Assembly (NCBI GenBank): GCA_028288725.1
Contig: JAQGIC010000019.1
Coordinates: 1 to 64,000, forward strand
Origin: Rhodospirillales bacterium
Lineage (GTDB): Bacteria > Pseudomonadota > Alphaproteobacteria > ATCC43930 > CGMCC-115725
DNA: 64,000 nt
Direction of reading: 5' to 3'
Both the position numbers and the translations under genes were made by a program. Every line of letters starts with the position of its first letter. Position 1 is the stretch's first letter. The notes beneath the pieces were generated by a model. It saw only the letters and a program-made list of their open reading frames with translations. It was not told where the DNA came from and searched no databases. Shown here piece by piece: positions 1 to 64,000 of this stretch.

Positions 1-195
1 TGCGGCGTCGGACGAGATTAGCGCTCTGGTCGATCGCTCTCCTGGCCGTGGCAGGATCGGCCGCGGCCTGGATGCTTTCGGCGCCGCGGCCAGCTTTCTC
101 CGAAGCGGACGCGCAGCACGCCACCGACATAGACCCGTTCGCGCAGGCCGGACAGCGCCGGTCCGACGTCGCGGTCGGCGCCGGGCACGCCAGCG
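1..195. pseudogene. Composite remnant of two cytochrome c gene pieces
   Basis: The first ~112 bases match, with few differences, the start of the diheme cytochrome c gene at 11259 (signal-peptide region). From about base 111 the sequence switches to match about 12309-12393, part of the antisense-coded anchored cytochrome c gene at 12182-12589. Both pieces keep the order and orientation they have in the intact locus, so this looks like a second copy with roughly 0.94 kb deleted. The join lies in a short shared GCG. Neither piece retains a CxxCH motif, so no functional cytochrome can be made. The intact copy lies 11 kb to the right. Confidence 0.8.
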
Positions 196-301
196 ATGAG
201 GACCGAGCGCGAATGTGGGGGAACCGCAGCGGGATGAAGGACTTTGAATCCCAGGAGGTGCCGATGGCCTTCCCCAATGACGAGTTCGATGGAGTGGTCC
301 C

Positions 302-505
302 ATGACACAAGACACGAGTGATAATGAGAAGGCCCGGCGCCTGGCAGAGGATGCCATCGAGGCGGCGGCCTCAGGTGACGTGAAAAAGGGCCAGCAGATG
401 GTCAGAGAGGCTCAGAAGATCGACAAGAACGCTGTGGCCGAGGTTGCGGTGGAAGTCGATGAGGAGCGGGAGAACGCCAAAACCTCTGGCCATAATTCCC
501 AATAG
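302..505 (+). CDS. Small hypothetical protein (67 aa)
   Basis: I do not recognise a named family. The product is short, highly charged and Ala/Glu/Lys-rich, without signal peptide or membrane segment, and is probably a soluble helical protein. A GGAG-like ribosome binding site lies just upstream of the ATG. Length and composition resemble the many small stress-related proteins of alphaproteobacteria, and neighbours such as ferritin-like proteins fit that setting, but this is inference. It follows gene debris on the left and a non-coding stretch on the right, so it is probably transcribed alone. Confidence 0.6.
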   Translation: MTQDTSDNEKARRLAEDAIEAAASGDVKKGQQMVREAQKIDKNAVAEVAVEVDEERENAKTSGHNSQ

Positions 506-1013
506 TTTCGCCGCCACAGAGCGCCTTGGACAAGACAAAGGGCCGAGCTCGATGAGCCCTGGTTGGCACTCTCGCGAGATGTCTGCAGCAGAAATCGAAC
601 CGCATACATTTAGCAAACAGGCCGGCGAGAACGCTGAGTTTCCCCCACTTTATTCCCGGGACAATTCCAGCCCTACCACGTCTGATGATCTTCGATCCGG
701 GACCGGCACCGATCTCGCCCTGCGAGATGCCGCCGGCGAGCACCTGCAGCCTGCCCGCGACCGCCGCACCGTCCGACAGCCAACGCGTTGGCCTGGACGC
801 GGTCTGCTGCAGAGCAGACAGGCTCACGGCCGCGGCGGGCGGATCCATTTCACGGACCTCTCGCGCCGTTGATGCGGTAATGGCTGGCGCCATCAAAGGC
901 CCTAATCCGCCCAATGACGTGGGTCGCAGCGACGCGCCGCAATGATCACCCGTTCGCGGAAGCTCAGGCATGACGACCTGGCAGCGATGCCTCCTGTTAG
1001 ATGGAACAGCCAT
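506..1013. other. Stretch without a supported gene
   Basis: Several overlapping reading frames exist on both strands, but none shows a recognisable family, a convincing ribosome binding site or normal composition. The part nearest 1013 probably holds the promoter of the formate/nitrite-type channel gene. I see no clear repeat, terminator or RNA structure. Confidence 0.5.
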
Positions 1014-1829
1014 ATGCCGGAGAACAAGCAGCTGACAAAGCAGGAGCAAGGCCACGCGGACGACCTCGCAGCGCCCAAGACCAAGGTAATCTATGAAGTC
1101 ATCCGGCGGCAGGGCGAGGAAGAGTTGGCCCGGCCATCAGGCTCGCTATTCTGGTCGGGACTGGCTGCCGGCGTCACGATCATGGCGTCCGTCATCGCCG
1201 AAGGCGCCTTACGCAACAAACTGCCGGCGGAGGTGCCGGGGCGGCTCCTGATCTGCAATCTCGGATACACCGTCGGCTTCCTCATCGTCATCCTCGGCCG
1301 GATGCAGCTATTCACCGAGCAGACCATCGTCACCGTCCTGCCGAACATGGCCTCGCCGGGATGGATGAAGCTCGCGACGACAGCTCGGCTGTGGGCAATC
1401 GTCTTCGTCGGCAACCTTCTCGGCACCGGTGCGGCTGCCTGGATCAACCTCAACTTACACTTGACGAGCCCGGGACTCACGGCATCGATGTTGGAGGTCT
1501 CCGGCCAACTGATCGGCCAGATGCCAATCGATACTCTCGCGCACGCGGTCCCTGCCGGCTTCATCATGGCTTCGGTGGCTTGGATCCGGGCGGGAGTGAC
1601 GGACGGCGAATTCTGGGTCGTTCTGGTTCTCACCAGCCTCATCTCCATCGGGGATTTCGCCCACGTCGTCGCCGGCAGCGCCGAAACGTTTCTACTGCTG
1701 TGCGACGGTCAAATCGATGCTGCGCACGCGTTCGGCGGCTTCATCCTTCCGGCCTTGGTGGGCAACGTGATCGGCGGGACGGGTCTCTTCGCGTTGCTGG
1801 CGCACGCCCAAGTCAGTCGGGAGATTTGA
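1014..1829 (+). CDS. Formate/nitrite transporter family protein
   Basis: This is an integral inner-membrane channel of the FocA/NirC (FNT) family, which moves small monovalent anions such as formate or nitrite. A cytoplasmic N-terminus rich in charged residues is followed by six hydrophobic segments. The first contains the SGLAAGVTIM stretch typical of the YfdC-like branch, and a re-entrant Asn-rich segment (GNLLGT) lies mid-protein. The product is about 271 aa, near the family norm. An in-frame ATG exists 72 bases earlier; I prefer the internal ATG because the extra N-terminus is not typical, though its ribosome binding site is weak. The FdhF/YdeP-like gene further right might be a functional partner, but nothing links them transcriptionally. 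Confidence 0.85.
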   Translation: MPENKQLTKQEQGHADDLAAPKTKVIYEVIRRQGEEELARPSGSLFWSGLAAGVTIMASVIAEGALRNKLPAEVPGRLLICNLGYTVGFLIVILGRMQLFTEQTIVTVLPNMASPGWMKLATTARLWAIVFVGNLLGTGAAAWINLNLHLTSPGLTASMLEVSGQLIGQMPIDTLAHAVPAGFIMASVAWIRAGVTDGEFWVVLVLTSLISIGDFAHVVAGSAETFLLLCDGQIDAAHAFGGFILPALVGNVIGGTGLFALLAHAQVSREI

Positions 1830-2030
1830 AAGCGGGAGCCATAAACCAGCTTCCTGGGATCGTCCCCAAAACCCCCGAGCGCGATGTTCGCGGTTCGGGC
1901 ACACCAGTTGGATGTCCTGCGCGGCGATCCTCATCCGGACGAAAGTTTCCGTGACAACGGAACCGGCGCCCTGCGCCCGAATTGAGAGACAGCGGCGGCT
2001 CATGTCGTCGCAATGGAAATGAGGTGCCCG

Positions 2031-2552
2031 ATGTCCGTACAGTCCCCACAAGTCGTCCGCGAATTCCTGATCGCAGGCCTGATCGATGCCCACGCCATGG
2101 AAAGCCAGGCAATCAGCCTGACCTCCGCGCAGGCCGAGCGGCTGAAGCACTATCCCGATCTCGAAGCCCGCATCCGTGAGCATCTGCGCGAGACGGAAGG
2201 ACAACGCGAGCGCCTCGATCGCTGCTTGGAAAAGCTTGGCACCAGCCCTTCGACCCTGAAGGATACGGCATTGAAGCTCGGCGCCAATTTCGCCGCCATG
2301 GCGCACGCCATGGCCGATGACGAGGTCATCAAGAACAGCTTCGCGTCCTTCGCTTTCGAGAATTTCGAGATCGCCGCCTATAAAGGGTTGATCGAGACGG
2401 CCCGGCTGGCCGGGGCCACGGAAATCGAGGAAGTCTGCCGGCAGAACTTGGCCGAAGAAGAACGGATGGCGGCGTGGATCGACGAGAACCTGCCGGAGTT
2501 GATCCGGAAATACCTGGCCCGCAAGAGCGCCGACGTCGAAGCGAAGCGATAG
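2031..2552 (+). CDS. Ferritin-like DUF892 (YciE/YciF type) protein
   Basis: The product (173 aa) is an all-helical ferritin-like domain protein of the DUF892 group, soluble and probably cytoplasmic. Regularly spaced Glu and His residues sit on predicted helices (for example HAMESQ near residue 20 and NLAEEERMA near residue 145), as expected for this fold. The start was chosen because GAGGTG lies 5-6 bases before the ATG; an in-frame ATG 18 bases earlier lacks such a site. Family members are usually stress-induced and their chemistry is unproven. A second, clearly different DUF892 protein is encoded at 20656-21159. Confidence 0.85.
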   Translation: MSVQSPQVVREFLIAGLIDAHAMESQAISLTSAQAERLKHYPDLEARIREHLRETEGQRERLDRCLEKLGTSPSTLKDTALKLGANFAAMAHAMADDEVIKNSFASFAFENFEIAAYKGLIETARLAGATEIEEVCRQNLAEEERMAAWIDENLPELIRKYLARKSADVEAKR

Positions 2553-2780
2553 CCTCGGCGAACCTGGCCAACGGGGGCATACCGGACGGCCCCCTCGAGG
2601 CCCGGTCGTGGTTATCGACGTGCGCTGTTTCCGATGGCGAATCATCTGGCAAAGCATGGTTTGGGCCGGAGTCCGTCGGGAATGTGCATGAGTCACTGGA
2701 CGATACGCGAAAGCGGCGGCCGTCCCTTCGGCATGAAAGCGATGTGACACCGATCTGTTGGCGCGAGCGGGGATGAGTTC

Positions 2781-4091
2781 ATGCGCTTTCTGGGTGTCGG
2801 CGACTCCTGCGATCTTTTGGCACTCTATCGTGAGCTCGTCGCGGACGGCCACGAGGTCAAAGTCGGTATAGAAAATCCGCTGTGCTACAAGACCGGCCAG
2901 GGCATCATCACACGCGTGGAAGATTGGCGCGACGAGATCGACTGGGTTCGCGCCGCGGGTCGGGACGGCATCATCCTGTTCGAGAATGTCGCCGCCGGTC
3001 GGGGCCACGAGCAGGATATTCTGAGGAACGCCGGGCTTCATGTCATCGGAGGCAGTGCCTATGGCGATCGATTGGAAAACGACCGGGCTTATGCACAGTC
3101 CATCCTGGGCGAGCTTGGGCTGCAGATCTGCAGAATCCATGAGTTCGCCGACGGCTTGAACGCTCTCTGCTTCATAGACGAGCATCCGGGCCGCTATGTT
3201 CTCAAATTCAATGGCCAGGCTTTCGCCTCCTGCGATAATTACGTCGGTCGTTTGACAGATGGTTCAGACGTCCGTGCCGTTCTGGCGGCCAAGCTCGCAG
3301 CAGCCGGACAAGGCAAGGCCAGCTTTGTCCTCATGGAGCATGTGAGCGGCGTCGAGATGGGGGTGGGCGCCTATTTCAACGGACATGATTTTCTCGCACC
3401 CGCCTGCCTCGATTGGGAGCATAAGCGCTTCTTTCCGGGGGACATGGGCGAACTGACCGGCGAGATGGGCACGGTAGTGACATACGAGCGCACTGCTCCG
3501 TTCTTCGAACGAACTCTGGGCCGCATGGCCCCGTTACTGCGCAAAAACGGCTATTGCGGCTACATCAACCTGAACACGATCGTCAATGATCAGGGCATCT
3601 GGCCGCTCGAATTCACCTGTCGGTTCGGCTATCCGGGCTATGCCATTCTGGCCTCGCTGCAAGTGCAGGGCTGGGCGCCACTCTTCGCGTCGATCATCCG
3701 AAAGAGCGCGACCAGTTTCGAGACTTATCCAGGGTTTTCCCTAGGCATCGTCCTTACGACACCCCCGTTCCCCTACACGCGTGAACATGTCGAGGAGGCG
3801 GTAGGGCTGCCGGTACTCGTCGGAGCCGAGCTCAGCCCGGTCGAGAAGCTCCATCTTCATTATGGCGAGGTCGGACTGGAAGCCGACAACCTCATCACCA
3901 GCGGCATGTACGGCTGGACGATGGTCGTGACCGGGCGGGGGGACTCGATCGGCATCGCAAAAAAATCGGCCTACGCGCTTGCCGAGAAGCTCTACATCCC
4001 GAACATGCGCTATCGCGCCGATATCGGCGACCGGTTGATCGCAGGCGAATTCGCCTTCGTCGAGCAGCTGGGGCTACTCGGACCCACCTGA
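2781..4091 (+). CDS. PurD-like ATP-grasp ligase
   Basis: The 436-aa protein has the ATP-grasp layout of phosphoribosylamine-glycine ligase: an N-terminal Rossmann-like part (MRFLGVGDS), an ATP-binding lysine region (YVLKFNG, 139-145), EHVSGVEMGVGAYF (186-199) and a nucleotide-binding HKRFFPGDMG stretch near 214-223. The metal-ligand motif reads EFTCRFGYP (277-285), where purine PurD usually has EFNxRFGDPE, so a normally conserved Asn is Thr. It is therefore unlikely to be the housekeeping PurD. Such enzymes join a carboxylate to an amine via an acyl phosphate. It heads a co-directional cassette with two methyltransferases and a diiron enzyme. Substrate unknown. A weak ribosome binding site (GGATGAG) precedes the ATG. 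Confidence 0.85.
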   Translation: MRFLGVGDSCDLLALYRELVADGHEVKVGIENPLCYKTGQGIITRVEDWRDEIDWVRAAGRDGIILFENVAAGRGHEQDILRNAGLHVIGGSAYGDRLENDRAYAQSILGELGLQICRIHEFADGLNALCFIDEHPGRYVLKFNGQAFASCDNYVGRLTDGSDVRAVLAAKLAAAGQGKASFVLMEHVSGVEMGVGAYFNGHDFLAPACLDWEHKRFFPGDMGELTGEMGTVVTYERTAPFFERTLGRMAPLLRKNGYCGYINLNTIVNDQGIWPLEFTCRFGYPGYAILASLQVQGWAPLFASIIRKSATSFETYPGFSLGIVLTTPPFPYTREHVEEAVGLPVLVGAELSPVEKLHLHYGEVGLEADNLITSGMYGWTMVVTGRGDSIGIAKKSAYALAEKLYIPNMRYRADIGDRLIAGEFAFVEQLGLLGPT

Positions 4092-4147
4092 TCGCCCGAG
4101 AAAATCCGCCTGAGGGAACCACGATAAATGGAGCGGGTTGGGAGGTC

Positions 4148-5107
4148 ATGATCGCCCATGACTTCCCTCTCGGATCGAGTGCCAAAGCACTGATCAGGCT
4201 CGGTAGGATGCTGAGCGAAGCCGGATATCGGTTCATTACGGGTACGCCGGCGACGCATGCCCGCGTGAATGCGAGGCCAGGCAACCGGCGCGCGCGCTGC
4301 GTCGAAGACGTGTTCGGTTGGAGCCGGCCGTTCGGGAAAGACACGTTGCCGTCGGCGCTCGTCGATTTGATGTATAAAGCCGAAATCATCGAGGGGGATG
4401 GCGAGAACTACCGGAGTCTGGTTCGTCTTTCGAGCCTCGGTGATCTGCTGCTGTTCCATTCGGCATTTCCAACCGTGGATGCCGACGCTGTTTTCTTCGG
4501 ACCCGACACCTATCGGTTTGCGTCGGCCTTGCGCCAGCATCTGAGGGCGGCCGCCACGCCTCCTCGCGGTCGGGTCGTGGATATCGGCACGGGGACAGGT
4601 GCCGGTGCTCTCTTTATGGGGGCGAACTTCCCGGGCTGGACCGTCTTTGCCGGGGACATCAACGAGCGTGCTTTGAACCTGGCCCGCGTCAATCAGACCC
4701 TCAATCAGATCGGCAATGTTCGGGTGTGCCGCAGCAATCTCCTCGACGGTGTCGATGGGCCGGTCGACCTCATCGTCTCCAATCCTCCCTATATGTTGGA
4801 CCCGGCGGGCCGTTCCTATCGCAATGGCGGCGGTACGCTCGGCCAGGGGTTGTCGATCGCCGTCATTGATGCCGCGATCGACCGGTTGGCGCCCGGCGGC
4901 AGCCTGTTTCTTTACACCGGCTCCGCCATGGTCGATCGACAGGATGGCCTGCTCGCAGCCGCGGCACAGCGCCTGAAGCAGTCTGGTCTTCGCTGGACCT
5001 ATCGTGAACTCGACCCCGATGTCTTCGGTGAGGAACTTGAGAGCGATGCATACGCCGGGGTGGACCGCATTGCCGTCATCGCGCTCAGCGCGTTCAAACC
5101 AGGGTGA
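4148..5107 (+). CDS. HemK/PrmC-like class I SAM methyltransferase
   Basis: The 319-aa protein has an N-terminal helical region of about 130 residues and then a Rossmann-fold SAM domain with motif I VVDIGTGTGAG (143-153) and the catalytic NPPY tetrad (212-215). That tetrad is used by enzymes methylating planar nitrogens, such as glutamine side chains (HemK/PrmC) or adenine. The N-terminal domain does not look like a release-factor-binding domain, so the target is probably different. GGAGG stands a few bases before the ATG. The stop overlaps the next gene's GTG by four bases, implying translational coupling to the diiron enzyme. Confidence 0.85.
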   Translation: MIAHDFPLGSSAKALIRLGRMLSEAGYRFITGTPATHARVNARPGNRRARCVEDVFGWSRPFGKDTLPSALVDLMYKAEIIEGDGENYRSLVRLSSLGDLLLFHSAFPTVDADAVFFGPDTYRFASALRQHLRAAATPPRGRVVDIGTGTGAGALFMGANFPGWTVFAGDINERALNLARVNQTLNQIGNVRVCRSNLLDGVDGPVDLIVSNPPYMLDPAGRSYRNGGGTLGQGLSIAVIDAAIDRLAPGGSLFLYTGSAMVDRQDGLLAAAAQRLKQSGLRWTYRELDPDVFGEELESDAYAGVDRIAVIALSAFKPG

Positions 5108-6015
5108 CCCAGATGCTTCAACACGCGCCGTCCAATTCTTATGAGTGCCGTGTCGCCCCGGATCGCGCCATCACGGAACTTCACCTGCGCTTGGCCTCGC
5201 TCAATCAAAGGCGATTTGCGCCATCTCTGCCGATAGCGGACTGGGCATCGGATTTTGCCGATCGGGCGCGATTGATGCAGGTAGAGCATCGGTTCCTAGA
5301 GGAGGAGCGGCGCGCCGTTCTAGAGCGGGCGGCGGCGGTACCCCGCGAACCGGAGGCCTTCATCCAGTGGTTCGAAGCGTTGCGGGAGACGGGGCCCGGC
5401 CAGAGCGACCCGCTATTTCCGTGGCTCGCCGACAACGCGTCGCTCGATCAGATTCGCTGGTTTTTGGCCCAGGAAATCGGCGGCGAGGCCGGCTTCGATG
5501 ATCTGGTGGCACTCACCCAAATGCGAATGGCCATTGGCCCGAAACTTGAGCTGGCTCGCAACTATTGGGACGAAATGGGCCGCGGAAACGCCAAAGGGAT
5601 GCACGGACCGATGCTATCGAAACTCGCTGCGGCGCTCCAACTCGAGCCTCGACCTGAAGCAACCGTCTGGGAATCATTGGCGCTCGCGAATGTCATGGCC
5701 GGGCTGGCCGCCGACCGCCGGTACGCCTTCCACTCGATCGGTGCTTTGGGCGTGATCGAACTGACCGCGCCGGGGCGGTCCGCCCAGGTGGCGGCGGGTT
5801 TGAAACGCCTGGGTGTAGCTGCGCAGGATAGGCACTACTTCGACCTTCATGCGGTTCTCGACGTCAAACATTCGGCCGCCTGGAATCGGGAGGTGATCCG
5901 GCCGCTTGTCGCTGCCGAGCCGGCCGTGGCGAGCGCGATCGCAGAAGGCGCGCTCATGCGCCTTACGTGCGGTGCTCGGTGTTTCGAGCGGTACCGCAGT
6001 GAGTTCGAGCTTTAG
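5104..6015 (+). CDS. Haem-oxygenase-like diiron enzyme
   Basis: The 303-aa protein fits the iron-containing redox enzyme (HDO) superfamily, whose members such as SznF and CADD bind two irons and use O2 for N-oxygenation, desaturation or C-C cleavage. The full ligand set appears present: Glu124, Glu157 with His167 (E-x9-H), Glu219, and His249/Asp253/His256 (H-x3-D-x2-H). This spacing matches the family signature, which argues for an active metal site. Translation probably begins at the GTG overlapping the upstream stop; an ATG nine bases later is an alternative. The reaction cannot be told from sequence. The SET-domain gene follows after 14 bases. Confidence 0.85.
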   Translation: MTQMLQHAPSNSYECRVAPDRAITELHLRLASLNQRRFAPSLPIADWASDFADRARLMQVEHRFLEEERRAVLERAAAVPREPEAFIQWFEALRETGPGQSDPLFPWLADNASLDQIRWFLAQEIGGEAGFDDLVALTQMRMAIGPKLELARNYWDEMGRGNAKGMHGPMLSKLAAALQLEPRPEATVWESLALANVMAGLAADRRYAFHSIGALGVIELTAPGRSAQVAAGLKRLGVAAQDRHYFDLHAVLDVKHSAAWNREVIRPLVAAEPAVASAIAEGALMRLTCGARCFERYRSEFEL

Positions 6016-6029
6016 TCCGGAGGGACACG

Positions 6030-6446
6030 ATGGCACTTCTAACGGTCGAGGAGCCGCTGATCGGCGTGGGCCATTACCCGGGTCGCGGCCGGGGGGTACG
6101 GGCGTTACGCGAGATTCCACCGAAAAGCCGGATTGAGCGCTGTCCGGTTCTGATCATTCCGGAAAAAGATCGTCGACTGACCGATCCGTCGATCGTGTTC
6201 ACCTACGTTTTCATGTGGGAGCACGGAACCACGGAGCAGGATCTTTATCGGGGGGACGGTCGTGCGGCTATAGCACTCGGCCTTTCCAGTCTGCTGAATC
6301 ATTCCTATGAACCGAATGCCGATTTCGTCCGACACATCGACGCCCTCGAACTTGAATTGCGCAGCCTCCGCCGGATCGCGGCTGGTGAGGAGGTTACCAT
6401 CGATTACCAGATGGATCTCTGGTTTGATGCTGGCAGATCTTCATGA
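6030..6446 (+). CDS. SET-domain methyltransferase
   Basis: This compact 138-aa protein is essentially one SET domain, the fold of protein lysine methyltransferases. The N-terminal SAM-contacting motif is GRGRGVRAL (18-26), the pseudoknot motif is LNHSYEPNADF (89-99) and the C-terminal motif is GEEVTIDYQ (119-127) with the catalytic-type Tyr. No post-SET cysteines are present. A strong GGAGG precedes the ATG. As the last gene of the cassette it adds a second, unrelated methyltransferase class to the ligase, HemK-like enzyme and diiron oxidase. Its substrate could be a protein, a carrier or a peptide amine; I cannot say which. Confidence 0.85.
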   Translation: MALLTVEEPLIGVGHYPGRGRGVRALREIPPKSRIERCPVLIIPEKDRRLTDPSIVFTYVFMWEHGTTEQDLYRGDGRAAIALGLSSLLNHSYEPNADFVRHIDALELELRSLRRIAAGEEVTIDYQMDLWFDAGRSS

Positions 6447-6486
6447 ACGAATGCGAACGGTAGACCTGGAAAAGCGTCGCCACTCC

Positions 6487-6636
6487 GTCGCCAATCCCTT
6501 TGCTCGGCGCTTTGATCCCGACGAGGCTGCCGGACTCGTCGCCTACTTGGCAAGCGGAGAGTCCGGCTACATGACGGCTCCCGTCTGGCGATCGACGGTG
6601 GGATGGCCCTTGGAACACCTCGTGGATTTGCGTTAG
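6487..6636 (+). pseudogene. C-terminal remnant of an SDR oxidoreductase
   Basis: The last ~50 codons before an in-frame stop read like the tail of a ketoacyl-reductase-type SDR: a 'DPDEAAGLVAYLASGESGYMT' style helix-loop that normally precedes the final strand. No Rossmann motif, catalytic Tyr-x3-Lys or start is found upstream, where the SET gene lies instead. This looks like leftover DNA from a deleted gene or a recombination joint. An intact SDR gene lies 0.7 kb to the right but belongs to a different SDR subgroup. Confidence 0.5.
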
Positions 6637-6641
6637 GACGG

Positions 6642-7226
6642 CTAGCTTCGCATCCGGACGCCCGCAATCAGGATGTCGACGAGACGTTTGGCGGCCCGCT
6701 CTCCATCGGGTCCCAAGCCTATGTTCGCAACCCCGGCAAGCGCGCGCAGCAGGTCGAGCGGATCAAGGTCCAGGCGGATGTCGCCGCTCGCCACCGCGCG
6801 CTCGATCAGCTTTGCAATTGCTTCCTTCACCTGTGCCGTAGACGCCGAGTACAGATCGGACGTCCCGCCAACAATCGAATTGAGCACCTCGTACATCCCG
6901 TGCTTGGTGGCGATATAGTCCACGAACAGCAGCAGCCATTCACGGAGCGCCATCACCGGAGGGTGCATCTCCGCGAGGCGGCTGGCGGCCGCAACAAGCT
7001 GCTCGGTCTCGTTGCGGTAGACCGCCGCGACCAGCGCGTCGCGGGTGGGGAAATGGCGGTAGAGAGTCCCGGCCCCGACACCGGCGGTGCGCGCGATCTC
7101 ATCGAGGCTGGCGGCAGATCCCTTTTCAGCGAAAGCGGCCTTCGCCGTTTCGAGCAAGCGGACGCGGTTGCGCTCCGCATCGGCTCTCGGCTTACGGACA
7201 GCAGCGGGTTGGTCCTCATCGGCCAC
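6642..7226 (-). CDS. TetR family transcriptional regulator
   Basis: The protein (about 194 aa) has an N-terminal TetR helix-turn-helix: LLETAKAAFAEKG, then SLDEIARTAGVGAGTLYRHFPTRDALV, a textbook recognition helix with the YRHF signature. The C-terminal ligand domain resembles the SbtR-like/C49 type. I place the start at a GTG, since the domain begins about 15 residues later; an in-frame ATG 120 bases upstream would run through the operator. It faces the SDR gene across a short region holding a perfect inverted repeat, so it probably represses that gene and itself. Confidence 0.85.
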   Translation of the reverse strand: MADEDQPAAVRKPRADAERNRVRLLETAKAAFAEKGSAASLDEIARTAGVGAGTLYRHFPTRDALVAAVYRNETEQLVAAASRLAEMHPPVMALREWLLLFVDYIATKHGMYEVLNSIVGGTSDLYSASTAQVKEAIAKLIERAVASGDIRLDLDPLDLLRALAGVANIGLGPDGERAAKRLVDILIAGVRMRS

Positions 7227-7249
7227 GCTGAAAACACCCCTTGATAAAC

Positions 7250-7286
7250 GGAGAGTGTCTCCGTATTTAAAATGGAGACACTCTCC
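7250..7286. promoter_or_regulatory. Perfect inverted repeat, probable TetR operator
   Basis: Two 13-base arms, GGAGAGTGTCTCC and GGAGACACTCTCC, are exact reverse complements separated by 11 AT-rich bases. The element lies between the divergent tetR-type and SDR starts, 24 bases upstream of the regulator's GTG and 78 bases upstream of the SDR ATG. This is where a dimeric repressor controlling both promoters would bind. Each arm is itself partly palindromic (GGAGA-x-TCTCC), so the element could seat two dimers. Confidence 0.8.
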
Positions 7287-7363
7287 TCTTACGCCAAACC
7301 AGGCCGGCGGACAATGGTTTGCGGGCGCGGGGAGCGGTGCGTCCATCGATGAAGGAGATTGCT

Positions 7364-8332
7364 ATGACCAGACCTTTCGGAGCGACATCCACCACAGAGG
7401 GCGTGCTCGCGGGCCAGGATCTCAGCGGAAAGCGCGTGCTCGTTACCGGCGTGTCGGCTGGCCTCGGGGTCGAGACCGCCCGCGCTCTCGCGGCGCATGG
7501 GGCCCAGGTGGTCGGCGCCGCGCGCGACCTCGCCAAGGCGGAGCGGGCGACGGCCGAGGTCCGGGCTCAGGCGGCCAACGGCGGCGGGCTGGAACTGGTG
7601 GAACTGGATCTCGCCTCGCTGGCGAGCGTGCGCGCCTGTGCCGACGCGCTGGTCGCCGACGGGCGGCCCCTCGCCGCCGTGATCGCCAATGCCGGCGTGA
7701 TGCGCACGCCCTTCGGGCACACCGCCGACGGCTTCGAGACCCAGTTCGGGACCAATCACCTCGGCCACTTCGTGCTGGTGAACCGCATCGCCTCGCTGTT
7801 CGCGCCGGGCGGACGGCTGGTGAATCTCTCCTCCTCCGGCCATCGCTATTCGGACGTGGACCTCGACGATCCCAATTTCGAGGGCACGCCTTATGACCCG
7901 ATGATCGCCTACGGCCGGTCCAAGACCGCCAACATCCTGTTCGCGGTGGAGTTCGACCGGCGGCATAGGGCGCGCGGGGTGAGGGCGACGGCGCTGCACC
8001 CAGGCGGGATCATGACCGAACTCGGCCGCCACATGACGCCCGGCGAGCTCGAGGCGACCGTGGCGCGGATCAACGCCCAGCTGGCGGCCGAAGGACGGCC
8101 GCCCTTCCAATTCAAGACGATTCCCCAGGGAGCCGCGACCTCGGTCTGGGCCGCCTTCGTCGCCCCGGTCGAAGAGGTCGGCGGCCGCTATTGCGAGAAT
8201 TGCCAGGTGTCGGAGGTCGCCGAAGGGCTGATCAGCCCGGTGAGCCCCGGCGTCAGGCCCTACGCCCTCGACCCTGAGCACGCCAAGGCGCTCTGGGCCA
8301 GGAGCGAGGAGCTGGTCGGCGAGCGCTTCTAA
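7364..8332 (+). CDS. SDR family NAD(P)-dependent oxidoreductase
   Basis: The 322-aa protein is a classical short-chain dehydrogenase of the retinol-dehydrogenase/protochlorophyllide-reductase-like subgroup. It shows the nucleotide motif VTGVSAGLGVE, the NAGVM motif, a Ser in NLSSSGHRY and the catalytic YGRSK (Tyr-x3-Lys). An AAGGAG site sits at the right distance from the ATG; an upstream in-frame start lacks one. It is transcribed away from the TetR gene, and the inverted repeat between them suggests induction by a small molecule. Enzymes of this kind reduce or oxidise carbonyl compounds; the substrate is unknown. Confidence 0.88.
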   Translation: MTRPFGATSTTEGVLAGQDLSGKRVLVTGVSAGLGVETARALAAHGAQVVGAARDLAKAERATAEVRAQAANGGGLELVELDLASLASVRACADALVADGRPLAAVIANAGVMRTPFGHTADGFETQFGTNHLGHFVLVNRIASLFAPGGRLVNLSSSGHRYSDVDLDDPNFEGTPYDPMIAYGRSKTANILFAVEFDRRHRARGVRATALHPGGIMTELGRHMTPGELEATVARINAQLAAEGRPPFQFKTIPQGAATSVWAAFVAPVEEVGGRYCENCQVSEVAEGLISPVSPGVRPYALDPEHAKALWARSEELVGERF

Positions 8333-8578
8333 CCGCCGGCCCGCAGTCGAAGGGAAAGCGAGGTGATGGAAGATCGGTCGGTCGCCCCGCGGCAAACTTC
8401 GCTGTGTCACTCGCGCGTTGGATCTGGCCGGCGAATGGCAACACGTCCGGCGCAAGCCGGCCGCCTGCCAGGATGCCGACATCAAGGTCGCGCCGGATTT
8501 TGTGCCAGGGGCGCGGCAGCGAATAGTGCGGTCTGTTACGTGCTGGCCATCACTTCCGTGGACTCGGCGACTGCGGAA

Positions 8579-8803
8579 TCATCTTTTCCGCCGGGCTGCG
8601 AGGCACCCCAGGGCGCACCCGACGGCCAGCCCCACGGCAAGCGCGGAGAGCGGCGATTTCCGGGTGTAGACGGCCAACCGCTCGATGAGGGCTTCGGCCG
8701 CGCCCGCGGCATTGATGGCGCCTGGCACAATCCGCTGGTCGAACAGGATCCTCGCCGGCGAGGGGCCGGCCGATTTTTGCAAAAGGTAGCTGGGCTGAAC
8801 CAT
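8579..8803 (-). CDS. Small membrane-anchored protein (74 aa)
   Basis: A short protein whose N-terminal ~45 residues are polar and whose C-terminus carries one Gly/Ala-rich hydrophobic segment (SALAVGLAVGCALG) ending in RRKR. This layout resembles ElaB/YqjD/DUF883-type inner-membrane proteins, though I cannot assign it to that family firmly. A GAGGCG site lies 6-7 bases before the ATG. A GGAAC-N16-TGTT element upstream suggests control by a general-stress sigma factor. A similar small protein is encoded at 59257-59466. Confidence 0.6.
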   Translation of the reverse strand: MVQPSYLLQKSAGPSPARILFDQRIVPGAINAAGAAEALIERLAVYTRKSPLSALAVGLAVGCALGCLAARRKR

Positions 8804-8832
8804 CCGACGCCTCACTTGATGTGAGATCGGAC

Positions 8833-8857
8833 AACATCCGGGGGCAAAGGCAGTTCC
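8833..8857 (-). promoter_or_regulatory. Candidate EcfG-type stress promoter
   Basis: Read on the minus strand this is GGAAC, 16 bases, TGTT, one base from the alphaproteobacterial EcfG consensus GGAAC-N16/17-CGTT. It ends 29 bases before the ATG of the 74-aa membrane protein, a sensible promoter distance. The motif is short, so chance cannot be excluded. Confidence 0.4.
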
Positions 8858-8926
8858 GGCACGCAACGCCATCGGTCCAAAGATGTTGAAGGCCTGACAA
8901 TTCAGAAACAGCGACGCGAGGCCGCC

Positions 8927-11251
8927 ATGGGCAAGAAGCCGTCCTATAAGCCCTATCATTACGCATCCGGCGGCTGGGGGTCGGCCCGCTCGCTGGGCAA
9001 TATCTTGACGCGCGAGGGCGTGCTCGCTTCTGGCGGACTTGCGTTGACCCGGCAGAACAAGGTCGACGGCTTTCAATGCGTCAGCTGCGCCTGGGTCAAG
9101 CCGGCGCAGCCGCTGCCGTTCGAAATCTGCGAGAACGGTGCCAAGGCGACCGCCTGGGAGATCACCGCGCACCGCTGTACGCCGGCATTCTTCGCCGAAC
9201 ATACGGTGACGGAGCTGCTCGACTGGGACGACTACCGGCTGGAAAAGACCGGTCGGCTGACCCATCCGATGCGCTACGACGCCGCGACCGACAAATACGT
9301 GCCGGTCGGCTGGGGCAAGGCGATCGAGGAAATCGGGCGGGAGTTGCGCGCGATCGAAGACCGCAAGCGGACCGTCTTTTATTCGTCCGGCCGCTGCTCG
9401 AACGAGGCGAGCTATCTTTACTCCCTGTTCGCGCGCGCCTACGGCAACAACAACCTGCCCGACAGCTCGAACATGTGCCACGAGACTACTTCGGTGGCGC
9501 TGCCGGAGAGCATCGGCGTGCCGGTCGGCACCGTGACGCTCGACGATTTCGCCAAGACCGACTGCATCCTGTTCTTCGGCCAGAACCCCGGCAGCAACAG
9601 CCCGCGCATGCTGCACCCGTTGCAGCATGCCAGCGAGCGCGGCGTACCGATCGTTGTCTACAACCCGCTGCGCGAGCGCGGGCTGGAGCGCTTCATCAAC
9701 CCGCAATCGCCCACGGAGATGCTGACCGGGCGCGAGACGCGCATCGCATCGCAATACAACCAGGTCAAGGCCGGCGGCGATCTCGCGGCCCTGACCGGCA
9801 TCTGCAAAGCGATGCTTGCGCTCGAAGACGAGGCCAAGGCCGCCGGCAAGGAGCCGGTGCTCGACCACGTGTTCATTGCGGCCCATTGCCACGGTTTTCC
9901 TGATTTTGCCGAGTGGCTGAAACGGCAGGAATGGGACGAGCTTGAGCGCCGGGCCGGGCTGCCGCGCGCGGCATTGGAAGCGACCGCGATGGTCTATGCC
10001 CAGGCCACGGCCGTAATCGGCATCTACGGCATGGGACTGACCCAGCACCGTGCCGGGGTCGAGACGGTGCAGATGCTGGTCAACCTCATGCTGATGCGCG
10101 GCAACATCGGCAAGGCGGGCGCCGGCATCTGCCCGGTGCGCGGCCATTCCAACGTGCAGGGCCAGCGGACCGTCGGCATTACCGAAAAGCCGCAGCTGGT
10201 GCCGTTGGACCGCCTGAAAGAACAATATGGCTTCGAGCCGCCGCGCGAACCCGGCTTGAACACGGTCGAGGCCTGTGAGGCGATCCTGGCCGGCAAGGTC
10301 GATGCCTTCGTCATGCTCGGCGGCAATTTCGTCCGCGCCATTCCCGATCGCGATCGGATGGAGCCGGCCTGGCGCCGGATGCGGCTCACCGTCAACGTCG
10401 CGACCAAGCTCAACCGCAGCCATCTGGTCCATGGTGAGATCAGCTACATCCTGCCGGTCCTGGGCCGCATCGAGATCGACCGTCAGGCGACGGGCCCGCA
10501 GGACCTTTCGATCGAAGACAGCACCGGCTGCATCCATGGCTCGCGCGGCGTGCGCACGCCGGCCTCGCCGTTCCTGCTGAGCGAGGTCCGCCTGGTCTGC
10601 GAACTCGCCCAGGCGACGTTCGATCCGAACCCGAAACTCACCTGGGACGCGTGGCGCGACGATTATCGTCGGATCCGGCAGTCGATCGGCGAGACCTATC
10701 CCGAGATCTTCTACGACTACGACCGGCGCATGTGGGCGCCCGGCGGCTTCCATCGGCCGATACCGGCGCACGAGCGGCAATGGAAGACGAAGACCGGCCG
10801 CGCCAACTTCATCACGCCCAAGGGGCTCGACGAGGACCTCGACATGCCCGAGGTCGGCCACGACGCGCTCCGTCTGATCACGTTGCGCTCGAACGACCAG
10901 TTCAACACCACCATCTATGGCTACACCGATCGGTTCCGCGGCATCCATGGCACGCGTCAGGTCGTGCTGATGAATCGGGTCGACATCGACCGCCTGGGCC
11001 TTGAGGCCGGTCAGAAAGTGACGCTCCGTACCCGGGCGAAGGACAATTTCGAGCGGAAGCTCGAACACCTGCTGGTGGTCGCCTACGATATCCCGGTCGG
11101 TTGTATCGGAGCCTACTACCCAGAGGCCAACGTGCTGGTTCCGCTCTGGCACTATGCCGAGGGCAGCAAGACCCCGGCGTCGAAGTCTATCCCGGTGACC
11201 GTGCACCAGGAGGGCGAGGAGATCGCCGTACCGACGATGGCCGCCGAGTGA
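8927..11251 (+). CDS. FdhF/YdeP family molybdopterin oxidoreductase
   Basis: The 774-aa protein belongs to the YdeP branch of molybdopterin oxidoreductases (formate-dehydrogenase-like). The N-terminus has only a Cys-x2-Cys (QCVSCAW) rather than the four-Cys cluster site of most relatives, as usual in this branch. Domain features include the SNMCHETTS cofactor-binding region near residue 185, the GQNPGSNSPRM loop, and a C-terminal molybdopterin dinucleotide domain. No Tat signal is seen, so it is probably cytoplasmic. The real electron donor of YdeP homologues is unsettled. The diheme cytochrome c gene starts eight bases after its stop, suggesting an operon and possibly an electron route, though the two proteins would sit on opposite sides of the membrane. 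Confidence 0.85.
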   Translation: MGKKPSYKPYHYASGGWGSARSLGNILTREGVLASGGLALTRQNKVDGFQCVSCAWVKPAQPLPFEICENGAKATAWEITAHRCTPAFFAEHTVTELLDWDDYRLEKTGRLTHPMRYDAATDKYVPVGWGKAIEEIGRELRAIEDRKRTVFYSSGRCSNEASYLYSLFARAYGNNNLPDSSNMCHETTSVALPESIGVPVGTVTLDDFAKTDCILFFGQNPGSNSPRMLHPLQHASERGVPIVVYNPLRERGLERFINPQSPTEMLTGRETRIASQYNQVKAGGDLAALTGICKAMLALEDEAKAAGKEPVLDHVFIAAHCHGFPDFAEWLKRQEWDELERRAGLPRAALEATAMVYAQATAVIGIYGMGLTQHRAGVETVQMLVNLMLMRGNIGKAGAGICPVRGHSNVQGQRTVGITEKPQLVPLDRLKEQYGFEPPREPGLNTVEACEAILAGKVDAFVMLGGNFVRAIPDRDRMEPAWRRMRLTVNVATKLNRSHLVHGEISYILPVLGRIEIDRQATGPQDLSIEDSTGCIHGSRGVRTPASPFLLSEVRLVCELAQATFDPNPKLTWDAWRDDYRRIRQSIGETYPEIFYDYDRRMWAPGGFHRPIPAHERQWKTKTGRANFITPKGLDEDLDMPEVGHDALRLITLRSNDQFNTTIYGYTDRFRGIHGTRQVVLMNRVDIDRLGLEAGQKVTLRTRAKDNFERKLEHLLVVAYDIPVGCIGAYYPEANVLVPLWHYAEGSKTPASKSIPVTVHQEGEEIAVPTMAAE

Positions 11252-11258
11252 TGCACCG

Positions 11259-12185
11259 ATGCGGCGTCGGACGAGACTAGCGCTCTGGTCGATCGCTCTC
11301 CTGGCCGTGGCAGGATCGGCCGCGGCCTGGATGCTTTCGGCGCCGCGGCCGGCCTTTTCCGAAGCGGACGCGGCGCGCCTGGAGCAGCCGGGCGATCCGG
11401 AGCGCGGGCGCCTGGTCTTCGCCGCCGGCGATTGCGCGTCGTGCCACGCCTCGCCGGGTCAGCATGACCGCCTGCGGCTCGGCGGCGGCATGGCGCTCTC
11501 GTCGCCGTTCGGCATGTTCCGCGTGCCCAACATTTCGCCGGACCCGGAGGTGGGCATCGGCCGTTGGCGGACGATCAATCTGGCGAACGCGCTCATGAGC
11601 GGGGTGGCACCCTCCGGGCAGCATCTCTATCCGGCGCTGCCCTACACGAGCTATGCGCACATGAAGGTCGAGGACGTGCGCGACCTGATGGCGTTCCTCA
11701 GGACGTTACCCTCGGTGCCGGACCGGCCGCCGCCGCACGAACTGGTGTTCCCGTTCACGATCCGCCGCGGCATCGGTCTGTGGAAGCTGGTCTATTTCGA
11801 CCGCGCGCCGATCGTTCCGGACCCGGGTCGCGACGCCGCCTGGAACCGGGGCCGTTATGTGGTCGAGGCGCTCGGCCATTGCGCCGAATGCCATTCGACG
11901 CGCAATCTGCTTGCGGCCATTCCTGCCGAGCAGCGCTTTGCCGGTGGCCCGGACCAGGAGGGGATCGGCTTCATTCCGAACCTGACGCCGACCCATCTGT
12001 CGGGTTGGTCGAAACAGGATCTGGTCGGCATGCTCACGACCGGCTTCACGCCCGACCTGCGCTTCGTCGGTTCGTCCATGGCCGACGTCGTGACCGATAC
12101 CGCGATGCTGCCGGACAGCGACCGCGACGCGATCGCCACCTATATCGAGTCGCTCCCGGCCCGGCCCACCCCGCCGCCGTCTTAA
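11259..12185 (+). CDS. Diheme cytochrome c, exported
   Basis: The 308-aa protein has an N-terminal signal or anchor (an RRR stretch then a hydrophobic run ending near ARPAF-like residues) and two class I haem-c domains with CASCH (about residue 63) and CAECH (about residue 208). The arrangement resembles the cytochrome subunit of membrane alcohol/aldehyde dehydrogenases, which hands electrons to quinone or oxidase. It follows the FdhF/YdeP-like gene closely. Its 3' end overlaps by four bases the end of a convergent cytochrome gene. Fragments of this same gene occur at 1-112 and at about 50680-50756, evidence of past duplication. Confidence 0.88.
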   Translation: MRRRTRLALWSIALLAVAGSAAAWMLSAPRPAFSEADAARLEQPGDPERGRLVFAAGDCASCHASPGQHDRLRLGGGMALSSPFGMFRVPNISPDPEVGIGRWRTINLANALMSGVAPSGQHLYPALPYTSYAHMKVEDVRDLMAFLRTLPSVPDRPPPHELVFPFTIRRGIGLWKLVYFDRAPIVPDPGRDAAWNRGRYVVEALGHCAECHSTRNLLAAIPAEQRFAGGPDQEGIGFIPNLTPTHLSGWSKQDLVGMLTTGFTPDLRFVGSSMADVVTDTAMLPDSDRDAIATYIESLPARPTPPPS

Positions 12186-12589
12186 TGCTGATAAAGGTAG
12201 GCAGCGATGTCGCGCGCCTCGGCCTCGGTGATCCCGGTCGCCGGCATGGCGGATCGCGGCGAGACGCGATGGGGATCGACGATCCAGGCGACGAGATTCC
12301 CGGCCGTGTTGCGCAGCACGCCACCGACATAGACCCGTTCGCGCAGGCCGGACAGCGCCGGTCCGACCTTGCCGTCGGCGCCCGGTACACCGGGTATGGT
12401 GTGGCAGCCGGCGCAGCCATAGCGGGTCAGGAGGTCGGGCGCGCGCTCCGCATCGCCGCCGGTGAGTGCCTTCGCTTCCTGGCCGATTCCCACTCTCCGC
12501 TCGGCAGCGGACCAGGCGACGCAAGCCAATCCCACGACAGCGGCCGCGGCAATGCCGACGAGCAATGAGATCCCGGCCCGGGCTGCCAT
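12182..12589 (-). CDS. Membrane-anchored monoheme cytochrome c
   Basis: The 135-aa protein carries one N-terminal hydrophobic helix (likely an uncleaved anchor) and one class I cytochrome c domain with CAGCH near residue 60 and an axial Met in the PRSAMPATG loop. It is the last gene of the oxidase operon, six bases after the CtaG-like gene, so it probably feeds electrons to the haem on subunit II or serves as an alternative donor in the periplasm. A degraded piece of the same gene lies at the left edge of the window. Confidence 0.85.
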   Translation of the reverse strand: MAARAGISLLVGIAAAAVVGLACVAWSAAERRVGIGQEAKALTGGDAERAPDLLTRYGCAGCHTIPGVPGADGKVGPALSGLRERVYVGGVLRNTAGNLVAWIVDPHRVSPRSAMPATGITEAEARDIAAYLYQH

Positions 12590-12595
12590 GGCGGT

Positions 12596-13453
12596 TCAGT
12601 CTTCCAGCGCCATCGGGCCGGCGGCCCAGGCCGCCGACGAACGTCGCACCCATTGCGCCGCGAACACGATGGCCGCCGCCGCATAGACCGTGCCGGCCGG
12701 AATCCACATGACCAGCCCGGCAAGCTGCTGGTCCTGCAGCGCAGTGAGGCCCCAGGCGGCGGCATGCGCGGTCTGCACGCCATAGATCACGCGCGGCGCC
12801 ACGGCCATCAGCGCGCCCAGTGCGCCGGTGTGCAGCATGGTGAAGAACATGTGGCCGCAGGCGGCACCCCGATCACTGCGGCGCACGAGCGCCCACCAGA
12901 ACAGCAGCGCGGTCGCCAGAAAGCTCACGTGCTGCAGGCGATGCAGCGGCACGTCGACCAACGCCGCATCGAACAGTACCGGCACATGCCAGGCCCAGAT
13001 CGCGATGCCGTGCAGCACCGTCGCAGAAAACGGTCCGGACATGCCGCGCCAGATCGACCGGACCGGCCGACTGCGCAGAATGCGGCCGGTCGCGAGCCGG
13101 ATCGGCCTGGGCCACGCCCAGAGGAACGCTGCCATCGGCCACGAGAGCACCAGCAACGGCGCCGCGACGGCCATGACCAGCTCGTGCTCGATCATGTGCA
13201 GGGTGAAGAGCTGCTCGCCGTAATGATGGATCGGCGATACCAGGGCGATCGCCAAAGTGAGCCAGCCCATCCAGAACAGCCTTGCCTGCCGGAACGACAC
13301 GCCCCGTCCGACGCCGCGCCTCGACCATAGGGAGACCGTACCCGCCAGATGGAGCAAGGCCGTCGCCACGAGCGGCGCGGTGATCCAGAGATCGAACGTC
13401 CAGTCGCTCCAGCGCCCCGCGGTGCTGCAGATCGAGCCGATCACCGCTCGCAT
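12596..13453 (-). CDS. CtaG/Caa3-type oxidase assembly membrane protein
   Basis: The 285-aa product has seven or so hydrophobic segments and the His-rich motifs of the caa3_CtaG family (HHYGEQLFTLHMIEHEL, and later His residues near HVPVLFDAAL). These proteins aid copper insertion into, or assembly of, caa3-type oxidases in the inner membrane. The start chosen overlaps the stop region of the upstream 117-aa membrane protein by 13 bases, consistent with a coupled operon. Its place beside oxidase subunits II, I and III supports the assignment. Confidence 0.85.
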   Translation of the reverse strand: MRAVIGSICSTAGRWSDWTFDLWITAPLVATALLHLAGTVSLWSRRGVGRGVSFRQARLFWMGWLTLAIALVSPIHHYGEQLFTLHMIEHELVMAVAAPLLVLSWPMAAFLWAWPRPIRLATGRILRSRPVRSIWRGMSGPFSATVLHGIAIWAWHVPVLFDAALVDVPLHRLQHVSFLATALLFWWALVRRSDRGAACGHMFFTMLHTGALGALMAVAPRVIYGVQTAHAAAWGLTALQDQQLAGLVMWIPAGTVYAAAAIVFAAQWVRRSSAAWAAGPMALED

Positions 13454-13794
13454 CCCGTCAACATCAGCGAGGAAGCGCCCTGAAGCGCCAGGGTGAACGC
13501 GAAGACGAGGCCGTTGAGGCCGCTGAGCGCACCGAGGAAGCCGACGGAGTTCGGGAAGCCGGTGCCGGAAGCCGGCAAGCCGTTCCGCGGAACGGCCTGC
13601 CAGGACCAGAAACCCGCGGCAAGCGACAGAACCGCCCCGGCGAACGAGAGGACACCCATGAGCGCGAAATGCGCCGTGCATTCGACATAGGGCAGGATCT
13701 GGCCCAATTGCGTGTTGACGGCCCAGAGCAGCGGCGGGACCAGCAGGCCGCCGCACGGCACCAGGTTCGCGCGCAGGTTGGATCGCGTCCTCAT
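13441..13794 (-). CDS. Small membrane protein in oxidase operon
   Basis: A 117-aa protein with three predicted hydrophobic segments (around 12-30, 40-65 and 85-105). I recognise no catalytic motif. It sits between subunit III and the CtaG-like gene, overlapping the former by an ATGA and the latter by 13 bases. By position it may be an accessory subunit; from memory, the Bradyrhizobium coxMNOP operon also has an extra small membrane gene after subunit III. A role in the oxidase complex is inference only. Confidence 0.7.
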   Translation of the reverse strand: MRTRSNLRANLVPCGGLLVPPLLWAVNTQLGQILPYVECTAHFALMGVLSFAGAVLSLAAGFWSWQAVPRNGLPASGTGFPNSVGFLGALSGLNGLVFAFTLALQGASSLMLTGCER

Positions 13795-14393
13795 AACCGC
13801 GGCACCCAGTAGATGCAGACATAGATCGGAAGCCATGTCGCCACGACAAAGTTCCAATAGAGCGCATTGTCCTGGATGTCGCCGAGCCGGCGCTTGTTGG
13901 CGCCATGCCGGGTGAACATCAGGATGGCCAGAACCACCGTATCGCCGAGATCGGTCACGAGATGGGTCAGGTGCAGGCCGAGCAGCGCCCAGAGGATCGA
14001 GCCGTAGGCGTTGCTGTCCCAGGAAATATGGAGCGCCGGGAACTCGTAGAACCGCAGGACGACGGGCACGATCCCCAGCACGGTCATGATCACGATCCCG
14101 ATCCGCACCTTGTGCAGGTTCTCCTGCTCCGCCCAGCGCGCGATCAGATAGTTCGGCACCAGGCTTGCGATCAGGACGGCGGTGAGAACGCTGCCGGGTC
14201 CCAGGTCCGGCGGCGGGGCGCCCAACGGCCATTCGGATGCCAGGCTTTCGAGATAGAGATAGACGGCGATCAGCAGGGCGAAGCCGGTGCCCTCGAGCAG
14301 CATGAAGGCGAAGGTGCCCCACCAGGTGACGCTGGCGCTGCTCTTCCCGTGCAGCGTCAGATGGGAAACGTCGAGGACGATGCGCTCGTTCAT
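13791..14393 (-). CDS. coxC: Cytochrome c oxidase subunit III
   Basis: The 200-aa membrane protein has about five transmembrane helices and subunit III hallmarks: the WWGTFAFML first helix, LEGTGFALL, and GLHLTHLVTDLGDT in place of the family's G-x-H-x-x-H helix. This is the short, five-helix form common in caa3 oxidases. Subunit III does not carry metal; it stabilises the complex. Start and stop both overlap neighbouring genes by four bases, as in a tightly coupled operon. Confidence 0.85.
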   Translation of the reverse strand: MNERIVLDVSHLTLHGKSSASVTWWGTFAFMLLEGTGFALLIAVYLYLESLASEWPLGAPPPDLGPGSVLTAVLIASLVPNYLIARWAEQENLHKVRIGIVIMTVLGIVPVVLRFYEFPALHISWDSNAYGSILWALLGLHLTHLVTDLGDTVVLAILMFTRHGANKRRLGDIQDNALYWNFVVATWLPIYVCIYWVPRL

Positions 14394-16303
14394 GCATCGT
14401 CCTCCGGCACGCCCTTCGGCCAGAACCAGCCGATCAGCGCCGTCGCAATCGGGATCGAGCCCCAGACCACGGCCCAGGGCGTAAAGATCGACCAGACAAG
14501 CATGATGCTGGTGGCGATCGCGGTCCATAGCGGCCAGATCGAGTTGCGCGGCGAGCTCTCGCGCGCCTCAGGCCGCGCGTCGGCTACGCTCGACACCAGG
14601 ACCTCGCGACGATCGGGCCGCAGCCCGGTCGCGACCGACAGCGCGTCCCGCTCGTCCCAGAGCGGATAGGCGCTGGAGACGACGGGCAGGCGCGCGAAAT
14701 TATAGCTGGGCGGCGGCGAGGACGTGGCCCATTCGAGCGTCGGCGCATCCCAGGGATTGTCGCCGGCCGGGATCCCGTGCCTCAAACTGCGGAAGGCGTC
14801 CCAGAAAAACAGCAGGAAACCCGAGGCCAGCACCAGCGCGCTCAAGCTGATGAAGAGGTTGACCGAACCCCATTGCATCTCGGCTGGATAGGTGTAGACC
14901 CGGCGCGGCATGCCGGCGAGGCCAAGCAGATGCATGGGAAAGAAGGTCAGGTTGAAGCCGACGAACACGAGCCCCGCGACCCAACGGCCGACCCGCTCGC
15001 TCATCAAGCGGCCGGTAATCTTGGGAAACCAGTAATAGACGGCGCCCATCAGCGGGAACACCGCACCGCCGACCAGCACGTAGTGAAAATGCGCCACGAC
15101 GAAATAGGTATCGTGGACCTGGGTGTCGAACGGGACGGAGGCGACCATCACCCCGGTCATGCCCCCCATCACGAACGTGAAGAGGAAGGCATAGACGAAC
15201 AGCAGCGGCACCTTCAGCACGGGACGGCCGCTCCACAACGTCGCAAGCCAGCAGAAGATCTGGACGCCGCTCGGAATGGCGATGGCCATGCTGGATCCGG
15301 TGAAGAAGCTCTCGCCGAGCCGCGGCAGTCCGGTCACGAACATATGGTGGACCCAGAGCCCGAACGCGAGGATGCCGGTTGAGATCACCGCCAGCACCAG
15401 GCCCAAATAGCCGAACACCGGCCGGCGCGAGAAGGTCACCACCAGGGTCGACACCATGCCGACCGCCGGCAGGAAGATGATGTAGACCTCCGGGTGGCCG
15501 AAGAACCAGAAAAGGTGCTGCCACAGCAGTACGTCGCCGCCCTCGGCCGGATTGAAGAAATGCGTGCCGATCAGCCGATCGAGGATCAGCGAGGTGCTGG
15601 CGACCATGATCGCCGGCATGGCGATGATGATCAGGAACGACGTCACCAGCATGCTCCAGACGAACAGCGGGATCCGGTCGAGCGACATGCCGGGCGCGCG
15701 CTGCTTGAAGATCGTCACGACGAGTTCGACCGCTACCGCCAGTGCCGAGACCTCGGTGAAGGTGATCATCTGCGCCCAGATGTCGGCGCGCTTGCCCGGT
15801 GCGTATTGCGGGCCGGATAAGGGCACATAGGCGAACCAGCCGATGTCGGGGCCCATGTCGAAGACGAAGGCGCCCCACAGCACGATGCCGCCGGCCACAT
15901 ACATCCAATAGGAAAAGGCGTTGAGCCGTGGAAAGGCGATGTTGCGCGTGCCGACCATCAGCGGCACGAGATAGACCGCCATCGCCTCCATCACCGGCAC
16001 CGCGAATAGGAACATCATGTTCGCGCCATGCATGGTGAAGACCTGGTTGTAGCGGTCGGCACTCATCACCCGCGCCTCGGGCCGGGCGAGTTGCAAGCGC
16101 ATGGCCACCGCCAGCAGACCGCCGAGCGCCAGGAAGACGAATGCCGTCGCGATATAGCGCCGGCCGATGATCTTGTGGTCGACCGTGGCGAGCGCGGCCC
16201 AAAGACCGCGCGGCGTTTGCCACACGGCATCGAGCCGCCGGTCGAGCGCCGCGGCATCGAGGCGGCGGTCGAGGACCTCCGGCTCTTCCGGCGCGACGCT
16301 CAT
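14390..16303 (-). CDS. coxA: Cytochrome c oxidase subunit I, channel-residue variant
   Basis: The 637-aa protein is a haem-copper oxidase subunit I. All metal ligands are present: His92 (FTMHGA), His270 with Glu272 and the cross-linking Tyr274 (HPEVY), His319/His320, and His405/His407 (HFHYV). The loop that normally carries the D-channel Asp reads TRNIAFPRLN (Asn121), and the K-channel motif usually IPTGVK reads IPSGVQ (Ser345, Gln348), so both canonical proton-entry residues are replaced. The C-terminus is extended by two more helices, possibly a subunit IV-like fusion. It overlaps subunits II and III by four bases each. Confidence 0.9.
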   Translation of the reverse strand: MSVAPEEPEVLDRRLDAAALDRRLDAVWQTPRGLWAALATVDHKIIGRRYIATAFVFLALGGLLAVAMRLQLARPEARVMSADRYNQVFTMHGANMMFLFAVPVMEAMAVYLVPLMVGTRNIAFPRLNAFSYWMYVAGGIVLWGAFVFDMGPDIGWFAYVPLSGPQYAPGKRADIWAQMITFTEVSALAVAVELVVTIFKQRAPGMSLDRIPLFVWSMLVTSFLIIIAMPAIMVASTSLILDRLIGTHFFNPAEGGDVLLWQHLFWFFGHPEVYIIFLPAVGMVSTLVVTFSRRPVFGYLGLVLAVISTGILAFGLWVHHMFVTGLPRLGESFFTGSSMAIAIPSGVQIFCWLATLWSGRPVLKVPLLFVYAFLFTFVMGGMTGVMVASVPFDTQVHDTYFVVAHFHYVLVGGAVFPLMGAVYYWFPKITGRLMSERVGRWVAGLVFVGFNLTFFPMHLLGLAGMPRRVYTYPAEMQWGSVNLFISLSALVLASGFLLFFWDAFRSLRHGIPAGDNPWDAPTLEWATSSPPPSYNFARLPVVSSAYPLWDERDALSVATGLRPDRREVLVSSVADARPEARESSPRNSIWPLWTAIATSIMLVWSIFTPWAVVWGSIPIATALIGWFWPKGVPEDDA

Positions 16304-17313
16304 CGGAGGCTCGTGAGATAGGCGGAGACGGCGCTGAGTTCGTCGCTGCCCAGCGGCACCATCGGCATGTTGTTCCCCGGTTTCAGCGTCTGCGGATCGG
16401 CCGTCCAGGCGGCGAGCGAGCCGCGGGTCGTCGGCAGCAGGCCGGCCGCGATATAGCGGCGGCTTGCGACATGGGTCAGGTCCGGCCCGAGCGTCCCGGA
16501 CGCGGTCGTGCCCTGAATGGTGTGGCAGGCGGCGCATTGGCGCGCGAGAAAGATGCGGCGCCCCACCGACGCCTCGTCGGTCGCAGGTTCCGGCGCCGGC
16601 TGCCGCTGCGCCACCTGCCAGGCCGCGAAGCGATCGGGCGGTTCCGCGATCACCAGGAAGGCCATATGGGCATGCTGCAGCCCGCAGAACTGGGCGCATT
16701 GCCCGCGATAGACGCCCGGTTGGTCGGCGACCAGCGTGATCTCGTTGCTGCGGCCCGGGATCAAGTCCTGCTTGCCGGCCAGGCTCGGCACCCAGAAGGA
16801 ATGGATGACGTCCGGCGCTTCCAAGAGGAAGCGCACCGGACGGCCGACCGGAACGTGGATCTCGTTCGCGACCGTGAAGGCTTGGTCGGGTCGCGGGTCC
16901 TGGTAGGTGAATTCCCACCACCATTGATAGGCGCGAACCCGCACCACGAGTGCCTGCGGATCGTCGGCGGTCAGACCCCGTGTAACGAAGAAGCTGAGCA
17001 GGGTCAGGCCGGCGATGATGACGACGGTGGTGGCGACCGCCGCCTGGACCGCGCGGCGGGGCCGGCGCTCCGTCCCCTCGTCGCGTGGCAGCGGCGCCTC
17101 GATCCCCGCCCGGCGGCGACGCAGCGTCAGCAGCGTGACGATCATCACCAGCAGCCAGACAATACCGCAGACCGCCGTGAAGATCGTGATCAGGTCCAGG
17201 AGGCCGCCCGCCTGCGCGCCGCCGGGATGGAGCGCCGATTGCCAGGGCGTGCCGCATCCGCCGCAGGCGAGGACCGCGGCCAGGGCCGGAAGCCGGAGCG
17301 GACGTGCCGTCAT
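16300..17313 (-). CDS. coxB: Cytochrome c oxidase subunit II fused to cytochrome c
   Basis: The 337-aa protein starts with a lipoprotein-like signal (a Cys within AVLACGG), has two transmembrane helices, then a cupredoxin domain with the aromatic stretch YQWWWEF, HSFWVPSLAGKQD and the CuA ligands in GQCAQFCGLQHAHM. A C-terminal class I cytochrome c domain follows, with CAACH near residue 260 and a Met ligand in GNNMPMVP. The fusion makes this a caa3-type oxidase that can take electrons through its own haem. From memory this architecture matches CoxM of Bradyrhizobium coxMNOP. Confidence 0.9.
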   Translation of the reverse strand: MTARPLRLPALAAVLACGGCGTPWQSALHPGGAQAGGLLDLITIFTAVCGIVWLLVMIVTLLTLRRRRAGIEAPLPRDEGTERRPRRAVQAAVATTVVIIAGLTLLSFFVTRGLTADDPQALVVRVRAYQWWWEFTYQDPRPDQAFTVANEIHVPVGRPVRFLLEAPDVIHSFWVPSLAGKQDLIPGRSNEITLVADQPGVYRGQCAQFCGLQHAHMAFLVIAEPPDRFAAWQVAQRQPAPEPATDEASVGRRIFLARQCAACHTIQGTTASGTLGPDLTHVASRRYIAAGLLPTTRGSLAAWTADPQTLKPGNNMPMVPLGSDELSAVSAYLTSLR

Positions 17314-17314
17314 G

Positions 17315-17848
17315 TCATCGGCTCGGCGGCGCAATGTCGGCGCCGGCGGGGCCGCGGCTTTCGGACGGCCGCGACTGCATTTCGTCGTTGCGCGTCGGCG
17401 CGGCCGTCTTGGCGGCATACGTGCCGATGGTCTGGACGTAGCCGGCGAGCTGCCAGATCTGCTCGGTCGTCAGCTTGTCCTTGAACGCCGGCATCCCGTG
17501 CGGGCGGCCGTCGCGGATGGAGGCGAAGATCGACTGCACGTCCGGTCCGTAGCGCCACCAGCCTTCCATCAGCGCCGGTCCAACATTGCCACCGCCGTTC
17601 GCGTGACAGCCGGTGCAGTTGAACCATCCGTAGAGCCGCTTGCCCTGCGAAAGCTGGTAGGCGTTGGTTTCGTAGGGCCGGCCCAGCGCCGGCAGCACGT
17701 CCGGCGGCGCACCGCCGATGCCGTTCGGCATGAGGGCTACTTGATCCAGAGCATCGAGCGCGGGCGGGTCGAGCCGGACCTCCCGCTGCTCCCGCTTGCA
17801 GGCGGCGAGGGCCAGCAAACCCGCGAGGATGAGAAGCCGCCGGGTCAT
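17315..17848 (-). CDS. Lipoprotein cytochrome c
   Basis: The 177-aa protein has a lipobox (LALAAC) and one cytochrome c domain with CTGCH near residue 80 and a Met in the HGMPAFKDK loop. It resembles the small cytochromes that accept electrons from quinoproteins. The gene overlaps the quinoprotein-like gene by four bases and precedes subunit II by one base, placing it physically between a putative donor and the oxidase. The C-terminal ~30 residues are Pro/Ser-rich and probably disordered. Confidence 0.85.
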   Translation of the reverse strand: MTRRLLILAGLLALAACKREQREVRLDPPALDALDQVALMPNGIGGAPPDVLPALGRPYETNAYQLSQGKRLYGWFNCTGCHANGGGNVGPALMEGWWRYGPDVQSIFASIRDGRPHGMPAFKDKLTTEQIWQLAGYVQTIGTYAAKTAAPTRNDEMQSRPSESRGPAGADIAPPSR

Positions 17849-19566
17849 GGCAAACCGAAGGCATAGAGCGTGCCGCTCGGATCGGACGGTTCGGGCAGAT
17901 CCTGTAGCGCATTCGCAAGGCCGTTCGCCGCCGTGGCATCGCGCTTGTCGATGCTGGACTTCGCCACCATGCCGAACGATCCACCGAGCCCGGCCAGGAC
18001 GGCGACATAGGGGCGGCCATCCGGTCCCCGATAAGCGATCGGGTCGCCGATGATGCCGGACGCGGCATGGAATTGCCAAAGGGTCCGTCCGGATTCGGCG
18101 TCGACCGCCTTGAACCAGCCGTCGAGCGTTCCGTAGAACACGACGCCGCCGAGCGCCAGCACGCCGCCCGCGAGCGGAAACGGTTCCGGCACGGTCCAGA
18201 CGGGCTTGGCCGCCTCGATATCCCACGCGACCAGCGCACCGCGTAGGCCGTCGGCCGGCGACTTGGCCCGCACATTCGCACCGACGAATGCCGTGCCCTC
18301 TATGTAGCTGACATTCCGCGCTTCCATGTCCATGCACAGCCGACTGACCGGAATGAACAGCAGGCGCCCGTCGGCGGAGGGGGCGGAATGGGCCGCGGTG
18401 GCGCCCGGCCAGCCGGGGCAGACGTCCCGGGTCATGGTGCCGAAGCGGCTCGCCCGATTGGAATCGCGGCGCAACTCGCCCGTCGCGAGGTCGACGCCGC
18501 GCGTGGCATTGACTGTCGTGAACGGTGCCGCCGACAGGACCTGTCCGTTCGCGCGGTCGAGCACGTAGACATAGCCGTCCGGGTCGGGATGGATCAGCAG
18601 GTGCCGCGCCGCGCCATGCCAGTCGCGATCGATCGCCAGACCCGGCTCGGCGCTGCCCAAGGCGAACAGGTCGTGCGGATCGATCTGGTCGAACCACTTC
18701 GCCATGCCATCTTCCGGATCGCGGGCGAACAGGCCCGAGGTCCATTTGTTGTCCCCGTCATGCTGGTCCGGGTTCCACGGCGCCGGATGGCCCGTGCCAT
18801 GGAAGAGGAGATGGAGCACCGGATCGAACAGGATCGTCCCGGACACGCTGCCGCCACCATGCTGCCAGCCGGACGGCGGCCAGGATGCGGCGCCGAGATT
18901 CTGGCCATGATCGTGGGCATAGAATGGCTGGAAGCCCGGCCCGATGCCGACATTGTCGTCGGGGCCGGTGCTGAAGCGACGCCAGAGTTCATGGCCGCTC
19001 TGCGCATCGAGCGCCGCGATCCAGCCGCGGGCGCCGAAATCGTCACCGGAATTGCCGATGAAGATCTTGCCGTCGGCAATGAGGGGTGCTCCGGTCAGCG
19101 TCTCGCCTCGATCGAGGCTCGCGGTCCGCACGTTCCAGACCATCGTTCCGGTCGCCACGTCGAGCGCGATGGTGTGCCCGTCGAGACTGTTGAAATAGAC
19201 CTTGCCATCGGCGATGACCGGGCCGGCGTTGATCGTGTCGCAACAGGCGAGGCCTTCGGCCCCGCCATCGGCCTCGGGCACGAAGCGCCATTTGACGGGC
19301 GCGCCGGGGCGCGACAAATCGAGCGCGAACAGCGCGTGGGGGAACGGCGTCAGCACGACCATCGTGTCGCCTGTCACCGAAGGCGCGCCGGCGTGCCCGT
19401 GAGGATTTCCGGTTCGGAACGAGAATGCCGGCTTTAGCTGCGACACGTTGGCGGCGGTGATACCGAGCGGTTCTGCCTCACCGCCGCCGGAGATGGCGAG
19501 CGACATGACGCCCGCGATAACCGCGGCGTGGGCTATGCCGAAGCGCCGGAGTTCCGATCGATGCAT
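17845..19566 (-). CDS. Quinoprotein-like beta-propeller with altered active site
   Basis: The 573-aa exported protein has the eight-bladed propeller repeats of PQQ alcohol dehydrogenases (for example ALDAQSGHELWR and AVDAESGRTLWQ tryptophan-docking motifs) and the vicinal disulfide pair Cys108-Cys109. The metal and catalytic positions differ from the methanol dehydrogenase pattern by my alignment: the Glu ligand is Asp176, the Asn ligand of GTGNPAPWN is His260, and the catalytic HDEWDxxG motif reads HDLFALG, losing both Asp residues. It leads the oxidase operon. It may bind PQQ differently, use another cofactor, or be a non-catalytic scaffold. Confidence 0.75.
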   Translation of the reverse strand: MHRSELRRFGIAHAAVIAGVMSLAISGGGEAEPLGITAANVSQLKPAFSFRTGNPHGHAGAPSVTGDTMVVLTPFPHALFALDLSRPGAPVKWRFVPEADGGAEGLACCDTINAGPVIADGKVYFNSLDGHTIALDVATGTMVWNVRTASLDRGETLTGAPLIADGKIFIGNSGDDFGARGWIAALDAQSGHELWRRFSTGPDDNVGIGPGFQPFYAHDHGQNLGAASWPPSGWQHGGGSVSGTILFDPVLHLLFHGTGHPAPWNPDQHDGDNKWTSGLFARDPEDGMAKWFDQIDPHDLFALGSAEPGLAIDRDWHGAARHLLIHPDPDGYVYVLDRANGQVLSAAPFTTVNATRGVDLATGELRRDSNRASRFGTMTRDVCPGWPGATAAHSAPSADGRLLFIPVSRLCMDMEARNVSYIEGTAFVGANVRAKSPADGLRGALVAWDIEAAKPVWTVPEPFPLAGGVLALGGVVFYGTLDGWFKAVDAESGRTLWQFHAASGIIGDPIAYRGPDGRPYVAVLAGLGGSFGMVAKSSIDKRDATAANGLANALQDLPEPSDPSGTLYAFGLP

Positions 19567-19724
19567 GAGCGTGCCAGGACCCCTCCCTCACCAGGGTTCG
19601 CGGCAGGACGCCCCTTCCCCGTCGAGCGGATAACCCACTCAACCGACGCTTTGTTCCAGTTCGGAATGGACGGAGGGTCAGCCTGCCGTTGTGATCGTCG
19701 TGGGCGAACGGACGCAGCCGTCCG

Positions 19725-20414
19725 CTATTGCCAGGTATCCAGAACCTGCTCAGCGGTCGCGATTTCAACCTGTTGGCCATATCGGGAACGGTAGACGTCC
19801 ATCGAGGCATCATGGGACGCATCCGAGGAACTGCAGACGGCATCGGTCACGATCACGATCCGGTAGCCCCGATCGATGGCGCCCAGCACCGTGGCGAAGA
19901 CGCACACGTCCGTCTCGCCACCGGTGACCACCAGGGTGTCGATCCCGCGCTTTAGGAGAAGATCGTTCAAGGCGCAATCCATCCACGGCGAATACACGTG
20001 CTTGTCGATGATAGAAGCGGGCGGCACCAACGTACCGAGTTCCGGCACCAATTCGATCATGTCGGCTCCCAGCCGTTCGAGCGTCATGGATGCCCAGCGC
20101 TGATAATATTGCCGCCAGGTGCCCTCGCCTTCGCCGGGGCGTTCCGCTGGGATGAAGCGGGTGAAGATCGTCTTGGTCGGATGACGAGAAGCGATCCGGT
20201 GAACGACCGGACGGATACGATCCATCCAGGGCATATGCCATTCCGTCTTTTCGGCGAACAGGCGCTGCATGTCCACACACAGGTGAACGCAGTGCGCACC
20301 AAGCGGGCCATAGACGATTTCGCTTCCCACGTTAATCTCCGGAACGTCGATATTCCGGTCCAACCCGCCCGGAGGGAGCGACGTTCCATACCTGGTAAGG
20401 CACCACCGAACCAT
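19725..20414 (-). CDS. Isochorismatase-type cysteine hydrolase
   Basis: The 229-aa protein shows the catalytic triad of the family: Asp in CVDMQRLF, Lys in IIDKHVYSPW and the nucleophilic Cys in GGETDVCVF, with the preceding cis-peptide region. Members hydrolyse amides or ureido groups (nicotinamidase, N-carbamoylsarcosine amidase and relatives). The N-terminal ~35 residues precede the usual domain start and may indicate a later start. No partner gene next to it suggests the substrate. Confidence 0.85.
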   Translation of the reverse strand: MVRWCLTRYGTSLPPGGLDRNIDVPEINVGSEIVYGPLGAHCVHLCVDMQRLFAEKTEWHMPWMDRIRPVVHRIASRHPTKTIFTRFIPAERPGEGEGTWRQYYQRWASMTLERLGADMIELVPELGTLVPPASIIDKHVYSPWMDCALNDLLLKRGIDTLVVTGGETDVCVFATVLGAIDRGYRIVIVTDAVCSSSDASHDASMDVYRSRYGQQVEIATAEQVLDTWQ

Positions 20415-20655
20415 TCAACGAACCGGGGAGGCAGCCAGTTCACGGAACAGCGCACGCGAGTAGGGCTCGACGGCTCGAACATCCGGTTTGGCTGATCGGC
20501 CGAGTGCGCGCCGACGATCTTGCCGACCAGGCCCTTGGAGCCCTGCGCGAGGCGTTCGGGACGCTCGGTGGCATAACGGTGGCGCAGGACGCTCCAGCAA
20601 ACGGCCGCGCGTCGGGTGACGCGCGACCGCTCATCCTTTCGAATGGGATCTGGCG

Positions 20656-21159
20656 TCAGGCTGCAGCGCGGTTGACGTGGCTTTCCGCCAGGCTCGTCAG
20701 CTTCTTGTCGGTCGTCTTTTCCTCTTCGAGCGTCTGCTGCAGCACCTGGGCGCAATCATCGCGGCCCAGCTGCTTCGCCCAGGCGATCAGACTGCCGTAG
20801 CGGCTGATCTCATAGTGCTCCACGGCCTGGGCGGCCGCGATGAGTGCCGCGTCCAGCACGGCCTTGTCGGCCACGTCCCCGGCGACGTCCTCGGCCTCGT
20901 CGATGATGCCGTCGATCGCCGGGCACGTCACGGCCTTGGCCTCGGCACCGTGCATCTGGAACACCTTTTCCAGACGCTGCACATGCTCCTTCGTTTCATC
21001 CAGATGCTGCTCGAAGCCCTGGCGCAGATCCGACGATGTCGCCTTGGCGATCATTTTCGGCAGCGCGCCTACGATCCGCTTTTCGGCGTAATAGATGTCC
21101 TGGAGCTGATGAATGAACAGATCATTCATCGTCTCGATATCCTTGGTGAATAAACCCAT
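20656..21159 (-). CDS. Ferritin-like DUF892 (YciE/YciF type) protein
   Basis: The 167-aa protein is a typical YciF-like DUF892 member: TMNDLFIHQLQDIYYAEKRI at the N-terminus, a central HLDETKEHVQRLE helix and a C-terminal LEEEKTTDKKL helix, giving conserved Glu and His residues for a diiron-type site. Two ATGs are adjacent; the second is preferred because GGAGG is five bases from it. Such proteins are induced by osmotic or envelope stress. It is closer to the YciF norm than the paralogue at 2031-2552. Confidence 0.88.
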   Translation of the reverse strand: MGLFTKDIETMNDLFIHQLQDIYYAEKRIVGALPKMIAKATSSDLRQGFEQHLDETKEHVQRLEKVFQMHGAEAKAVTCPAIDGIIDEAEDVAGDVADKAVLDAALIAAAQAVEHYEISRYGSLIAWAKQLGRDDCAQVLQQTLEEEKTTDKKLTSLAESHVNRAAA

Positions 21160-21835
21160 CATTTCCTCCGTTTGGTTCTCTTGCCGGTGCCGTTGCTTAC
21201 GATCGCGCCATCGCGGCCTCGGGCAAGCGCGAGACCTACGTTTTCGCGTTCTTCCGAATGGTCAGGGGGTGCGCGGGGAGGTTCCGGTCGGCGAGCCGAG
21301 GGGCGGTCCCACAGGCCGCGCATTGCGGGCGCCATAGCTGTCATCGCCATAGCACCACGGAGATACTCCGTCCGTCGATAACGGTTATAGTCGTCCGGAG
21401 TCCGGACTCCGGGATAATCGGCGCCGTAGCGCCGTTCCCGGTCGTAGTCCGGTGCCGCGCTCCAGATGACGCTCGGAAGGAAACTCACCACGCCCACGTC
21501 GATTATCGTCTCTCCAGCGATTGTCTGCCATTTTACGCTTCCTTTCCATTCGGCCGAACAACGCCGGTTGTTGCGGCTATTGAATAGAAATTGCCCGATG
21601 GGGAGATGGTTCCGATCGAACTTTCGAAATACCCGCAGGTTTATGGCAGATTTTCTTCTGTAATTCTTTTGGTGCGGTACTATATTACCGACAAAAGTCT
21701 GATTGAATAATTCTGGGCCCCCGGTCCCTTTTCGATCGGGCGCGGGTCGGATGCGGAGATAGCCGGGTTCGTGGCTGGGCGGTGCCTCGGCCATCGTCCG
21801 CAGGAACCGGCGGCGTCGCCAACTGTTGCAGCTGC
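21160..21835. other. Stretch without a supported gene, partly AT-rich
   Basis: The segment from about 21540 to 21720 is clearly richer in A and T than the surroundings, with runs such as TTTTCTTCTG, and may hold promoters. A minus-strand frame with Tyr/Arg/Asp-rich repeats (around 21320-21450) ends inside the start of the ferritin-like gene, but it has no recognisable family or start, so I do not call it. Confidence 0.45.
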
Positions 21836-22234
21836 ATGACGAACGACACCACGGGCGGGTGCCTGTGCGGCGCCGTGCGCTTCGCGATCACGAGCGAGCC
21901 GCGCGTTCATTACTGCCATTGCGGCATGTGCCGTCGGGCGACCGGCAGCGCTTTCGCTGTGTTCGCCTGGCTGCCGCGCCCCGCGTTGCACTGGCTGGGA
22001 GCGATCCCACGGACCTATCGTTCCTCGCCGATTGCCAGTCGCGGCTTCTGCGGCAATTGTGGCGCGGCCATCACCCTCGATTATGACGGCAGCGACGAGA
22101 TCGCGCTGCATGTCGGGTGCTTCGATGCGCCGGGCCGGCTGGCGCCGGCCTATCACTACGGCGTCGAAGGGCGCCTCGGCTGGGTGGATATCGCACGGCA
22201 TCTCCCGGCGAGCCGTACGAAACAGCGATGGTGA
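21836..22234 (+). CDS. GFA family (CENP-V/Mss4-like zinc) protein
   Basis: The 132-aa protein is a one-domain member of the glutathione-dependent formaldehyde-activating family: GGCLCGAVRF at the N-terminus, CHCGMCRRATGS for the second metal site and GFCGNCGAAI for the structural zinc knuckle. The Cys set is complete, so it should bind zinc. Many members have unknown substrates, and nothing nearby suggests one. The start chosen omits an N-terminal stretch that does not match the family. Confidence 0.85.
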   Translation: MTNDTTGGCLCGAVRFAITSEPRVHYCHCGMCRRATGSAFAVFAWLPRPALHWLGAIPRTYRSSPIASRGFCGNCGAAITLDYDGSDEIALHVGCFDAPGRLAPAYHYGVEGRLGWVDIARHLPASRTKQRW

Positions 22235-22259
22235 GGGGATCGACCTCGTCGTCCCCGGG

Positions 22260-22784
22260 TCAGGGGCGACCGCCAGCCTTGATGGCCGCGACGGCGGCAT
22301 CGGCACCGCGCACCGCCTTCACGGCAAACCGCTTGCCCTTCAGCAGGTTGTACTGGCGCCAAAAGGCATTCAGGTTTTCGAGATATTCCTGACCGAGATC
22401 GTCCGGCGTCCGCACCTGGGCATAGAGTCGTGAGACCGCGGCCACTGCCAGCAGGCGATCGTTGCGCACGGTCCGCTCGCCTTCGGACTGTTCGGCCTCG
22501 ATCACGCCGATGAGGCGTACATGCACCACCGCGCCGACCGCGCAGGGCTCGTCGAACAGCACCAACACGTCGAGCGGGTCGCCGTCTTCGCCCAACGTCG
22601 AAGGCACGAAACCGAAATCGAGCGGAAAGCTCATGCCTTCCGGCAGCAAGGCCGCCAGCATGAACGTGCCTTCCGTGCGATCGTAATCGTACTTCGCGCG
22701 CCGGCCGCCGGGCGTTTCGATAACGACCCGGCAGGTTCGGCCGGCCGGATCGAGCTGGTGAGGAATGACGGCAAGGTCGGTCAT
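22260..22784 (-). CDS. ppa: Inorganic pyrophosphatase
   Basis: The 174-aa protein is a family I soluble pyrophosphatase with the metal-binding signature DGDPLDVLVL, a KYDYD substrate loop and the LPEGMSFPLDFGFVPST region. It hydrolyses pyrophosphate in the cytoplasm. It overlaps the preceding nucleotidyltransferase gene by four bases and ends the leftward arm of the glycan cassette. There it would remove the pyrophosphate made by nucleotide-sugar formation. The genome probably has another housekeeping copy; this one seems dedicated, by position. Confidence 0.88.
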   Translation of the reverse strand: MTDLAVIPHQLDPAGRTCRVVIETPGGRRAKYDYDRTEGTFMLAALLPEGMSFPLDFGFVPSTLGEDGDPLDVLVLFDEPCAVGAVVHVRLIGVIEAEQSEGERTVRNDRLLAVAAVSRLYAQVRTPDDLGQEYLENLNAFWRQYNLLKGKRFAVKAVRGADAAVAAIKAGGRP

Positions 22785-23590
22785 CGCAGCAAAACAGCAC
22801 GCCGGGCTTTTTGTTCCGGGTCTGGAGCCGCCGGCGATCGCTGGTGCCCGACAGGGAGCGGCTCATCCATCTCTTCCAGCAGGTGCACCGCATGGTGGTA
22901 GCCGTGCAATGTTCCGACATCGACATAGCTTTCGCCGCCAGGAACCCCCCACACGCTGCCGCCCTCGGCGATCCAGGCGTTGACCAGCGTACCGATATAG
23001 ACATCGCTGCGATCGCGCCGGTTCCAGAGCGCATGGAGTTCGTGCAGGACATGGCCGGGTAGCTTGAAGGCGCCCCAGATCCAGCCGGTGCTGGCCGTCG
23101 CCGACTTGACTTGGATCCCGCGGACGCGGCCATCTCGATCGGTCTCCACGGCGTCGAACAGTTCGGGGTGATCGACCGGAAACAGCAGCATCGAGAAGCG
23201 GTCGTCGGGCAACGGCGCGAGGGCGTCGCTCGGAAACCAGATCGTGTCCGGCAGCCCGACGATCACGGGCTCGTCCGGCGGGATCACCGGCAGGGCACGG
23301 AAGATCGCGTCGCACAGGCCGTCGGCCTGATCCTGGATGGCATAGGCGAGCGCCACATCGCCGATCGCGCCGCCGTAATATTGCGCGATATCGGATTTCC
23401 AGGGCGAGATCACGAAGCAGAGCTTTGTGACGCCGCCCCGGACCATGCGCTCGATCAGGTATTCGCTGACGGCGCGCGGCCGCGCCACGCCGGCGTCGTC
23501 GAGCCGGCTGCCGACCGGCAGCAGCTCCTTCGAAAAAGCGAGTGGCTGAATACGGGTACCGTTGCCCGCCGCCGGTATGATACCCCACAT
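22781..23590 (-). CDS. Sugar nucleotidyltransferase
   Basis: The 269-aa protein has the NTP-transferase signature IIPAAGNGTRIQPLAFSKELLPVG at its N-terminus, a VGLPDTIWF metal-binding region and a conserved VDVGT near the C-terminus, like glucose-1-phosphate thymidylyl- and uridylyltransferases. It would activate a sugar phosphate to a nucleotide sugar with release of pyrophosphate. It lies between a CgeB-like glycosyltransferase and the pyrophosphatase, overlapping the latter. The nucleotide and sugar used cannot be told from sequence. Confidence 0.85.
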   Translation of the reverse strand: MWGIIPAAGNGTRIQPLAFSKELLPVGSRLDDAGVARPRAVSEYLIERMVRGGVTKLCFVISPWKSDIAQYYGGAIGDVALAYAIQDQADGLCDAIFRALPVIPPDEPVIVGLPDTIWFPSDALAPLPDDRFSMLLFPVDHPELFDAVETDRDGRVRGIQVKSATASTGWIWGAFKLPGHVLHELHALWNRRDRSDVYIGTLVNAWIAEGGSVWGVPGGESYVDVGTLHGYHHAVHLLEEMDEPLPVGHQRSPAAPDPEQKARRAVLLR

Positions 23591-23592
23591 GG

Positions 23593-24672
23593 TCAATCCT
23601 CCATCGTCGCCGGAGCGGTTTCGAACAGCTCGATCAGCGTTTTCGCCCGGTGTGCCGCCGTGTGCTCCGCCAGCACTCGCTCCCGAGCCCGATGGGCGAC
23701 GAGCCGCAGCGTCTCGTCTGGCAGTTCGAGTTGCGCCAGCACATCCGCCGTGTCGTCGGCGATCAGGATTTCCCGCTCCGGCTCGAAGAAATCCTCGATC
23801 CCGTCCCAGCGATCGCTCAGAATCGGCGTGCCGCAACAGGCTGCCTCGAACAGGCGACCGGACGGGCACCAGCCCCTGCGTGCCATGTCGGCGCGGGTGA
23901 TGTTGAGTGCGAACCGGGTCGAGCAATGGAAGGCGGCATGCTCCGCCGGCGGCAGGTGGCGGACGAAATAGATATTGTCGCTCCACGGGAAATCGTCGGG
24001 ATATTGTGCCCCGCCGATCACGAAACGATCGGACGGGCGCCGGCGCGCCGGCTCGACCAGCAGCCGGTCGAGCGCGGCCTGCCGATCGGCGGCGTAGGTG
24101 CCGAGATAGGAGAGCAGGGCGACATAGTGCGGCAGCGGCGGGACGGGACGATAGATCGCCGGATCGGCCCAGCCGTAGAACGGCACGGCGATGCGGGCGC
24201 CGAGCCGGCCGCGCAATTCGGCGAGCGCGCCGCCGCCGGTATAGCTCAGGACCAGATCATAGCCGGCGAGCCCGTCCGTACCGAGCCATGGCACCGGTAG
24301 GCGGGCATCGAGGCGCGCGAGCGTCACCGGAGTATCGAGATCGTAGAAACAGCTCCGCGCCCGGCTGTCCTTGACCAGCGCGCCGGCTTCGATGCCGTCG
24401 GGACAGAACGAGGTCACGATCGCGACGTCGCATTTGGTTATGGCAGCGCGGGCCTTCGGCAGGACCTCGCTCCAATCCCGGTACAGCACCAACTCGCCGC
24501 CGAAATCTAACGCATCGAGATCGCGATGGTCGGCGTAATACGGCACGTCGCGCTCGAAGAAGGTCACGCGGTGGCCGTCGCGCAGCAGGGCGGCGATCAA
24601 CCCGCGCCACAGCGTGGCATGCCCATTACCCCAGGAGGAACTGACGGAGAGGCCGAAGATTACGAGCCGCAT
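23593..24672 (-). CDS. CgeB-like glycosyltransferase
   Basis: The 359-aa protein has two Rossmann-like halves and a C-terminal GT4-like motif (GRLFEAACCGTPILSDRWDGIEDFF) as in the CgeB/DUF3880-type family. Its N-terminus (FGLSVSSSWGNGHAT) and overall sequence are strikingly similar to the protein encoded at 35355-36437 in the other arm, so the two are paralogues. It probably transfers a sugar from a nucleotide donor in the cytoplasm. The next gene begins two bases after its stop. Confidence 0.82.
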   Translation of the reverse strand: MRLVIFGLSVSSSWGNGHATLWRGLIAALLRDGHRVTFFERDVPYYADHRDLDALDFGGELVLYRDWSEVLPKARAAITKCDVAIVTSFCPDGIEAGALVKDSRARSCFYDLDTPVTLARLDARLPVPWLGTDGLAGYDLVLSYTGGGALAELRGRLGARIAVPFYGWADPAIYRPVPPLPHYVALLSYLGTYAADRQAALDRLLVEPARRRPSDRFVIGGAQYPDDFPWSDNIYFVRHLPPAEHAAFHCSTRFALNITRADMARRGWCPSGRLFEAACCGTPILSDRWDGIEDFFEPEREILIADDTADVLAQLELPDETLRLVAHRARERVLAEHTAAHRAKTLIELFETAPATMED

Positions 24673-24679
24673 CGGACGA

Positions 24680-25603
24680 TCAGCCGGTAGCGGCCAGCGT
24701 CTCGGCCCTCGCGGGCGCCGGCGCGTAACGGGCGACCATCTCGGCACAAAATTCGGCGAACTCCTCCACGACCTGCGGCGGGCTCGTATGATGAGGTTCG
24801 ATGCCGCGATGCTCCGGCGTGAAGCAGAAGGTGACCGTCACCTCGAAATCGGCGAGCGCCGCCATCTGCCGGTCGAACCAGTCGAGCGCGCCAGGCCGGA
24901 ACCGGTCGGCCCAGGACAGGCCGGTGCGCAGGTGGCGGGTGCCGAGCCGCTTCATCCAGGCGACCGCGTCGTCCAGCCGCGGATCCTCGAAATGGAACCA
25001 CTGGCAGAGTCCCATCTCAGTCGCATAACGCCGGTAGACCTCGGCCGCCGGCTTCGGGCTGCCGTCCTCACGGAGGAGGCCCATGTGGAAGTGGCGGTAA
25101 TAGGACGAGCCCTCGGCCTCTTTGTGCCGGGTCGTGGCCGGCCAGGCCTTGGGCAGGTCGTAGAGCGAATACCAGTGGATCCGGGGCGCGCGACCGATCA
25201 GCAGCTCCGCCGTGCGTTCCACGCCCCAGGCCTGCACTTCCTCGGCGCCGAACGAGGAGACGCCGGCCTCGGTCACCCAGACCGGCAGGTCGGTCACCGC
25301 CTTGATTTCCTCGAGCTTGGCCGGCCATTCGTGGATCTGCCACAGGTTCCAGTCGAGCGGGAAGCCGTGGACCGCGACCGCATCGATCTCCTCCAGAACG
25401 CCGAAACCTGCCAGGCGCTGCACGAAGGCCGGATCGATCGGCGACATGCCGCCCAGCACGCGCGGCAGGTCCGGATTGATCGCTCGGATCGCGCGGCCGG
25501 CAGCGATCGCGGTCGCGGCGAACATGCGCCAGTCCGGATCGATGAGCGGGTCCCAATGCGATTTATTGTTGGGCTCGTTCCAGATCTTGACCGCTTCGAT
25601 CAT
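24680..25603 (-). CDS. GH39-like glycosidase with swapped halves
   Basis: The 307-aa protein contains a TIM-barrel glycosidase with a likely acid/base Glu10 in IWNEPN and nucleophile Glu112 in VWVTEAG. Unusually, IWNEPN stands at the N-terminus, while the strand-helix units that normally come before it (RHLRTGLSWAD, VTVTFCFTPEHRG, about 223-293) are at the C-terminus. The simplest reading is a circular permutation of the barrel. No signal peptide is visible, so it acts in the cytoplasm, perhaps as a transglycosylase or editing enzyme in the cassette. It overlaps the methyltransferase gene by four bases. Confidence 0.75.
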   Translation of the reverse strand: MIEAVKIWNEPNNKSHWDPLIDPDWRMFAATAIAAGRAIRAINPDLPRVLGGMSPIDPAFVQRLAGFGVLEEIDAVAVHGFPLDWNLWQIHEWPAKLEEIKAVTDLPVWVTEAGVSSFGAEEVQAWGVERTAELLIGRAPRIHWYSLYDLPKAWPATTRHKEAEGSSYYRHFHMGLLREDGSPKPAAEVYRRYATEMGLCQWFHFEDPRLDDAVAWMKRLGTRHLRTGLSWADRFRPGALDWFDRQMAALADFEVTVTFCFTPEHRGIEPHHTSPPQVVEEFAEFCAEMVARYAPAPARAETLAATG

Positions 25604-26379
25604 CGCATCTGTTCCTCGATCGGCCGGGTAGGATATGCGGCGCCCGGTCCGCGGGGCGCCTCGGTCCGCCGGCACACGAAAACCTCTTCCTCCGGCTGCT
25701 GCAGGATCTCGAAGCCGGCACTCCGCAGCATTGCGGCGCTGCACGCCCGGTTCGGCGCCCACCAGTTGGTCGGGTCGCCGGCATAGCGATGCTCGATGAA
25801 ATGCAGCTTCGGATAGCCGGGCCGGTCGAAATGGTCGGCCTGGAAGAAGTCGTAATCGGACGCGAGCGGATCGACCTCGCTGCTGCCGCGCTGCATCGAC
25901 TGGAAGACCATGAGGTCGCCCGCGACATGCTCATGGATCAGATCGAGTGCCAGCAGCGGGTGGCGCAGGTGGTAGAGCACGCCCATGAACAGGACGAGAT
26001 CGAACCGCTCGCCGATTAGCGCCAGATCATAGACCGACAGCAGGCGGAACTCGATGTCGTACCCGGAAAGTTCCGCCGCCAGGCGGGCCTGGGCCAGATA
26101 GCGTTCGTCGAAATCGATGCCGAGCACCCGCTCGGCGCCGCGCCGCTTCATTTCGAGCGAATGGAAGCCGGCGTTGCAGCCGATGTCGAGTACCGTGCGG
26201 CCGCTCAGGTCCTGGGGCAGAGCGGTCGCGAACCGGTCGAACTTGATCCGCGGATAGTCGCCGAGAAAATGATCGGGCGCGGTCGCTACCCCCTGCAGGT
26301 TCATGTTGTGGAACCAGGGTCCGAGCGCCTCGATGCGCTGGCGCAATGCCGTCTGATCCTGATCGCGTGCCATGCTCAT
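25600..26379 (-). CDS. SAM methyltransferase, TIGR04290-like
   Basis: The 259-aa protein has SAM motif I VLDIGCNAGFHS (about 63-74), the following acidic IDFDERYL and a post-motif VLFMGVLYHLRHPLLALD, as in the CmoB/DUF1698-related group that includes the TIGR04290 family. N-terminal PWFHNMNLQGV is typical of that family. These enzymes are known mainly from cassettes like this one and their substrate is undetermined, to my knowledge. It probably methylates a sugar or cyclitol intermediate. ATGA-type overlaps join it to both neighbours. Confidence 0.8.
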   Translation of the reverse strand: MSMARDQDQTALRQRIEALGPWFHNMNLQGVATAPDHFLGDYPRIKFDRFATALPQDLSGRTVLDIGCNAGFHSLEMKRRGAERVLGIDFDERYLAQARLAAELSGYDIEFRLLSVYDLALIGERFDLVLFMGVLYHLRHPLLALDLIHEHVAGDLMVFQSMQRGSSEVDPLASDYDFFQADHFDRPGYPKLHFIEHRYAGDPTNWWAPNRACSAAMLRSAGFEILQQPEEEVFVCRRTEAPRGPGAAYPTRPIEEQMR

Positions 26380-26972
26380 GCCGCCACCCCCTCGTTCATG
26401 CGCAGGACCTTGGCGCCCCAAGATCCGTAGACCGCCGTGCTGATGGACCCGGGATCGATGTCGAACCGGCCATGGAAATCGAGCGGCAAGCCCAGGAAAA
26501 ACATCAGCATCGCCTTGATGGCGTCGGCATGACTGACGATCGCCACTGCCGCTTCCGGATGCAGGTCGCCGATCGCCTCCAGGCCGCGCGCGACACGGGT
26601 CTGGACCTCGGCAAAACTTTCGCCGCCGGGGCAGCGCGCCTGACCGCGCACGGCGTTCCAGCGCTGCCAGTCCGAATCGCCGTCGAGGGCCGCGAAACCC
26701 ATCCCGGTCCAGCGACCGATGTCGATCTCGTCGAAAGCCTCGTCGACGACCGCCGGCAGGCCGACCGCTTCGGCAAGCGGCATCGCCGTTTCCCGGGCGC
26801 GCTGCGACGGGCTCGTGTGGACCGCGACCAACCGCTCCTCGCACAGTCTCGCGGCGATCGCCTGCGCTTGTGCCCGGCCTCGCTGATTGAGTGCTACGCC
26901 GGGCATGCGACCGGCCATCGTGTGGCCGAGCAGGTCGTGCGCGCCATGCCGGACGAGGAACACGACGGTCAT
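26376..26972 (-). CDS. Histidine phosphatase family protein
   Basis: The 198-aa protein belongs to the phosphoglycerate-mutase-like superfamily: the phosphorylated His in LVRHGAHD, the Arg of SQRARETA, Glu in EIDIGRWTG and the second His in IVSHADAI. It should be a phosphatase or mutase with a small phosphoester substrate. Lying directly downstream of inositol-phosphate synthase and overlapping it by four bases, it is a reasonable candidate for removing the phosphate from inositol 3-phosphate, but that is inference. Confidence 0.85.
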
Positions 26973-28063
26973 CGGGTGCCGCCGGGCGCAGCCTCTCCGC
27001 CGGCGATGAAGGCGAGCGTGCGCCGCCGCGCCTCGTCGTCGGTGAATTGCCGCGGCGGCGACTTCATGAAATAGGCCGACGGACCGATGATGGCGCCGCC
27101 GATGCCGCGATCGAGCGCCAGCTTGGCGCAGCGCACCGCATCGATCACCACGCCGGCGGAATTGGGCGAGTCCCAGACCTCGAGCTTGAGTTCCAGGTTG
27201 AGCGGCACGCCGCCGAACGTCGTGCCCTCCATGCGGATATAGGCAAACTTGCGATCGGTCAGCCAGGGCACGAAGTCGGAAGGACCGATATGCATGTCGG
27301 CCGCCGGCAGCGGCGTGTCGAGTTGGCTGGTGACCGCCCGGGTCTTGGAGAGCTTCTTCGATTCCAGGCGCTCGCGTTCCAGCATGTTCAGAAAATCGGT
27401 ATTGCCGCCGAAGTTGAGCTGATAGCTGTGGTCGAGCTGGACGCCGCGCTCGCGGAACAGATTGGTCAGCACCCGATGGACGATGGTGGCACCCACCTGG
27501 CTCTTGATGTCGTCGCCGATGATCGGCAGGCCCTTGGCCTCGAAGCGCTGCCGCCATGTCGGATCGGACGCGATGAACACCGGCACGCAATTGACGAAGC
27601 CGCAGCCCGCTTCGAGCGCTCGCTCGGCATACCATTCCGTTGCTTGCTGCGCGCCGACCGGCAGATAGGAAACGAGCACCTGCGTGCCGGTACGCCGCAG
27701 GATATCGGTGACGTCCGCAACGGCCTCGTCGGATTCCGGAATCTCGCCGGTTAGGTATTTGCCGAGCCCGTCCAAGGTCGGACCGCGTTCGACACGGACG
27801 CCGGTCGCACTCGGTTTGGCAAAGACTTTGGTATTGTTGGGCTCCGCCAGGATTGCGTCAGCGGCGTCGCGGCCGACTTTCCCGGCATTGATGTCGAATG
27901 CGCTCGCGATTTCGATATCGCCGACGTGATAGCCGCCCAATTCCGCATGCATCAACCCGGGCATGCCGTCGATCGCATCGCGATAGAAGGTCAGACCCTG
28001 GACGAGCGACGACGCGCAGTTGCCTACACCGACGATACCGATGCGCAATTTTCCGTTTGGCAT
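26969..28063 (-). CDS. ino1: Inositol-3-phosphate synthase
   Basis: The 364-aa protein is a short, bacterial/archaeal-type myo-inositol-1-phosphate synthase. It has the NAD-binding [12 protein letters not shown] at the N-terminus, the [15 protein letters not shown] region, [21 protein letters not shown] and the active-site segment [11 protein letters not shown]. It converts glucose 6-phosphate to inositol 3-phosphate by an internal redox cycle. GAGGAA precedes the ATG. It is the first gene of the leftward arm, so the pathway may start from glucose 6-phosphate. Confidence 0.9.
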
Positions 28064-28233
28064 GGGAATAGTTCCTCGCAGGTGGGCGGCTGGTGCGATC
28101 GAGGCGCTTGTCGCTGTCCAAATGCGGTTTGTTGCCTTTGGTTCCCCAGAAATCGTCCGGTCGGAAAAGGAAAGTTCCTTTGGAACCGATTCAGATGTCT
28201 GGGATTTATGCTTCAAATTGCGGGAGCAGTGTG

Positions 28234-28506
28234 ATGAGCCAAGCCACGGCGATTACCGATCACGACGAGATCCGCCGCTGGGCGGAAGAGCGCGGCGGCC
28301 GCCCCAGCCGCGTACGCGCGACCGCCGGCAAGGGCGGCGGCGGTGTGCTCAGGTTTGATTTCGGCGAGACCGACGAAGCACTGGAAGAAATCTCGTGGGA
28401 CGAGTTCTTCCGCATCTTCGACGAAAGCGGCCTTGCCTTGCTGGAACAGGAGGAGACCTCGAGCGGAAAGAAGAGCCGTTTCGCAAAGTTCATCAATCGG
28501 CGCTGA
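28234..28506 (+). CDS. Small conserved hypothetical protein (90 aa)
   Basis: A small soluble protein starting with [19 protein letters not shown], a Gly-rich stretch, and [21 protein letters not shown] recall similar short proteins in many alphaproteobacteria, sometimes mislabelled as glucan-branching enzyme; the function is unknown. It starts the rightward arm and is divergent from the inositol-phosphate synthase gene, with a 170-base intergenic region that should hold both promoters. The next gene follows 32 bases later. Confidence 0.7.
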
Positions 28507-28538
28507 CAAATTAAACGATAAACAGCAGGAGACTTCCC

Positions 28539-29654
28539 GTGAGCGAGACCGTTCTCATCACTGGCGGAGCTGGGTTCATCGGCCGCCACGTCGCCCGCGC
28601 CTTGCTTGAACGCGGCCACCGGGTCCGTGTTCTCGATGCGCTGATCGACCAGGTGCATCCCGATCGCAAGCGGCCAGATGAACTGGATGCGGAGGTCGAG
28701 CTTATTGCCGGCGACGTACGTGACGAGATCGCCTTGGTGAAGGCGCTTGATGGCGTCGACAGCGTCGTCCATCTCGCGGCCGAGGTCGGCGTCGGCCAGA
28801 GCATGTACGCCGTCGACCGTTACGTCTCGGTCAACGAGTACGGCACGGCGATGCTGTTTCAAAAGTTGATCGACCGGCCGGTCCGGCGCGTCGTCACCGC
28901 TTCGTCCATGAGCATCTATGGCGAGGGGCTCTATCGCGACGCCGACGGCAACCTGATCGAGGAGGCGGTGCGCAAGCCGCGCAAGGGCGGCATGGGTTCG
29001 TGGGATCCGCTCGACGCCCGCGGTCGCCCGCTGGTGCCGTTGCCGACGCCAGAGACGAAGCGGCCGAGCCTCGCGTCGGTCTACGCGCTCGGCAAATACG
29101 CGCAGGAGCGGCTGACCCTGACCTTGACCGCCGCCTACGGCATGGAAGGCGTGGCCTTGCGCCTGTTCAACGTCTACGGACCGGGCCAGGCGCTGTCCAA
29201 TCCTTATACCGGCGTGCTGGCGATCTTCGCCTCGCGCCTGGCCAACGGCCAACCGCCCATGATCTTCGAGGACGGCCAGCAGCGGCGCGACTTCGTCCAT
29301 GTCACGGATGTGGCACGCGCTTTCGCGCTGGCGCTCGAACATCCGCAGGCGCCGGGCGAGGTCTTCAACATCGGCAGCGGTCGTGAAAGGACGGTGACCA
29401 AGGTCGGGCAGTTGCTGGCGCGCGCCATGGGCCGGCCGGAAATCCGGCCGGAGATCATCGCCAAGGGCAGGACAGGAGATATCCGCCATTGCTTCGGCGA
29501 TGTCTCGAAAGTCGAGCGGCACCTGGGCTTCCGGCCGGAGCGGGATTTCTCGGAAGGGCTCGCCGAGCTCGCGGCCTGGGTCGCGCGCCAGCAGGCGGCC
29601 GACCGGGTTCAGCAGGCGCGTGACGAGTTGGATGCGCGAGGGCTGGTCGCATGA
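28539..29654 (+). CDS. NAD-dependent sugar epimerase/dehydratase
   Basis: The 371-aa extended SDR has the NAD motif TGGAGFIGRHVA, the catalytic YALGKYAQE (Tyr-x3-Lys) and the C-terminal RDFVHVTDVARA sugar-nucleotide region of the UDP-glucose-4-epimerase-like group. An insertion between about 140 and 180 (rich in Pro and Lys) precedes the catalytic Tyr. It would change the stereochemistry of a nucleotide sugar. It overlaps the second epimerase gene by four bases. Confidence 0.85.
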   Translation: MSETVLITGGAGFIGRHVARALLERGHRVRVLDALIDQVHPDRKRPDELDAEVELIAGDVRDEIALVKALDGVDSVVHLAAEVGVGQSMYAVDRYVSVNEYGTAMLFQKLIDRPVRRVVTASSMSIYGEGLYRDADGNLIEEAVRKPRKGGMGSWDPLDARGRPLVPLPTPETKRPSLASVYALGKYAQERLTLTLTAAYGMEGVALRLFNVYGPGQALSNPYTGVLAIFASRLANGQPPMIFEDGQQRRDFVHVTDVARAFALALEHPQAPGEVFNIGSGRERTVTKVGQLLARAMGRPEIRPEIIAKGRTGDIRHCFGDVSKVERHLGFRPERDFSEGLAELAAWVARQQAADRVQQARDELDARGLVA

Positions 29655-30766
29655 CGAACCCGGTTTCACTGCGGCGCGACGAGCAGAGGCCCGTACTGGT
29701 GACCGGCGGTGCCGGCTTCATCGGCAGCAACATCGCCGATAGGCTGGCGTCCGAGGGCGAGCAAGTGCTGATCTACGATGCGCTTGCCCGGCCTGGCGTC
29801 GAGAGCAATCTCGAATGGTTGCGCCGACGCCACCCCGGCAAGATTTCGGCCGTTATCGCCGACGTGCGCGATCACGACCAGCTTGAAAGTGCCGCGCGGG
29901 AGGCCTCGGCCGTGTTTCACATGGCGGCGCAGGTCGCGGTCACGACCAGTCTGATCGAGCCGATCGAGGATTTCGAGATCAATGTCGGCGGCACCGTGCA
30001 CCTGCTCGACGCCTTGCGCCGCACCGGCCGCCGCATCCCACTGGTCTTCGCCTCGACCAACAAGGTCTATGGCGATCTGGCCGACGTGGGCTTCGTGCTG
30101 GAGGGCGAAGCCTATCAGGCCGCGGACCAGGCGGTCCGCCGACGAGGCATCGACGAGAGCCGGCCGCTCGATTTCCACACGCCCTACGGCTGCTCCAAGG
30201 GGGCGGCCGACCAGTATGTGCTGGACTATGCCCGCAGCTTCGGGGTGCCGACCTGTGTGTTCCGGATGAGCTGCATCTACGGTCCGCGCCAGATGGGGAC
30301 CGAGGATCAGGGCTGGGTCGCGCATTTCCTGATCCGCGCGCTCGAAGGCCGGGCGATCAGCCTCTATGGCGATGGTTGTCAGGTGCGCGACATCCTCCAT
30401 GTCTCGGATGCGGTCAATGCCTATGTCGGTGCCTGGCGCGCCATCGATAATGTGCAGGGCACGGCATTCAATCTCGGCGGCGGCCCGGCCAATGCCGTCA
30501 GCCTGCGTCGGCTGCTCGGCTATATCGAGCAGTTGGTCGGCAGACCGGTCGAGATCACTTATTCGGACTGGCGGGCCGGCGACCAGCGATATTACGTTGC
30601 CGATACCGAGGCAGCGGCCCAGGCCCTCGGTCTGCCGCGGCCGATGGATTGGCGGGCCGGCGTCGCCGATCTGGCCGAATGGCTCGCGGGCGAGCGCGGG
30701 CTGCCGCTTCGTGGGCGCGGCACGACCTTTCCGGCCGCCGCCGCAGCCGCCATGGCGACATCATGA
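29651..30766 (+). CDS. NAD-dependent sugar epimerase, paratose-epimerase-like
   Basis: The 371-aa extended SDR has TGGAGFIGSNIAD, the VFASTNKVYGD stretch typical of CDP-paratose 2-epimerase relatives, catalytic PYGCSKGAAD and a C-terminal RDILHVSDAVNAY motif. It is clearly distinct from the preceding epimerase, so two different sugar conversions, or two steps, are likely. The C-terminus ends in an Ala-rich tail. It overlaps the radical SAM gene through ATGA. Confidence 0.85.
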   Translation: MTNPVSLRRDEQRPVLVTGGAGFIGSNIADRLASEGEQVLIYDALARPGVESNLEWLRRRHPGKISAVIADVRDHDQLESAAREASAVFHMAAQVAVTTSLIEPIEDFEINVGGTVHLLDALRRTGRRIPLVFASTNKVYGDLADVGFVLEGEAYQAADQAVRRRGIDESRPLDFHTPYGCSKGAADQYVLDYARSFGVPTCVFRMSCIYGPRQMGTEDQGWVAHFLIRALEGRAISLYGDGCQVRDILHVSDAVNAYVGAWRAIDNVQGTAFNLGGGPANAVSLRRLLGYIEQLVGRPVEITYSDWRAGDQRYYVADTEAAAQALGLPRPMDWRAGVADLAEWLAGERGLPLRGRGTTFPAAAAAAMATS

Positions 30767-32055
30767 AGGTAGCGCTCGTCAATCCGTCCTGGCGCTTCGA
30801 CAACAGCATCTATTTCGGCTGTCGCGAGGCGCATCTGCCGCTCGAACTCGGTTATGGCGCCGCCCTGCTGCGTGCCGGCGGGCACGAGGCCGAAATCTGG
30901 GACGGCTCGCTCGACAGGCTCTCGACCGAGGCGCTTGCCGACGCGGTCGCCGCCTATCGTCCCGACTTCACCGTCGTCACCACGGCGCCGACTTACCTGT
31001 TCTGGCGATGTGCGCCGCCGGAGCTGCGCGTGCCGATGGAACTTCTGACGGCGCTGGGGCGACGCGGCGGACGGACGGTCGCGGTCGGCCCGCACGGCTC
31101 GGCTACACCGGAGACGACGGTGCGTAAGCTCGGCCTCGATCTGGTCGTGCGCGGCGAATGCGAGGAGGTGATCGCCCGCCTGGCTGATGAGCCCGACTGG
31201 TCGGACGTGCCCGGCGTCGCTTTCGAGCGGGACGGCCGGATCCTGGTCACGGGCGGGGCCCAGGCGGCACGCTTTACCGACGCGCCGCCGCTCCGCTGGC
31301 CCGAGCGCTGGATCGCGCGGCACGGCCACCAGCACCATCGCTATGGCACGGAAGCCGTTGGGCCAGGTGCGGAGGTCGAGGCGTCGCGCGGCTGTCCCTA
31401 CCACTGCTCGTTCTGCGCCAAGATCGATTTTCGCGACCGCTATCGTCGGCGTGACCTGGAGCCGCTGCTGGCCGAGATCGACGGCCTGATCGCGCAGGGT
31501 ACGAAATATCTCTATTTCATCGATGAAATCTTTCTTCCGCAGCAGCCGCTGTTGGAGGCACTCGCGTCCCGGCCCGTCGAATTCGGCATCCAGACCCGCA
31601 TCGACCTGTGGAAGCCGCAGATGCTCGACCTTCTGGGCCATGCCGGCTGTGTGTCGATCGAGGCTGGCGTCGAAAGCCTGAGCGAGGCCGGGCGCGCGGC
31701 ACTCGATAAGAACTGCCGGGCAACGACGGACGAACTGGCCGAACGCCTGATCCATGCACGCCGGACTGTGCCGTTCGTGCAGGCCAACCTGATCGAGGCC
31801 GGTAGCGACGATGCGGACACGGTCGCCGCCTGGCGCGAACGGCTCGGCCGGGCCGGCGTCTGGGCCAACGATCCGGTCCCGCTCTATCCCTACCCGAGTT
31901 CGCCCGACTATCGGAAGCTTTGGGGCGAGCCGGACGATCAGGCCTGGGAACGCGCGCATGCCCATTACCTGGCCCAGTTCGACCGATTCAGCGACATCCA
32001 GGAGGAACGGCCACTGCCGCTCGCCGAGCTCGAAGCAGAGTGCGCCGCATGCTGA
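30763..32055 (+). CDS. B12-binding radical SAM protein, TIGR04295-like
   Basis: The 430-aa protein has an N-terminal cobalamin-binding-like Rossmann domain (LVNPSWRFDNSIYFG, then FTVVTTAPTYLFWR) and a radical SAM barrel with CPYHCSFC (Cys211, Cys215, Cys218) for the 4Fe-4S cluster. This matches the TIGR04295 type, which I recall as travelling with glycosyltransferase cassettes. It may methylate an unactivated carbon or rearrange a sugar. The classical DxHxxG cobalamin-ligand motif is absent, so B12 may bind base-off without a His ligand or not at all. Confidence 0.82.
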   Translation: MKVALVNPSWRFDNSIYFGCREAHLPLELGYGAALLRAGGHEAEIWDGSLDRLSTEALADAVAAYRPDFTVVTTAPTYLFWRCAPPELRVPMELLTALGRRGGRTVAVGPHGSATPETTVRKLGLDLVVRGECEEVIARLADEPDWSDVPGVAFERDGRILVTGGAQAARFTDAPPLRWPERWIARHGHQHHRYGTEAVGPGAEVEASRGCPYHCSFCAKIDFRDRYRRRDLEPLLAEIDGLIAQGTKYLYFIDEIFLPQQPLLEALASRPVEFGIQTRIDLWKPQMLDLLGHAGCVSIEAGVESLSEAGRAALDKNCRATTDELAERLIHARRTVPFVQANLIEAGSDDADTVAAWRERLGRAGVWANDPVPLYPYPSSPDYRKLWGEPDDQAWERAHAHYLAQFDRFSDIQEERPLPLAELEAECAAC

Positions 32056-33164
32056 GTCCGGGCCGGAGACCCGCACGCCTTCTGATGACGACAGATGCGG
32101 TTGGCGGGGTCTGGACCTATGCGCTCGATCTCGCCCGTGGCCTCGCAGCGGCCGGGACCGAGGTGACGCTTGCCGTGCTCGGCCCGCCGCCGGACGAAAC
32201 ACAGGCGCGCGCGGCGGCGGCGATAGCCGGCCTGAGGCTGGTGCCGACCGGTTTGCCGCTCGACTGGGACATGGCGACCGACGCGGCGGCGCTCGCCGAT
32301 ACCGGGGCGACGCTCGCCACAGCGGCCCGGGTGCTCGACGTCGACCTCGTGCACCTCAACAGTTCGATCCTGGCGGCCGAGGCGGCCTTTTCGGTGCCGG
32401 TCGTCGGTGGTTGCCACTCCTGCCTCGCGACGTGGTGGCAGGCGGTCAAGGGTGCGGAAACCATGCCGCCGGAGTTCGCTTGGCGCCGTGACCTGCTGGA
32501 AGCGGCGTATCGCCGGTGTGCGGCGCTGATCGCGCCGTCCCGCGCCTTCGCAGCCGTCACTGCCGGAACCTACGGGGTCGCGGCACCGATCGCGATTTAC
32601 AACGCACGCGTCCCGGCGATGACTGCTTCAGCCCCGGCCGTCGACATCTTCACTGCCGGTCGCCTATGGGACGAGGGCAAAAATCTGGTCGCACTCGACC
32701 GGGCCGCGGCTTTGATCGACGCGCCCATTCATGCTGCGGGACCGGTCCGATCGCCTTATGGGCAGGGCATTCGCCTCGACCATCTCCGCCTGCTCGGGAC
32801 GCTCGACACCGCCGGCATAGCGGGCTGCCTGGCGTCGCGCCCGGTCTTCGTCTCGACCGCGCTCTATGAGCCGTTCGGTCTCGCCGTGCTCGAAGCCGCT
32901 CAGGCCGGCTGCGCGCTCGTGCTCTCAGATATTCCGACCTTTCGCGAGTTGTGGGATGGCGTTGCCCGATTCGTGCCCGCCCGGGACGCATGCAGCATCG
33001 CCGAGGCGCTCCGGGCGCTCGCCGGCGATCCGGTGGAACGGAGGCGGGCCGGCGCAGCCGCGGCACAGCGGGCCAACGACTACGCCATCGAACGCATGGT
33101 CCGGGAAACATTGCATGTCTACGGCCGCGTGCTGGCCCATGCAGCGGAGCAGGCCGTCGCATGA
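32049..33164 (+). CDS. Family 4 glycosyltransferase
   Basis: The 371-aa GT-B protein has an N-terminal acceptor domain (TTDAVGGVWTYALDLARGL) and a C-terminal donor domain ending in the E-x7-E motif region STALYEPFGLAVLEAAQAG. It is probably cytoplasmic or membrane-peripheral and transfers sugar from a nucleotide donor with retention. Start and stop overlap both neighbours. It is the only classical GT4 protein in the arm; the next three genes are CgeB-like. Confidence 0.87.
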   Translation: MLSPGRRPARLLMTTDAVGGVWTYALDLARGLAAAGTEVTLAVLGPPPDETQARAAAAIAGLRLVPTGLPLDWDMATDAAALADTGATLATAARVLDVDLVHLNSSILAAEAAFSVPVVGGCHSCLATWWQAVKGAETMPPEFAWRRDLLEAAYRRCAALIAPSRAFAAVTAGTYGVAAPIAIYNARVPAMTASAPAVDIFTAGRLWDEGKNLVALDRAAALIDAPIHAAGPVRSPYGQGIRLDHLRLLGTLDTAGIAGCLASRPVFVSTALYEPFGLAVLEAAQAGCALVLSDIPTFRELWDGVARFVPARDACSIAEALRALAGDPVERRRAGAAAAQRANDYAIERMVRETLHVYGRVLAHAAEQAVA

Positions 33165-34264
33165 GGATCGTCTATTTCACCCACTCGCTCGCGTCCTGTT
33201 GGAACCACGGCAACGTGCATTTCCTGCGGGGCGTGCTGCGGGCGCTTCAGGCGGAAGGACACGTCGTGCGCGCCTACGAGCCCATCGGCGCCTGGAGTTT
33301 GGAGAACCTGCTGCGCGACCATGGCGATGCGGGGCTGGAACCCTATCGCACCGCCTATCCGGATCTGGTCTCGGCGCGTTTCAAGACCCGGGATCCGGCC
33401 GAACTGGTCGACGGCGCCGACGTCGTGATCGTGCATGAATGGAACGATCCGGCGCTTGTTGCGGCGCTGGGCGCCCTGCGCCGGCGCGGCGCGCGTTTCA
33501 CCCTGCTGTTCCACGACACGCATCATCGGGCCGTAAGCGATCCGGACGCGATCCGCGCGTTCGATCTCGACGGCTACGATGGCGTGCTGGCGTTCGGCGA
33601 GGCGCTGGCGGCGGTCTATCGACACTGGGGTTGGGGCGACCGGGTGTTCGTCTGGCACGAGGCCGCCGATGTGACGCTATTCCAGCCGCCAGTGCTCGAA
33701 CCGCCGCGCGCGGGCCTGGTCTGGATCGGCAATTGGGGCGACGGCGAGCGCGGTGCCGAACTGGACGAATTCCTGCTGCGCCCGGCGCAGGCGGCGGGAT
33801 TGCCGCTCGACATCTATGGCGTGCGCTATCCGCAGGAGGCGTTGCAAGCGCTGGCGGGGCACGGTGCCGCCTATCACGGCTGGCTCGCCAACGCCCGCGC
33901 GCCCGCCGTGTTCGCACACCACCTGGTGACCGTCCATGTGCCCCGGCGCTTCTACGTCACCATGTTGCCCGGAATCCCGACCATCCGCGTGTTCGAGGCA
34001 CTGGCCTGCGGCATCCCGCTCGTCTCGGCGCCTTGGGCGGACGCCGAGCATCTGTTCCGGCCGGGGACGGACTACCTGCTCGCGAGCAACGGCGAGGAGA
34101 TGACCCGACATCTCCAAGCACTCCAAGCCGATCCCGATCTGCGGGCCCACCTCGTTCGCCATGGACTAGAGACGATCCGCGCCCGCCATACCTGCGGCCA
34201 TCGTGCTCGCCAACTGCTCGCCCTGCTTCCGCGCCTCGGCTCAACCGTCAAGGAAGTCGCTTGA
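33161..34264 (+). CDS. CgeB-like glycosyltransferase
   Basis: The 367-aa protein has a GT-B layout with the CgeB-type C-terminus (TIRVFEALACGIPLVSAPWADAEHLF). The N-terminus FTHSLASCWNHGNVHFLRG resembles its neighbours' nucleotide-fold start. Sequence identity with the next two genes is limited, so each may add a different residue or act on a different acceptor. It overlaps the preceding gene by four bases and the next by one. Confidence 0.82.
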   Translation: MRIVYFTHSLASCWNHGNVHFLRGVLRALQAEGHVVRAYEPIGAWSLENLLRDHGDAGLEPYRTAYPDLVSARFKTRDPAELVDGADVVIVHEWNDPALVAALGALRRRGARFTLLFHDTHHRAVSDPDAIRAFDLDGYDGVLAFGEALAAVYRHWGWGDRVFVWHEAADVTLFQPPVLEPPRAGLVWIGNWGDGERGAELDEFLLRPAQAAGLPLDIYGVRYPQEALQALAGHGAAYHGWLANARAPAVFAHHLVTVHVPRRFYVTMLPGIPTIRVFEALACGIPLVSAPWADAEHLFRPGTDYLLASNGEEMTRHLQALQADPDLRAHLVRHGLETIRARHTCGHRARQLLALLPRLGSTVKEVA

Positions 34265-35355
34265 TGAAAATTGCATTCTACGGCTCCAGCCTGCTTTCGT
34301 CCTACTGGAACGGCGCTGCCACATATTATCGCGGGTTGTTGGCCGAACTTGCCAGGCACGGTCACCGCATCACCTTCTATGAGCCGGACGCGTTCGACCG
34401 GCAGGCGCATCGCGATATCGAGCCGCCCGACTGGGCGGAGGTCGTGGTCTATCCGGCAACGGAAGCGGCGGCGACCGAGGTTGCGGGCCGTGCCGCCACC
34501 GTCGACGTGGTCGTGAAGGCAAGCGGGGTCGGTATGTTTGACGACCTGCTGCTGGCGCGGACCATGGCGGCGGCCCGGCCGGACGCGATCCGCATCTTCT
34601 GGGACGTCGATGCCGCGGCCACGCTCGACGAGATCAAGATGGACGGGCCGGAGCATCCGCTGCGCCGGGCACTCGGCAGCCTCGATTTCGTGCTGACCTA
34701 CGGCGGCGGCGATCCGGTCGTCGCGGCCTATCGGAGTCTCGGCGCCGCTCGCTGCGTGCCGATCTACAATGCCGTTGATCCGGCCGTGCATTTCCCGGCG
34801 GCACCGGACCCGAGGCTTGCGTCCGACCTGGCGCTGCTGGCCAACCGCCTGCCGGATCGCGAGCGGCGCATCGAGCAGTTCTTCCTCGAACCGGCGGCGA
34901 GTCTGCCGGACCGGCACTTCCTGCTCGGCGGCAACGGCTGGGGCGACAAGAGCGTGCCCGCCAACGTGCGAACGCTCGGCCATGTGCCGACGCGCGACCA
35001 CAATGCCTTCAACTCGAGCGCGCTCGCCGTGCTCAACGTCGCACGCGACAGCATGGCGGCGGTCGGCTTTTCGCCGGCGACCAGGGTATTCGAGGCGGCC
35101 GGGGGTGCCGCCTGCCTGATCACCGACCATTGGGAAGGCATCGAGCTGTTCCTGAAGCCGGATGAAGAGGTGCTGGTCGCGCGCGATGGTCGGGATGTGG
35201 CGGATCATATGCGCAGCCTGACGCCGGAACGCGCCCGGGCGATCGGCGCGGCGGCCCGCCGTCGGGTGCTGTCGGAGCATACCTACGCCCGGCGCGGTGC
35301 CGAGGTCGACGCGCTGCTCCGGGCTGCGGCGCGGACCGCGCGGAGCGTCGCCTGA
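34264..35355 (+). CDS. CgeB-like glycosyltransferase
   Basis: The 363-aa protein begins FYGSSLLSSYWNGAATYYRG and has the CgeB-family motif TRVFEAAGGAACLITDHWEGIELFL near residue 290. An AVLNVARDSM segment and a typical PDEEVLVA follow the fold expected for this family. Start and stop codons overlap those of both adjacent genes by a single base (TGATG). No membrane segment is visible. Confidence 0.82.
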   Translation: MKIAFYGSSLLSSYWNGAATYYRGLLAELARHGHRITFYEPDAFDRQAHRDIEPPDWAEVVVYPATEAAATEVAGRAATVDVVVKASGVGMFDDLLLARTMAAARPDAIRIFWDVDAAATLDEIKMDGPEHPLRRALGSLDFVLTYGGGDPVVAAYRSLGAARCVPIYNAVDPAVHFPAAPDPRLASDLALLANRLPDRERRIEQFFLEPAASLPDRHFLLGGNGWGDKSVPANVRTLGHVPTRDHNAFNSSALAVLNVARDSMAAVGFSPATRVFEAAGGAACLITDHWEGIELFLKPDEEVLVARDGRDVADHMRSLTPERARAIGAAARRRVLSEHTYARRGAEVDALLRAAARTARSVA

Positions 35356-36437
35356 TGGCCAGGCCGCTGTCCCTGGTCGTGCTCGGCCTCAGCCTATCCT
35401 CTTCATGGGGCAACGGCCACGCCACGACCTATCGCGCACTCCTGAAGGCATTCGCCGGCCGCGGCCATCATGTGACCTTCCTCGAGCGCGACGTGCCTTG
35501 GTACGCCGGCAACCGAGACCTGGCGGCGCCGGATTATTGCGCGCTGCACCTCTATGGCGATCTGGGAGAGCTCGAGCGCTGGCGCCGGACGATCGCCGAG
35601 GCGGATTCGGTCATCGTCGGGTCGTTCGTGCCGGACGGTGTCGCGGTCGGCCGCTGGGTGCAGGCGACGGCACGCGGCGTCACCGCTTTCTACGACATCG
35701 ACACGCCGGTGACGCTCGCCAAGCTGGCGGCCGGCGACTACGAGTATCTCTCGCCCGATCTCATTCCCGGCTACGGCCTGTATCTGTCCTTTACCGGCGG
35801 GCCGACCCTCGACCATCTGATGGATCGCTACGGGGCGCCGGTAGCGCGGCCGCTCTACTGCTCGGTCGATGCCGCGGTCTACCGGCCGATCGAGGCGCCG
35901 ATCCGCTGGGACCTGTCCTACCTCGGCACCTACAGTGACGACCGGCAGCCGACGCTCGACCGGTTGCTGCTGGAGGTCGCACGGCGTGCGCCCGACCTGC
36001 GCTTCGCCGTCGGCGGTCCGCAATATCCATCTACGATCGACTGGCCGGCCAACGTCGAGCGGCTGCAGCACGTGCCGCCGGCCGACCATCCCGCCTTCTA
36101 CGGCGCCAGCCGTTTCACGCTCAATGTCACCCGCCATCAGATGATCCTGGCTGGCCATAGCCCGAGCGTCCGCCTGTTCGAGGCCGCCGCCTGCGGCGTT
36201 CCGATCGTGTCGGACATCTGGGACGGCATCGAGACGATCTTTCGGCCCGGGGCCGAGATCATGCTGGCGAGCGAGCCCTCCGATGTCCTCGACCTGCTGC
36301 GCCGGCCGGATCTCGCCGCCCGCATCGGGGCGGCCGGGCGCCGCCGCGTGCTGCAGGTCCATACGGCGGCACACCGCGCGGTCGAGCTTGAGGACCATAT
36401 CCGCGCACTGATGCCGGCACTGGCACCGCCGTCGTAA
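35355..36437 (+). CDS. CgeB-like glycosyltransferase
   Basis: The 360-aa protein starts VLGLSLSSSWGNGHAT and contains SVRLFEAAACGVPIVSDIWDG, almost the same as the protein encoded at 23593-24672. The two are paralogues placed at opposite ends of the cassette and may share donor type. It is the last of the overlapping rightward genes; a hairpin with an AT-rich tail follows six bases after the stop. Confidence 0.82.
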   Translation: MARPLSLVVLGLSLSSSWGNGHATTYRALLKAFAGRGHHVTFLERDVPWYAGNRDLAAPDYCALHLYGDLGELERWRRTIAEADSVIVGSFVPDGVAVGRWVQATARGVTAFYDIDTPVTLAKLAAGDYEYLSPDLIPGYGLYLSFTGGPTLDHLMDRYGAPVARPLYCSVDAAVYRPIEAPIRWDLSYLGTYSDDRQPTLDRLLLEVARRAPDLRFAVGGPQYPSTIDWPANVERLQHVPPADHPAFYGASRFTLNVTRHQMILAGHSPSVRLFEAAACGVPIVSDIWDGIETIFRPGAEIMLASEPSDVLDLLRRPDLAARIGAAGRRRVLQVHTAAHRAVELEDHIRALMPALAPPS

Positions 36438-36442
36438 CCGTC

Positions 36443-36458
36443 CGGGCAAGACTGCCCG
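36443..36458 (+). terminator. Possible terminator hairpin
   Basis: CGGGCA and TGCCCG pair around a four-base loop (AGAC), followed by ATTTAT. It stands directly after the last glycosyltransferase of the rightward arm and before the APC permease. The stem is short and the tail is not a pure T run, so efficiency may be low. Confidence 0.5.
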
Positions 36459-36475
36459 ATTTATCCGACGAGGCC

Positions 36476-38398
36476 ATGGTGAGTCTGCTCGACATCCTGC
36501 TCGGCCGCCGTCTGGCCAATCGCGAATACGAGACGCGGAAGCTCGGTGTCCTCGAAGGCGTGCCCGCCATGGGGCTCGATGGCCTCGGCTCATCGGCCTA
36601 CGGACCCGAGGCGGCCTTGACGGTACTGATGCCGCTCGGTGCGGGCAGCCTCGATTATATCGGCTGGGTCATGGCGCCCATCCTGGTCCTGCTCGCGATC
36701 CTGTTCGCTTCGTACTGGCAGACGATCCGGGCCTATCCGAGCAACGGCGGGGCTTATGTCGTGGCCAAGGAAAATATGGGCCGGGACGCCGGGCTGCTGG
36801 CGGCCGGGGCACTCATGATCGACTACGTCCTGAACGTCGCCGTCGGCATTTCCGCCGGTGTCGCAGCACTGGTCTCGCTGCTGCCGGGCCTGCACCCCTA
36901 TATCCTGCCCTTGTGCCTGGGCATCCTGGCGCTGCTCACGCTCTTGAACCTGCGCGGCACGATCGAGGCCGGATGGTTCCTGGCATTGCCGACCTATGGC
37001 TTCATCGCGTGCTTCGCCATTGTCCTGGCCTTGGGGGTTTACCGGGCGATGTTGTCCGGCGGCAATCCCGCCGCGATCGTACCGCCGGCGGCGCTGCCCC
37101 AGGCCGGTGTGGCCTTCGGCCTATGGCTGGTCCTGCGTGCCTTCGCCGCCGGCTGCACTGCCATGACCGGTGTGGAGGCGGTCAGCAATAGTATGAGTGC
37201 CTTTCGGGACCCGCCGGTGGTCCATGGTCATCGCACGCTTGCCGCTATCGTCGCGATCCTGGCCGTGCTGCTGGCGGGCATCGCCTATCTGACGGCTGTC
37301 TATCGCATCGGCGCCCTGGACCAGACGCAGGACGGCTATCGAAGTGTCCTGGCGCAGTTGTTCGGCGCGGTTCTGGGGCAGGGTGTCTGGTACCAGCTTT
37401 CGCTCGGCTGCGTCATATGCGTGCTCGTCTTCTCGGCCAACACCAGTTTCGTCGGTTTTCCGCGTCTCTGCCGCATGGTGGCCGAGGACGGCTTTCTGCC
37501 GAAGCCGTTCGCCATGGCCGGTCGACGCCTGGTGTTCTCGGTCGGCATCCTCTATCTGGCGGGTGCTGCCGGGCTGCTGCTCCTGGTCTTCAGCGGCATC
37601 ACCGACCGGCTCATCCCGCTCTTCGCCATCGGCGCCTTTCTGACCTTTACCCTGTCCCAGACCGGAATGGTCATGCACTGGCGGCGCACCGAGGGCGCGC
37701 GGCTGAATTTCTGGATCAACACGATCGGCGCCGCGGCCACGGGCGCCGCATTGCTGGTGATCGTCGTCGCGAAGTTCGGCGAAGGCGCCTGGATCACGAT
37801 CCTGATCATTCCCTGCGTGATCGCGCTGCTGAAGAGCATTCAGCACTATTACCGAGAACTCCAGGCGCAGCTCCGGCCGCCCGAACCGTTGAAGATCGAG
37901 CGTAGCGAGCCACCCGTGGTGCTGGTGGCGACGGAGGATTGGAATCGGCTGACCGAACAGGCGCTGCGTCTGGCGCTGGCATTGTCGCCGGACGTGATCG
38001 CGATCCATCTCAGCCATCTTTCCGGGCCCGAGGCCGTCGAGCATGATGACGGCTTGCGCCGACGCTGGGCGGACGAGGTGGAGGCGCCAACCGCTGCGGC
38101 AGGTCTCGTGCCGCCGCGGCTGCTGTTGCTTCCCGCGCAATATCGCGCGATGCATGAACCGGTGCTCAAGCTCGTCCAGGAACTGCAGCCGCGGTTCGAA
38201 GGACGGCGTATCGCCGTGCTGATCCCTGAGATCGTGAAGCAGCGCTGGTATCAGCACTTCCTCCATGCGCGCCGCGCCCGGCATTTGCGCGCCCAGTTGC
38301 TGAGACACGGCGGCACCCGTCTGACGGTGATCAGCGTGCCGTGGTATCTCGATGCGGTTCAAACCGGGCTTGAAGATCCCGCGCCGCCCGCCCGATGA
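36476..38398 (+). CDS. APC family permease
   Basis: The 640-aa inner-membrane protein has about twelve hydrophobic segments, with the APC-superfamily first helix GLDGLGSSAYGPEAAL and a following GGAYVVAKENMG loop. After the last helix (about 450) comes a ~170-residue cytoplasmic domain with a universal-stress-like VVLVATEDWNRLTEQALRLALAL start. It probably transports amino acids or polyamines; the soluble domain may regulate it. It shares the direction of the glycan arm but is separated by a hairpin. Its 3' end overlaps the convergent next gene by 68 bases. Confidence 0.85.
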   Translation: MVSLLDILLGRRLANREYETRKLGVLEGVPAMGLDGLGSSAYGPEAALTVLMPLGAGSLDYIGWVMAPILVLLAILFASYWQTIRAYPSNGGAYVVAKENMGRDAGLLAAGALMIDYVLNVAVGISAGVAALVSLLPGLHPYILPLCLGILALLTLLNLRGTIEAGWFLALPTYGFIACFAIVLALGVYRAMLSGGNPAAIVPPAALPQAGVAFGLWLVLRAFAAGCTAMTGVEAVSNSMSAFRDPPVVHGHRTLAAIVAILAVLLAGIAYLTAVYRIGALDQTQDGYRSVLAQLFGAVLGQGVWYQLSLGCVICVLVFSANTSFVGFPRLCRMVAEDGFLPKPFAMAGRRLVFSVGILYLAGAAGLLLLVFSGITDRLIPLFAIGAFLTFTLSQTGMVMHWRRTEGARLNFWINTIGAAATGAALLVIVVAKFGEGAWITILIIPCVIALLKSIQHYYRELQAQLRPPEPLKIERSEPPVVLVATEDWNRLTEQALRLALALSPDVIAIHLSHLSGPEAVEHDDGLRRRWADEVEAPTAAAGLVPPRLLLLPAQYRAMHEPVLKLVQELQPRFEGRRIAVLIPEIVKQRWYQHFLHARRARHLRAQLLRHGGTRLTVISVPWYLDAVQTGLEDPAPPAR

Positions 38399-39227
38399 CG
38401 CCGGCCCAGTCGCCCGGCCGCGACTGCCGGTAAAGGCGCGTGGCCGGATACCAGGCAGATGCCCCTTCGGCAGCGCCCCAACGCCAGTCGGCATCGTGTT
38501 TCAGGAGCAGCCAGGTCGGGCGGTTCAAGGCTCCAGCGAGATGAGCGATCATGGTGTCGACCGTGACGATCAGATCCAGCCCCGCCACGAGCCTTGCCGT
38601 TTGGGCGAGGCTCGATGGCGAGCCCATCGGGTTCCGGACCGGGAGCGATGTCGGTGACGGCTGCAGCGCCAATGTCGGCGCCGAGAGCAGCGGCCCGACA
38701 GCACCTTCCGGGATGGAACGCTCGATGTCCCAATCTCCGGCTTTCCAACACAACCCTATCGTTCCGGGCAGGGTTGCGATGTCGGGCGTTTGAAGATAGG
38801 GCGGCGGAACCGCCGTCGGGGCCGTCTCCAGCGCGAAGGCGAGCTCCATGATCTCGATATCGCATTCGGACGGCGGGAGCGGACGGGCCGGGTCGAACGG
38901 CACGATCCGGTCGACTGCGGGAATCGAGGCGATCAGCGATACGAGCGGCGGCTGAACCTCGACCGTAACGGACCCGGCATGGGCGCCAAGATTCGGCAGA
39001 TAGCGGGCATATTGCAGCGTATCGCCCAAGCCGTGATAGCAGCGGACCAGGACATGACGCCCCCGGAACGGCCGCCCGTCCCACACCCACCGGCAGTGGT
39101 ACGGCAACCGCGGATCGTCGCGACTGGTCGGATTGCGCGCTGCCAGCACCTGCCGATCGATCTGCCAGGCTGCGTCGTAGTCGCCCCGGCGCATGGCGAT
39201 CATCCAAGCCGCACCGAGATCGACCAT
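38331..39227 (-). CDS. GT9-like (heptosyltransferase-type) protein
   Basis: The 298-aa protein has VLVRCYHGLGDTLQYARYLPNL near residue 55 and the C-terminal GLDLIVTVDTMIAHLAGALNRPTWLLLK, both typical of TPR-associated GT9-like glycosyltransferases. The middle is shorter than in canonical heptosyltransferases. I use the ATG preceded by GGAGAGAGG; an upstream TTG is less likely. It is convergent with and overlaps the APC gene by 68 bases. Whether it belongs to the glycan cassette is uncertain because it runs in the opposite direction. Confidence 0.75.
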   Translation of the reverse strand: MVDLGAAWMIAMRRGDYDAAWQIDRQVLAARNPTSRDDPRLPYHCRWVWDGRPFRGRHVLVRCYHGLGDTLQYARYLPNLGAHAGSVTVEVQPPLVSLIASIPAVDRIVPFDPARPLPPSECDIEIMELAFALETAPTAVPPPYLQTPDIATLPGTIGLCWKAGDWDIERSIPEGAVGPLLSAPTLALQPSPTSLPVRNPMGSPSSLAQTARLVAGLDLIVTVDTMIAHLAGALNRPTWLLLKHDADWRWGAAEGASAWYPATRLYRQSRPGDWAGVIGRAARDLQARFEPHRDTTAR

Positions 39228-39381
39228 TGTGCCCTCTCTCCCCAAATGACGGCATCGCCTTGACTCAAGCCCTTCAATGTCGCCCCCGGAGAGCCGCCAT
39301 CTTGCACCGCGCCGGGCCGTAGTTAAGCTAAGGGGGCGTCTTGCTTCGCCGTGCCGGCGTGTTGGCGGGTCGTTGAAAAGA

Positions 39382-39421
39382 ATCGCCCCGCCGCAAGCTC
39401 TCAGCGATGGGCTGGGGCGAT
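39382..39421 (-). terminator. Rho-independent terminator
   Basis: On the minus strand ATCGCCCC pairs with GGGGCGAT across a 24-base loop and is followed by TTCTTTTC. It begins 12 bases after the stop of the small secreted-protein gene and is well placed to end its transcript. The loop is long, so an inner fold probably forms too. Confidence 0.6.
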
Positions 39422-39433
39422 CGGTATCAGGTG

Positions 39434-39760
39434 CTATTGCTGCTTGGTTGGTTGTTGCACGTTGCCGTTCGTCGTTCCGACAGAGCCGGTTTCGGGCCGG
39501 TTCGTCGGCCGGCCCTCGGCGTCCGCCGTACCGGACGGCGAGTTGGTCGGACCCGTGGCGCCACCTAGCGGCCGGCTTATGGCCATGCTGTCGCTCGTTT
39601 TGCCTGGTACGCCGTTTGGCTGTGTGACGGTGGATTCACCCGTGACGCCCTGACTTTTCTGGGCCGGCGCGAGCTGGTTCGGCGTGGTCTGCGCGTGGAC
39701 CGCCCCAACACCGCTGAAGACGGCGACGGCAACCGCGGCTGCCAGAATTTGGCTTCGCAT
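39434..39760 (-). CDS. Small secreted Pro/Thr/Gly-rich protein
   Basis: A 108-aa protein with a clear signal peptide (ILAAAVAVAVFSGVGAVHAQ) and a likely cleavage after VHA. The mature part is rich in Thr, Pro, Gly, Asn and Gln, without Cys, and probably disordered in the periplasm. I recognise no family. GGAGG precedes the ATG closely; an ATG five codons earlier is less well placed. It has its own promoter-like element and terminator, so it is a single-gene unit. Confidence 0.7.
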   Translation of the reverse strand: MRSQILAAAVAVAVFSGVGAVHAQTTPNQLAPAQKSQGVTGESTVTQPNGVPGKTSDSMAISRPLGGATGPTNSPSGTADAEGRPTNRPETGSVGTTNGNVQQPTKQQ

Positions 39761-39793
39761 TGTCTGATCCTCCATCTGTCCTGGTGCCTGCTC

Positions 39794-39818
39794 AACAGGT
39801 TGGAATGAAGCGGGTTCC
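39794..39818 (-). promoter_or_regulatory. Candidate EcfG-type stress promoter
   Basis: On the minus strand it reads GGAAC, 16 bases, TGTT. It ends 33 bases before the ATG of the small secreted protein. The same core sequence and spacing occurs before the 74-aa membrane-protein gene at 8579-8803, which makes chance somewhat less likely. Confidence 0.45.
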
Positions 39819-39889
39819 TCATCTTATCTGGAGGGAATGCTGGCCACGGATTGAACGCGCGCCACTTCATCTTCGATCGAGAAATCGGT

Positions 39890-40010
39890 GCAACGGCCGG
39901 CCCGGTGCCGGGTTGGAGCGACAGGGTAGCCACACCCGGAGGCACCGATGATCCACGACAAACCACCAGCATCTCAAGCCGGCCTCCGAAAGGAAGCCGG
40001 GCTTTTGCTT
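39890..40010 (+). ncRNA. Candidate structured small RNA
   Basis: CGGTGCC (39903-39909) pairs exactly with GGCACCG (39941-39947), extended inward by GGGT/ACCC (39910-39913 with 39934-39937) across a three-base bulge, giving an 11-pair stem. About 30 bases later a second hairpin, CCGGCcTCC-gaaa-GGAaGCCGG (39980-40001), is followed by GCTTTTGCTT, a good Rho-independent terminator. No convincing reading frame covers the region. The next plus-strand gene starts about 290 bases later, so this is more likely a free small RNA than a leader. The 5' end is a guess. Confidence 0.45.
39980..40010 (+). terminator. Rho-independent terminator
   Basis: A nine-pair hairpin with one mismatch and a GAAA tetraloop, then GCTTTTGCTT. 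It closes the candidate small RNA. No plus-strand protein gene lies upstream that it could serve. Confidence 0.65.
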
Positions 40011-40297
40011 GTCCGCAGCAAAGCCCAGCAAAGCCGCCAAGTCGCCGCGCAGACGTGACCTGACCCCGTAATTTCCTCGAGCCTGCGTGAGGGTCAGCCC
40101 CACTTGTGAACCTGCCCCAACCTTGGACCGCGTCTGGCTGGCAAATCGGCTTCATTCGGACGGCAGGCTGGGCCGAGGTTGTTGACGATGTGCTGCTGGC
40201 TCCATGCGGCCAGTACCGGTTAAGGTGTCAATGCTGCGGCCTGATCTCAAGCATCTTGCACGACTGAGGGGAAACTGCCGAAAGGAAGCGTGTCGCT

Positions 40298-41308
40298 ATG
40301 GAACTCGACCCCCGTTCGCTCGGTCGCACCGGGCTGAAGTTGACGCCGCTCGGCTTCGGCGGCACCGGCCTCGGCAATTTCTATCGCCCGGTCGCCGAGG
40401 CGGAGGCCGGCGCTACGGTGGCGGCCGCATTCGCGGGCGGTATCCGCTATTTCGACACGGCACCGCTCTATGGACATGGGCTGAGCGAGCACCGGCTGGG
40501 CGGCGCCCTGCGCGCGGCGGGCGCGGTGCCGATCGTGCTCTCGACCAAGGTCGGCTGGCGGCTCTCGCCGGCCAGGGGCGCCGATCCGGAGGCCGGCCAT
40601 TTCATCGACGTGCCGCCGTTCCGTCGCACGCTCGACTATTCCTACGATGGCGTGCTCCGCTCGTTCGAGGATAGCCTGCAGCGGCTCGGCCGGGATCGGG
40701 TCGATATCCTGCTGCTGCATGATTGCGACCGGCGCAATCAGGGCGACCAGTATCCCGCGCGCTTCGCCGAAGCCATGAAGGGCGCCTATCCGGCGCTCGA
40801 ACGTCTGCGCGCCGAGGGCGCCGTCGGGGCGATCGGCTGCGGGCTCAACGAGTGGCAGGCCTGCGAGGATTTCGCCCGCGCCGGCGATTTCGACTGTTTC
40901 CTGCTGGCCGGCCGCTACACGCTCCTGGACCAGGCCTCGCTCGACAGCTTCCTGCCGCTCTGCATCGAGCGCGGCATCGGCATCATCCTGGGCGGCCCGT
41001 ACAATTCCGGCATCCTCGCGACCGGGGCGGTCGCCGGTGCGTTTTACGACTATGCGCCCGCCGGAAGCGATATCCTCGCTCGCGCCCGGCGGATCGAGGT
41101 GCTGTGCCGGGCGCACGACGTCCCGCTCAAGGCGGCGGCGCTGCAATTCCCGCTGCTCCATCCGGCTGTGGCGAGCGTCATTCCCGGCGTGCGCAGCCCG
41201 GCGGAGGTCGAGGAAAATCTGCGCTTGATGCGCCAAGCGATCCCCTCGGCCTTCTGGCGGGCGCTCCGCGAGCAGGGGCTGCTGCGACCGGACGCGCCGA
41301 TCGCGTGA
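40298..41308 (+). CDS. Aldo/keto reductase, aldose dehydrogenase-like
   Basis: The 336-aa protein is an AKR with DTAPLYGHGLSEHRLG (Asp and Tyr of the catalytic tetrad), the Lys of STKVGWRLSP and the LLHDCDR His region. It resembles D-threo-aldose 1-dehydrogenase (L-fucose dehydrogenase), which oxidises a free sugar to its lactone. The next gene, a lactonase-like amidohydrolase, overlaps by four bases (GTGA), supporting a two-step sugar oxidation. Neighbouring ABC import genes point the same way. Confidence 0.87.
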   Translation: MELDPRSLGRTGLKLTPLGFGGTGLGNFYRPVAEAEAGATVAAAFAGGIRYFDTAPLYGHGLSEHRLGGALRAAGAVPIVLSTKVGWRLSPARGADPEAGHFIDVPPFRRTLDYSYDGVLRSFEDSLQRLGRDRVDILLLHDCDRRNQGDQYPARFAEAMKGAYPALERLRAEGAVGAIGCGLNEWQACEDFARAGDFDCFLLAGRYTLLDQASLDSFLPLCIERGIGIILGGPYNSGILATGAVAGAFYDYAPAGSDILARARRIEVLCRAHDVPLKAAALQFPLLHPAVASVIPGVRSPAEVEENLRLMRQAIPSAFWRALREQGLLRPDAPIA

Positions 41309-42141
41309 GGCCGCCCGCGCGCATCGATGCCCACCTCCATTTCTGGCAGCTCGATCGCGGCGACTATGGCTGGCTGACCCCGGCGCTGACGCCGATCTAC
41401 CGCGACTTTCTACCGGCCGACGCCCAGCCCTGGCTCGATGGCGCCGGCATCGACGGCGTGGTTGCGGTGCAGGCGGCGCCGACCATCGCCGAGACGCGCT
41501 TCCTGCTCGATCTGGCAAAACGGGAGCCGCGGATCCGGGGCGTGGTCGGCTGGGTCGACATGGCGGCACCCGATGCGGCCGAGCGTATCGCCGAACTTGC
41601 CGCCGACCCCCGGCTCAAAGGTATCCGGCCGATGCTGCAGGACCTGCCGGCGGACGATTGGATACTGGATCCGGCGCTCGGCCCCGCTTTCGCAGCGCTG
41701 GTCCGGCACGGGCTGCGCTTCGATGCGCTGGTCAAGCAGCACCACTTGCCGCATCTCCTGACCCTGATCGAGCGGCATCCCGATCTGGCCGTGGTCGTCG
41801 ACCATGGTGCCAAACCCGACATCGCCGCGGGTGCGCCCGCGTCCTGGCGCGCGGCGCTTGCGCCGATCGCGGCGGCGACGCACGTCCATTGCAAGCTCTC
41901 CGGCCTGCTGACCGAGGCGGCGCCCGGTGCCGGCGCGGATGCAATCCAGCCCTATGCCGAGGTGCTGTTCGAGCTGTTCGGTGCCGACCGGCTGATGTTC
42001 GGCAGCGACTGGCCGGTGGTGACGCTGCGCCGTTCCTATGCGGAATGGCATTGCATGGCCGAGAGCCTCGCGGAAGGGCTCGGCGAGCCCGAACGGGCGG
42101 CACTGTTCGGCGGCACGGCCGCGCGTTTCTACGGGCTTTAG
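41305..42141 (+). CDS. Amidohydrolase, fuconolactonase-like (COG3618)
   Basis: The 278-aa TIM-barrel protein has IDAHLHFWQ at the N-terminus, VVDHGAKP in the middle and LMFGSDWPV near the C-terminus, typical of L-fucono-1,5-lactonase and related metal-dependent lactonases. A GTG start overlaps the upstream stop. It would open the lactone made by the aldose dehydrogenase, giving an aldonate. The dehydratase needed next is not in the window. It ends convergent with, and four bases into, the ABC permease gene. Confidence 0.85.
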   Translation: MRPPARIDAHLHFWQLDRGDYGWLTPALTPIYRDFLPADAQPWLDGAGIDGVVAVQAAPTIAETRFLLDLAKREPRIRGVVGWVDMAAPDAAERIAELAADPRLKGIRPMLQDLPADDWILDPALGPAFAALVRHGLRFDALVKQHHLPHLLTLIERHPDLAVVVDHGAKPDIAAGAPASWRAALAPIAAATHVHCKLSGLLTEAAPGAGADAIQPYAEVLFELFGADRLMFGSDWPVVTLRRSYAEWHCMAESLAEGLGEPERAALFGGTAARFYGL

Positions 42142-43113
42142 CGCTTCGGCCGGCGCAGCTGGTCCAGATAGACGATGGCGACGATCAGGCCGCCGGTGAC
42201 GATCCGCTGCCAGAACGGATTGATGTTCAGAAGATTGGCGCCGTTGTTGATGGTGGTGAGCAGCATGGCGCCGAGCAGCGGGCCCGGCACGCTGCCGACC
42301 GCGCCGAACAGGCTGGCGCCGCCGATGACGGAGGAGGCGATCGCCTGCAGTTCCCAGCCGTCGCCGGTCGTGGCCACGCCGATGCCGATGCGCGCCGTCG
42401 TGAGGATGCCGGCCAGCGCCGACAGCGTCGCCGACAGAATGTAAGCGAGATAGAGCACGCGGGTGACCCTGATCCCGCTTAGGCGCGCCGCCTCGCGGTT
42501 GGAACCGACGGCATAGAGATGGCGGCCCCAGCGCGAATGATGCAGCAGCAGATGGCACGGTACGGCAACCGCGATCACCGCCAGGAACAGGTTGGGAATG
42601 CCGAAGCTGCTGTCGCGGGCGAGGGCGCTGAATTCCGCCGGCAGTCCGGCGATGGTCTGGCCGTTCGTCATCAGAAGCCCGATGCCGCGCAACGCCGTCA
42701 GCGAAGCCAGCGTCATGATGAAGGGTGGCAGACCCATGCGCACGATGCCGAAGGCGTGCACCCAGCCGACCGCGACGCCGAAGCCCAATGTCGCCAAAAT
42801 CGCGAGCGGCACCGGCACTCCCGACTTCATCAGCAGCGCCACGACCGTGCCGGCGACGCCGACCACGGCGCCGGCGGAGAGGTCGATGCCGGCGGTAATG
42901 ATGACGAAGGTCTGGCCGACCGCCATGATCGCCCAGATCGAACCCTGGCGCAGCAGGTTGGTGAAATTGCCGAACGTCGCGAAACTGTCGGTGCCCAGCG
43001 ACAGGCCGGCCCACATCAGGCCCAGCAACCCGAGCAGCGTGAGGTTCAGCAGGAAGGCGAAGCGCAGCCGCCTCCGCGCGGCAACGGCTGGGGCGCCGAC
43101 GGCGACGAGGGGC

Positions 43114-43121
<8 letters not shown>
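42138..43121 (-). CDS. Sugar ABC transporter permease (RbsC type)
   Basis: The 327-aa inner-membrane protein has about eight to ten helices and the family's GIDLSAGAVVGVAG and VIGGASLFGAVGS motifs. It forms the channel of a ribose/xylose-type importer with the ATPase and binding protein encoded just upstream. The start overlaps the ATPase gene's stop by eight bases. One permease gene is enough here if it forms a homodimer, as in RbsC. Confidence 0.88.
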
Positions 43122-44601
<1,480 letters not shown>

Positions 44602-44611
44602 GCCGAGCGCC

Positions 44612-45568
44612 TCAATCCAGCTTCGGATTGAGCAGCGCCTTCGCCCGCGCCGTCTGCAGCGACGATTTGTCGATCAGCACGACGCCTGTATCGATCGATT
44701 TCTCGACCTTCTGGCCTTTGGCGAGCGCATCGGCGGTCTTCACGCCGTCATAGCCCATGCGGTAGGGATCCTGAACGACGAGGCCGGCAATGACGCCGTC
44801 CCCCAGGAGCTTGATCAATTTTTCGTCGCTATCGAAACCGATCATGACGACCTTAGCGTCCTTGTTCTCGGCAAGGGCTTCGCCGGCGCCCTGGGCCATC
44901 GGCAGGTTGCTCGCGAACACACCCTTGAGATTGGGGTTGGCGGTGATGAGGTCGGTCATGGTGTTGAGGCCACTCGTTGCCTGACCATCGCCGACGCGTT
45001 CGGCGACCAGCTTCAGATCCGGCCATTTCGCCTTGAGTTCGTCCTTGAAGCCCTTGCTCCGTTGGTCGAGCGAGCCCACGCCCGGCAAAGCGACCAGCAG
45101 AGCGACGTCGCCCTTGGCGGTGCCGAACTTCGCCTTGATCGCTTCGCCCAGCGCGTCGGCCGCGACTTGGCCGCCCTTGGTATTGTCGGTCGACAGAAAC
45201 GCGCTGAAGGCGTCCGTGTCGGCCGGGCTGTCGATGCCGACGATCTTGACCCGCTGCGCCGCCTCCGCAATCGGCCCGGCAAGTGCCGCCGCCTGGGTCG
45301 GCGCGATGACGATCGCCGCGGGCTTGCCCGAGACCGCGTTCTCCAGCGCCGAGATCTGGCCGGAGATGTCGCTCTCCGCCTGGGCGCCCATCGCCGGCAC
45401 GTCGATCTTCAGATCCTTGCCGGCGGCCCGCGCGCCGGCCAGTACGATCTGCCAATATTGCGAGGTCGTGTCCTTGACGATGACGGGAATGGTCTCCGCC
45501 CCGGCAGCGGCCGGCACGAGGAAACCGAGCAGCGCGGCACACGCCGCCTTGCGGAATGCGAGATTCAT
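44612..45568 (-). CDS. Sugar ABC transporter substrate-binding protein
   Basis: The 318-aa periplasmic protein has a signal peptide ending near AGAETIP and the two-lobed RbsB-like fold with the VIVIAPTQAAALAGPI and KVVMIGFDSDEKLIKLL stretches. It captures a sugar for the importer. GGAGG lies seven bases before the ATG. It is the first gene of the operon. The aldose dehydrogenase and lactonase genes at the far end suggest a pentose or 6-deoxyhexose ligand, but the binding site does not prove it. Confidence 0.88.
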   Translation of the reverse strand: MNLAFRKAACAALLGFLVPAAAGAETIPVIVKDTTSQYWQIVLAGARAAGKDLKIDVPAMGAQAESDISGQISALENAVSGKPAAIVIAPTQAAALAGPIAEAAQRVKIVGIDSPADTDAFSAFLSTDNTKGGQVAADALGEAIKAKFGTAKGDVALLVALPGVGSLDQRSKGFKDELKAKWPDLKLVAERVGDGQATSGLNTMTDLITANPNLKGVFASNLPMAQGAGEALAENKDAKVVMIGFDSDEKLIKLLGDGVIAGLVVQDPYRMGYDGVKTADALAKGQKVEKSIDTGVVLIDKSSLQTARAKALLNPKLD

Positions 45569-45700
45569 CTTTCCTCCCTTTGCGCGCTTTGCGGGTATGT
45601 CCCCGCATTGTTCGCGCTTTGTCCCCGGACGGGGTCGTCATGACGGTCCATAGGCCCGCATCTTGGAAAGGTGCGGTTGGCGAACGACGAAAGGAGCTGA

Positions 45701-45718
45701 GATAAGTATGAGCTTATC
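45701..45718. promoter_or_regulatory. Inverted repeat upstream of sugar importer
   Basis: GATAAG and CTTATC are exact reverse complements separated by six bases. The site is 133 bases upstream of the binding-protein ATG, in a short stretch between two sugar ABC operons, so it may be an operator for the left one. The half-sites are short and AT-rich; this is tentative. Confidence 0.35.
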
Positions 45719-45792
45719 GACAGTTCATCGGGGCGGCAACCCCAGGCGGCACAGTCTCTAAATCACCCGCAAGATCCGTAGCGGAGGGCGGC

Positions 45793-46782
45793 TCACGTCC
45801 GCAGGATCGCCGAGCGCCCATAGAGCAGCAGCATCAGAATGATCGTCAGACCGTAGACGATCTGGCGGATCGATTCGTCGATCTGCATGATCGAAAGGAT
45901 CGACTGGAGCAGCGTGATGAGAATGACGCCCGCAACGGTGCCGAGATAGGTGCCGCGTCCGCCGAGGATCGAGGTGCCGCCGAGGACGACCGCCGCGATG
46001 GCCGGCAGGAGATAGGGATCGCCCATCCCCTGGTAGGCCTTGGTGGAATAGCCGGCGAGCAAGACGCCGCCGAACGCGGAGAGCGCGCCCGACATCACGA
46101 AGGCGAGGACGGTGATGCGCCGCGTCCGGCTGCCGGACAGATAAGCGGCGCGCTCGCTGTTGCCGATGGCATAGACCGAGCGGCCGAAGGTCGTCCGCCT
46201 CAGCAGGAAAACCGTCGAGACGCCGATCAGCATCCAGATCCAGAGCGCGTTCGGAATGTCGGCGACGACCCGTCCGGTCGCCAGGGTGCGCATCGCGGCG
46301 GTCGCCATGTCCTGCGGGGCGGCGCCGCCGGTGCGCATGATCATCAGTCCCTGTGCCACCGCATTTGTCCCGAGCGTGAAGATCATCGACGGCACGCGCA
46401 GATAGGCGACGCCGATGCCGTTCACCAGGCCGAAGAGCATGCCGCACAGGATGCCGATCGGGATCGCGCACCAGGAACCGACAGGCCCCCAGCCGGCGGC
46501 AGCCGTCGACATCATGGCGCCGACGGTCATGACCCAGGGCACCGACAGGTCGATCTGGCCGAGCAGCACCACGATCATCATGCCGGTCGCCGCCATCGCG
46601 AGAAACGATCCCACCTGAATCTGCTGCAGGAGATAGTCCGCCGACAGGAAATTGGATGAATAGAGGCTGCCGACGAGGAGCAGGGCGACGATGCAGGCAA
46701 ACGCCGTCGCGATGGCCGGGTCGATGCTCCGCAAGACCGGCGCCAGGCGAAACGGTGCGGGCTTGGCTTGGTCCTGGCTCAT
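45793..46782 (-). CDS. Sugar ABC transporter permease, second system
   Basis: The 329-aa membrane protein is an RbsC-type permease with GQIDLSVPWVMTVGAMM and VVLGGTSILGGRGTYLGT. It is the last gene of the second importer operon, which has two different permease genes, so the channel is probably a heterodimer. It is four bases downstream of the other permease gene. Similarity to the permease at 42138-43121 is moderate. Confidence 0.88.
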   Translation of the reverse strand: MSQDQAKPAPFRLAPVLRSIDPAIATAFACIVALLLVGSLYSSNFLSADYLLQQIQVGSFLAMAATGMMIVVLLGQIDLSVPWVMTVGAMMSTAAAGWGPVGSWCAIPIGILCGMLFGLVNGIGVAYLRVPSMIFTLGTNAVAQGLMIMRTGGAAPQDMATAAMRTLATGRVVADIPNALWIWMLIGVSTVFLLRRTTFGRSVYAIGNSERAAYLSGSRTRRITVLAFVMSGALSAFGGVLLAGYSTKAYQGMGDPYLLPAIAAVVLGGTSILGGRGTYLGTVAGVILITLLQSILSIMQIDESIRQIVYGLTIILMLLLYGRSAILRT

Positions 46783-46786
46783 GGTC

Positions 46787-47767
46787 TCATCCGAACAGGT
46801 CGAGGCGGTTGCGGATCCGCAGCAGGCGGACGGAACCGATGCAAACCGAGATCAACAGGACGATGCCGAGGAACAAAGGTTGCCAGAGCGGGTCGAGGTC
46901 GAAGACGAACAGGAGGTCGTTGATGGTGCGGAAGATGAGCGCGCCGAAGATAGCCCCGACTGCGCTGCCGGTGCCGCCGAACAGCGAGACGCCGCCAAGC
47001 ACCACGGCGGCGATGGAATTGAGCGTATAGGTCGCCGCGTTCGCCGATGACGCTTCCCCCGAATAGGTGAAGAAGGTGAGCATGAGCCCGCCCATCGCGG
47101 CGAACAGGCCCGACAGGGTGTAGGCCGCGAATTTGGCGCGGCGGGTCGCGACGCCCGACATGTAGGCGGCGACCTCCGAGGAGCCGACGGCATATACCGC
47201 CCGCCCGAGCGACGAGCGGCGGAAGGGCAGCCAGATCGCGAGAATGACGGCAAACAGCACGACGAGACTGGCCGGGATGCCGCCCCATAGCTGACCCGTC
47301 AGCATATCCGCGAGGTCGGAACTGACATCACCGCCCGGATTGGGGCGGAGGGCGAGCGCGATGCCGAAATAGACGGCCCCGGAGGCGATCGTCGCGACGA
47401 TCGGCTGCAGCCGGCCGAAGATGACGATGGCGCCATTGACGGCACCGCAGACGAGTCCCGCGAGGAGCACGCCGGCAACGCCGAGGGCGGTCATGGCGGC
47501 AGAACCGACGACAATCCAGGATGCGAGGCAGTTCGTCAGGATGAACATCGCGCCGACCGACAGGTCGATGCCCGACGTCAGCACCACGAACGTCTGGGCG
47601 ATGGCAAGGAACGCCAGCAGGACGCCCTTGTTCGCCGCCGTCTGTACCACGTTGGCGCTGAAGCCCGCCGAATGGTTGCCGACATAGATTGCGAACATCG
47701 CGACGAAGACCAGGGCCGCGAGCAGCGTGCTCCGGTGCTCGGCCACCCTATAGCGCCAATCGCTCAT
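46787..47767 (-). CDS. Sugar ABC transporter permease, second system
   Basis: The 326-aa membrane protein is RbsC-like, with TSGIDLSVGAMFILTN and VVLGGVSLFGGTGSAVGA motifs and roughly nine helices. It overlaps the ATPase gene by four bases and lies four bases from its partner permease gene. Together with that partner it would form the channel of the importer whose binding protein is encoded at 49387-50514. Confidence 0.88.
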   Translation of the reverse strand: MSDWRYRVAEHRSTLLAALVFVAMFAIYVGNHSAGFSANVVQTAANKGVLLAFLAIAQTFVVLTSGIDLSVGAMFILTNCLASWIVVGSAAMTALGVAGVLLAGLVCGAVNGAIVIFGRLQPIVATIASGAVYFGIALALRPNPGGDVSSDLADMLTGQLWGGIPASLVVLFAVILAIWLPFRRSSLGRAVYAVGSSEVAAYMSGVATRRAKFAAYTLSGLFAAMGGLMLTFFTYSGEASSANAATYTLNSIAAVVLGGVSLFGGTGSAVGAIFGALIFRTINDLLFVFDLDPLWQPLFLGIVLLISVCIGSVRLLRIRNRLDLFG

Positions 47768-49335
47768 GCGCCGATTGCCGGCGCATAACCGGCCTCCTCG
47801 GTGTCGGTGGCGATATTGAGCGCGCTGCCGACGAGCGCGCGCTCGGTGAGTTCGTTCCCGGCGAGCTCACGGCCGATGCGGCCGTCATAAAGGACCAGGA
47901 CGCGCTCGCAGCAGCCGATGAGCTCGTCGTAATCCGTCGAATAGAACAGGATCGCGACACCGCGGTCCGCGAGCTGGCGCAGCAGCTGATAGATTTCCTG
48001 CTTGGTCCCGACGTCGATGCCTCGCGTCGGGTCGTTGAGCAGGATGATGCGCGGCGCCATCATCAGCCATTTGGCGATGACGACCTTCTGCTGGTTGCCG
48101 CCGGACAGCGTGGCGACGGGAACGTCGATTCCTTCCGTCTTGATCGCCAGCAGCCGCAGCATTTCATCGACGGCCCGCGCTTCCGCCGTCCGATCGATGA
48201 AGCCGCCGGTCGACAAGCCGCCGAGAGCGGCGAACGACAGATTGTCGCGCACCGACATCGGCAGCATCAGACCCTCGGTCTTCCGATCCTCCGGGATGAG
48301 GGCCATGCCGATCCGGGCGGCCTTGGCGGCGCTCGGTCCGCCGATCGCGACGGGGCTGCCCTCGATGCGGATTTCGCCGGTGACGCCGCGCAGCACGCCG
48401 AACAGCGCCAGCAGAAGTTCACGCTGACCCTGGCCGTCCAACCCACCCAGCCCGACGATCTCGCCCGGCCGGACGGCGAGCGAGATGTCCCTGAGGCGGT
48501 TTGTCCAGGTCAGCCCCCGTGCCTCCAGGATCGGCGGCGTCGCGGCTTGGACCGGCGGCGGTTTCGGCGGAAAGACATGGCTATATTCGCGGCCGATCAT
48601 CAACTCGACGACTTCCCCGTGGGACTTGGTGCCGGCCGGATAGCTCGCGACGTTGCAGCCGTTGCGGAATATTGTGCAATCGTCGGCCAGTTCCTCGATC
48701 TCCTGCATGCGATGCGAGATGTAGAGCAGTGCCAGGCCCTCGCTGCGCAGGCGCTTCAGGACGGCGAGGATCTTGCCGACGTCGGCGGCGGTCAGCGCCG
48801 AGGTCGCTTCATCGAGGATGAGAATGCGGGGCCTGCGGGCGAGCGCCTTGGCGATCTCGACCATCTGGCGACGGGACAGCGGCAAATCCTTGACCGGTGC
48901 CAGTGGATGCACGTCTTCGGCCCCGGCCAAAGCCAGCCATTCCTCGGCCATACGCCGTTGCGTCTTTCGATCGATCAGACCGAAGCGGCGTGGCGGCATG
49001 GCGATGAAGATATTGTCGGCGACCGACAGATCGGGAATGAGCGACAATTCCTGAAAGATGCAGACGATGCCGGCATCGTTGGCGGCAGCGGGGGCCGGGA
49101 AGCGCACCGCGCGACCGTCGAATTCGAGGCTGCCTTCATCGGGCTGGACCACGCCGGACATGATCTTGATCAGCGTGGACTTGCCGGCACCATTTTCGCC
49201 GAGCAACGCATGGATGCGGCCGGCATGCAGCGCGAGCGACGCCTTGTCGAGGGCTTTGACGCCGCCGTAGCGTTTGGAAATGCCTGTCATGGCGAACAGG
49301 GGGACGGGAGCATCCACGGGCGAACCTCCTGGCAT
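47764..49335 (-). CDS. Sugar ABC transporter ATPase, second system
   Basis: The 523-aa protein has two ATPase domains. The N-terminal domain has Walker A GENGAGKST and PLSRRQMVEIAKAL in place of the canonical LSGGQ; the C-terminal domain has LSGGNQQKVVIAKWL and LLNDPTRGID. This uneven pair is normal for the family. A later ATG (MTGISKRYG, 15 codons in) could be the true start, as the domain begins there. It energises the two-permease importer. Confidence 0.88.
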   Translation of the reverse strand: MPGGSPVDAPVPLFAMTGISKRYGGVKALDKASLALHAGRIHALLGENGAGKSTLIKIMSGVVQPDEGSLEFDGRAVRFPAPAAANDAGIVCIFQELSLIPDLSVADNIFIAMPPRRFGLIDRKTQRRMAEEWLALAGAEDVHPLAPVKDLPLSRRQMVEIAKALARRPRILILDEATSALTAADVGKILAVLKRLRSEGLALLYISHRMQEIEELADDCTIFRNGCNVASYPAGTKSHGEVVELMIGREYSHVFPPKPPPVQAATPPILEARGLTWTNRLRDISLAVRPGEIVGLGGLDGQGQRELLLALFGVLRGVTGEIRIEGSPVAIGGPSAAKAARIGMALIPEDRKTEGLMLPMSVRDNLSFAALGGLSTGGFIDRTAEARAVDEMLRLLAIKTEGIDVPVATLSGGNQQKVVIAKWLMMAPRIILLNDPTRGIDVGTKQEIYQLLRQLADRGVAILFYSTDYDELIGCCERVLVLYDGRIGRELAGNELTERALVGSALNIATDTEEAGYAPAIGA

Positions 49336-49386
49336 TCGCAGCGGGCGCGCCGGTGAAATCCCGGACGCTCCCTGCTGCGGCCGTTC

Positions 49387-50514
49387 CTATTGGTTGGCTT
49401 CCGACTGTCCCATGATCTCCTGGGCCGTGAAGTTGATCCCGCAGGTGGGGAAGGAATTGCCGACGAAGAAATTGTCCGTCTGCTGCGCGAAGAAATTTTC
49501 ACCGTCCTTGAAGCCCGGATCCTCGACATGCGCGAGCGGCAGCTTCACGGACTGGGGGACGATTTCGCCCTTGAGCGCTGCGATGGCGGTCTTCACCGCG
49601 ACCGCGACCTGGGCCGGCCCGGTCCCGCCGGAGGCGCATTTGAGCCCGTCCCCGGCGTGGGCGGCGCATAGTTTGCGGAAGCCGTTTTCGGTCTCGGCCC
49701 CGGCCGGAACGAAGGGCTGGTGGGCATCCATGAAGGCCCGGACCATGCCGGTCGAGCCGCCCTGGGCGGTCATGCCGTCGAAATGCTTATGTACGGCGAT
49801 CGCGTCGGCCGCCACCTTCTGCGCCGTGCCGTCATCCCACTTGCCGACGACCTCGACCGTCTGGAACGGCTTGCCCGACGCTTTCAAAACCTCCTGTATG
49901 CCATTGTGCCGGTCGGTATCGACCGACGTGCCGGCGACGCCGCGCACCTCGAGAATGCTGCCGCCATTCGGGACGTTCTTGACCAGCCAACGGCCCCAAT
50001 ATTCGCCGAGCCCCTTCTGGTCGACGTTGACGTTGATCGCCTCGTCGCCGTCGAGGGTATTGTCGAAGGCGACAAGCACCACGCCCGCGGCGTTGGCGCG
50101 CTTGACCACGGATTTGAAGGCCGTCGGATTCTGCGCGTCGATCACCACCGCGTCATAGCCGGAATCGATGAAGTTGTTGACGGCGGCGATCTGCGCCGCG
50201 ATGTCCTCGCCGGTCGAAACGACCTTGAATTCCTTGAGGTCCGCCTTGACCGTCGGCTGCTCGGCATAGGCCTTGGCGGTCTTGATCATCTGGATCCGCC
50301 AGGTGTTGCCGATGAAGCCGTTGGCGAGAGCGATGCGATAGGGGCCCTTCTTGGCCGGATAACGGAAGAATTTCGTCTGCTCGGCCCAGGGCACGAAGCA
50401 GGCGGGCTCCTTGCTCGGCCCGGCGACGGTCTCGGGCCCGGCGGCCCGGGCGTGGCCGGTGCCGAGCAGGAGCCCCGCTATGGCAATGGTTGCGGCGGTA
50501 CGGAGTTTCGGCAT
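49387..50514 (-). CDS. Sugar ABC transporter substrate-binding protein, second system
   Basis: The 375-aa periplasmic protein has a signal peptide (TIAIAGLLLGTGHARA) and an RbsB-like fold with YDAVVIDAQNPTAF and VLVAFDNTLDGDEAI. It carries several Cys residues (for example FRKLCAAH, LKCASG, FPTCGIN) that could form a disulfide, and is longer than RbsB. GGAGGATGAC precedes the ATG. The 51 bases after its stop separate it from the ATPase gene. The ligand is unknown. Confidence 0.87.
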   Translation of the reverse strand: MPKLRTAATIAIAGLLLGTGHARAAGPETVAGPSKEPACFVPWAEQTKFFRYPAKKGPYRIALANGFIGNTWRIQMIKTAKAYAEQPTVKADLKEFKVVSTGEDIAAQIAAVNNFIDSGYDAVVIDAQNPTAFKSVVKRANAAGVVLVAFDNTLDGDEAINVNVDQKGLGEYWGRWLVKNVPNGGSILEVRGVAGTSVDTDRHNGIQEVLKASGKPFQTVEVVGKWDDGTAQKVAADAIAVHKHFDGMTAQGGSTGMVRAFMDAHQPFVPAGAETENGFRKLCAAHAGDGLKCASGGTGPAQVAVAVKTAIAALKGEIVPQSVKLPLAHVEDPGFKDGENFFAQQTDNFFVGNSFPTCGINFTAQEIMGQSEANQ

Positions 50515-50679
50515 GTCATCCTCCCGTGCATTCGCATTTTTGGGTCTGAGCGTGCGACCGATCCCGGTTCCTATCATCAGACCTTTCGCAAGCGTTCCCT
50601 GCTTTGAACGCTGAGTCCATAGAAGTGTTGCCGCAGGCACGGCGGCAAACGTCATTCGGTAGATCGCATCATTGTCACC

Positions 50680-50880
50680 GGCGGCGAAGACCAGACGCCC
50701 GCGTTCGGGATCGCCCGGCCGCTCCAGGAGCGCCGCGTCCATTTCGGAAAAAGCCGGCCGCCCGTGGGCGCCGTGGATGAGCACGCCTTCGATGTCCGCC
50801 GTGGCCGACGGGCCGGTGTGGAAGGAGGCGTGGTGCCGATCGCGGAATTCGGATCGCCGATAGGCGTGGTGCAAAGCCCT
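50680..50880 (-). pseudogene. Fused remnants: LutC-like tail and cytochrome c piece
   Basis: Read on the minus strand, the first part encodes TGPSATADIEGVLIHGAHG, which looks like the C-terminal signature of LUD-domain lactate-utilisation protein C (LutC/YkgG). It is joined directly to about 77 bases that match 11349-11430 of the diheme cytochrome c gene (RPAFSE through RLVFAAGD), with roughly one difference per eight bases, stopping before the first CxxCH. The frame runs through the join into the sugar-binding-protein leader, but no functional protein is likely. The whole 50515-50972 gap holds no intact gene; a DUF3311 promoter must lie at its right end. Confidence 0.6.
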
Positions 50881-50972
50881 GCGTCAATCTTGCCGATTGC
50901 GGGTGAGGGCGGATCGGGCGAACCGGTACGGTACGCGCCTAAAATACATCCAAGCGTTTGAGGAGTTGCTAA

Positions 50973-51173
50973 TTGACGAAGCTGTTGGCCATGGTGCCGT
51001 TCGTCGGCATCCTGGTTGGCGTGGTCTGGTTCAACCAGGCCACCCCCATCATTCTGGGCCTGCCGCTGGTCCTCGGCTGGCTCGTCCTTTGCACGGTGGC
51101 AAGTTCGGCGGTCCTGGCCGTGATCTATCTGATCGATCCCGCCAACCGTAGCGACCGGGCGTCCCGGCGATGA
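50973..51173 (+). CDS. DUF3311-type small membrane protein
   Basis: A 66-aa protein with two hydrophobic segments (LAMVPFVGILVGVVWF and PLVLGWLVLCTVASSAVLAVIY) as in DUF3311, a family encoded next to sodium:solute symporters. A TTG start is indicated by GAGGAG seven to eight bases upstream; the first ATG is six codons later and would cut the first helix. It overlaps the symporter gene by four bases, so the two are translated together. It may be an accessory subunit. Confidence 0.8.
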   Translation: MTKLLAMVPFVGILVGVVWFNQATPIILGLPLVLGWLVLCTVASSAVLAVIYLIDPANRSDRASRR

Positions 51174-52633
51174 ACGCGGCATTTCCAATCGTCCTCGGCG
51201 CCGTCGTCTTCACCTTGCTCCTAGGCATCCGCGCGGCGCGCGGCAAGGACATGAAGCTCGAGCAATGGACCGTTGGGGGCCGCAGCTTTAAGACGGCGTT
51301 CGTCTTCGTGCTGATGGCGGGGGAGATCTACACGACGTTCACCTTCCTGGGCGCCAGCGGCTTCGCCTATGGCAAGGGGGCGCCCGCCTACTACATCCTT
51401 TGCTACTTCCCGCTCGCCTATATCCTGTCGTACTGGCTGCTGCCGGCGGTCTGGCGCTATGCGCGGCAACATCAGCTGATCTCCCAGCCGGATTTCTACG
51501 CGCGCAAATACGACAGCCGGGCGCTCGGGCTGCTGGTCGCCGTCGTCGGCATCGTGGCGCTCATCCCCTATCTGGTGCTGCAGCTCAAGGGGCTGGGGAT
51601 CATCATGGCCACCGCCTCCTACGGCCTTATCTCGCCGACCGTCGCGGTCTGGCTGGGTGCCGCGGTGATCTCGCTCTATGTCGTCACGTCGGGCGTCCAC
51701 GGCTCGGCCTGGACGGCGATCGTGAAGGATACGATGATCTTCGGCGTCGTCGCCTTCCTGGGCATCTACCTGCCGCTGCACTATTTCGGTGGCTTCGGCG
51801 CGATGTTCGAGGCGGTCGCCGCCGCAAAGCAGGGCTTCCTCACCTTGCCGGCGCAGGGCCAGAGCATCGCCTGGTTCGATTCGACCGTCCTCCTGACGGC
51901 GCTCGGCTTCTATATGTGGCCGCACAGCTTCACCTCGATCTACACCTCGCGGGACGAGGGGACGTTCCGCCGCAACGCGGTCATCTCGCCGCTCTACGGC
52001 CTCCTGCTGCTGTTCGTGATGTTCGTCGGCTTCGCGGCGACGCTGAGGGTGCCTGGGCTGTCGGGGGGCGACGTCGATCTCTCGCTGTTCCGCCTGTCGA
52101 TCGAGTCCTTCGATCCCTGGTTCGTCGGCGTCATCGGGGCAACCGGCGTGCTGACCGCGCTCGTGCCCGGCTCGATGATCCTGATGACCGCGGCGATGAT
52201 GCTGGCCAACAACATCTATCGCGGTTTGAGGCCCGCCACGCCCGACGCCGACGTGGCCCGGCTGGCGAAGCTGCTGGTGCCGGTCGTGGCCCTGGTCGCG
52301 GTCTATTTCACGCTCAATGGCGGCGATACGATCGTGGCCCTGCTGCTCATGGGCTACAGCTTCGTCACCCAGCTGTTCCCCGCCCTCGTCGCGAGCTTCC
52401 TCAAGCGTGAGGTCGTGACCAAGCAAGGCGCCTTCGCCGGGATCCTGGTCGGCGTGGCGACGGTTGCGGCGACGACGCTCGCCAACGCCACCATCGGCAC
52501 CATGTTCCCGAGCCTGCCGCCGGCCGTGCGGGACCTCAATACCGGGATCGTGGCGCTCGGCCTCAACGTCCTGACGATGCTGGTGGTCAGCCTGGTCACC
52601 CGCCGGCAGACGGCGTTGCAGCCGGCCGAGTGA
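51170..52633 (+). CDS. Sodium:solute symporter (MctP-like)
   Basis: The 487-aa inner-membrane protein of the SSS family has about thirteen helices, the EQWTVGGRSF loop after the first helix and LVPGSMILMTAAMMLANNIYRG, which is typical of monocarboxylate or panthothenate-type symporters. It probably imports a small carboxylate with sodium. The DUF3311 gene upstream is its usual companion. A strong hairpin follows the stop. Confidence 0.87.
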   Translation: MNAAFPIVLGAVVFTLLLGIRAARGKDMKLEQWTVGGRSFKTAFVFVLMAGEIYTTFTFLGASGFAYGKGAPAYYILCYFPLAYILSYWLLPAVWRYARQHQLISQPDFYARKYDSRALGLLVAVVGIVALIPYLVLQLKGLGIIMATASYGLISPTVAVWLGAAVISLYVVTSGVHGSAWTAIVKDTMIFGVVAFLGIYLPLHYFGGFGAMFEAVAAAKQGFLTLPAQGQSIAWFDSTVLLTALGFYMWPHSFTSIYTSRDEGTFRRNAVISPLYGLLLLFVMFVGFAATLRVPGLSGGDVDLSLFRLSIESFDPWFVGVIGATGVLTALVPGSMILMTAAMMLANNIYRGLRPATPDADVARLAKLLVPVVALVAVYFTLNGGDTIVALLLMGYSFVTQLFPALVASFLKREVVTKQGAFAGILVGVATVAATTLANATIGTMFPSLPPAVRDLNTGIVALGLNVLTMLVVSLVTRRQTALQPAE

Positions 52634-52642
52634 GCGAGGCCT

Positions 52643-52666
52643 CCGCCGGGCGATCCCGCCCGGCGG
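52643..52666 (+). terminator. GC-rich terminator hairpin
   Basis: CCGCCGGGC and GCCCGGCGG pair perfectly over nine bases around a six-base loop, ten bases after the symporter stop. No T run follows, so it may be a pause or 3'-end-protecting hairpin. The rest of the ~255 bases to the MFS gene shows nothing I can name. Confidence 0.55.
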
Positions 52667-52922
52667 TGTGGCAATTGGGCATCTAGGAATTACCGGACCG
52701 CGCGGTATGGTGGGGAGTTCCTTGGCCGGAACCCGATTCCCGCGATGGTTACCGCCGCCCCGTCAGAAGGGCGCAGCCAGCCGGTCTTCAAAAGCGGCAG
52801 GCCCGGAATCCTGCGTCTGCGATCACCGAGACCGTTGAAGCCTCAGCCCGACCCCGAATTGCGCAAGAACGCCCGCCGTGGGCGCGGTCATTCTTGCTGT
52901 TCCCAAAATAGGTACTCCCTCA

Positions 52923-54176
52923 ATGTCCGGATCCTTCGTTCCCGCCGACGTGGCAACCGCCGAGCCGCTGCCGTGTGGCGTCCGTGCGGCGGAGTTTTCC
53001 CTGGCGCTCGGCGGGTTCGCCCTCGGCACGGGCGAGTTCGCCTCGATGGGCCTGCTGCCGAACGTCGCCCGCGACATCGGCGTTTCCGTGCCCACGGGCG
53101 GCCATATGATCTCCGCCTATGCGCTCGGCGTCGTGATCGGCGCTCCGGTGATTTCGGCCGCCTTCGCCCGGACCTCGCGGCGCGCGATGCTGATCGGCCT
53201 GATGATCGTGTTCGCGCTCGGCAATCTCGCCAGTGCTTCCGCCGTCGGATACGGATCGATCGTGGCGGCGCGCTTCATCGCGGGCCTGCCGCACGGCGCC
53301 TATTTCGGCATCGCCTCGCTGGTCGCGGCATCGCTGGTGCCGCCCAACAAACGCGCCCAGGCGGTCGCGCGCATGATGCTGGGCTTGAGCGTCGCCAATG
53401 TGCTGGGAGTGCCCTTCGCGACTTGGATCGGCCAGGTTGCCGGCTGGCGCGCGGCGTTCGTCGTGGTGGGCGCGCTCGGACTGCTGACGGCGCTGCTCGC
53501 CCGGCTGTGCCTCAAACCGATGCCGGCCGACGCAGGGGCGAGTCCGCTCCGGGAACTGGGGGCGCTTCGCCGGCTTCAGGTCTGGCTGGCGCTCGGGATT
53601 GCCGCCATCGGCTTCGGCGGGATGTTCGCCGTCTATAGTTACATCACGCCGACGCTCACGGTTGTGACCGGCACGACGGAAGCGGCCGTGCCGGTCCTGC
53701 TCTCGGTCGTCGGGATCGGCATGATCGCCGGCAGCCTGTTCGGCGGCTGGCTGGCGGATCGGGGCGTCATGCGCGCGATCGGCCTGATGCTGGTGCTGGA
53801 TCTGCTGACGCTCGGTCTGTTCGCCTTCAGCGCCCATAACCTGATCGCGATGTCGGTCAACATGTTCATGATCGGCTTTGCCGGGATCGCCCTCGCACCG
53901 GCGCTGCAGACCCGCCTGATGGATGTCGCGGCTGACGCCCAGACGCTGGCGGCCGCGCTCAATCACAGCGCCTTCAACGCGGCCAACGCCCTTGGCGCCT
54001 GGCTCGGCGGCGTTGCGATCGCCGACGGCATGGGCTGGACGTCGACCGGCCCGATCGGCGCCGTCCTGGCCGGCGGGGGCATCCTGGTCTTCCTTGTCTC
54101 CTGGTTCGTCGAGCAGAGGCGGACGCTTAAGCCGCCCCGGTACGCCGCGGCGCAGCCGGCCTCCGCTGCGGACTGA
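52923..54176 (+). CDS. MFS transporter (DHA1/AraJ-like)
   Basis: The 417-aa inner-membrane protein has twelve helices. The first contains LALGGFALGTGEFASMGLLPNVARDI, the hallmark of the AraJ/PbuE-type drug-H+ antiporter subgroup, followed by MISAYALGVVIGAPV and the loop motif ARTSRRAML. It probably exports a small molecule. The start omits an N-terminal stretch that lacks homology. It stands alone between a terminator and a convergent ABC exporter gene. Confidence 0.87.
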   Translation: MSGSFVPADVATAEPLPCGVRAAEFSLALGGFALGTGEFASMGLLPNVARDIGVSVPTGGHMISAYALGVVIGAPVISAAFARTSRRAMLIGLMIVFALGNLASASAVGYGSIVAARFIAGLPHGAYFGIASLVAASLVPPNKRAQAVARMMLGLSVANVLGVPFATWIGQVAGWRAAFVVVGALGLLTALLARLCLKPMPADAGASPLRELGALRRLQVWLALGIAAIGFGGMFAVYSYITPTLTVVTGTTEAAVPVLLSVVGIGMIAGSLFGGWLADRGVMRAIGLMLVLDLLTLGLFAFSAHNLIAMSVNMFMIGFAGIALAPALQTRLMDVAADAQTLAAALNHSAFNAANALGAWLGGVAIADGMGWTSTGPIGAVLAGGGILVFLVSWFVEQRRTLKPPRYAAAQPASAAD

Positions 54177-54235
54177 CGCCGCGCGGTCCATGGCGCGCGC
54201 TCGAGACGCGGCGACCGCTACCGGCTGGACGTGCT

Positions 54236-56029
54236 TCAGGCAACCCGACGATCGGCCGTATCGCCCCCGACCGCCTCGGCATAGAGCGCACGAAAGCCGG
54301 GTTGGCGGGCGAGCAAGTCGTCTAGGCCGCCGGCATCGACGATGCGGCCCTCGGCCAGGAAGACGATCTCGTCGAACCGATCGAGCAGATGCAGCCGATG
54401 GATCGACGAGACGATGCAGGCCGTCTCGAACGCCGCGAACAGATTGTCGTAGACCGCGGCCTCGGTCGCCGGGTCCAGGCTGCTGGTCGGCTCGTCGAGC
54501 AGCAGCAGCGGCGCATCGCCGGCGGCCAGGATGGCGCGGGCCAGGGCCAGGCGCTGACGCTGACCACCCGATAGATTGGCGCCGCGCTCCTGCACCGGGG
54601 CCGCGAGTCCACCCGGCAGCAGCTCCAATACCCGATCGAAGCGGGACAACCGGCAGGCCCGCGCGACCTCCTCATCGCCCCGAACGATGCCGAGCGTGAT
54701 GTTCTGCAGCACGGTGCCCTCGAATAATTGCGGCTCCTGCGGGATCAGCATGCCGAGGCGGCCGAGTTCGCGGGAGTGCAGTACGTCGGCGCCATCGACG
54801 GTGATGGCCATCCGATCGGGCGTGCGCAGCCCCGCCAGCAGCGTCAGGATCGTGCTTTTGCCCGAGCCGCTTTCGCCGACCAGTGCCACGCGCCGGCCGC
54901 GGGCCAGACCGAGCGAGACCTCGCTCAACACCGGCCGATCGGCCCCGGCATGAGTAAAGCTCAGGCCGTTGATCTGGATCCGGCGCCAATGGGGCGGCAC
55001 GGTCGCCTCGACCGGCTTTGCCGGCTCTTCGCGCAGCAGATCGCCCAGCCCGCCGAAATCGACGTGATAGCGCACCAGCGCCTGCAGGTTGCCGGCCATG
55101 GACGAGACGACGCCGCCGGCCTGCTGGGTATATTGATAGGCCGCGAGCAGGCTGCCGACCGCGATCGAGCCCGTGAGGCGCCAGGACAGAAAGCCGTAGA
55201 GCAGCACGACGCCGGTGCGCATGAAGGCATTCAACAGATCGACCGCGCACCATTTGCCCTCATTGACCCGGATCAGGCGCGCCAGGGGCCCGAACACGGT
55301 TTCGAGCCGGTCGGCTACGGTTGCCTGCGCCGGCTGTTCCAGCCGCAGGGTCAGGATCGTCTGGGCATTGCCCAAGCAATCGATCAACGAGGCCGCATAG
55401 CGCCGCTCCGCCTCGTTCTGGGCCCGGACCAGCGCCACCACGCGCTTATCGAAGCGCATCATGATCGCGAAGATCGCGAGATAGCCCAGGATCGCGGCGG
55501 TACCGACTGCCCACGACAGCACGCACAGCGCCAGGATCGGTCCGATCAAGGCGACAGCGCTCTGGATGTAGATGAAGGTGTTCTCGGCGAAGGCGTGGAG
55601 TGCGGTCACTGCGCGGGTCAGGCGGTCGATGGTCTCGCCCGAATGGGTCCGGTCGTGCCAGGCGAGCGGCAGAGACAGTGCGTGGCGCACGGTCGCGGCC
55701 GCGACCCGTCGGCGCACCTGCAGCGCCACCGAGCGTTCCAACACCCGGGCCGGCCCATGCAGTGCCCAGGACAGGAGCGCGGCGCCCAGTACCAGGCCCA
55801 TGAACTGGACCGCACCGATCAGATTGGCCTCGCCGCCGCGCTGGACCGCGTCGATCGCCCTGCCGAACAGCAAGGGGATGGCGAGCATGACGACCTGCGC
55901 GCCGGCCAGCAGCACGAGATAGACCAGCAAGCTGAGGCGCCGCCCGGCGGCCGCGCGCCAGAGTGCCCGGGGCAGTCGTAGGAATCCTTCGACCGCCAAC
56001 ACGCGCGCGTCGAATTCACTGTCGTCCAT
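54236..56029 (-). CDS. ABC exporter, fused permease and ATPase
   Basis: The 597-aa half-transporter has an N-terminal six-helix membrane domain (about 30-320) and a C-terminal ATPase with Walker A GESGSGKST, signature LSGGQ, Walker B LLLLDEPTSSLD and the H-loop SSIHRLHLL. It would work as a homodimer, as MsbA and CydD/C-type proteins do. The glucan exporter NdvA group is one possible relation, but I cannot fix the substrate. No partner half-transporter gene is nearby. Confidence 0.87.
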   Translation of the reverse strand: MDDSEFDARVLAVEGFLRLPRALWRAAAGRRLSLLVYLVLLAGAQVVMLAIPLLFGRAIDAVQRGGEANLIGAVQFMGLVLGAALLSWALHGPARVLERSVALQVRRRVAAATVRHALSLPLAWHDRTHSGETIDRLTRAVTALHAFAENTFIYIQSAVALIGPILALCVLSWAVGTAAILGYLAIFAIMMRFDKRVVALVRAQNEAERRYAASLIDCLGNAQTILTLRLEQPAQATVADRLETVFGPLARLIRVNEGKWCAVDLLNAFMRTGVVLLYGFLSWRLTGSIAVGSLLAAYQYTQQAGGVVSSMAGNLQALVRYHVDFGGLGDLLREEPAKPVEATVPPHWRRIQINGLSFTHAGADRPVLSEVSLGLARGRRVALVGESGSGKSTILTLLAGLRTPDRMAITVDGADVLHSRELGRLGMLIPQEPQLFEGTVLQNITLGIVRGDEEVARACRLSRFDRVLELLPGGLAAPVQERGANLSGGQRQRLALARAILAAGDAPLLLLDEPTSSLDPATEAAVYDNLFAAFETACIVSSIHRLHLLDRFDEIVFLAEGRIVDAGGLDDLLARQPGFRALYAEAVGGDTADRRVA

Positions 56030-56164
56030 GGCGGCTCTCGTCTCGGAAACCAGGCGACCGTCAAGACGGCGGCCGCGAGACGAATGAGGCCCGATCGCGA
56101 TTAAAGGATGGTTGAAACCGGTATGGAACGACAGCGCATCTGACCGGCGCCGATCGCATCCCGC

Positions 56165-56353
56165 TCAGGACGCGATGGCAATCCGCATCGGGGCGGCTGT
56201 CTGGATACGGAGCCAGCCGAGGACGCCACGCGCCCGCAGGATCTCGACCGGCAGCGCATTCGGGTGCAGCCGCTGACGGCGCAGCAAGGGGCTGCATCGT
56301 TCGACCGCTTGCCAGAACGCGCCGAAACGGTCGAGACGGCAGAGTTCGGTCAC
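56165..56353 (-). CDS. Possible small protein (62 aa)
   Basis: A GTG-started frame begins 20 bases after the esterase stop on the same strand, with GGAG upstream. The product is Arg/Leu-rich with no recognised motif and no signal. Composition alone does not separate it from a chance frame, so this is weak. Apart from it, the 56030-56372 interval holds no visible gene. Confidence 0.25.
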   Translation of the reverse strand: MTELCRLDRFGAFWQAVERCSPLLRRQRLHPNALPVEILRARGVLGWLRIQTAAPMRIAIAS

Positions 56354-56372
56354 CAGGGCCGCCCGCTCCGGC

Positions 56373-57494
56373 CTATTTGCCGCCCATCAATCCAGCAGCC
56401 CGCAACGCCTTGTTGATAACGGCGCCGACGTCGAAGCGTCCGGGTTCGGGCATCGGTGGCGACGAGCGTCGGGCTTGCGTCGGATGTTCGACTGCAGCAT
56501 TGGCGACACGGTGCTCCAAGAGCCCCCATGAGCGGGCGATCACCGCAGTCGAGGAAATTCCTACGTCCAGGACGTGTGGGCCAGGAACACCGCATCGCTC
56601 GTCTGGGTCGGGTGCCGTCGAATCGATCGGCGTGCCGTGGCCCATACCGGTAATCGAATATGCTTCGACCACCGGCTTTCCATCCATCAGCCAAACGCGA
56701 CGAGGGAAGCCCGAGACCTTGTTCTTGATACTCGGCTCGGCGAGACATCCGTGAACATCGAGCCATTGCTTGACGGATTCCTCGGCGTTGCTCGGCTTCA
56801 CCGTCGCATCGGCAGTGCCATGCCAGACCTGGACGCGCGGCCAGGGCCCGGTATGCGGCGAAGCCTTCCGGACCATGTCACCCCAGACCCGCTTCGTCTG
56901 GGCCCCGCCTTGGAACATTGCGGCCAGGGCTTCCTGTGTGTTCGTCGCGCAGCCATAGGGAAGCCCCGCGATAATGGCGCCTGCCGCAAAGACATCCGGA
57001 TAGCAGGCAAGCAGGGTTCCCGTCATGGCACCCCCTGCGGAGAGGCCCGTCACGAACACGCGGCGGCGATCCAAGCCGTGCTCGCTCACCATCCGATCGA
57101 TCATCTGCCTGATCGAAAGCATCTCGCCCGCATCCCGCCGGGTATCCTCCGGCTGGAACCAGTTGAAGCATAGGTTGGGATTGTTCGATCGCTGCTGCTC
57201 GGGAAACAGCACGGCGAAGCCGAACTCGCGGGCGAGCGTCGACCAGCCGGCACCCCGATCGTAGCTCGCTGCGGTCTGGGTGCAGCCATGAAGCACGACA
57301 ACGAGCGCGGAACTCGGCGGGAGGAAGTCGGGCACGAAGCTCCGCATGAGCAGGTTGCCGGGGTTCGATCCGAAGTCCGGAGTGTCTATCAGGGGATCGT
57401 TGCCGGAAGACCTGGGCTTCGCGGCACCGTTCATCGCTTCGAACTGCTTGCGGTAGCGGGCAAAATTTATGAGCGTGTCGCCGAGGGGGGGCAT
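56373..57494 (-). CDS. PHB depolymerase-type esterase
   Basis: The 373-aa protein is an alpha/beta hydrolase of the esterase_phb family. It has the oxyanion HGCTQTA region, nucleophile GLSAGGAMT, CFNWFQPEDTRRDAGE and a late GMGHGTPID with the catalytic His. No signal peptide is evident; the first 30 residues (LINFARYRKQFEA) are typical of this family's cytoplasmic or Tat-independent members. It may act on polyester or on feruloyl/acetyl esters. The Pro-rich C-terminus is probably flexible. Confidence 0.82.
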   Translation of the reverse strand: MPPLGDTLINFARYRKQFEAMNGAAKPRSSGNDPLIDTPDFGSNPGNLLMRSFVPDFLPPSSALVVVLHGCTQTAASYDRGAGWSTLAREFGFAVLFPEQQRSNNPNLCFNWFQPEDTRRDAGEMLSIRQMIDRMVSEHGLDRRRVFVTGLSAGGAMTGTLLACYPDVFAAGAIIAGLPYGCATNTQEALAAMFQGGAQTKRVWGDMVRKASPHTGPWPRVQVWHGTADATVKPSNAEESVKQWLDVHGCLAEPSIKNKVSGFPRRVWLMDGKPVVEAYSITGMGHGTPIDSTAPDPDERCGVPGPHVLDVGISSTAVIARSWGLLEHRVANAAVEHPTQARRSSPPMPEPGRFDVGAVINKALRAAGLMGGK

Positions 57495-57653
57495 ATCGGT
57501 TCTCCAGGATGAAGTCGCTTCCCGGTGGTTTCGAACCCAGGTTCCGCTGACACCCCTCCAACAGCTCGAACGCAACTTTGGTTGCAGTGCAACATGGCGA
57601 TGGGTGCTGGGCGCGACGGCCTCGCCTCCTTCGGGACGCCGCGGTGTCACCGG

Positions 57654-58850
57654 TCACGCCGCCAGCGCATAGCGTCGGCAATGTTCCAGATAGGCGCGTT
57701 CGTGGGTCGCGACCAGATCGACCACGCTGGCCCAGAGCCAGGACGGCGCGTCCAGGCTCCTCGAACGATTGCGCTTGAGTTCCTCCAGCCATGCCGAGCC
57801 GCCCAATGTCCCCATCTGCCGCGCGTGGGCGCGTCCAACGACCGTCGACAGGTAGCGGGCGACGCTCATGGCTTCGGTCCGCGTCAGATGTTCGATGTCC
57901 AGCTTCAGGTCCTGAGGCAGCAGCTCTCGAATGAACACCGCCTTGTCGAGCAGGCGGCGAGCCAACATCCGGTCGCCCAGGAACGGCGACATGTGACGGG
58001 CGCCTTCGACCACACGCTCGGCATTGTCCCGGGGCATCTTCGCTTCTTGGCTGCGGGGGGCCGCGGTGGCGACGGCCTCCTTAACGTCGACCAGGCAATG
58101 GCGTGCGTCTTTGCCCTCGCCGACCTCTACGAGCACCGCAAAGCGCATCAGACCGAGGGAACTGCACCCCTTCCGCCAAAACGCGGCATCCATGACTTTG
58201 ATCGGAGCCTCGTCGTCCCGTGATCGCAGCGAGGTCATCAGATGGTGAATGCCGCCGTCGGAGAACAGCTCCCGGATTGCGGCGCCTTCGCGCGGCGCCA
58301 GTGGCCAGAACCGCTTGCCGAGCGGAATGGTCGGCTCGATGCCCTCGATGCGCTCGTCGGCCAGGTGCTTCCAGGAACGCCCGGCGGCGCGACGGAGCGC
58401 CAGTTTCACCAGATCGGGCGTGGTGCTTGCCGTACTTTCGTCGACGAAGGCTTCCTCGTAGCCCTCCATCATGTGCTCGAGCATGTGGGCGGTCGTTATT
58501 CCGGAAAGATCGGAACCGCGCGCCGCCATGGCCAGGGAGAGCCCGAGGCGAACCAGGTCGTGGGCAGGGTTGCCGATGACCGTCTGGTCCAAGTCGCGGA
58601 TTTGAATGTCGATCAGCCCTTCGGCGCTGGCGACCGGCCCAAGGTTGCCGACATGGCAGTCACCACAGATCCAGACGGGGGGACCTTCCGGCAATGCTGC
58701 CCGATCCGACCGCTCGAGCCATTCATAGAACTTTACCGTGCTGCCGCGGACATAGGCATGCGCCGATTCGGACATTTTTTCATTGCGATGGGCGATAAGG
58801 CGGGCAGACCGGTCCTCGGGCCTCGCGAATTGATCTGGGGGCTTTGCCAT
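57654..58850 (-). CDS. DUF2252 family protein
   Basis: The 398-aa protein belongs to DUF2252, which has a protein-kinase-like/aminoglycoside-phosphotransferase-related fold. The key stretch VWICGDCHVGNLGP near residue 77 and IQIRDLDQTVIGNPAHDLVRL near residue 98 match the catalytic and metal-binding loops of such folds. The C-terminus contains YLSTVVGRAHARQMG, also a family signature. Function is unknown. A candidate stress promoter lies upstream. Confidence 0.85.
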   Translation of the reverse strand: MAKPPDQFARPEDRSARLIAHRNEKMSESAHAYVRGSTVKFYEWLERSDRAALPEGPPVWICGDCHVGNLGPVASAEGLIDIQIRDLDQTVIGNPAHDLVRLGLSLAMAARGSDLSGITTAHMLEHMMEGYEEAFVDESTASTTPDLVKLALRRAAGRSWKHLADERIEGIEPTIPLGKRFWPLAPREGAAIRELFSDGGIHHLMTSLRSRDDEAPIKVMDAAFWRKGCSSLGLMRFAVLVEVGEGKDARHCLVDVKEAVATAAPRSQEAKMPRDNAERVVEGARHMSPFLGDRMLARRLLDKAVFIRELLPQDLKLDIEHLTRTEAMSVARYLSTVVGRAHARQMGTLGGSAWLEELKRNRSRSLDAPSWLWASVVDLVATHERAYLEHCRRYALAA

Positions 58851-58899
58851 TGAGTGAGGGCTCTTTCGGGGATGGCGACTGGAGACGAGGCCAGCGTCC

Positions 58900-58925
58900 A
58901 ACCCCGCGCTCGACCGTTCAGTTCC
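58900..58925 (-). promoter_or_regulatory. Candidate EcfG-type stress promoter
   Basis: On the minus strand it reads GGAAC, 17 bases, GGTT, one base off the EcfG consensus. It lies 50 bases before the ATG of the DUF2252 gene. Short motif, so chance is possible. Confidence 0.35.
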
Positions 58926-58966
58926 TCGGTCCCATTCAGGGCCGACCGACAGACAGACAAGCCCCG

Positions 58967-59245
58967 TCAGGTGAACGGGAGCTTTTGAGCTGTTCGGCCT
59001 TCGGCGAGACTTCGCCAGGCCCTTACCGCCTCGGTCTTGGCTCGGACGAACGTGTCGGCCCGACCGGTTGCGATGGGCGCCTCGTTATTGGGGGGGCCAA
59101 AAATTTCCCAGCGGATTTCTTCCGGCCAGGCACCGTCCGCTGCGATCTGGACAGCGACCAATTCGTACTCCTCGACCGTCAGTCGCTCCGCCCGGATCGC
59201 CATCGGCCGTTCTGTATCGATCTGCCAGGGCAACTCGTCTGCCAT
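58967..59245 (-). CDS. Small hypothetical protein (92 aa)
   Basis: A soluble acidic protein with LTVEEYELVAVQIAADGAWPEEIRWEIFGPP and an Ala/Arg-rich C-terminal helix. The composition looks like real coding sequence and the aromatic spacing suggests a small alpha/beta fold, but I recognise no family. It follows the ElaB-like gene by 11 bases on the same strand, so they are probably co-transcribed. Confidence 0.55.
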   Translation of the reverse strand: MADELPWQIDTERPMAIRAERLTVEEYELVAVQIAADGAWPEEIRWEIFGPPNNEAPIATGRADTFVRAKTEAVRAWRSLAEGRTAQKLPFT

Positions 59246-59256
59246 CTCGCGGATTG

Positions 59257-59466
59257 CTAGACCCGCCTACCCAGAAACCATCCGATCGATAGCGCGATCG
59301 CGACGGTTTGAAGCGGCTTTTCGCGCGTCTGAGCCTCCACCAAATCCATGAGGGAGCGTCCCAGAGATTTCACGTCTCCTCCGAGGCGATCCGCCTCCTG
59401 CCGCACGGCACGCAGCTTTGCCGTCTTGTCTGGGTTTCCCATGTCGCCCTTGAGATCGTCCGCCAT
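59257..59466 (-). CDS. Small ElaB/YqjD-like membrane protein
   Basis: A 69-aa protein with an amphipathic N-terminus (KLRAVRQEADRLGGDVKSLGRSLMDLVEAQTREKP) and a C-terminal hydrophobic segment ending GWFLGRRV, the layout of DUF883 tail-anchored proteins linked to stress and stationary phase. The start is chosen at MADDLKG with GGAGG upstream. It shares this layout with the 74-aa protein at 8579-8803. Confidence 0.65.
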   Translation of the reverse strand: MADDLKGDMGNPDKTAKLRAVRQEADRLGGDVKSLGRSLMDLVEAQTREKPLQTVAIALSIGWFLGRRV

Positions 59467-59600
59467 CGTCTTCGCCTCCCGGTGTTGCTGATCCAAGCGC
59501 CAGCCGGGACGTTCGTTCCACACAATGACGATGCCGCTGCGTTTCGAAGCAGGCCGGAACCCTTGCACAACTCTCTACGGCGGCCTTGATCGCTCGCCGC

Positions 59601-59625
59601 GGAACCGCATGACCGTCAACGGGTT
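59601..59625 (+). promoter_or_regulatory. Candidate EcfG-type stress promoter
   Basis: GGAAC, 16 bases, GGTT on the plus strand, 78 bases before the ATG of the transglutaminase-like gene. One base off the consensus CGTT. Evidence is the motif and position only. Confidence 0.35.
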
Positions 59626-59702
59626 GATGCTGCGGCATTCAGGTCGCGTCCCCCGACCGCCGGGCAGCGATGAGGCCCAACGATCCTTGGAGGTCCGTTC
59701 AA

Positions 59703-60794
59703 ATGAAGCTCCGCGTCGGCTATGAACTCGTCTACGACTGCGGTCAGCCGACGCCGATGATGCTGATGTTGAATACGCACCATTCCAGGGCAGAAGACGT
59801 CCTTAGCCCCGACATCCTCCGGACCGATCCGCCCGTTCCGGTCCGCCAGTACCGCGATGGGTTCGGCAACCTGTGCAGTCGCATCGTCGCGCCCCAGGGC
59901 CGGATCACCCTGTCGACCGAGGCTTTGCTCGATGTGCCGGGCGAGCACGAGGCGATGGCGGTCGGTGATTGGCAGCAGCCCGCCGAGGAGCTGCCGGACG
60001 ATACGCTCGTCTTCCTGCTCGGGAGCCGCTATTGCGAGACCGACCTGCTGTCGAACACGGCCTGGCAGAGGTTCGGCCATTTGCCAGGCGGGCTCCGCCG
60101 CGTCCAGGCGATCTGCGACTGGGTTCACGATCACATCGTCTTCAGCTACGCCGACGCCCGGCCGACACGGACCGCCTGGGAAGCCTATAACGAGCGCTCC
60201 GGCGTTTGCCGGGATTACGCCCACTTGGCCATGACGCTGTGCAGGGCGCTGAACATTCCGGCGCGTTATTGCACGGGATACATCAGCGACGCCAACTTAC
60301 CGCCGACCGACGCGCCGATGGATTTTTGTGCCTGGTTCGAGGCCTACATCGGCGGCAAATGGGAGACCTTCGATCCACGCAACAACGCCCCAAGGACCGG
60401 ACGTGTCCTGATGGCACGGGGCCGGGACGCTGCCGACATTGCGATCAGCAACAATTTCGGCTCGACGACGCTGATTAAGTTCCGGGTCGTATGCGAGCCT
60501 GTCGAAGAGACCGACCATGCGGCGATGCCATCGTCGGCTGAAGTCGCATACGCGAGTTCGAACGGCGACGTCTGGCAGGTGATCCGCGATCCGTCGGCGG
60601 GACGGACATCGGTTCGCCATGTCCCGAATGGTCCGTCCGGCGGCTGCGCGAAGGAGTTCGGTGCCGATGAGTTTCTGGCCGCGGCGGGTCCCGGCCCCGA
60701 GTACGCAGCCGTCCGCCGCTGCATCGAGAAAGTCGCCGAGCGGGTGAGCGACATGGGCTTCCCCGACAGGCTCGTGGAATGGCATGATGACTGA
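59703..60794 (+). CDS. Transglutaminase-like protein with extra C-terminal domain
   Basis: The 363-aa protein begins with a bacterial transglutaminase N-domain and has the papain-like core with the nucleophile in GVCRDYAHLA (Cys near 170) and TFDPRNN as the Asp region. The motif that often carries the catalytic His reads DFCAWFEAY, with Cys in that place; I recall relatives with Ser there, so the His may lie elsewhere. The last ~100 residues (from GDVWQVIRDP) form a separate small domain that I recall as a stand-alone protein elsewhere. Intracellular, no signal seen. Confidence 0.8.
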   Translation: MKLRVGYELVYDCGQPTPMMLMLNTHHSRAEDVLSPDILRTDPPVPVRQYRDGFGNLCSRIVAPQGRITLSTEALLDVPGEHEAMAVGDWQQPAEELPDDTLVFLLGSRYCETDLLSNTAWQRFGHLPGGLRRVQAICDWVHDHIVFSYADARPTRTAWEAYNERSGVCRDYAHLAMTLCRALNIPARYCTGYISDANLPPTDAPMDFCAWFEAYIGGKWETFDPRNNAPRTGRVLMARGRDAADIAISNNFGSTTLIKFRVVCEPVEETDHAAMPSSAEVAYASSNGDVWQVIRDPSAGRTSVRHVPNGPSGGCAKEFGADEFLAAAGPGPEYAAVRRCIEKVAERVSDMGFPDRLVEWHDD

Positions 60795-61089
60795 GGCTAT
60801 CGGATGGTTTGCCGCTATCGCCCTGCTGATCACAGTCGGTCGGCAGGTCTACACGCAATGGCGCGACAAGACTTGTGCGGGCGTTTCAAGCTGGCTCTTC
60901 GTCGGGCAGATCACCGCCTCGGTCGGCTTCGTCGTCTACAGTTGGCTACTCGGCAACTGGGTATTTGTCGTCACCAACGGCGCCATGCTCGTGGTCGCCG
61001 TTCTGGGCCAGGTCATCTACTTAAACAACAAAGGGCCCGACGATGCGTCGTCTCACGCGATTGCCGGACCCGTGACTCGCCAGAACTAG
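60784..61089 (+). CDS. PQ-loop (SemiSWEET-like) membrane protein
   Basis: A 101-aa protein with three hydrophobic helices (GWFAAIALLITVG, WLFVGQITASVGFVVYSWLL, VVTNGAMLVVAVLGQVIYL) as in SemiSWEET/PQ-loop proteins. The usual Pro-Gln of the loop is not clear: the matching region reads GRQVYTQWRDKTCAGVSSW. Members form dimers that move small sugars. The start overlaps the transglutaminase stop by 11 bases. Two adjacent ATGs cannot be distinguished. Confidence 0.75.
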   Translation: MMTEAIGWFAAIALLITVGRQVYTQWRDKTCAGVSSWLFVGQITASVGFVVYSWLLGNWVFVVTNGAMLVVAVLGQVIYLNNKGPDDASSHAIAGPVTRQN

Positions 61090-61120
61090 CTGGCGTCCTG
61101 CCGATGCCGGGGCACCCGGG

Positions 61121-61327
61121 GTGCGGGATGCGGTGCCGTTCTACTTTGTCGCACTCATCTTTGCGGCGGTTGCCTTCGCTTCTATAGTGTCTCTCATGCC
61201 CGGTGTTTTTCTCTTCCGAACGGCCGAGGGCCTTGTCGGCCTGCTCACGCTCGGAGAGAAAGCGATCCTCGAGCTGTTGCTGGGCACCATTGCGGATGGT
61301 GCCATTGGGAGAGCCGGCGCACCATGA
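61121..61327 (+). CDS. Possible small membrane protein before ndh
   Basis: A GTG-started 68-aa frame with a hydrophobic N-terminal helix (FYFVALIFAAVAFASIVSLM) and a second moderately hydrophobic part. Its stop overlaps the ATG of the NADH dehydrogenase gene in an ATGA, the kind of coupling seen for real pairs. No family is recognised and the ribosome binding site is poor, so it may be spurious. Confidence 0.4.
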   Translation: MRDAVPFYFVALIFAAVAFASIVSLMPGVFLFRTAEGLVGLLTLGEKAILELLLGTIADGAIGRAGAP

Positions 61328-62640
61328 TCGACAAGAAGAAGACGCAGATCGTCATCGTCGGCGGCGGGGCCGGCGGGCTCGAGTTGGCGAGGCGGCTGGG
61401 CGCCAGGTACGGCCGGAAGGCACACGACATCATTCTCGTCGACCGCAACCGCACCCATATCTGGAAGCCGCTGCTGCATGAGGTCGCGGCCGGTTCGCTG
61501 GACGCCAACCTCGATGAAGTCGGCTATCCGAGCCACGGCCATCGCTGGGGCTACCGCTTCTTCTACGGTGCCCTCGAAAGCATCGATCGCGAGGCGTGCA
61601 CGATCACGCTTGCGCCGCTGCTCGACGAGGACGGCAGCGAACTGATCGGCCGCCACACAGTCCGCTACGACTACCTCGTCGTCGCGATCGGATCGCGGGC
61701 GAACGACTTCGGCACGCCGGGCGTCCGGCAGAACTGCATCTTCCTCGACGACCGGCGGGCGGCGGACCGGTTCCGCAACCGGCTGCTCAACCATTGCCTG
61801 CGGGTGTCGCTGGCCATGGGCCGCGATGCCGCCCCGGACGCCTATGTGCGGATCGGCATCGTCGGCGGCGGGGCGACCGGCGTCGAGCTGGCCGCCGAGC
61901 TCTACAATGCGGCCTCGGCCCTGCAGCAATACGGGCTCGAAGTCTTCGACGAAAGACGGCTGAAGGTCGTGCTGATCGAGGCGGGACCGCGCATCCTGCC
62001 GGCACTGCCGGACAAGCTCGCCGCCGCCGCTACGGCCGAGCTCGAGAAGCTCGGCGTCAGGGTCCTGGCGAATACGCGGGTGACCGAAGTATCGCCCGAT
62101 GCGATCCATGCGTCGGGCGAACGCATCCCCTGCGACCTCATGGTCTGGGCCGCCGGGGTACAGGGTGCCGACATCCTCGACCAGATCGGCGGGCTGGAGA
62201 CGACCCGGTCCTGCCAGCTCGTCGTGCGGCCGACGCTGCAGACGAGCCGCGACGACCGGATCTTCGCGCTCGGCGACTGCTGCTACTGCCGGCTGCCCGG
62301 CAGCGAGCAGCCCGTGCCGCCCCGTGCGCAGTCGGCCCACCAGATGGCGGCGACGGTCGGGCGCAACCTGGATCGGCTGATGCGCGGCAAGCCGCTCGTG
62401 TCCTACGTCTACCAGGACCATGGCTCGCTCGTGTCGCTCAGCCGCTTCTCGACGGTCGGCAGCCTGATGGGCAATCTCGTCGGCGGGCGGATGGCCGTCG
62501 AAGGCCGCCTGGCACGGTTCGTCTATCTGTCGCTCTATCGCATGCACCTGCTCGCCATCCATGGCTGGCTCAAGGGCACGGCGCTCATCGTGGTCGGTCA
62601 CGTCAACAGGATCGTCCGACCGCGATTGAAGCTGCACTGA
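61324..62640 (+). CDS. ndh: Type II NADH dehydrogenase (FAD oxidoreductase)
   Basis: The 438-aa flavoprotein has an FAD-binding IVIVGGGAGGLELAR near the N-terminus, a second Rossmann motif IGIVGGGATGVELAAEL (NADH) near residue 180 and the C-terminal IFALGDCCYC FAD motif. The C-terminal amphipathic part (RLARFVYLSLYRMHLLAIHGW) would attach it to the inner membrane, where it passes electrons from NADH to quinone without pumping protons. A short GC hairpin follows the stop. Confidence 0.88.
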   Translation: MIDKKKTQIVIVGGGAGGLELARRLGARYGRKAHDIILVDRNRTHIWKPLLHEVAAGSLDANLDEVGYPSHGHRWGYRFFYGALESIDREACTITLAPLLDEDGSELIGRHTVRYDYLVVAIGSRANDFGTPGVRQNCIFLDDRRAADRFRNRLLNHCLRVSLAMGRDAAPDAYVRIGIVGGGATGVELAAELYNAASALQQYGLEVFDERRLKVVLIEAGPRILPALPDKLAAAATAELEKLGVRVLANTRVTEVSPDAIHASGERIPCDLMVWAAGVQGADILDQIGGLETTRSCQLVVRPTLQTSRDDRIFALGDCCYCRLPGSEQPVPPRAQSAHQMAATVGRNLDRLMRGKPLVSYVYQDHGSLVSLSRFSTVGSLMGNLVGGRMAVEGRLARFVYLSLYRMHLLAIHGWLKGTALIVVGHVNRIVRPRLKLH

Positions 62641-63016
62641 GCGTCGGGGCGCCGACGCGGCCTTGACCGCGATCGAGACAAGCAAGCAGCGGCTCGCCCT
62701 GTTCGGGATCGATTGGACCCAAGGGCACGAGGATTCCACATTATGAATCATGTCTTGGATCGTAACGGCAGCGCCTGCCGATTGCCGTCGGCGGCGAGCC
62801 TGCCATGTAGTCGATGCCGCCTCAGGATCGTGGGGCTGCTTTCCAGAAAACGGGAGGGGCCATGATCGGCGCCGGTTGTGAGTCCCGGAAATGCTTTTTT
62901 GTTTTAAAATCTCGCGGACGATAGCTGTTCTACGTGGCGGCCCGATTTGGTAAGCTTTCACAGGCTGGTTCTTCGTTATGATCTGCGTCGGCGATTTCGG
63001 TCAGCGGGTTTCGGCA
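62641..63016. other. Stretch without a supported gene
   Basis: It begins with the hairpin GCGTCGG-ggcg-CCGACGC directly after the ndh stop, possibly a transcript end though no T run follows. Around 62890-62910 lies an AT-rich patch (CTTTTTTGTTTTAAAAT). I see no reading frame with recognisable content here. Confidence 0.5.
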
Positions 63017-63190
63017 TCAGATCGTCCGCGTTTTGGGCCCCGCGTTCTGATAGAGTTGGTCGCCGATGATCATGAAGGCCATCGGATCGATATCGGACTT
63101 ATGCCCTTGGGCGAACCCATCGGTGCATAACCCTTCGTATTCGGGCTCGTAACGGCTGGGGTGCTGGAGGAAGGCTTGCTCGGCACGCCG
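63017..63190 (-). pseudogene. YHS-domain protein remnant
   Basis: On the minus strand the frame reads AEQAFLQHPSRYEPEYEGLC, then GFAQGHKSDIDPMAF and LYQNAG before a stop, clearly the C-terminal half of a YHS-domain protein (normally about 150 aa with a signal peptide). The expected upstream part, with the metal-binding segment and the start, is missing or scrambled. About 170 bases with no gene separate it from the next gene. Confidence 0.55.
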
Positions 63191-63357
63191 CGTCCGCCAG
63201 TTGCTTCTGGGACAAGCACAGCCTGCTGGCTGCCGGAGGTCACCGGAGTTGCGAAGCTACCTTTGACAGCGACAACGGCAAGACATGGTCGAAATCTCGA
63301 ATTATCCCGAGCACAGACGTTGTAAATTCTCGGTGAACTCGTGAAGAGGATGGATCC

Positions 63358-63651
63358 ATGAACAAGTCAACGGTTGCCGGTCTTTGCGCCACGATGACCT
63401 TGCTGATTTGCGGCGGTGCGTTTGCCGCAGAGACGCCACATACGAAGCTATACAGACCCCAGATGCTGCCTCAGCTTTATATCTCGGCTGAGGAAGCCCA
63501 GGCAGTCTGTCCGGATGATCACGTCGTCTGGGTAAATTGGTCGGCGCGTACGTCCCATCTTCCGGCCGACAAGTATTATGGGCATACCCAGACCGGCGCT
63601 TATGCCTGTGCCAAAGCATCTGCCAAGGCGGGGATCAAACCTGCCAGGTAG
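63358..63651 (+). CDS. Small secreted protein (97 aa)
   Basis: A signal peptide (AGLCATMTLLICGGAFAAE) with likely cleavage at AFA-AE, then about 73 mature residues with two Cys residues (EAQAVCPDD and GAYACAK) that could form a disulfide. The repeated aromatic and His residues (HVVWVNWSARTSHL, YYGHTQTG) recur in small uncharacterised periplasmic proteins I cannot name. GAGGA precedes the ATG. It is a single-gene unit. Confidence 0.7.
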   Translation: MNKSTVAGLCATMTLLICGGAFAAETPHTKLYRPQMLPQLYISAEEAQAVCPDDHVVWVNWSARTSHLPADKYYGHTQTGAYACAKASAKAGIKPAR

Positions 63652-63845
63652 CCTTACTGTGTCATAAGGTCGATTTCCCCGGTCTTTGACCGCGCGGGCA
63701 TCTGGTGAGGCTTTGCGCGAGGCGGCGGGCGACTTTGATGCGGATGGTCGCGATCGAGGTGGCAACGGGGCGTTCAGGCCGCTCTGTGCCCTCCAGATCG
63801 GCTGCGGGACGACATACAGAGGGTCGCCATAAACCGGCCCGCTGG

Positions 63846-64000
63846 CTAGCCGCGCGCCCTCGGCGGCGACCGTACATCCAGCAGCAGAAGAGACCGCATC
63901 TGCATGACGAAAATGGGGCGGGTCGCCGGACTAAAGGCATTGCTGAAGACCGAGGCGATCGCATAGGACACGACGGTCGAGTAGGCCGCCCCGATCTCCG
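63846..64000 (-). CDS. Polysaccharide flippase (Wzx/MATE-like), 3' end only
   Basis: The last ~50 codons on the minus strand read GAAYSTVVSYAIASVFSN, then RPIFVMQMRSLLLL and a stop, matching the final transmembrane helix and cytoplasmic tail of oligosaccharide-unit flippases. The gene continues beyond the right edge, so the start and most of the protein are not in view. It would imply another surface-polysaccharide locus to the right, separate from the cassette at 22-39 kb. Confidence 0.5.
   Translation of the reverse strand, partial: EIGAAYSTVVSYAIASVFSNAFSPATRPIFVMQMRSLLLLDVRSPPRARG

Follow-up and report, generated by a model that had tools for sequence, protein, structure and literature searches.

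A conserved ligase, methyltransferase and diiron oxidase gene set with a candidate general-stress promoter in a Rhodospirillales bacterium

Three genes in the window (the 64,000 nucleotides of Rhodospirillales contig JAQGIC010000019.1 analysed here), encoding a PurD-derived ATP-grasp ligase, an AerE/HemK-like methyltransferase and a haem-oxygenase-like diiron oxidase (HDO), form the core of a cassette that recurs in several phyla, and a gene for a small SET-domain methyltransferase is an accessory to it (Table 1). We tentatively propose, with somewhat less than even confidence, that the cassette specifies a stress-induced pathway in which the ligase makes an amide of the arginine or aspartate type that is N-methylated and oxidised to a stress-protective product. 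Roughly 1% of the sampled alphaproteobacterial genomes carried the cassette; cultured strains with it include Rhodopseudomonas rhenobacensis DSM 12706 and Bradyrhizobium sp. MOS003. No published description of it was found in the literature searched (HDOs with ATP-grasp enzymes, PurD-like cassettes, and methyltransferase or redox partners of cyanophycin). If the proposal is right, a rare cassette spread across several phyla produces an undescribed stress metabolite.

Table 1. Features of the cassette (positions refer to the window)
Feature	Position	Strand	Remarks
PurD-derived ATP-grasp ligase	2781-4091	+	436 aa; GARS_A (PF01071) 2e-11, GARS_C sub-threshold
EcfG-type general-stress promoter motif, GGAAC-N17-GTT	4115-4139	+	33 bp upstream of methyltransferase start; sequence match
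AerE/HemK-like SAM-dependent N-methyltransferase	4148-5107	+	319 aa; MTS (PF05175) 4e-15; NPPY
Haem-oxygenase-like diiron oxidase (HDO)	5104-6015	+	303 aa; Haem_oxygenas_2 (PF14518) 2e-41
Small SET-domain methyltransferase, accessory member	6030-6446	+	138 aa; SET (PF00856) 9e-16

All four open reading frames lie on the forward strand exactly where an earlier note on this DNA had placed them, with gaps of 56, −4 and 14 bases, the overlap of the methyltransferase and HDO genes presupposing a GTG start of the latter at 5104. The families named there (ATP-grasp, HemK-like methyltransferase with NPPY, diiron HDO and SET) were likewise matched by the Pfam domains. That note had regarded the four genes as one cassette, which would fail if they proved to be scattered independently. 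They are not: of 57 ligase loci that were found independently in several phyla, 32 had both the methyltransferase and the HDO gene next to the ligase gene, and the order and orientation of the three genes were shuffled among such loci; the grouping is therefore far beyond chance. Adjacent ligase, methyltransferase and HDO genes were also present in Methylotenera, Myxococcota and Planctomycetes, and the members of the cassette show correlated divergence. What stands of the four-gene cassette is thus a conserved core of three, as a SET gene was located within 5 kb of the ligase gene in a subset of the loci only (22 of 58; 15 of the 34 with complete flanks). The SET protein carries an NHSxxPN-type motif (LLNHSYEPNADF) and GEEVTIDY (GEExxxDY-type), both typical of the SET domain, and no other SET gene was found in the genome. 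It may be an optional, co-regulated partner, with lysine methylation of the product or of one of the pathway's proteins as its role. Among other neighbours, histidine kinases, ABC transporters and MaoC genes recurred only in clade-local or generic fashion and were set aside.

The methyltransferase–HDO pair is a portable unit that takes different ligases, being partnered, depending on the taxon, by the PurD-like ligase, a CphA-like ATP-grasp enzyme or true cyanophycin synthetase, the enzyme for the arginine polymer cyanophycin. In sphingomonads, operons for true cyanophycin synthetase contain the pair, and beside it lie the genes for the synthetase, cyanophycinase, isoaspartyl peptidase and a dicarboxylate symporter. 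The methyltransferase was present in 32 of 35 Sphingomonadaceae genomes with cyanophycin synthetase, compared with 25 of 313 without it. In other loci, the methyltransferase is fused or adjacent to dimethylargininase-like hydrolases, and domains resembling dimethylargininase/arginine dihydrolase were identified in these partners and fusions. The ligase also occurs without methyltransferase or HDO, in a group of Methylobacteriaceae, and the HDO occurs alone in some genomes. Whereas the sphingomonad cyanophycin clusters share the pair with the window, the window's genome has the PurD-like ligase instead, and no cyanophycin synthetase in it scored above the cut-off; only one of 34 genome entries, which had mostly been picked for the PurD-like ligase, had a synthetase above it. 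The arginine context comes from neighbours in other taxa, no arginine gene being among the window's own neighbours. These partners elsewhere (cyanophycin synthetase with cyanophycinase, CphA-like ATP-grasp enzymes and dimethylargininase-like hydrolases) suggest that the substrate would most likely be an amino acid or amide of the arginine or aspartyl-arginine type, which provides a not yet characterised HDO branch with a concrete, testable candidate substrate. Neither this context nor the stress promoter described below had been noticed in the earlier note.

A more specific version of the proposal, possible but on balance rather unlikely, places the cassette in an undescribed, stress-induced tailoring branch of arginine/cyanophycin chemistry, in which the pair would N-methylate and oxidise arginyl-aspartate-type amides supplied either by cyanophycin synthetase (as a polymer, in sphingomonads) or by the PurD-derived ligase (as a small molecule, here). 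Sphingomonad cyanophycin would then have two partner enzymes, of which no mention was found in the literature searched. The same neighbours, namely, the synthetase, cyanophycinase, isoaspartyl peptidase and symporter genes adjoining the pair and the dimethylargininase/arginine dihydrolase-like domains, would also fit plain turnover: the pair would convert arginine or β-Asp-Arg for nitrogen supply or signalling, the PurD-like ligase would make a storage dipeptide, and the end product would not be a protective metabolite. However, cyanophycinase is absent from the loci combining SET and ligase genes, and the O2-dependent HDOs described so far mostly yield specialised products (PMC13108848), so that turnover appears unlikely.

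The methyltransferase, whose NPPY motif comprises N212-P213-P214-Y215, scored below the curated cut-offs for PrmC/HemK (71.7 versus 199.1 bits and 64.8 versus 115.5 bits). Its top PDB match by sequence was AerE (aligned over residues 43-256), and its structure, predicted from sequences of the window and of retrieved loci only, superimposed on that of AerE with a Z of about 25 over residues 8-319, which covers both domains; the two-domain fold with a SAM motif and an NPP motif is common to this enzyme and AerE/PoyE. The model fitted a gentamicin amine N-methyltransferase nearly as well (Z 24). Although the proteusin side-chain amide N-methyltransferases AerE and PoyE are closest in both sequence and structure, identity to them is only about 20%, and no conserved candidate for a precursor peptide was found among reading frames of 20-100 aa within 3 kb. 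Judging from the family and the NPPY motif, the enzyme would use SAM to methylate a nitrogen, that of a planar amide or a guanidine being the likeliest.

HemK enzymes and SET enzymes are known to act on proteins, and the AerE-like methyltransferase, the SET protein and the HDO might accordingly modify a protein or a ribosomal peptide, to which the ligase would attach an amino-acid tag. AerE itself targets the asparagine amides of a ribosomal peptide (PMC11285071). The earlier note had suggested looking for a shared short peptide or carrier gene nearby, but no such conserved gene was found within 3 kb of the module when open reading frames of 20-100 aa were compared, a range from which very short or divergent peptides could escape; the comparison returned only clusters of sister or identical loci and antisense-like matches, and no short reading frame conserved across distant loci. 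Nor did genes for a leader protease, an exporter, a radical enzyme or an epimerase recur among the neighbours of the module. We consider modification of a protein or peptide quite unlikely.

In the proposed small-molecule pathway, the ligase, judging by its fold, would activate a carboxylate with ATP and couple it to an amine, and the HDO would provide the oxidative step. Seven of its residues (E124, E157, H167, E219, H249, D253 and H256), each at least 95% conserved among 48 homologues, align with the same residues of the ligand set in HrmI, the closest solved HDO (1e-30), and both the fold family and the conserved His/carboxylate ligands place the protein in the HDO superfamily. With its ligands intact and its closeness to HrmI, a lysine N-oxygenase like BelK, the HDO may carry out an O2-dependent oxidation at a nitrogen or carbon of the very compound that is methylated. 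The hormaomycin pathway in which HrmI acts is a setting unlike that of the cassette, and we know of no ligase–methyltransferase cassette in that context. The idea of arginine methylation followed by N-oxygenation has a precedent in streptozotocin synthesis by SznE and SznF, in which the HDO SznF performs the latter step (PMC13108848). The comparison of SznE with the cassette methyltransferase is one of role, and the cassette HDO, consisting of a single Pfam domain, differs from SznF in having no cupin domain.

The motif upstream of the methyltransferase gene agrees with the EcfG promoter consensus (GGAAC-N16/17-CGTT-like, with fixed spacing; PMC6599016, PMC7083833). Upstream of homologues, such motifs were strongly and spacing-specifically enriched, with 17 observed versus 1.1 expected at a spacing of 17, and 8 versus 0.3 at a spacing of 18. 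NepR is present in the genome; the ligase gene itself is not preceded by an EcfG motif, and the main text of the two EcfG regulon papers (PMC6599016, PMC7083833) does not name the cassette genes. This promoter evidence suggests that the general stress response of Alphaproteobacteria activates the cassette, and the product would probably be a stress-protective small molecule. A branch of HDOs would then be tied to this response, in parallel to the HDO recently linked to desiccation tolerance in Acinetobacter. There, a stress-linked HDO gene adjoins katE in the DtpC–KatE operon (PMC13232832). The likeness, by description, lies in the stress-tied HDO and in KatE, which is also near the cassette module in several loci; the difference is that the DtpC paper mentions neither a ligase nor a methyltransferase.

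EcfG-like motifs abound in the window, KatE, Ku/LigD, Hsp20 and DUF892 occur near the module in related loci, and HDO genes that stand alone lie in stress-gene surroundings, all of which would suit loosely linked genes of a stress island, each enzyme having its own role and being a neighbour of the others merely because EcfG-regulated genes cluster. This explanation is very doubtful, as the trio is also adjacent in organisms beyond the reach of the alphaproteobacterial EcfG system (Methylotenera, Myxococcota and Planctomycetes), and as the link between methyltransferase and cyanophycin synthetase is near-obligate.

Least of all, and with next to no probability, could the first gene encode a housekeeping-type PurD paralogue producing glycinamide ribonucleotide: its product has the whole fold of GAR synthetase (Z 36 over ∼400 residues in a structure comparison), but true PurD is a separate gene elsewhere in the genome, which scored 521 bits against TIGR00877, and the ligase shares 22% identity with it and reached 95 bits, far below the curated equivalog cut-off of 288 bits. 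The identity of a housekeeping PurD was thus rejected, and the grouping with PurD on which the earlier note would have given up the cassette did not occur. With the neighbourhood conserved and the ligase not being housekeeping PurD, the route of ligation, oxidation and methylation put forward in that note holds up as a gene set, whereas its fixed composition does not, SET being accessory and the pair taking different ligases. The PurD hallmarks GSGxREHA, GGMGA and EFN-RFGDPE read GVGDSCDL, GEMGT and EFT-RFGYPG in the window's ligase. The N-terminal loop, the GGMGA loop, the RFGDPE segment and the metal-site Asn of EFN are replaced family-wide, and GEMGT and the EFT-RFGYPG segment are kept across the ligase family.

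The four open reading frames of the cassette are real and belong to the families the earlier note had assigned to them. Its claim that the HDO ligands are intact was borne out: E124, E157, H167, E219, H249, D253, and H256 are present, each is kept in at least 95% of homologues (n = 48), and all seven align with residues of HrmI, the nearest solved relative (1e-30).

Features of the window in and around the cassette
Feature	Coordinates	Strand	Description
Small charged protein	302-505		67 aa, no Pfam match
Transporter	942-1829		Formate/nitrite type, upstream of cassette
EcfG-like motif	near 1949		GGAAC-N17-ATT, just 5′ of DUF892 gene
DUF892 protein	2013-2552		Ferritin-like stress protein, upstream of cassette
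Gene 1, ligase	2781-4091	+	PurD-derived ATP-grasp protein
Promoter motif	4115-4139		GGAAC-N17-GTT, 33 bp upstream of MT
Gene 2, MT	4148-5107	+	Class I SAM methyltransferase, NPPY motif
Gene 3, HDO	5104-6015	+	Haem-oxygenase-like diiron enzyme
Gene 4, SET	6030-6446	+	Small SET protein, NHS and GEE..DY motifs intact

The cassette idea presupposed a ligase distinct from housekeeping PurD, and this is what was found. The genome encodes its own PurD elsewhere (521 bits, versus 95 bits for the cassette ligase), and the two share 22% identity. The AF2 model of the ligase (pLDDT 91) contains the complete GAR-synthetase fold (Z 36 in structural comparison); the overall fold is thus common to both, whereas the N-terminal GSGxREHA loop, the GGMGA loop, the RFGDPE segment, and the asparagine of the EFN metal site (threonine in the cassette ligase) are PurD's alone. 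Identity with PurD was therefore rejected. The best PDB sequence matches of MT were 7RC2-7RC6, which the structural comparison names as aeronamide N-methyltransferase AerE, and its AF2 model (pLDDT 90) matched AerE across residues 8-319 (Z about 25), followed by gentamicin N-methyltransferase (Z 24) and HemK/N6AMT1 enzymes (Z 18-21). As all of these are close in fold, the predicted action on nitrogen is well supported, but the structural matches do not fix which nitrogen would be targeted. AerE methylates asparagine side-chain amides (PMC11285071).

Scanning 84,980 species genomes for the ligase yielded 57 loci, including seven closely related Methylocystis-type loci. In 32 of the 57, both MT and HDO were nearby, in varying order and orientation, not only within Alphaproteobacteria (Methylocystis, Bradyrhizobium, Rhodopseudomonas, Sphingomonadales, and Rhodospirillales) but also beyond (Methylotenera, Burkholderiales, Myxococcota/Deltaproteobacteria, and Planctomycetes). 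The conserved four-gene neighbourhood suspected earlier hence holds for ligase, MT, and HDO; SET joins them within 5 kb in a subset (22/58 loci; 15/34 among those with complete flanks). Pairwise divergences of the three core proteins correlate (Mantel r 0.62-0.75, reached by 0/2000 permutations with one Methylocystis-type locus retained), a correlation to which common species descent adds. The module is rare: of 385 genomes in even samples of the class, three contained the ligase and five a close HDO.

The ligase is exchangeable. Plasmid records contain MT and HDO without the PurD-like ligase. Komagataeibacter and Variovorax have, as third gene beside the pair, one for a stand-alone ATP-grasp protein that resembles the corresponding domain of cyanophycin synthetase (5e-12 when three sequences were compared; the NCBIfam likeness is weak but consistent). 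In Sphingobium yanoikuyae, the gene order is cyanophycin synthetase, isoaspartyl peptidase, cyanophycinase, methyltransferase, HDO, and dicarboxylate symporter, synthetase and cyanophycinase exceeding curated cut-offs. Among 348 sphingomonad genomes (MT in 57, cyanophycin synthetase in 35), MT occurred in 32/35 with the synthetase versus 25/313 without (Fisher 3e-26, which overstates independence because the genomes are kin). Forty sphingomonad loci (stretches of at most 14 kb) contained the synthetase in 20, cyanophycinase in 19, HDO in 17, and isoaspartyl peptidase in 11. In sphingomonads (loci L138-L177, L076, and L094), MT thus almost always accompanies cyanophycin synthetase, often with HDO in the cluster, and is possibly a missing part of cyanophycin metabolism. 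In the MT tree, cyanophycin-linked genes occupy more than one lineage, one of which groups with ligase-linked genes. Conversely, among 34 genome entries from 31 distinct genomes, almost all picked for the PurD-like ligase, cyanophycin synthetase passed the cut-off in one, where the ligase had neither MT nor HDO alongside. A Legionella sainthelensi plasmid (L078, a homologous locus like all L-numbers here, 5070-6899) encodes a dimethylargininase-like domain fused to a cassette-type MT, directly before the HDO gene, and in a myxococcal locus whose ligase is PurD-like, another dimethylargininase-like hydrolase is encoded between MT and HDO. By guilt by association, the swapped ligases, cyanophycin genes, and dimethylargininase-like partners point to arginine or aspartyl-arginine chemistry.

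The motif before MT and its homologues matches, as a predicted promoter, the published EcfG consensus (GGAAC-N17-20-GTT, PMC6599016; GGAAC-N16-CGTT, PMC7083833). In 117 upstream regions of alphaproteobacterial homologues, it was observed 17 times at spacing 17 (expected 1.1) and eight times at spacing 18 (expected 0.3), other spacings being near background. Sphingomonad loci are enriched (11 versus 2 expected), the whole window is motif-rich (13 versus 3.8), and the genome encodes NepR, the EcfG anti-sigma factor. In Bradyrhizobium and Rhodopseudomonas, the motif precedes both MT and a separately placed SET gene, which argues for co-regulation of SET with the module. SET is otherwise scarce (single copy in this genome; present in 1 of 14 control genomes), and those near the ligase form three related subgroups. 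KatE, Ku/LigD, DUF892, and Hsp20 genes recur near the module. The Acinetobacter HDO DtpC works alongside KatE in desiccation tolerance (PMC13232832) and may be a parallel in stress role.

The identity of the genes, their conservation, the exchange of ligases, the pattern of promoters, and the catalytic residues are shown by the analysis. In the pathway proposed here, the ligase would join amino acids into an amide, MT would methylate a nitrogen that is probably planar, and HDO would oxidize the product, which may be a stress-protective small molecule. Alternatively, the enzymes might modify a ribosomal peptide; against this, and against the shared short peptide gene envisaged earlier, no ORF of 20-100 aa within 3 kb of the module proved conserved across distant loci, in a comparison of limited sensitivity for very short or divergent peptides. 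That the genes are mere stress-island neighbours is countered by conservation of the set outside Alphaproteobacteria. No description of the ligase/MT/HDO/SET set was found in the open-access literature searched. Each enzyme family is already known, as are small HDO pathways as a type.

Several loci differ in their surroundings. The module adjoins an ATP-dependent DNA ligase and a DNA-damage-like cluster in Methylocystis and a planctomycete (L034-L037, L064, L051), and Ku/LigD lies nearby in several further loci. Two distinct small SET-domain genes sit side by side or flank the ligase in L014, L023, L030, and L031. In a Methylobacteriaceae/Roseomonas group (L019, L020, L006, L029), a PurD-like ligase adjoins a class I/II aminotransferase without an MT-HDO pair; a further SAM methyltransferase is present in L019 and L020, and a type III polyketide synthase in L006. 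A haloarchaeal Halarchaeum plasmid (L007, 7001-8275) carries a ligase homologue with 33% identity but none of the other partners.
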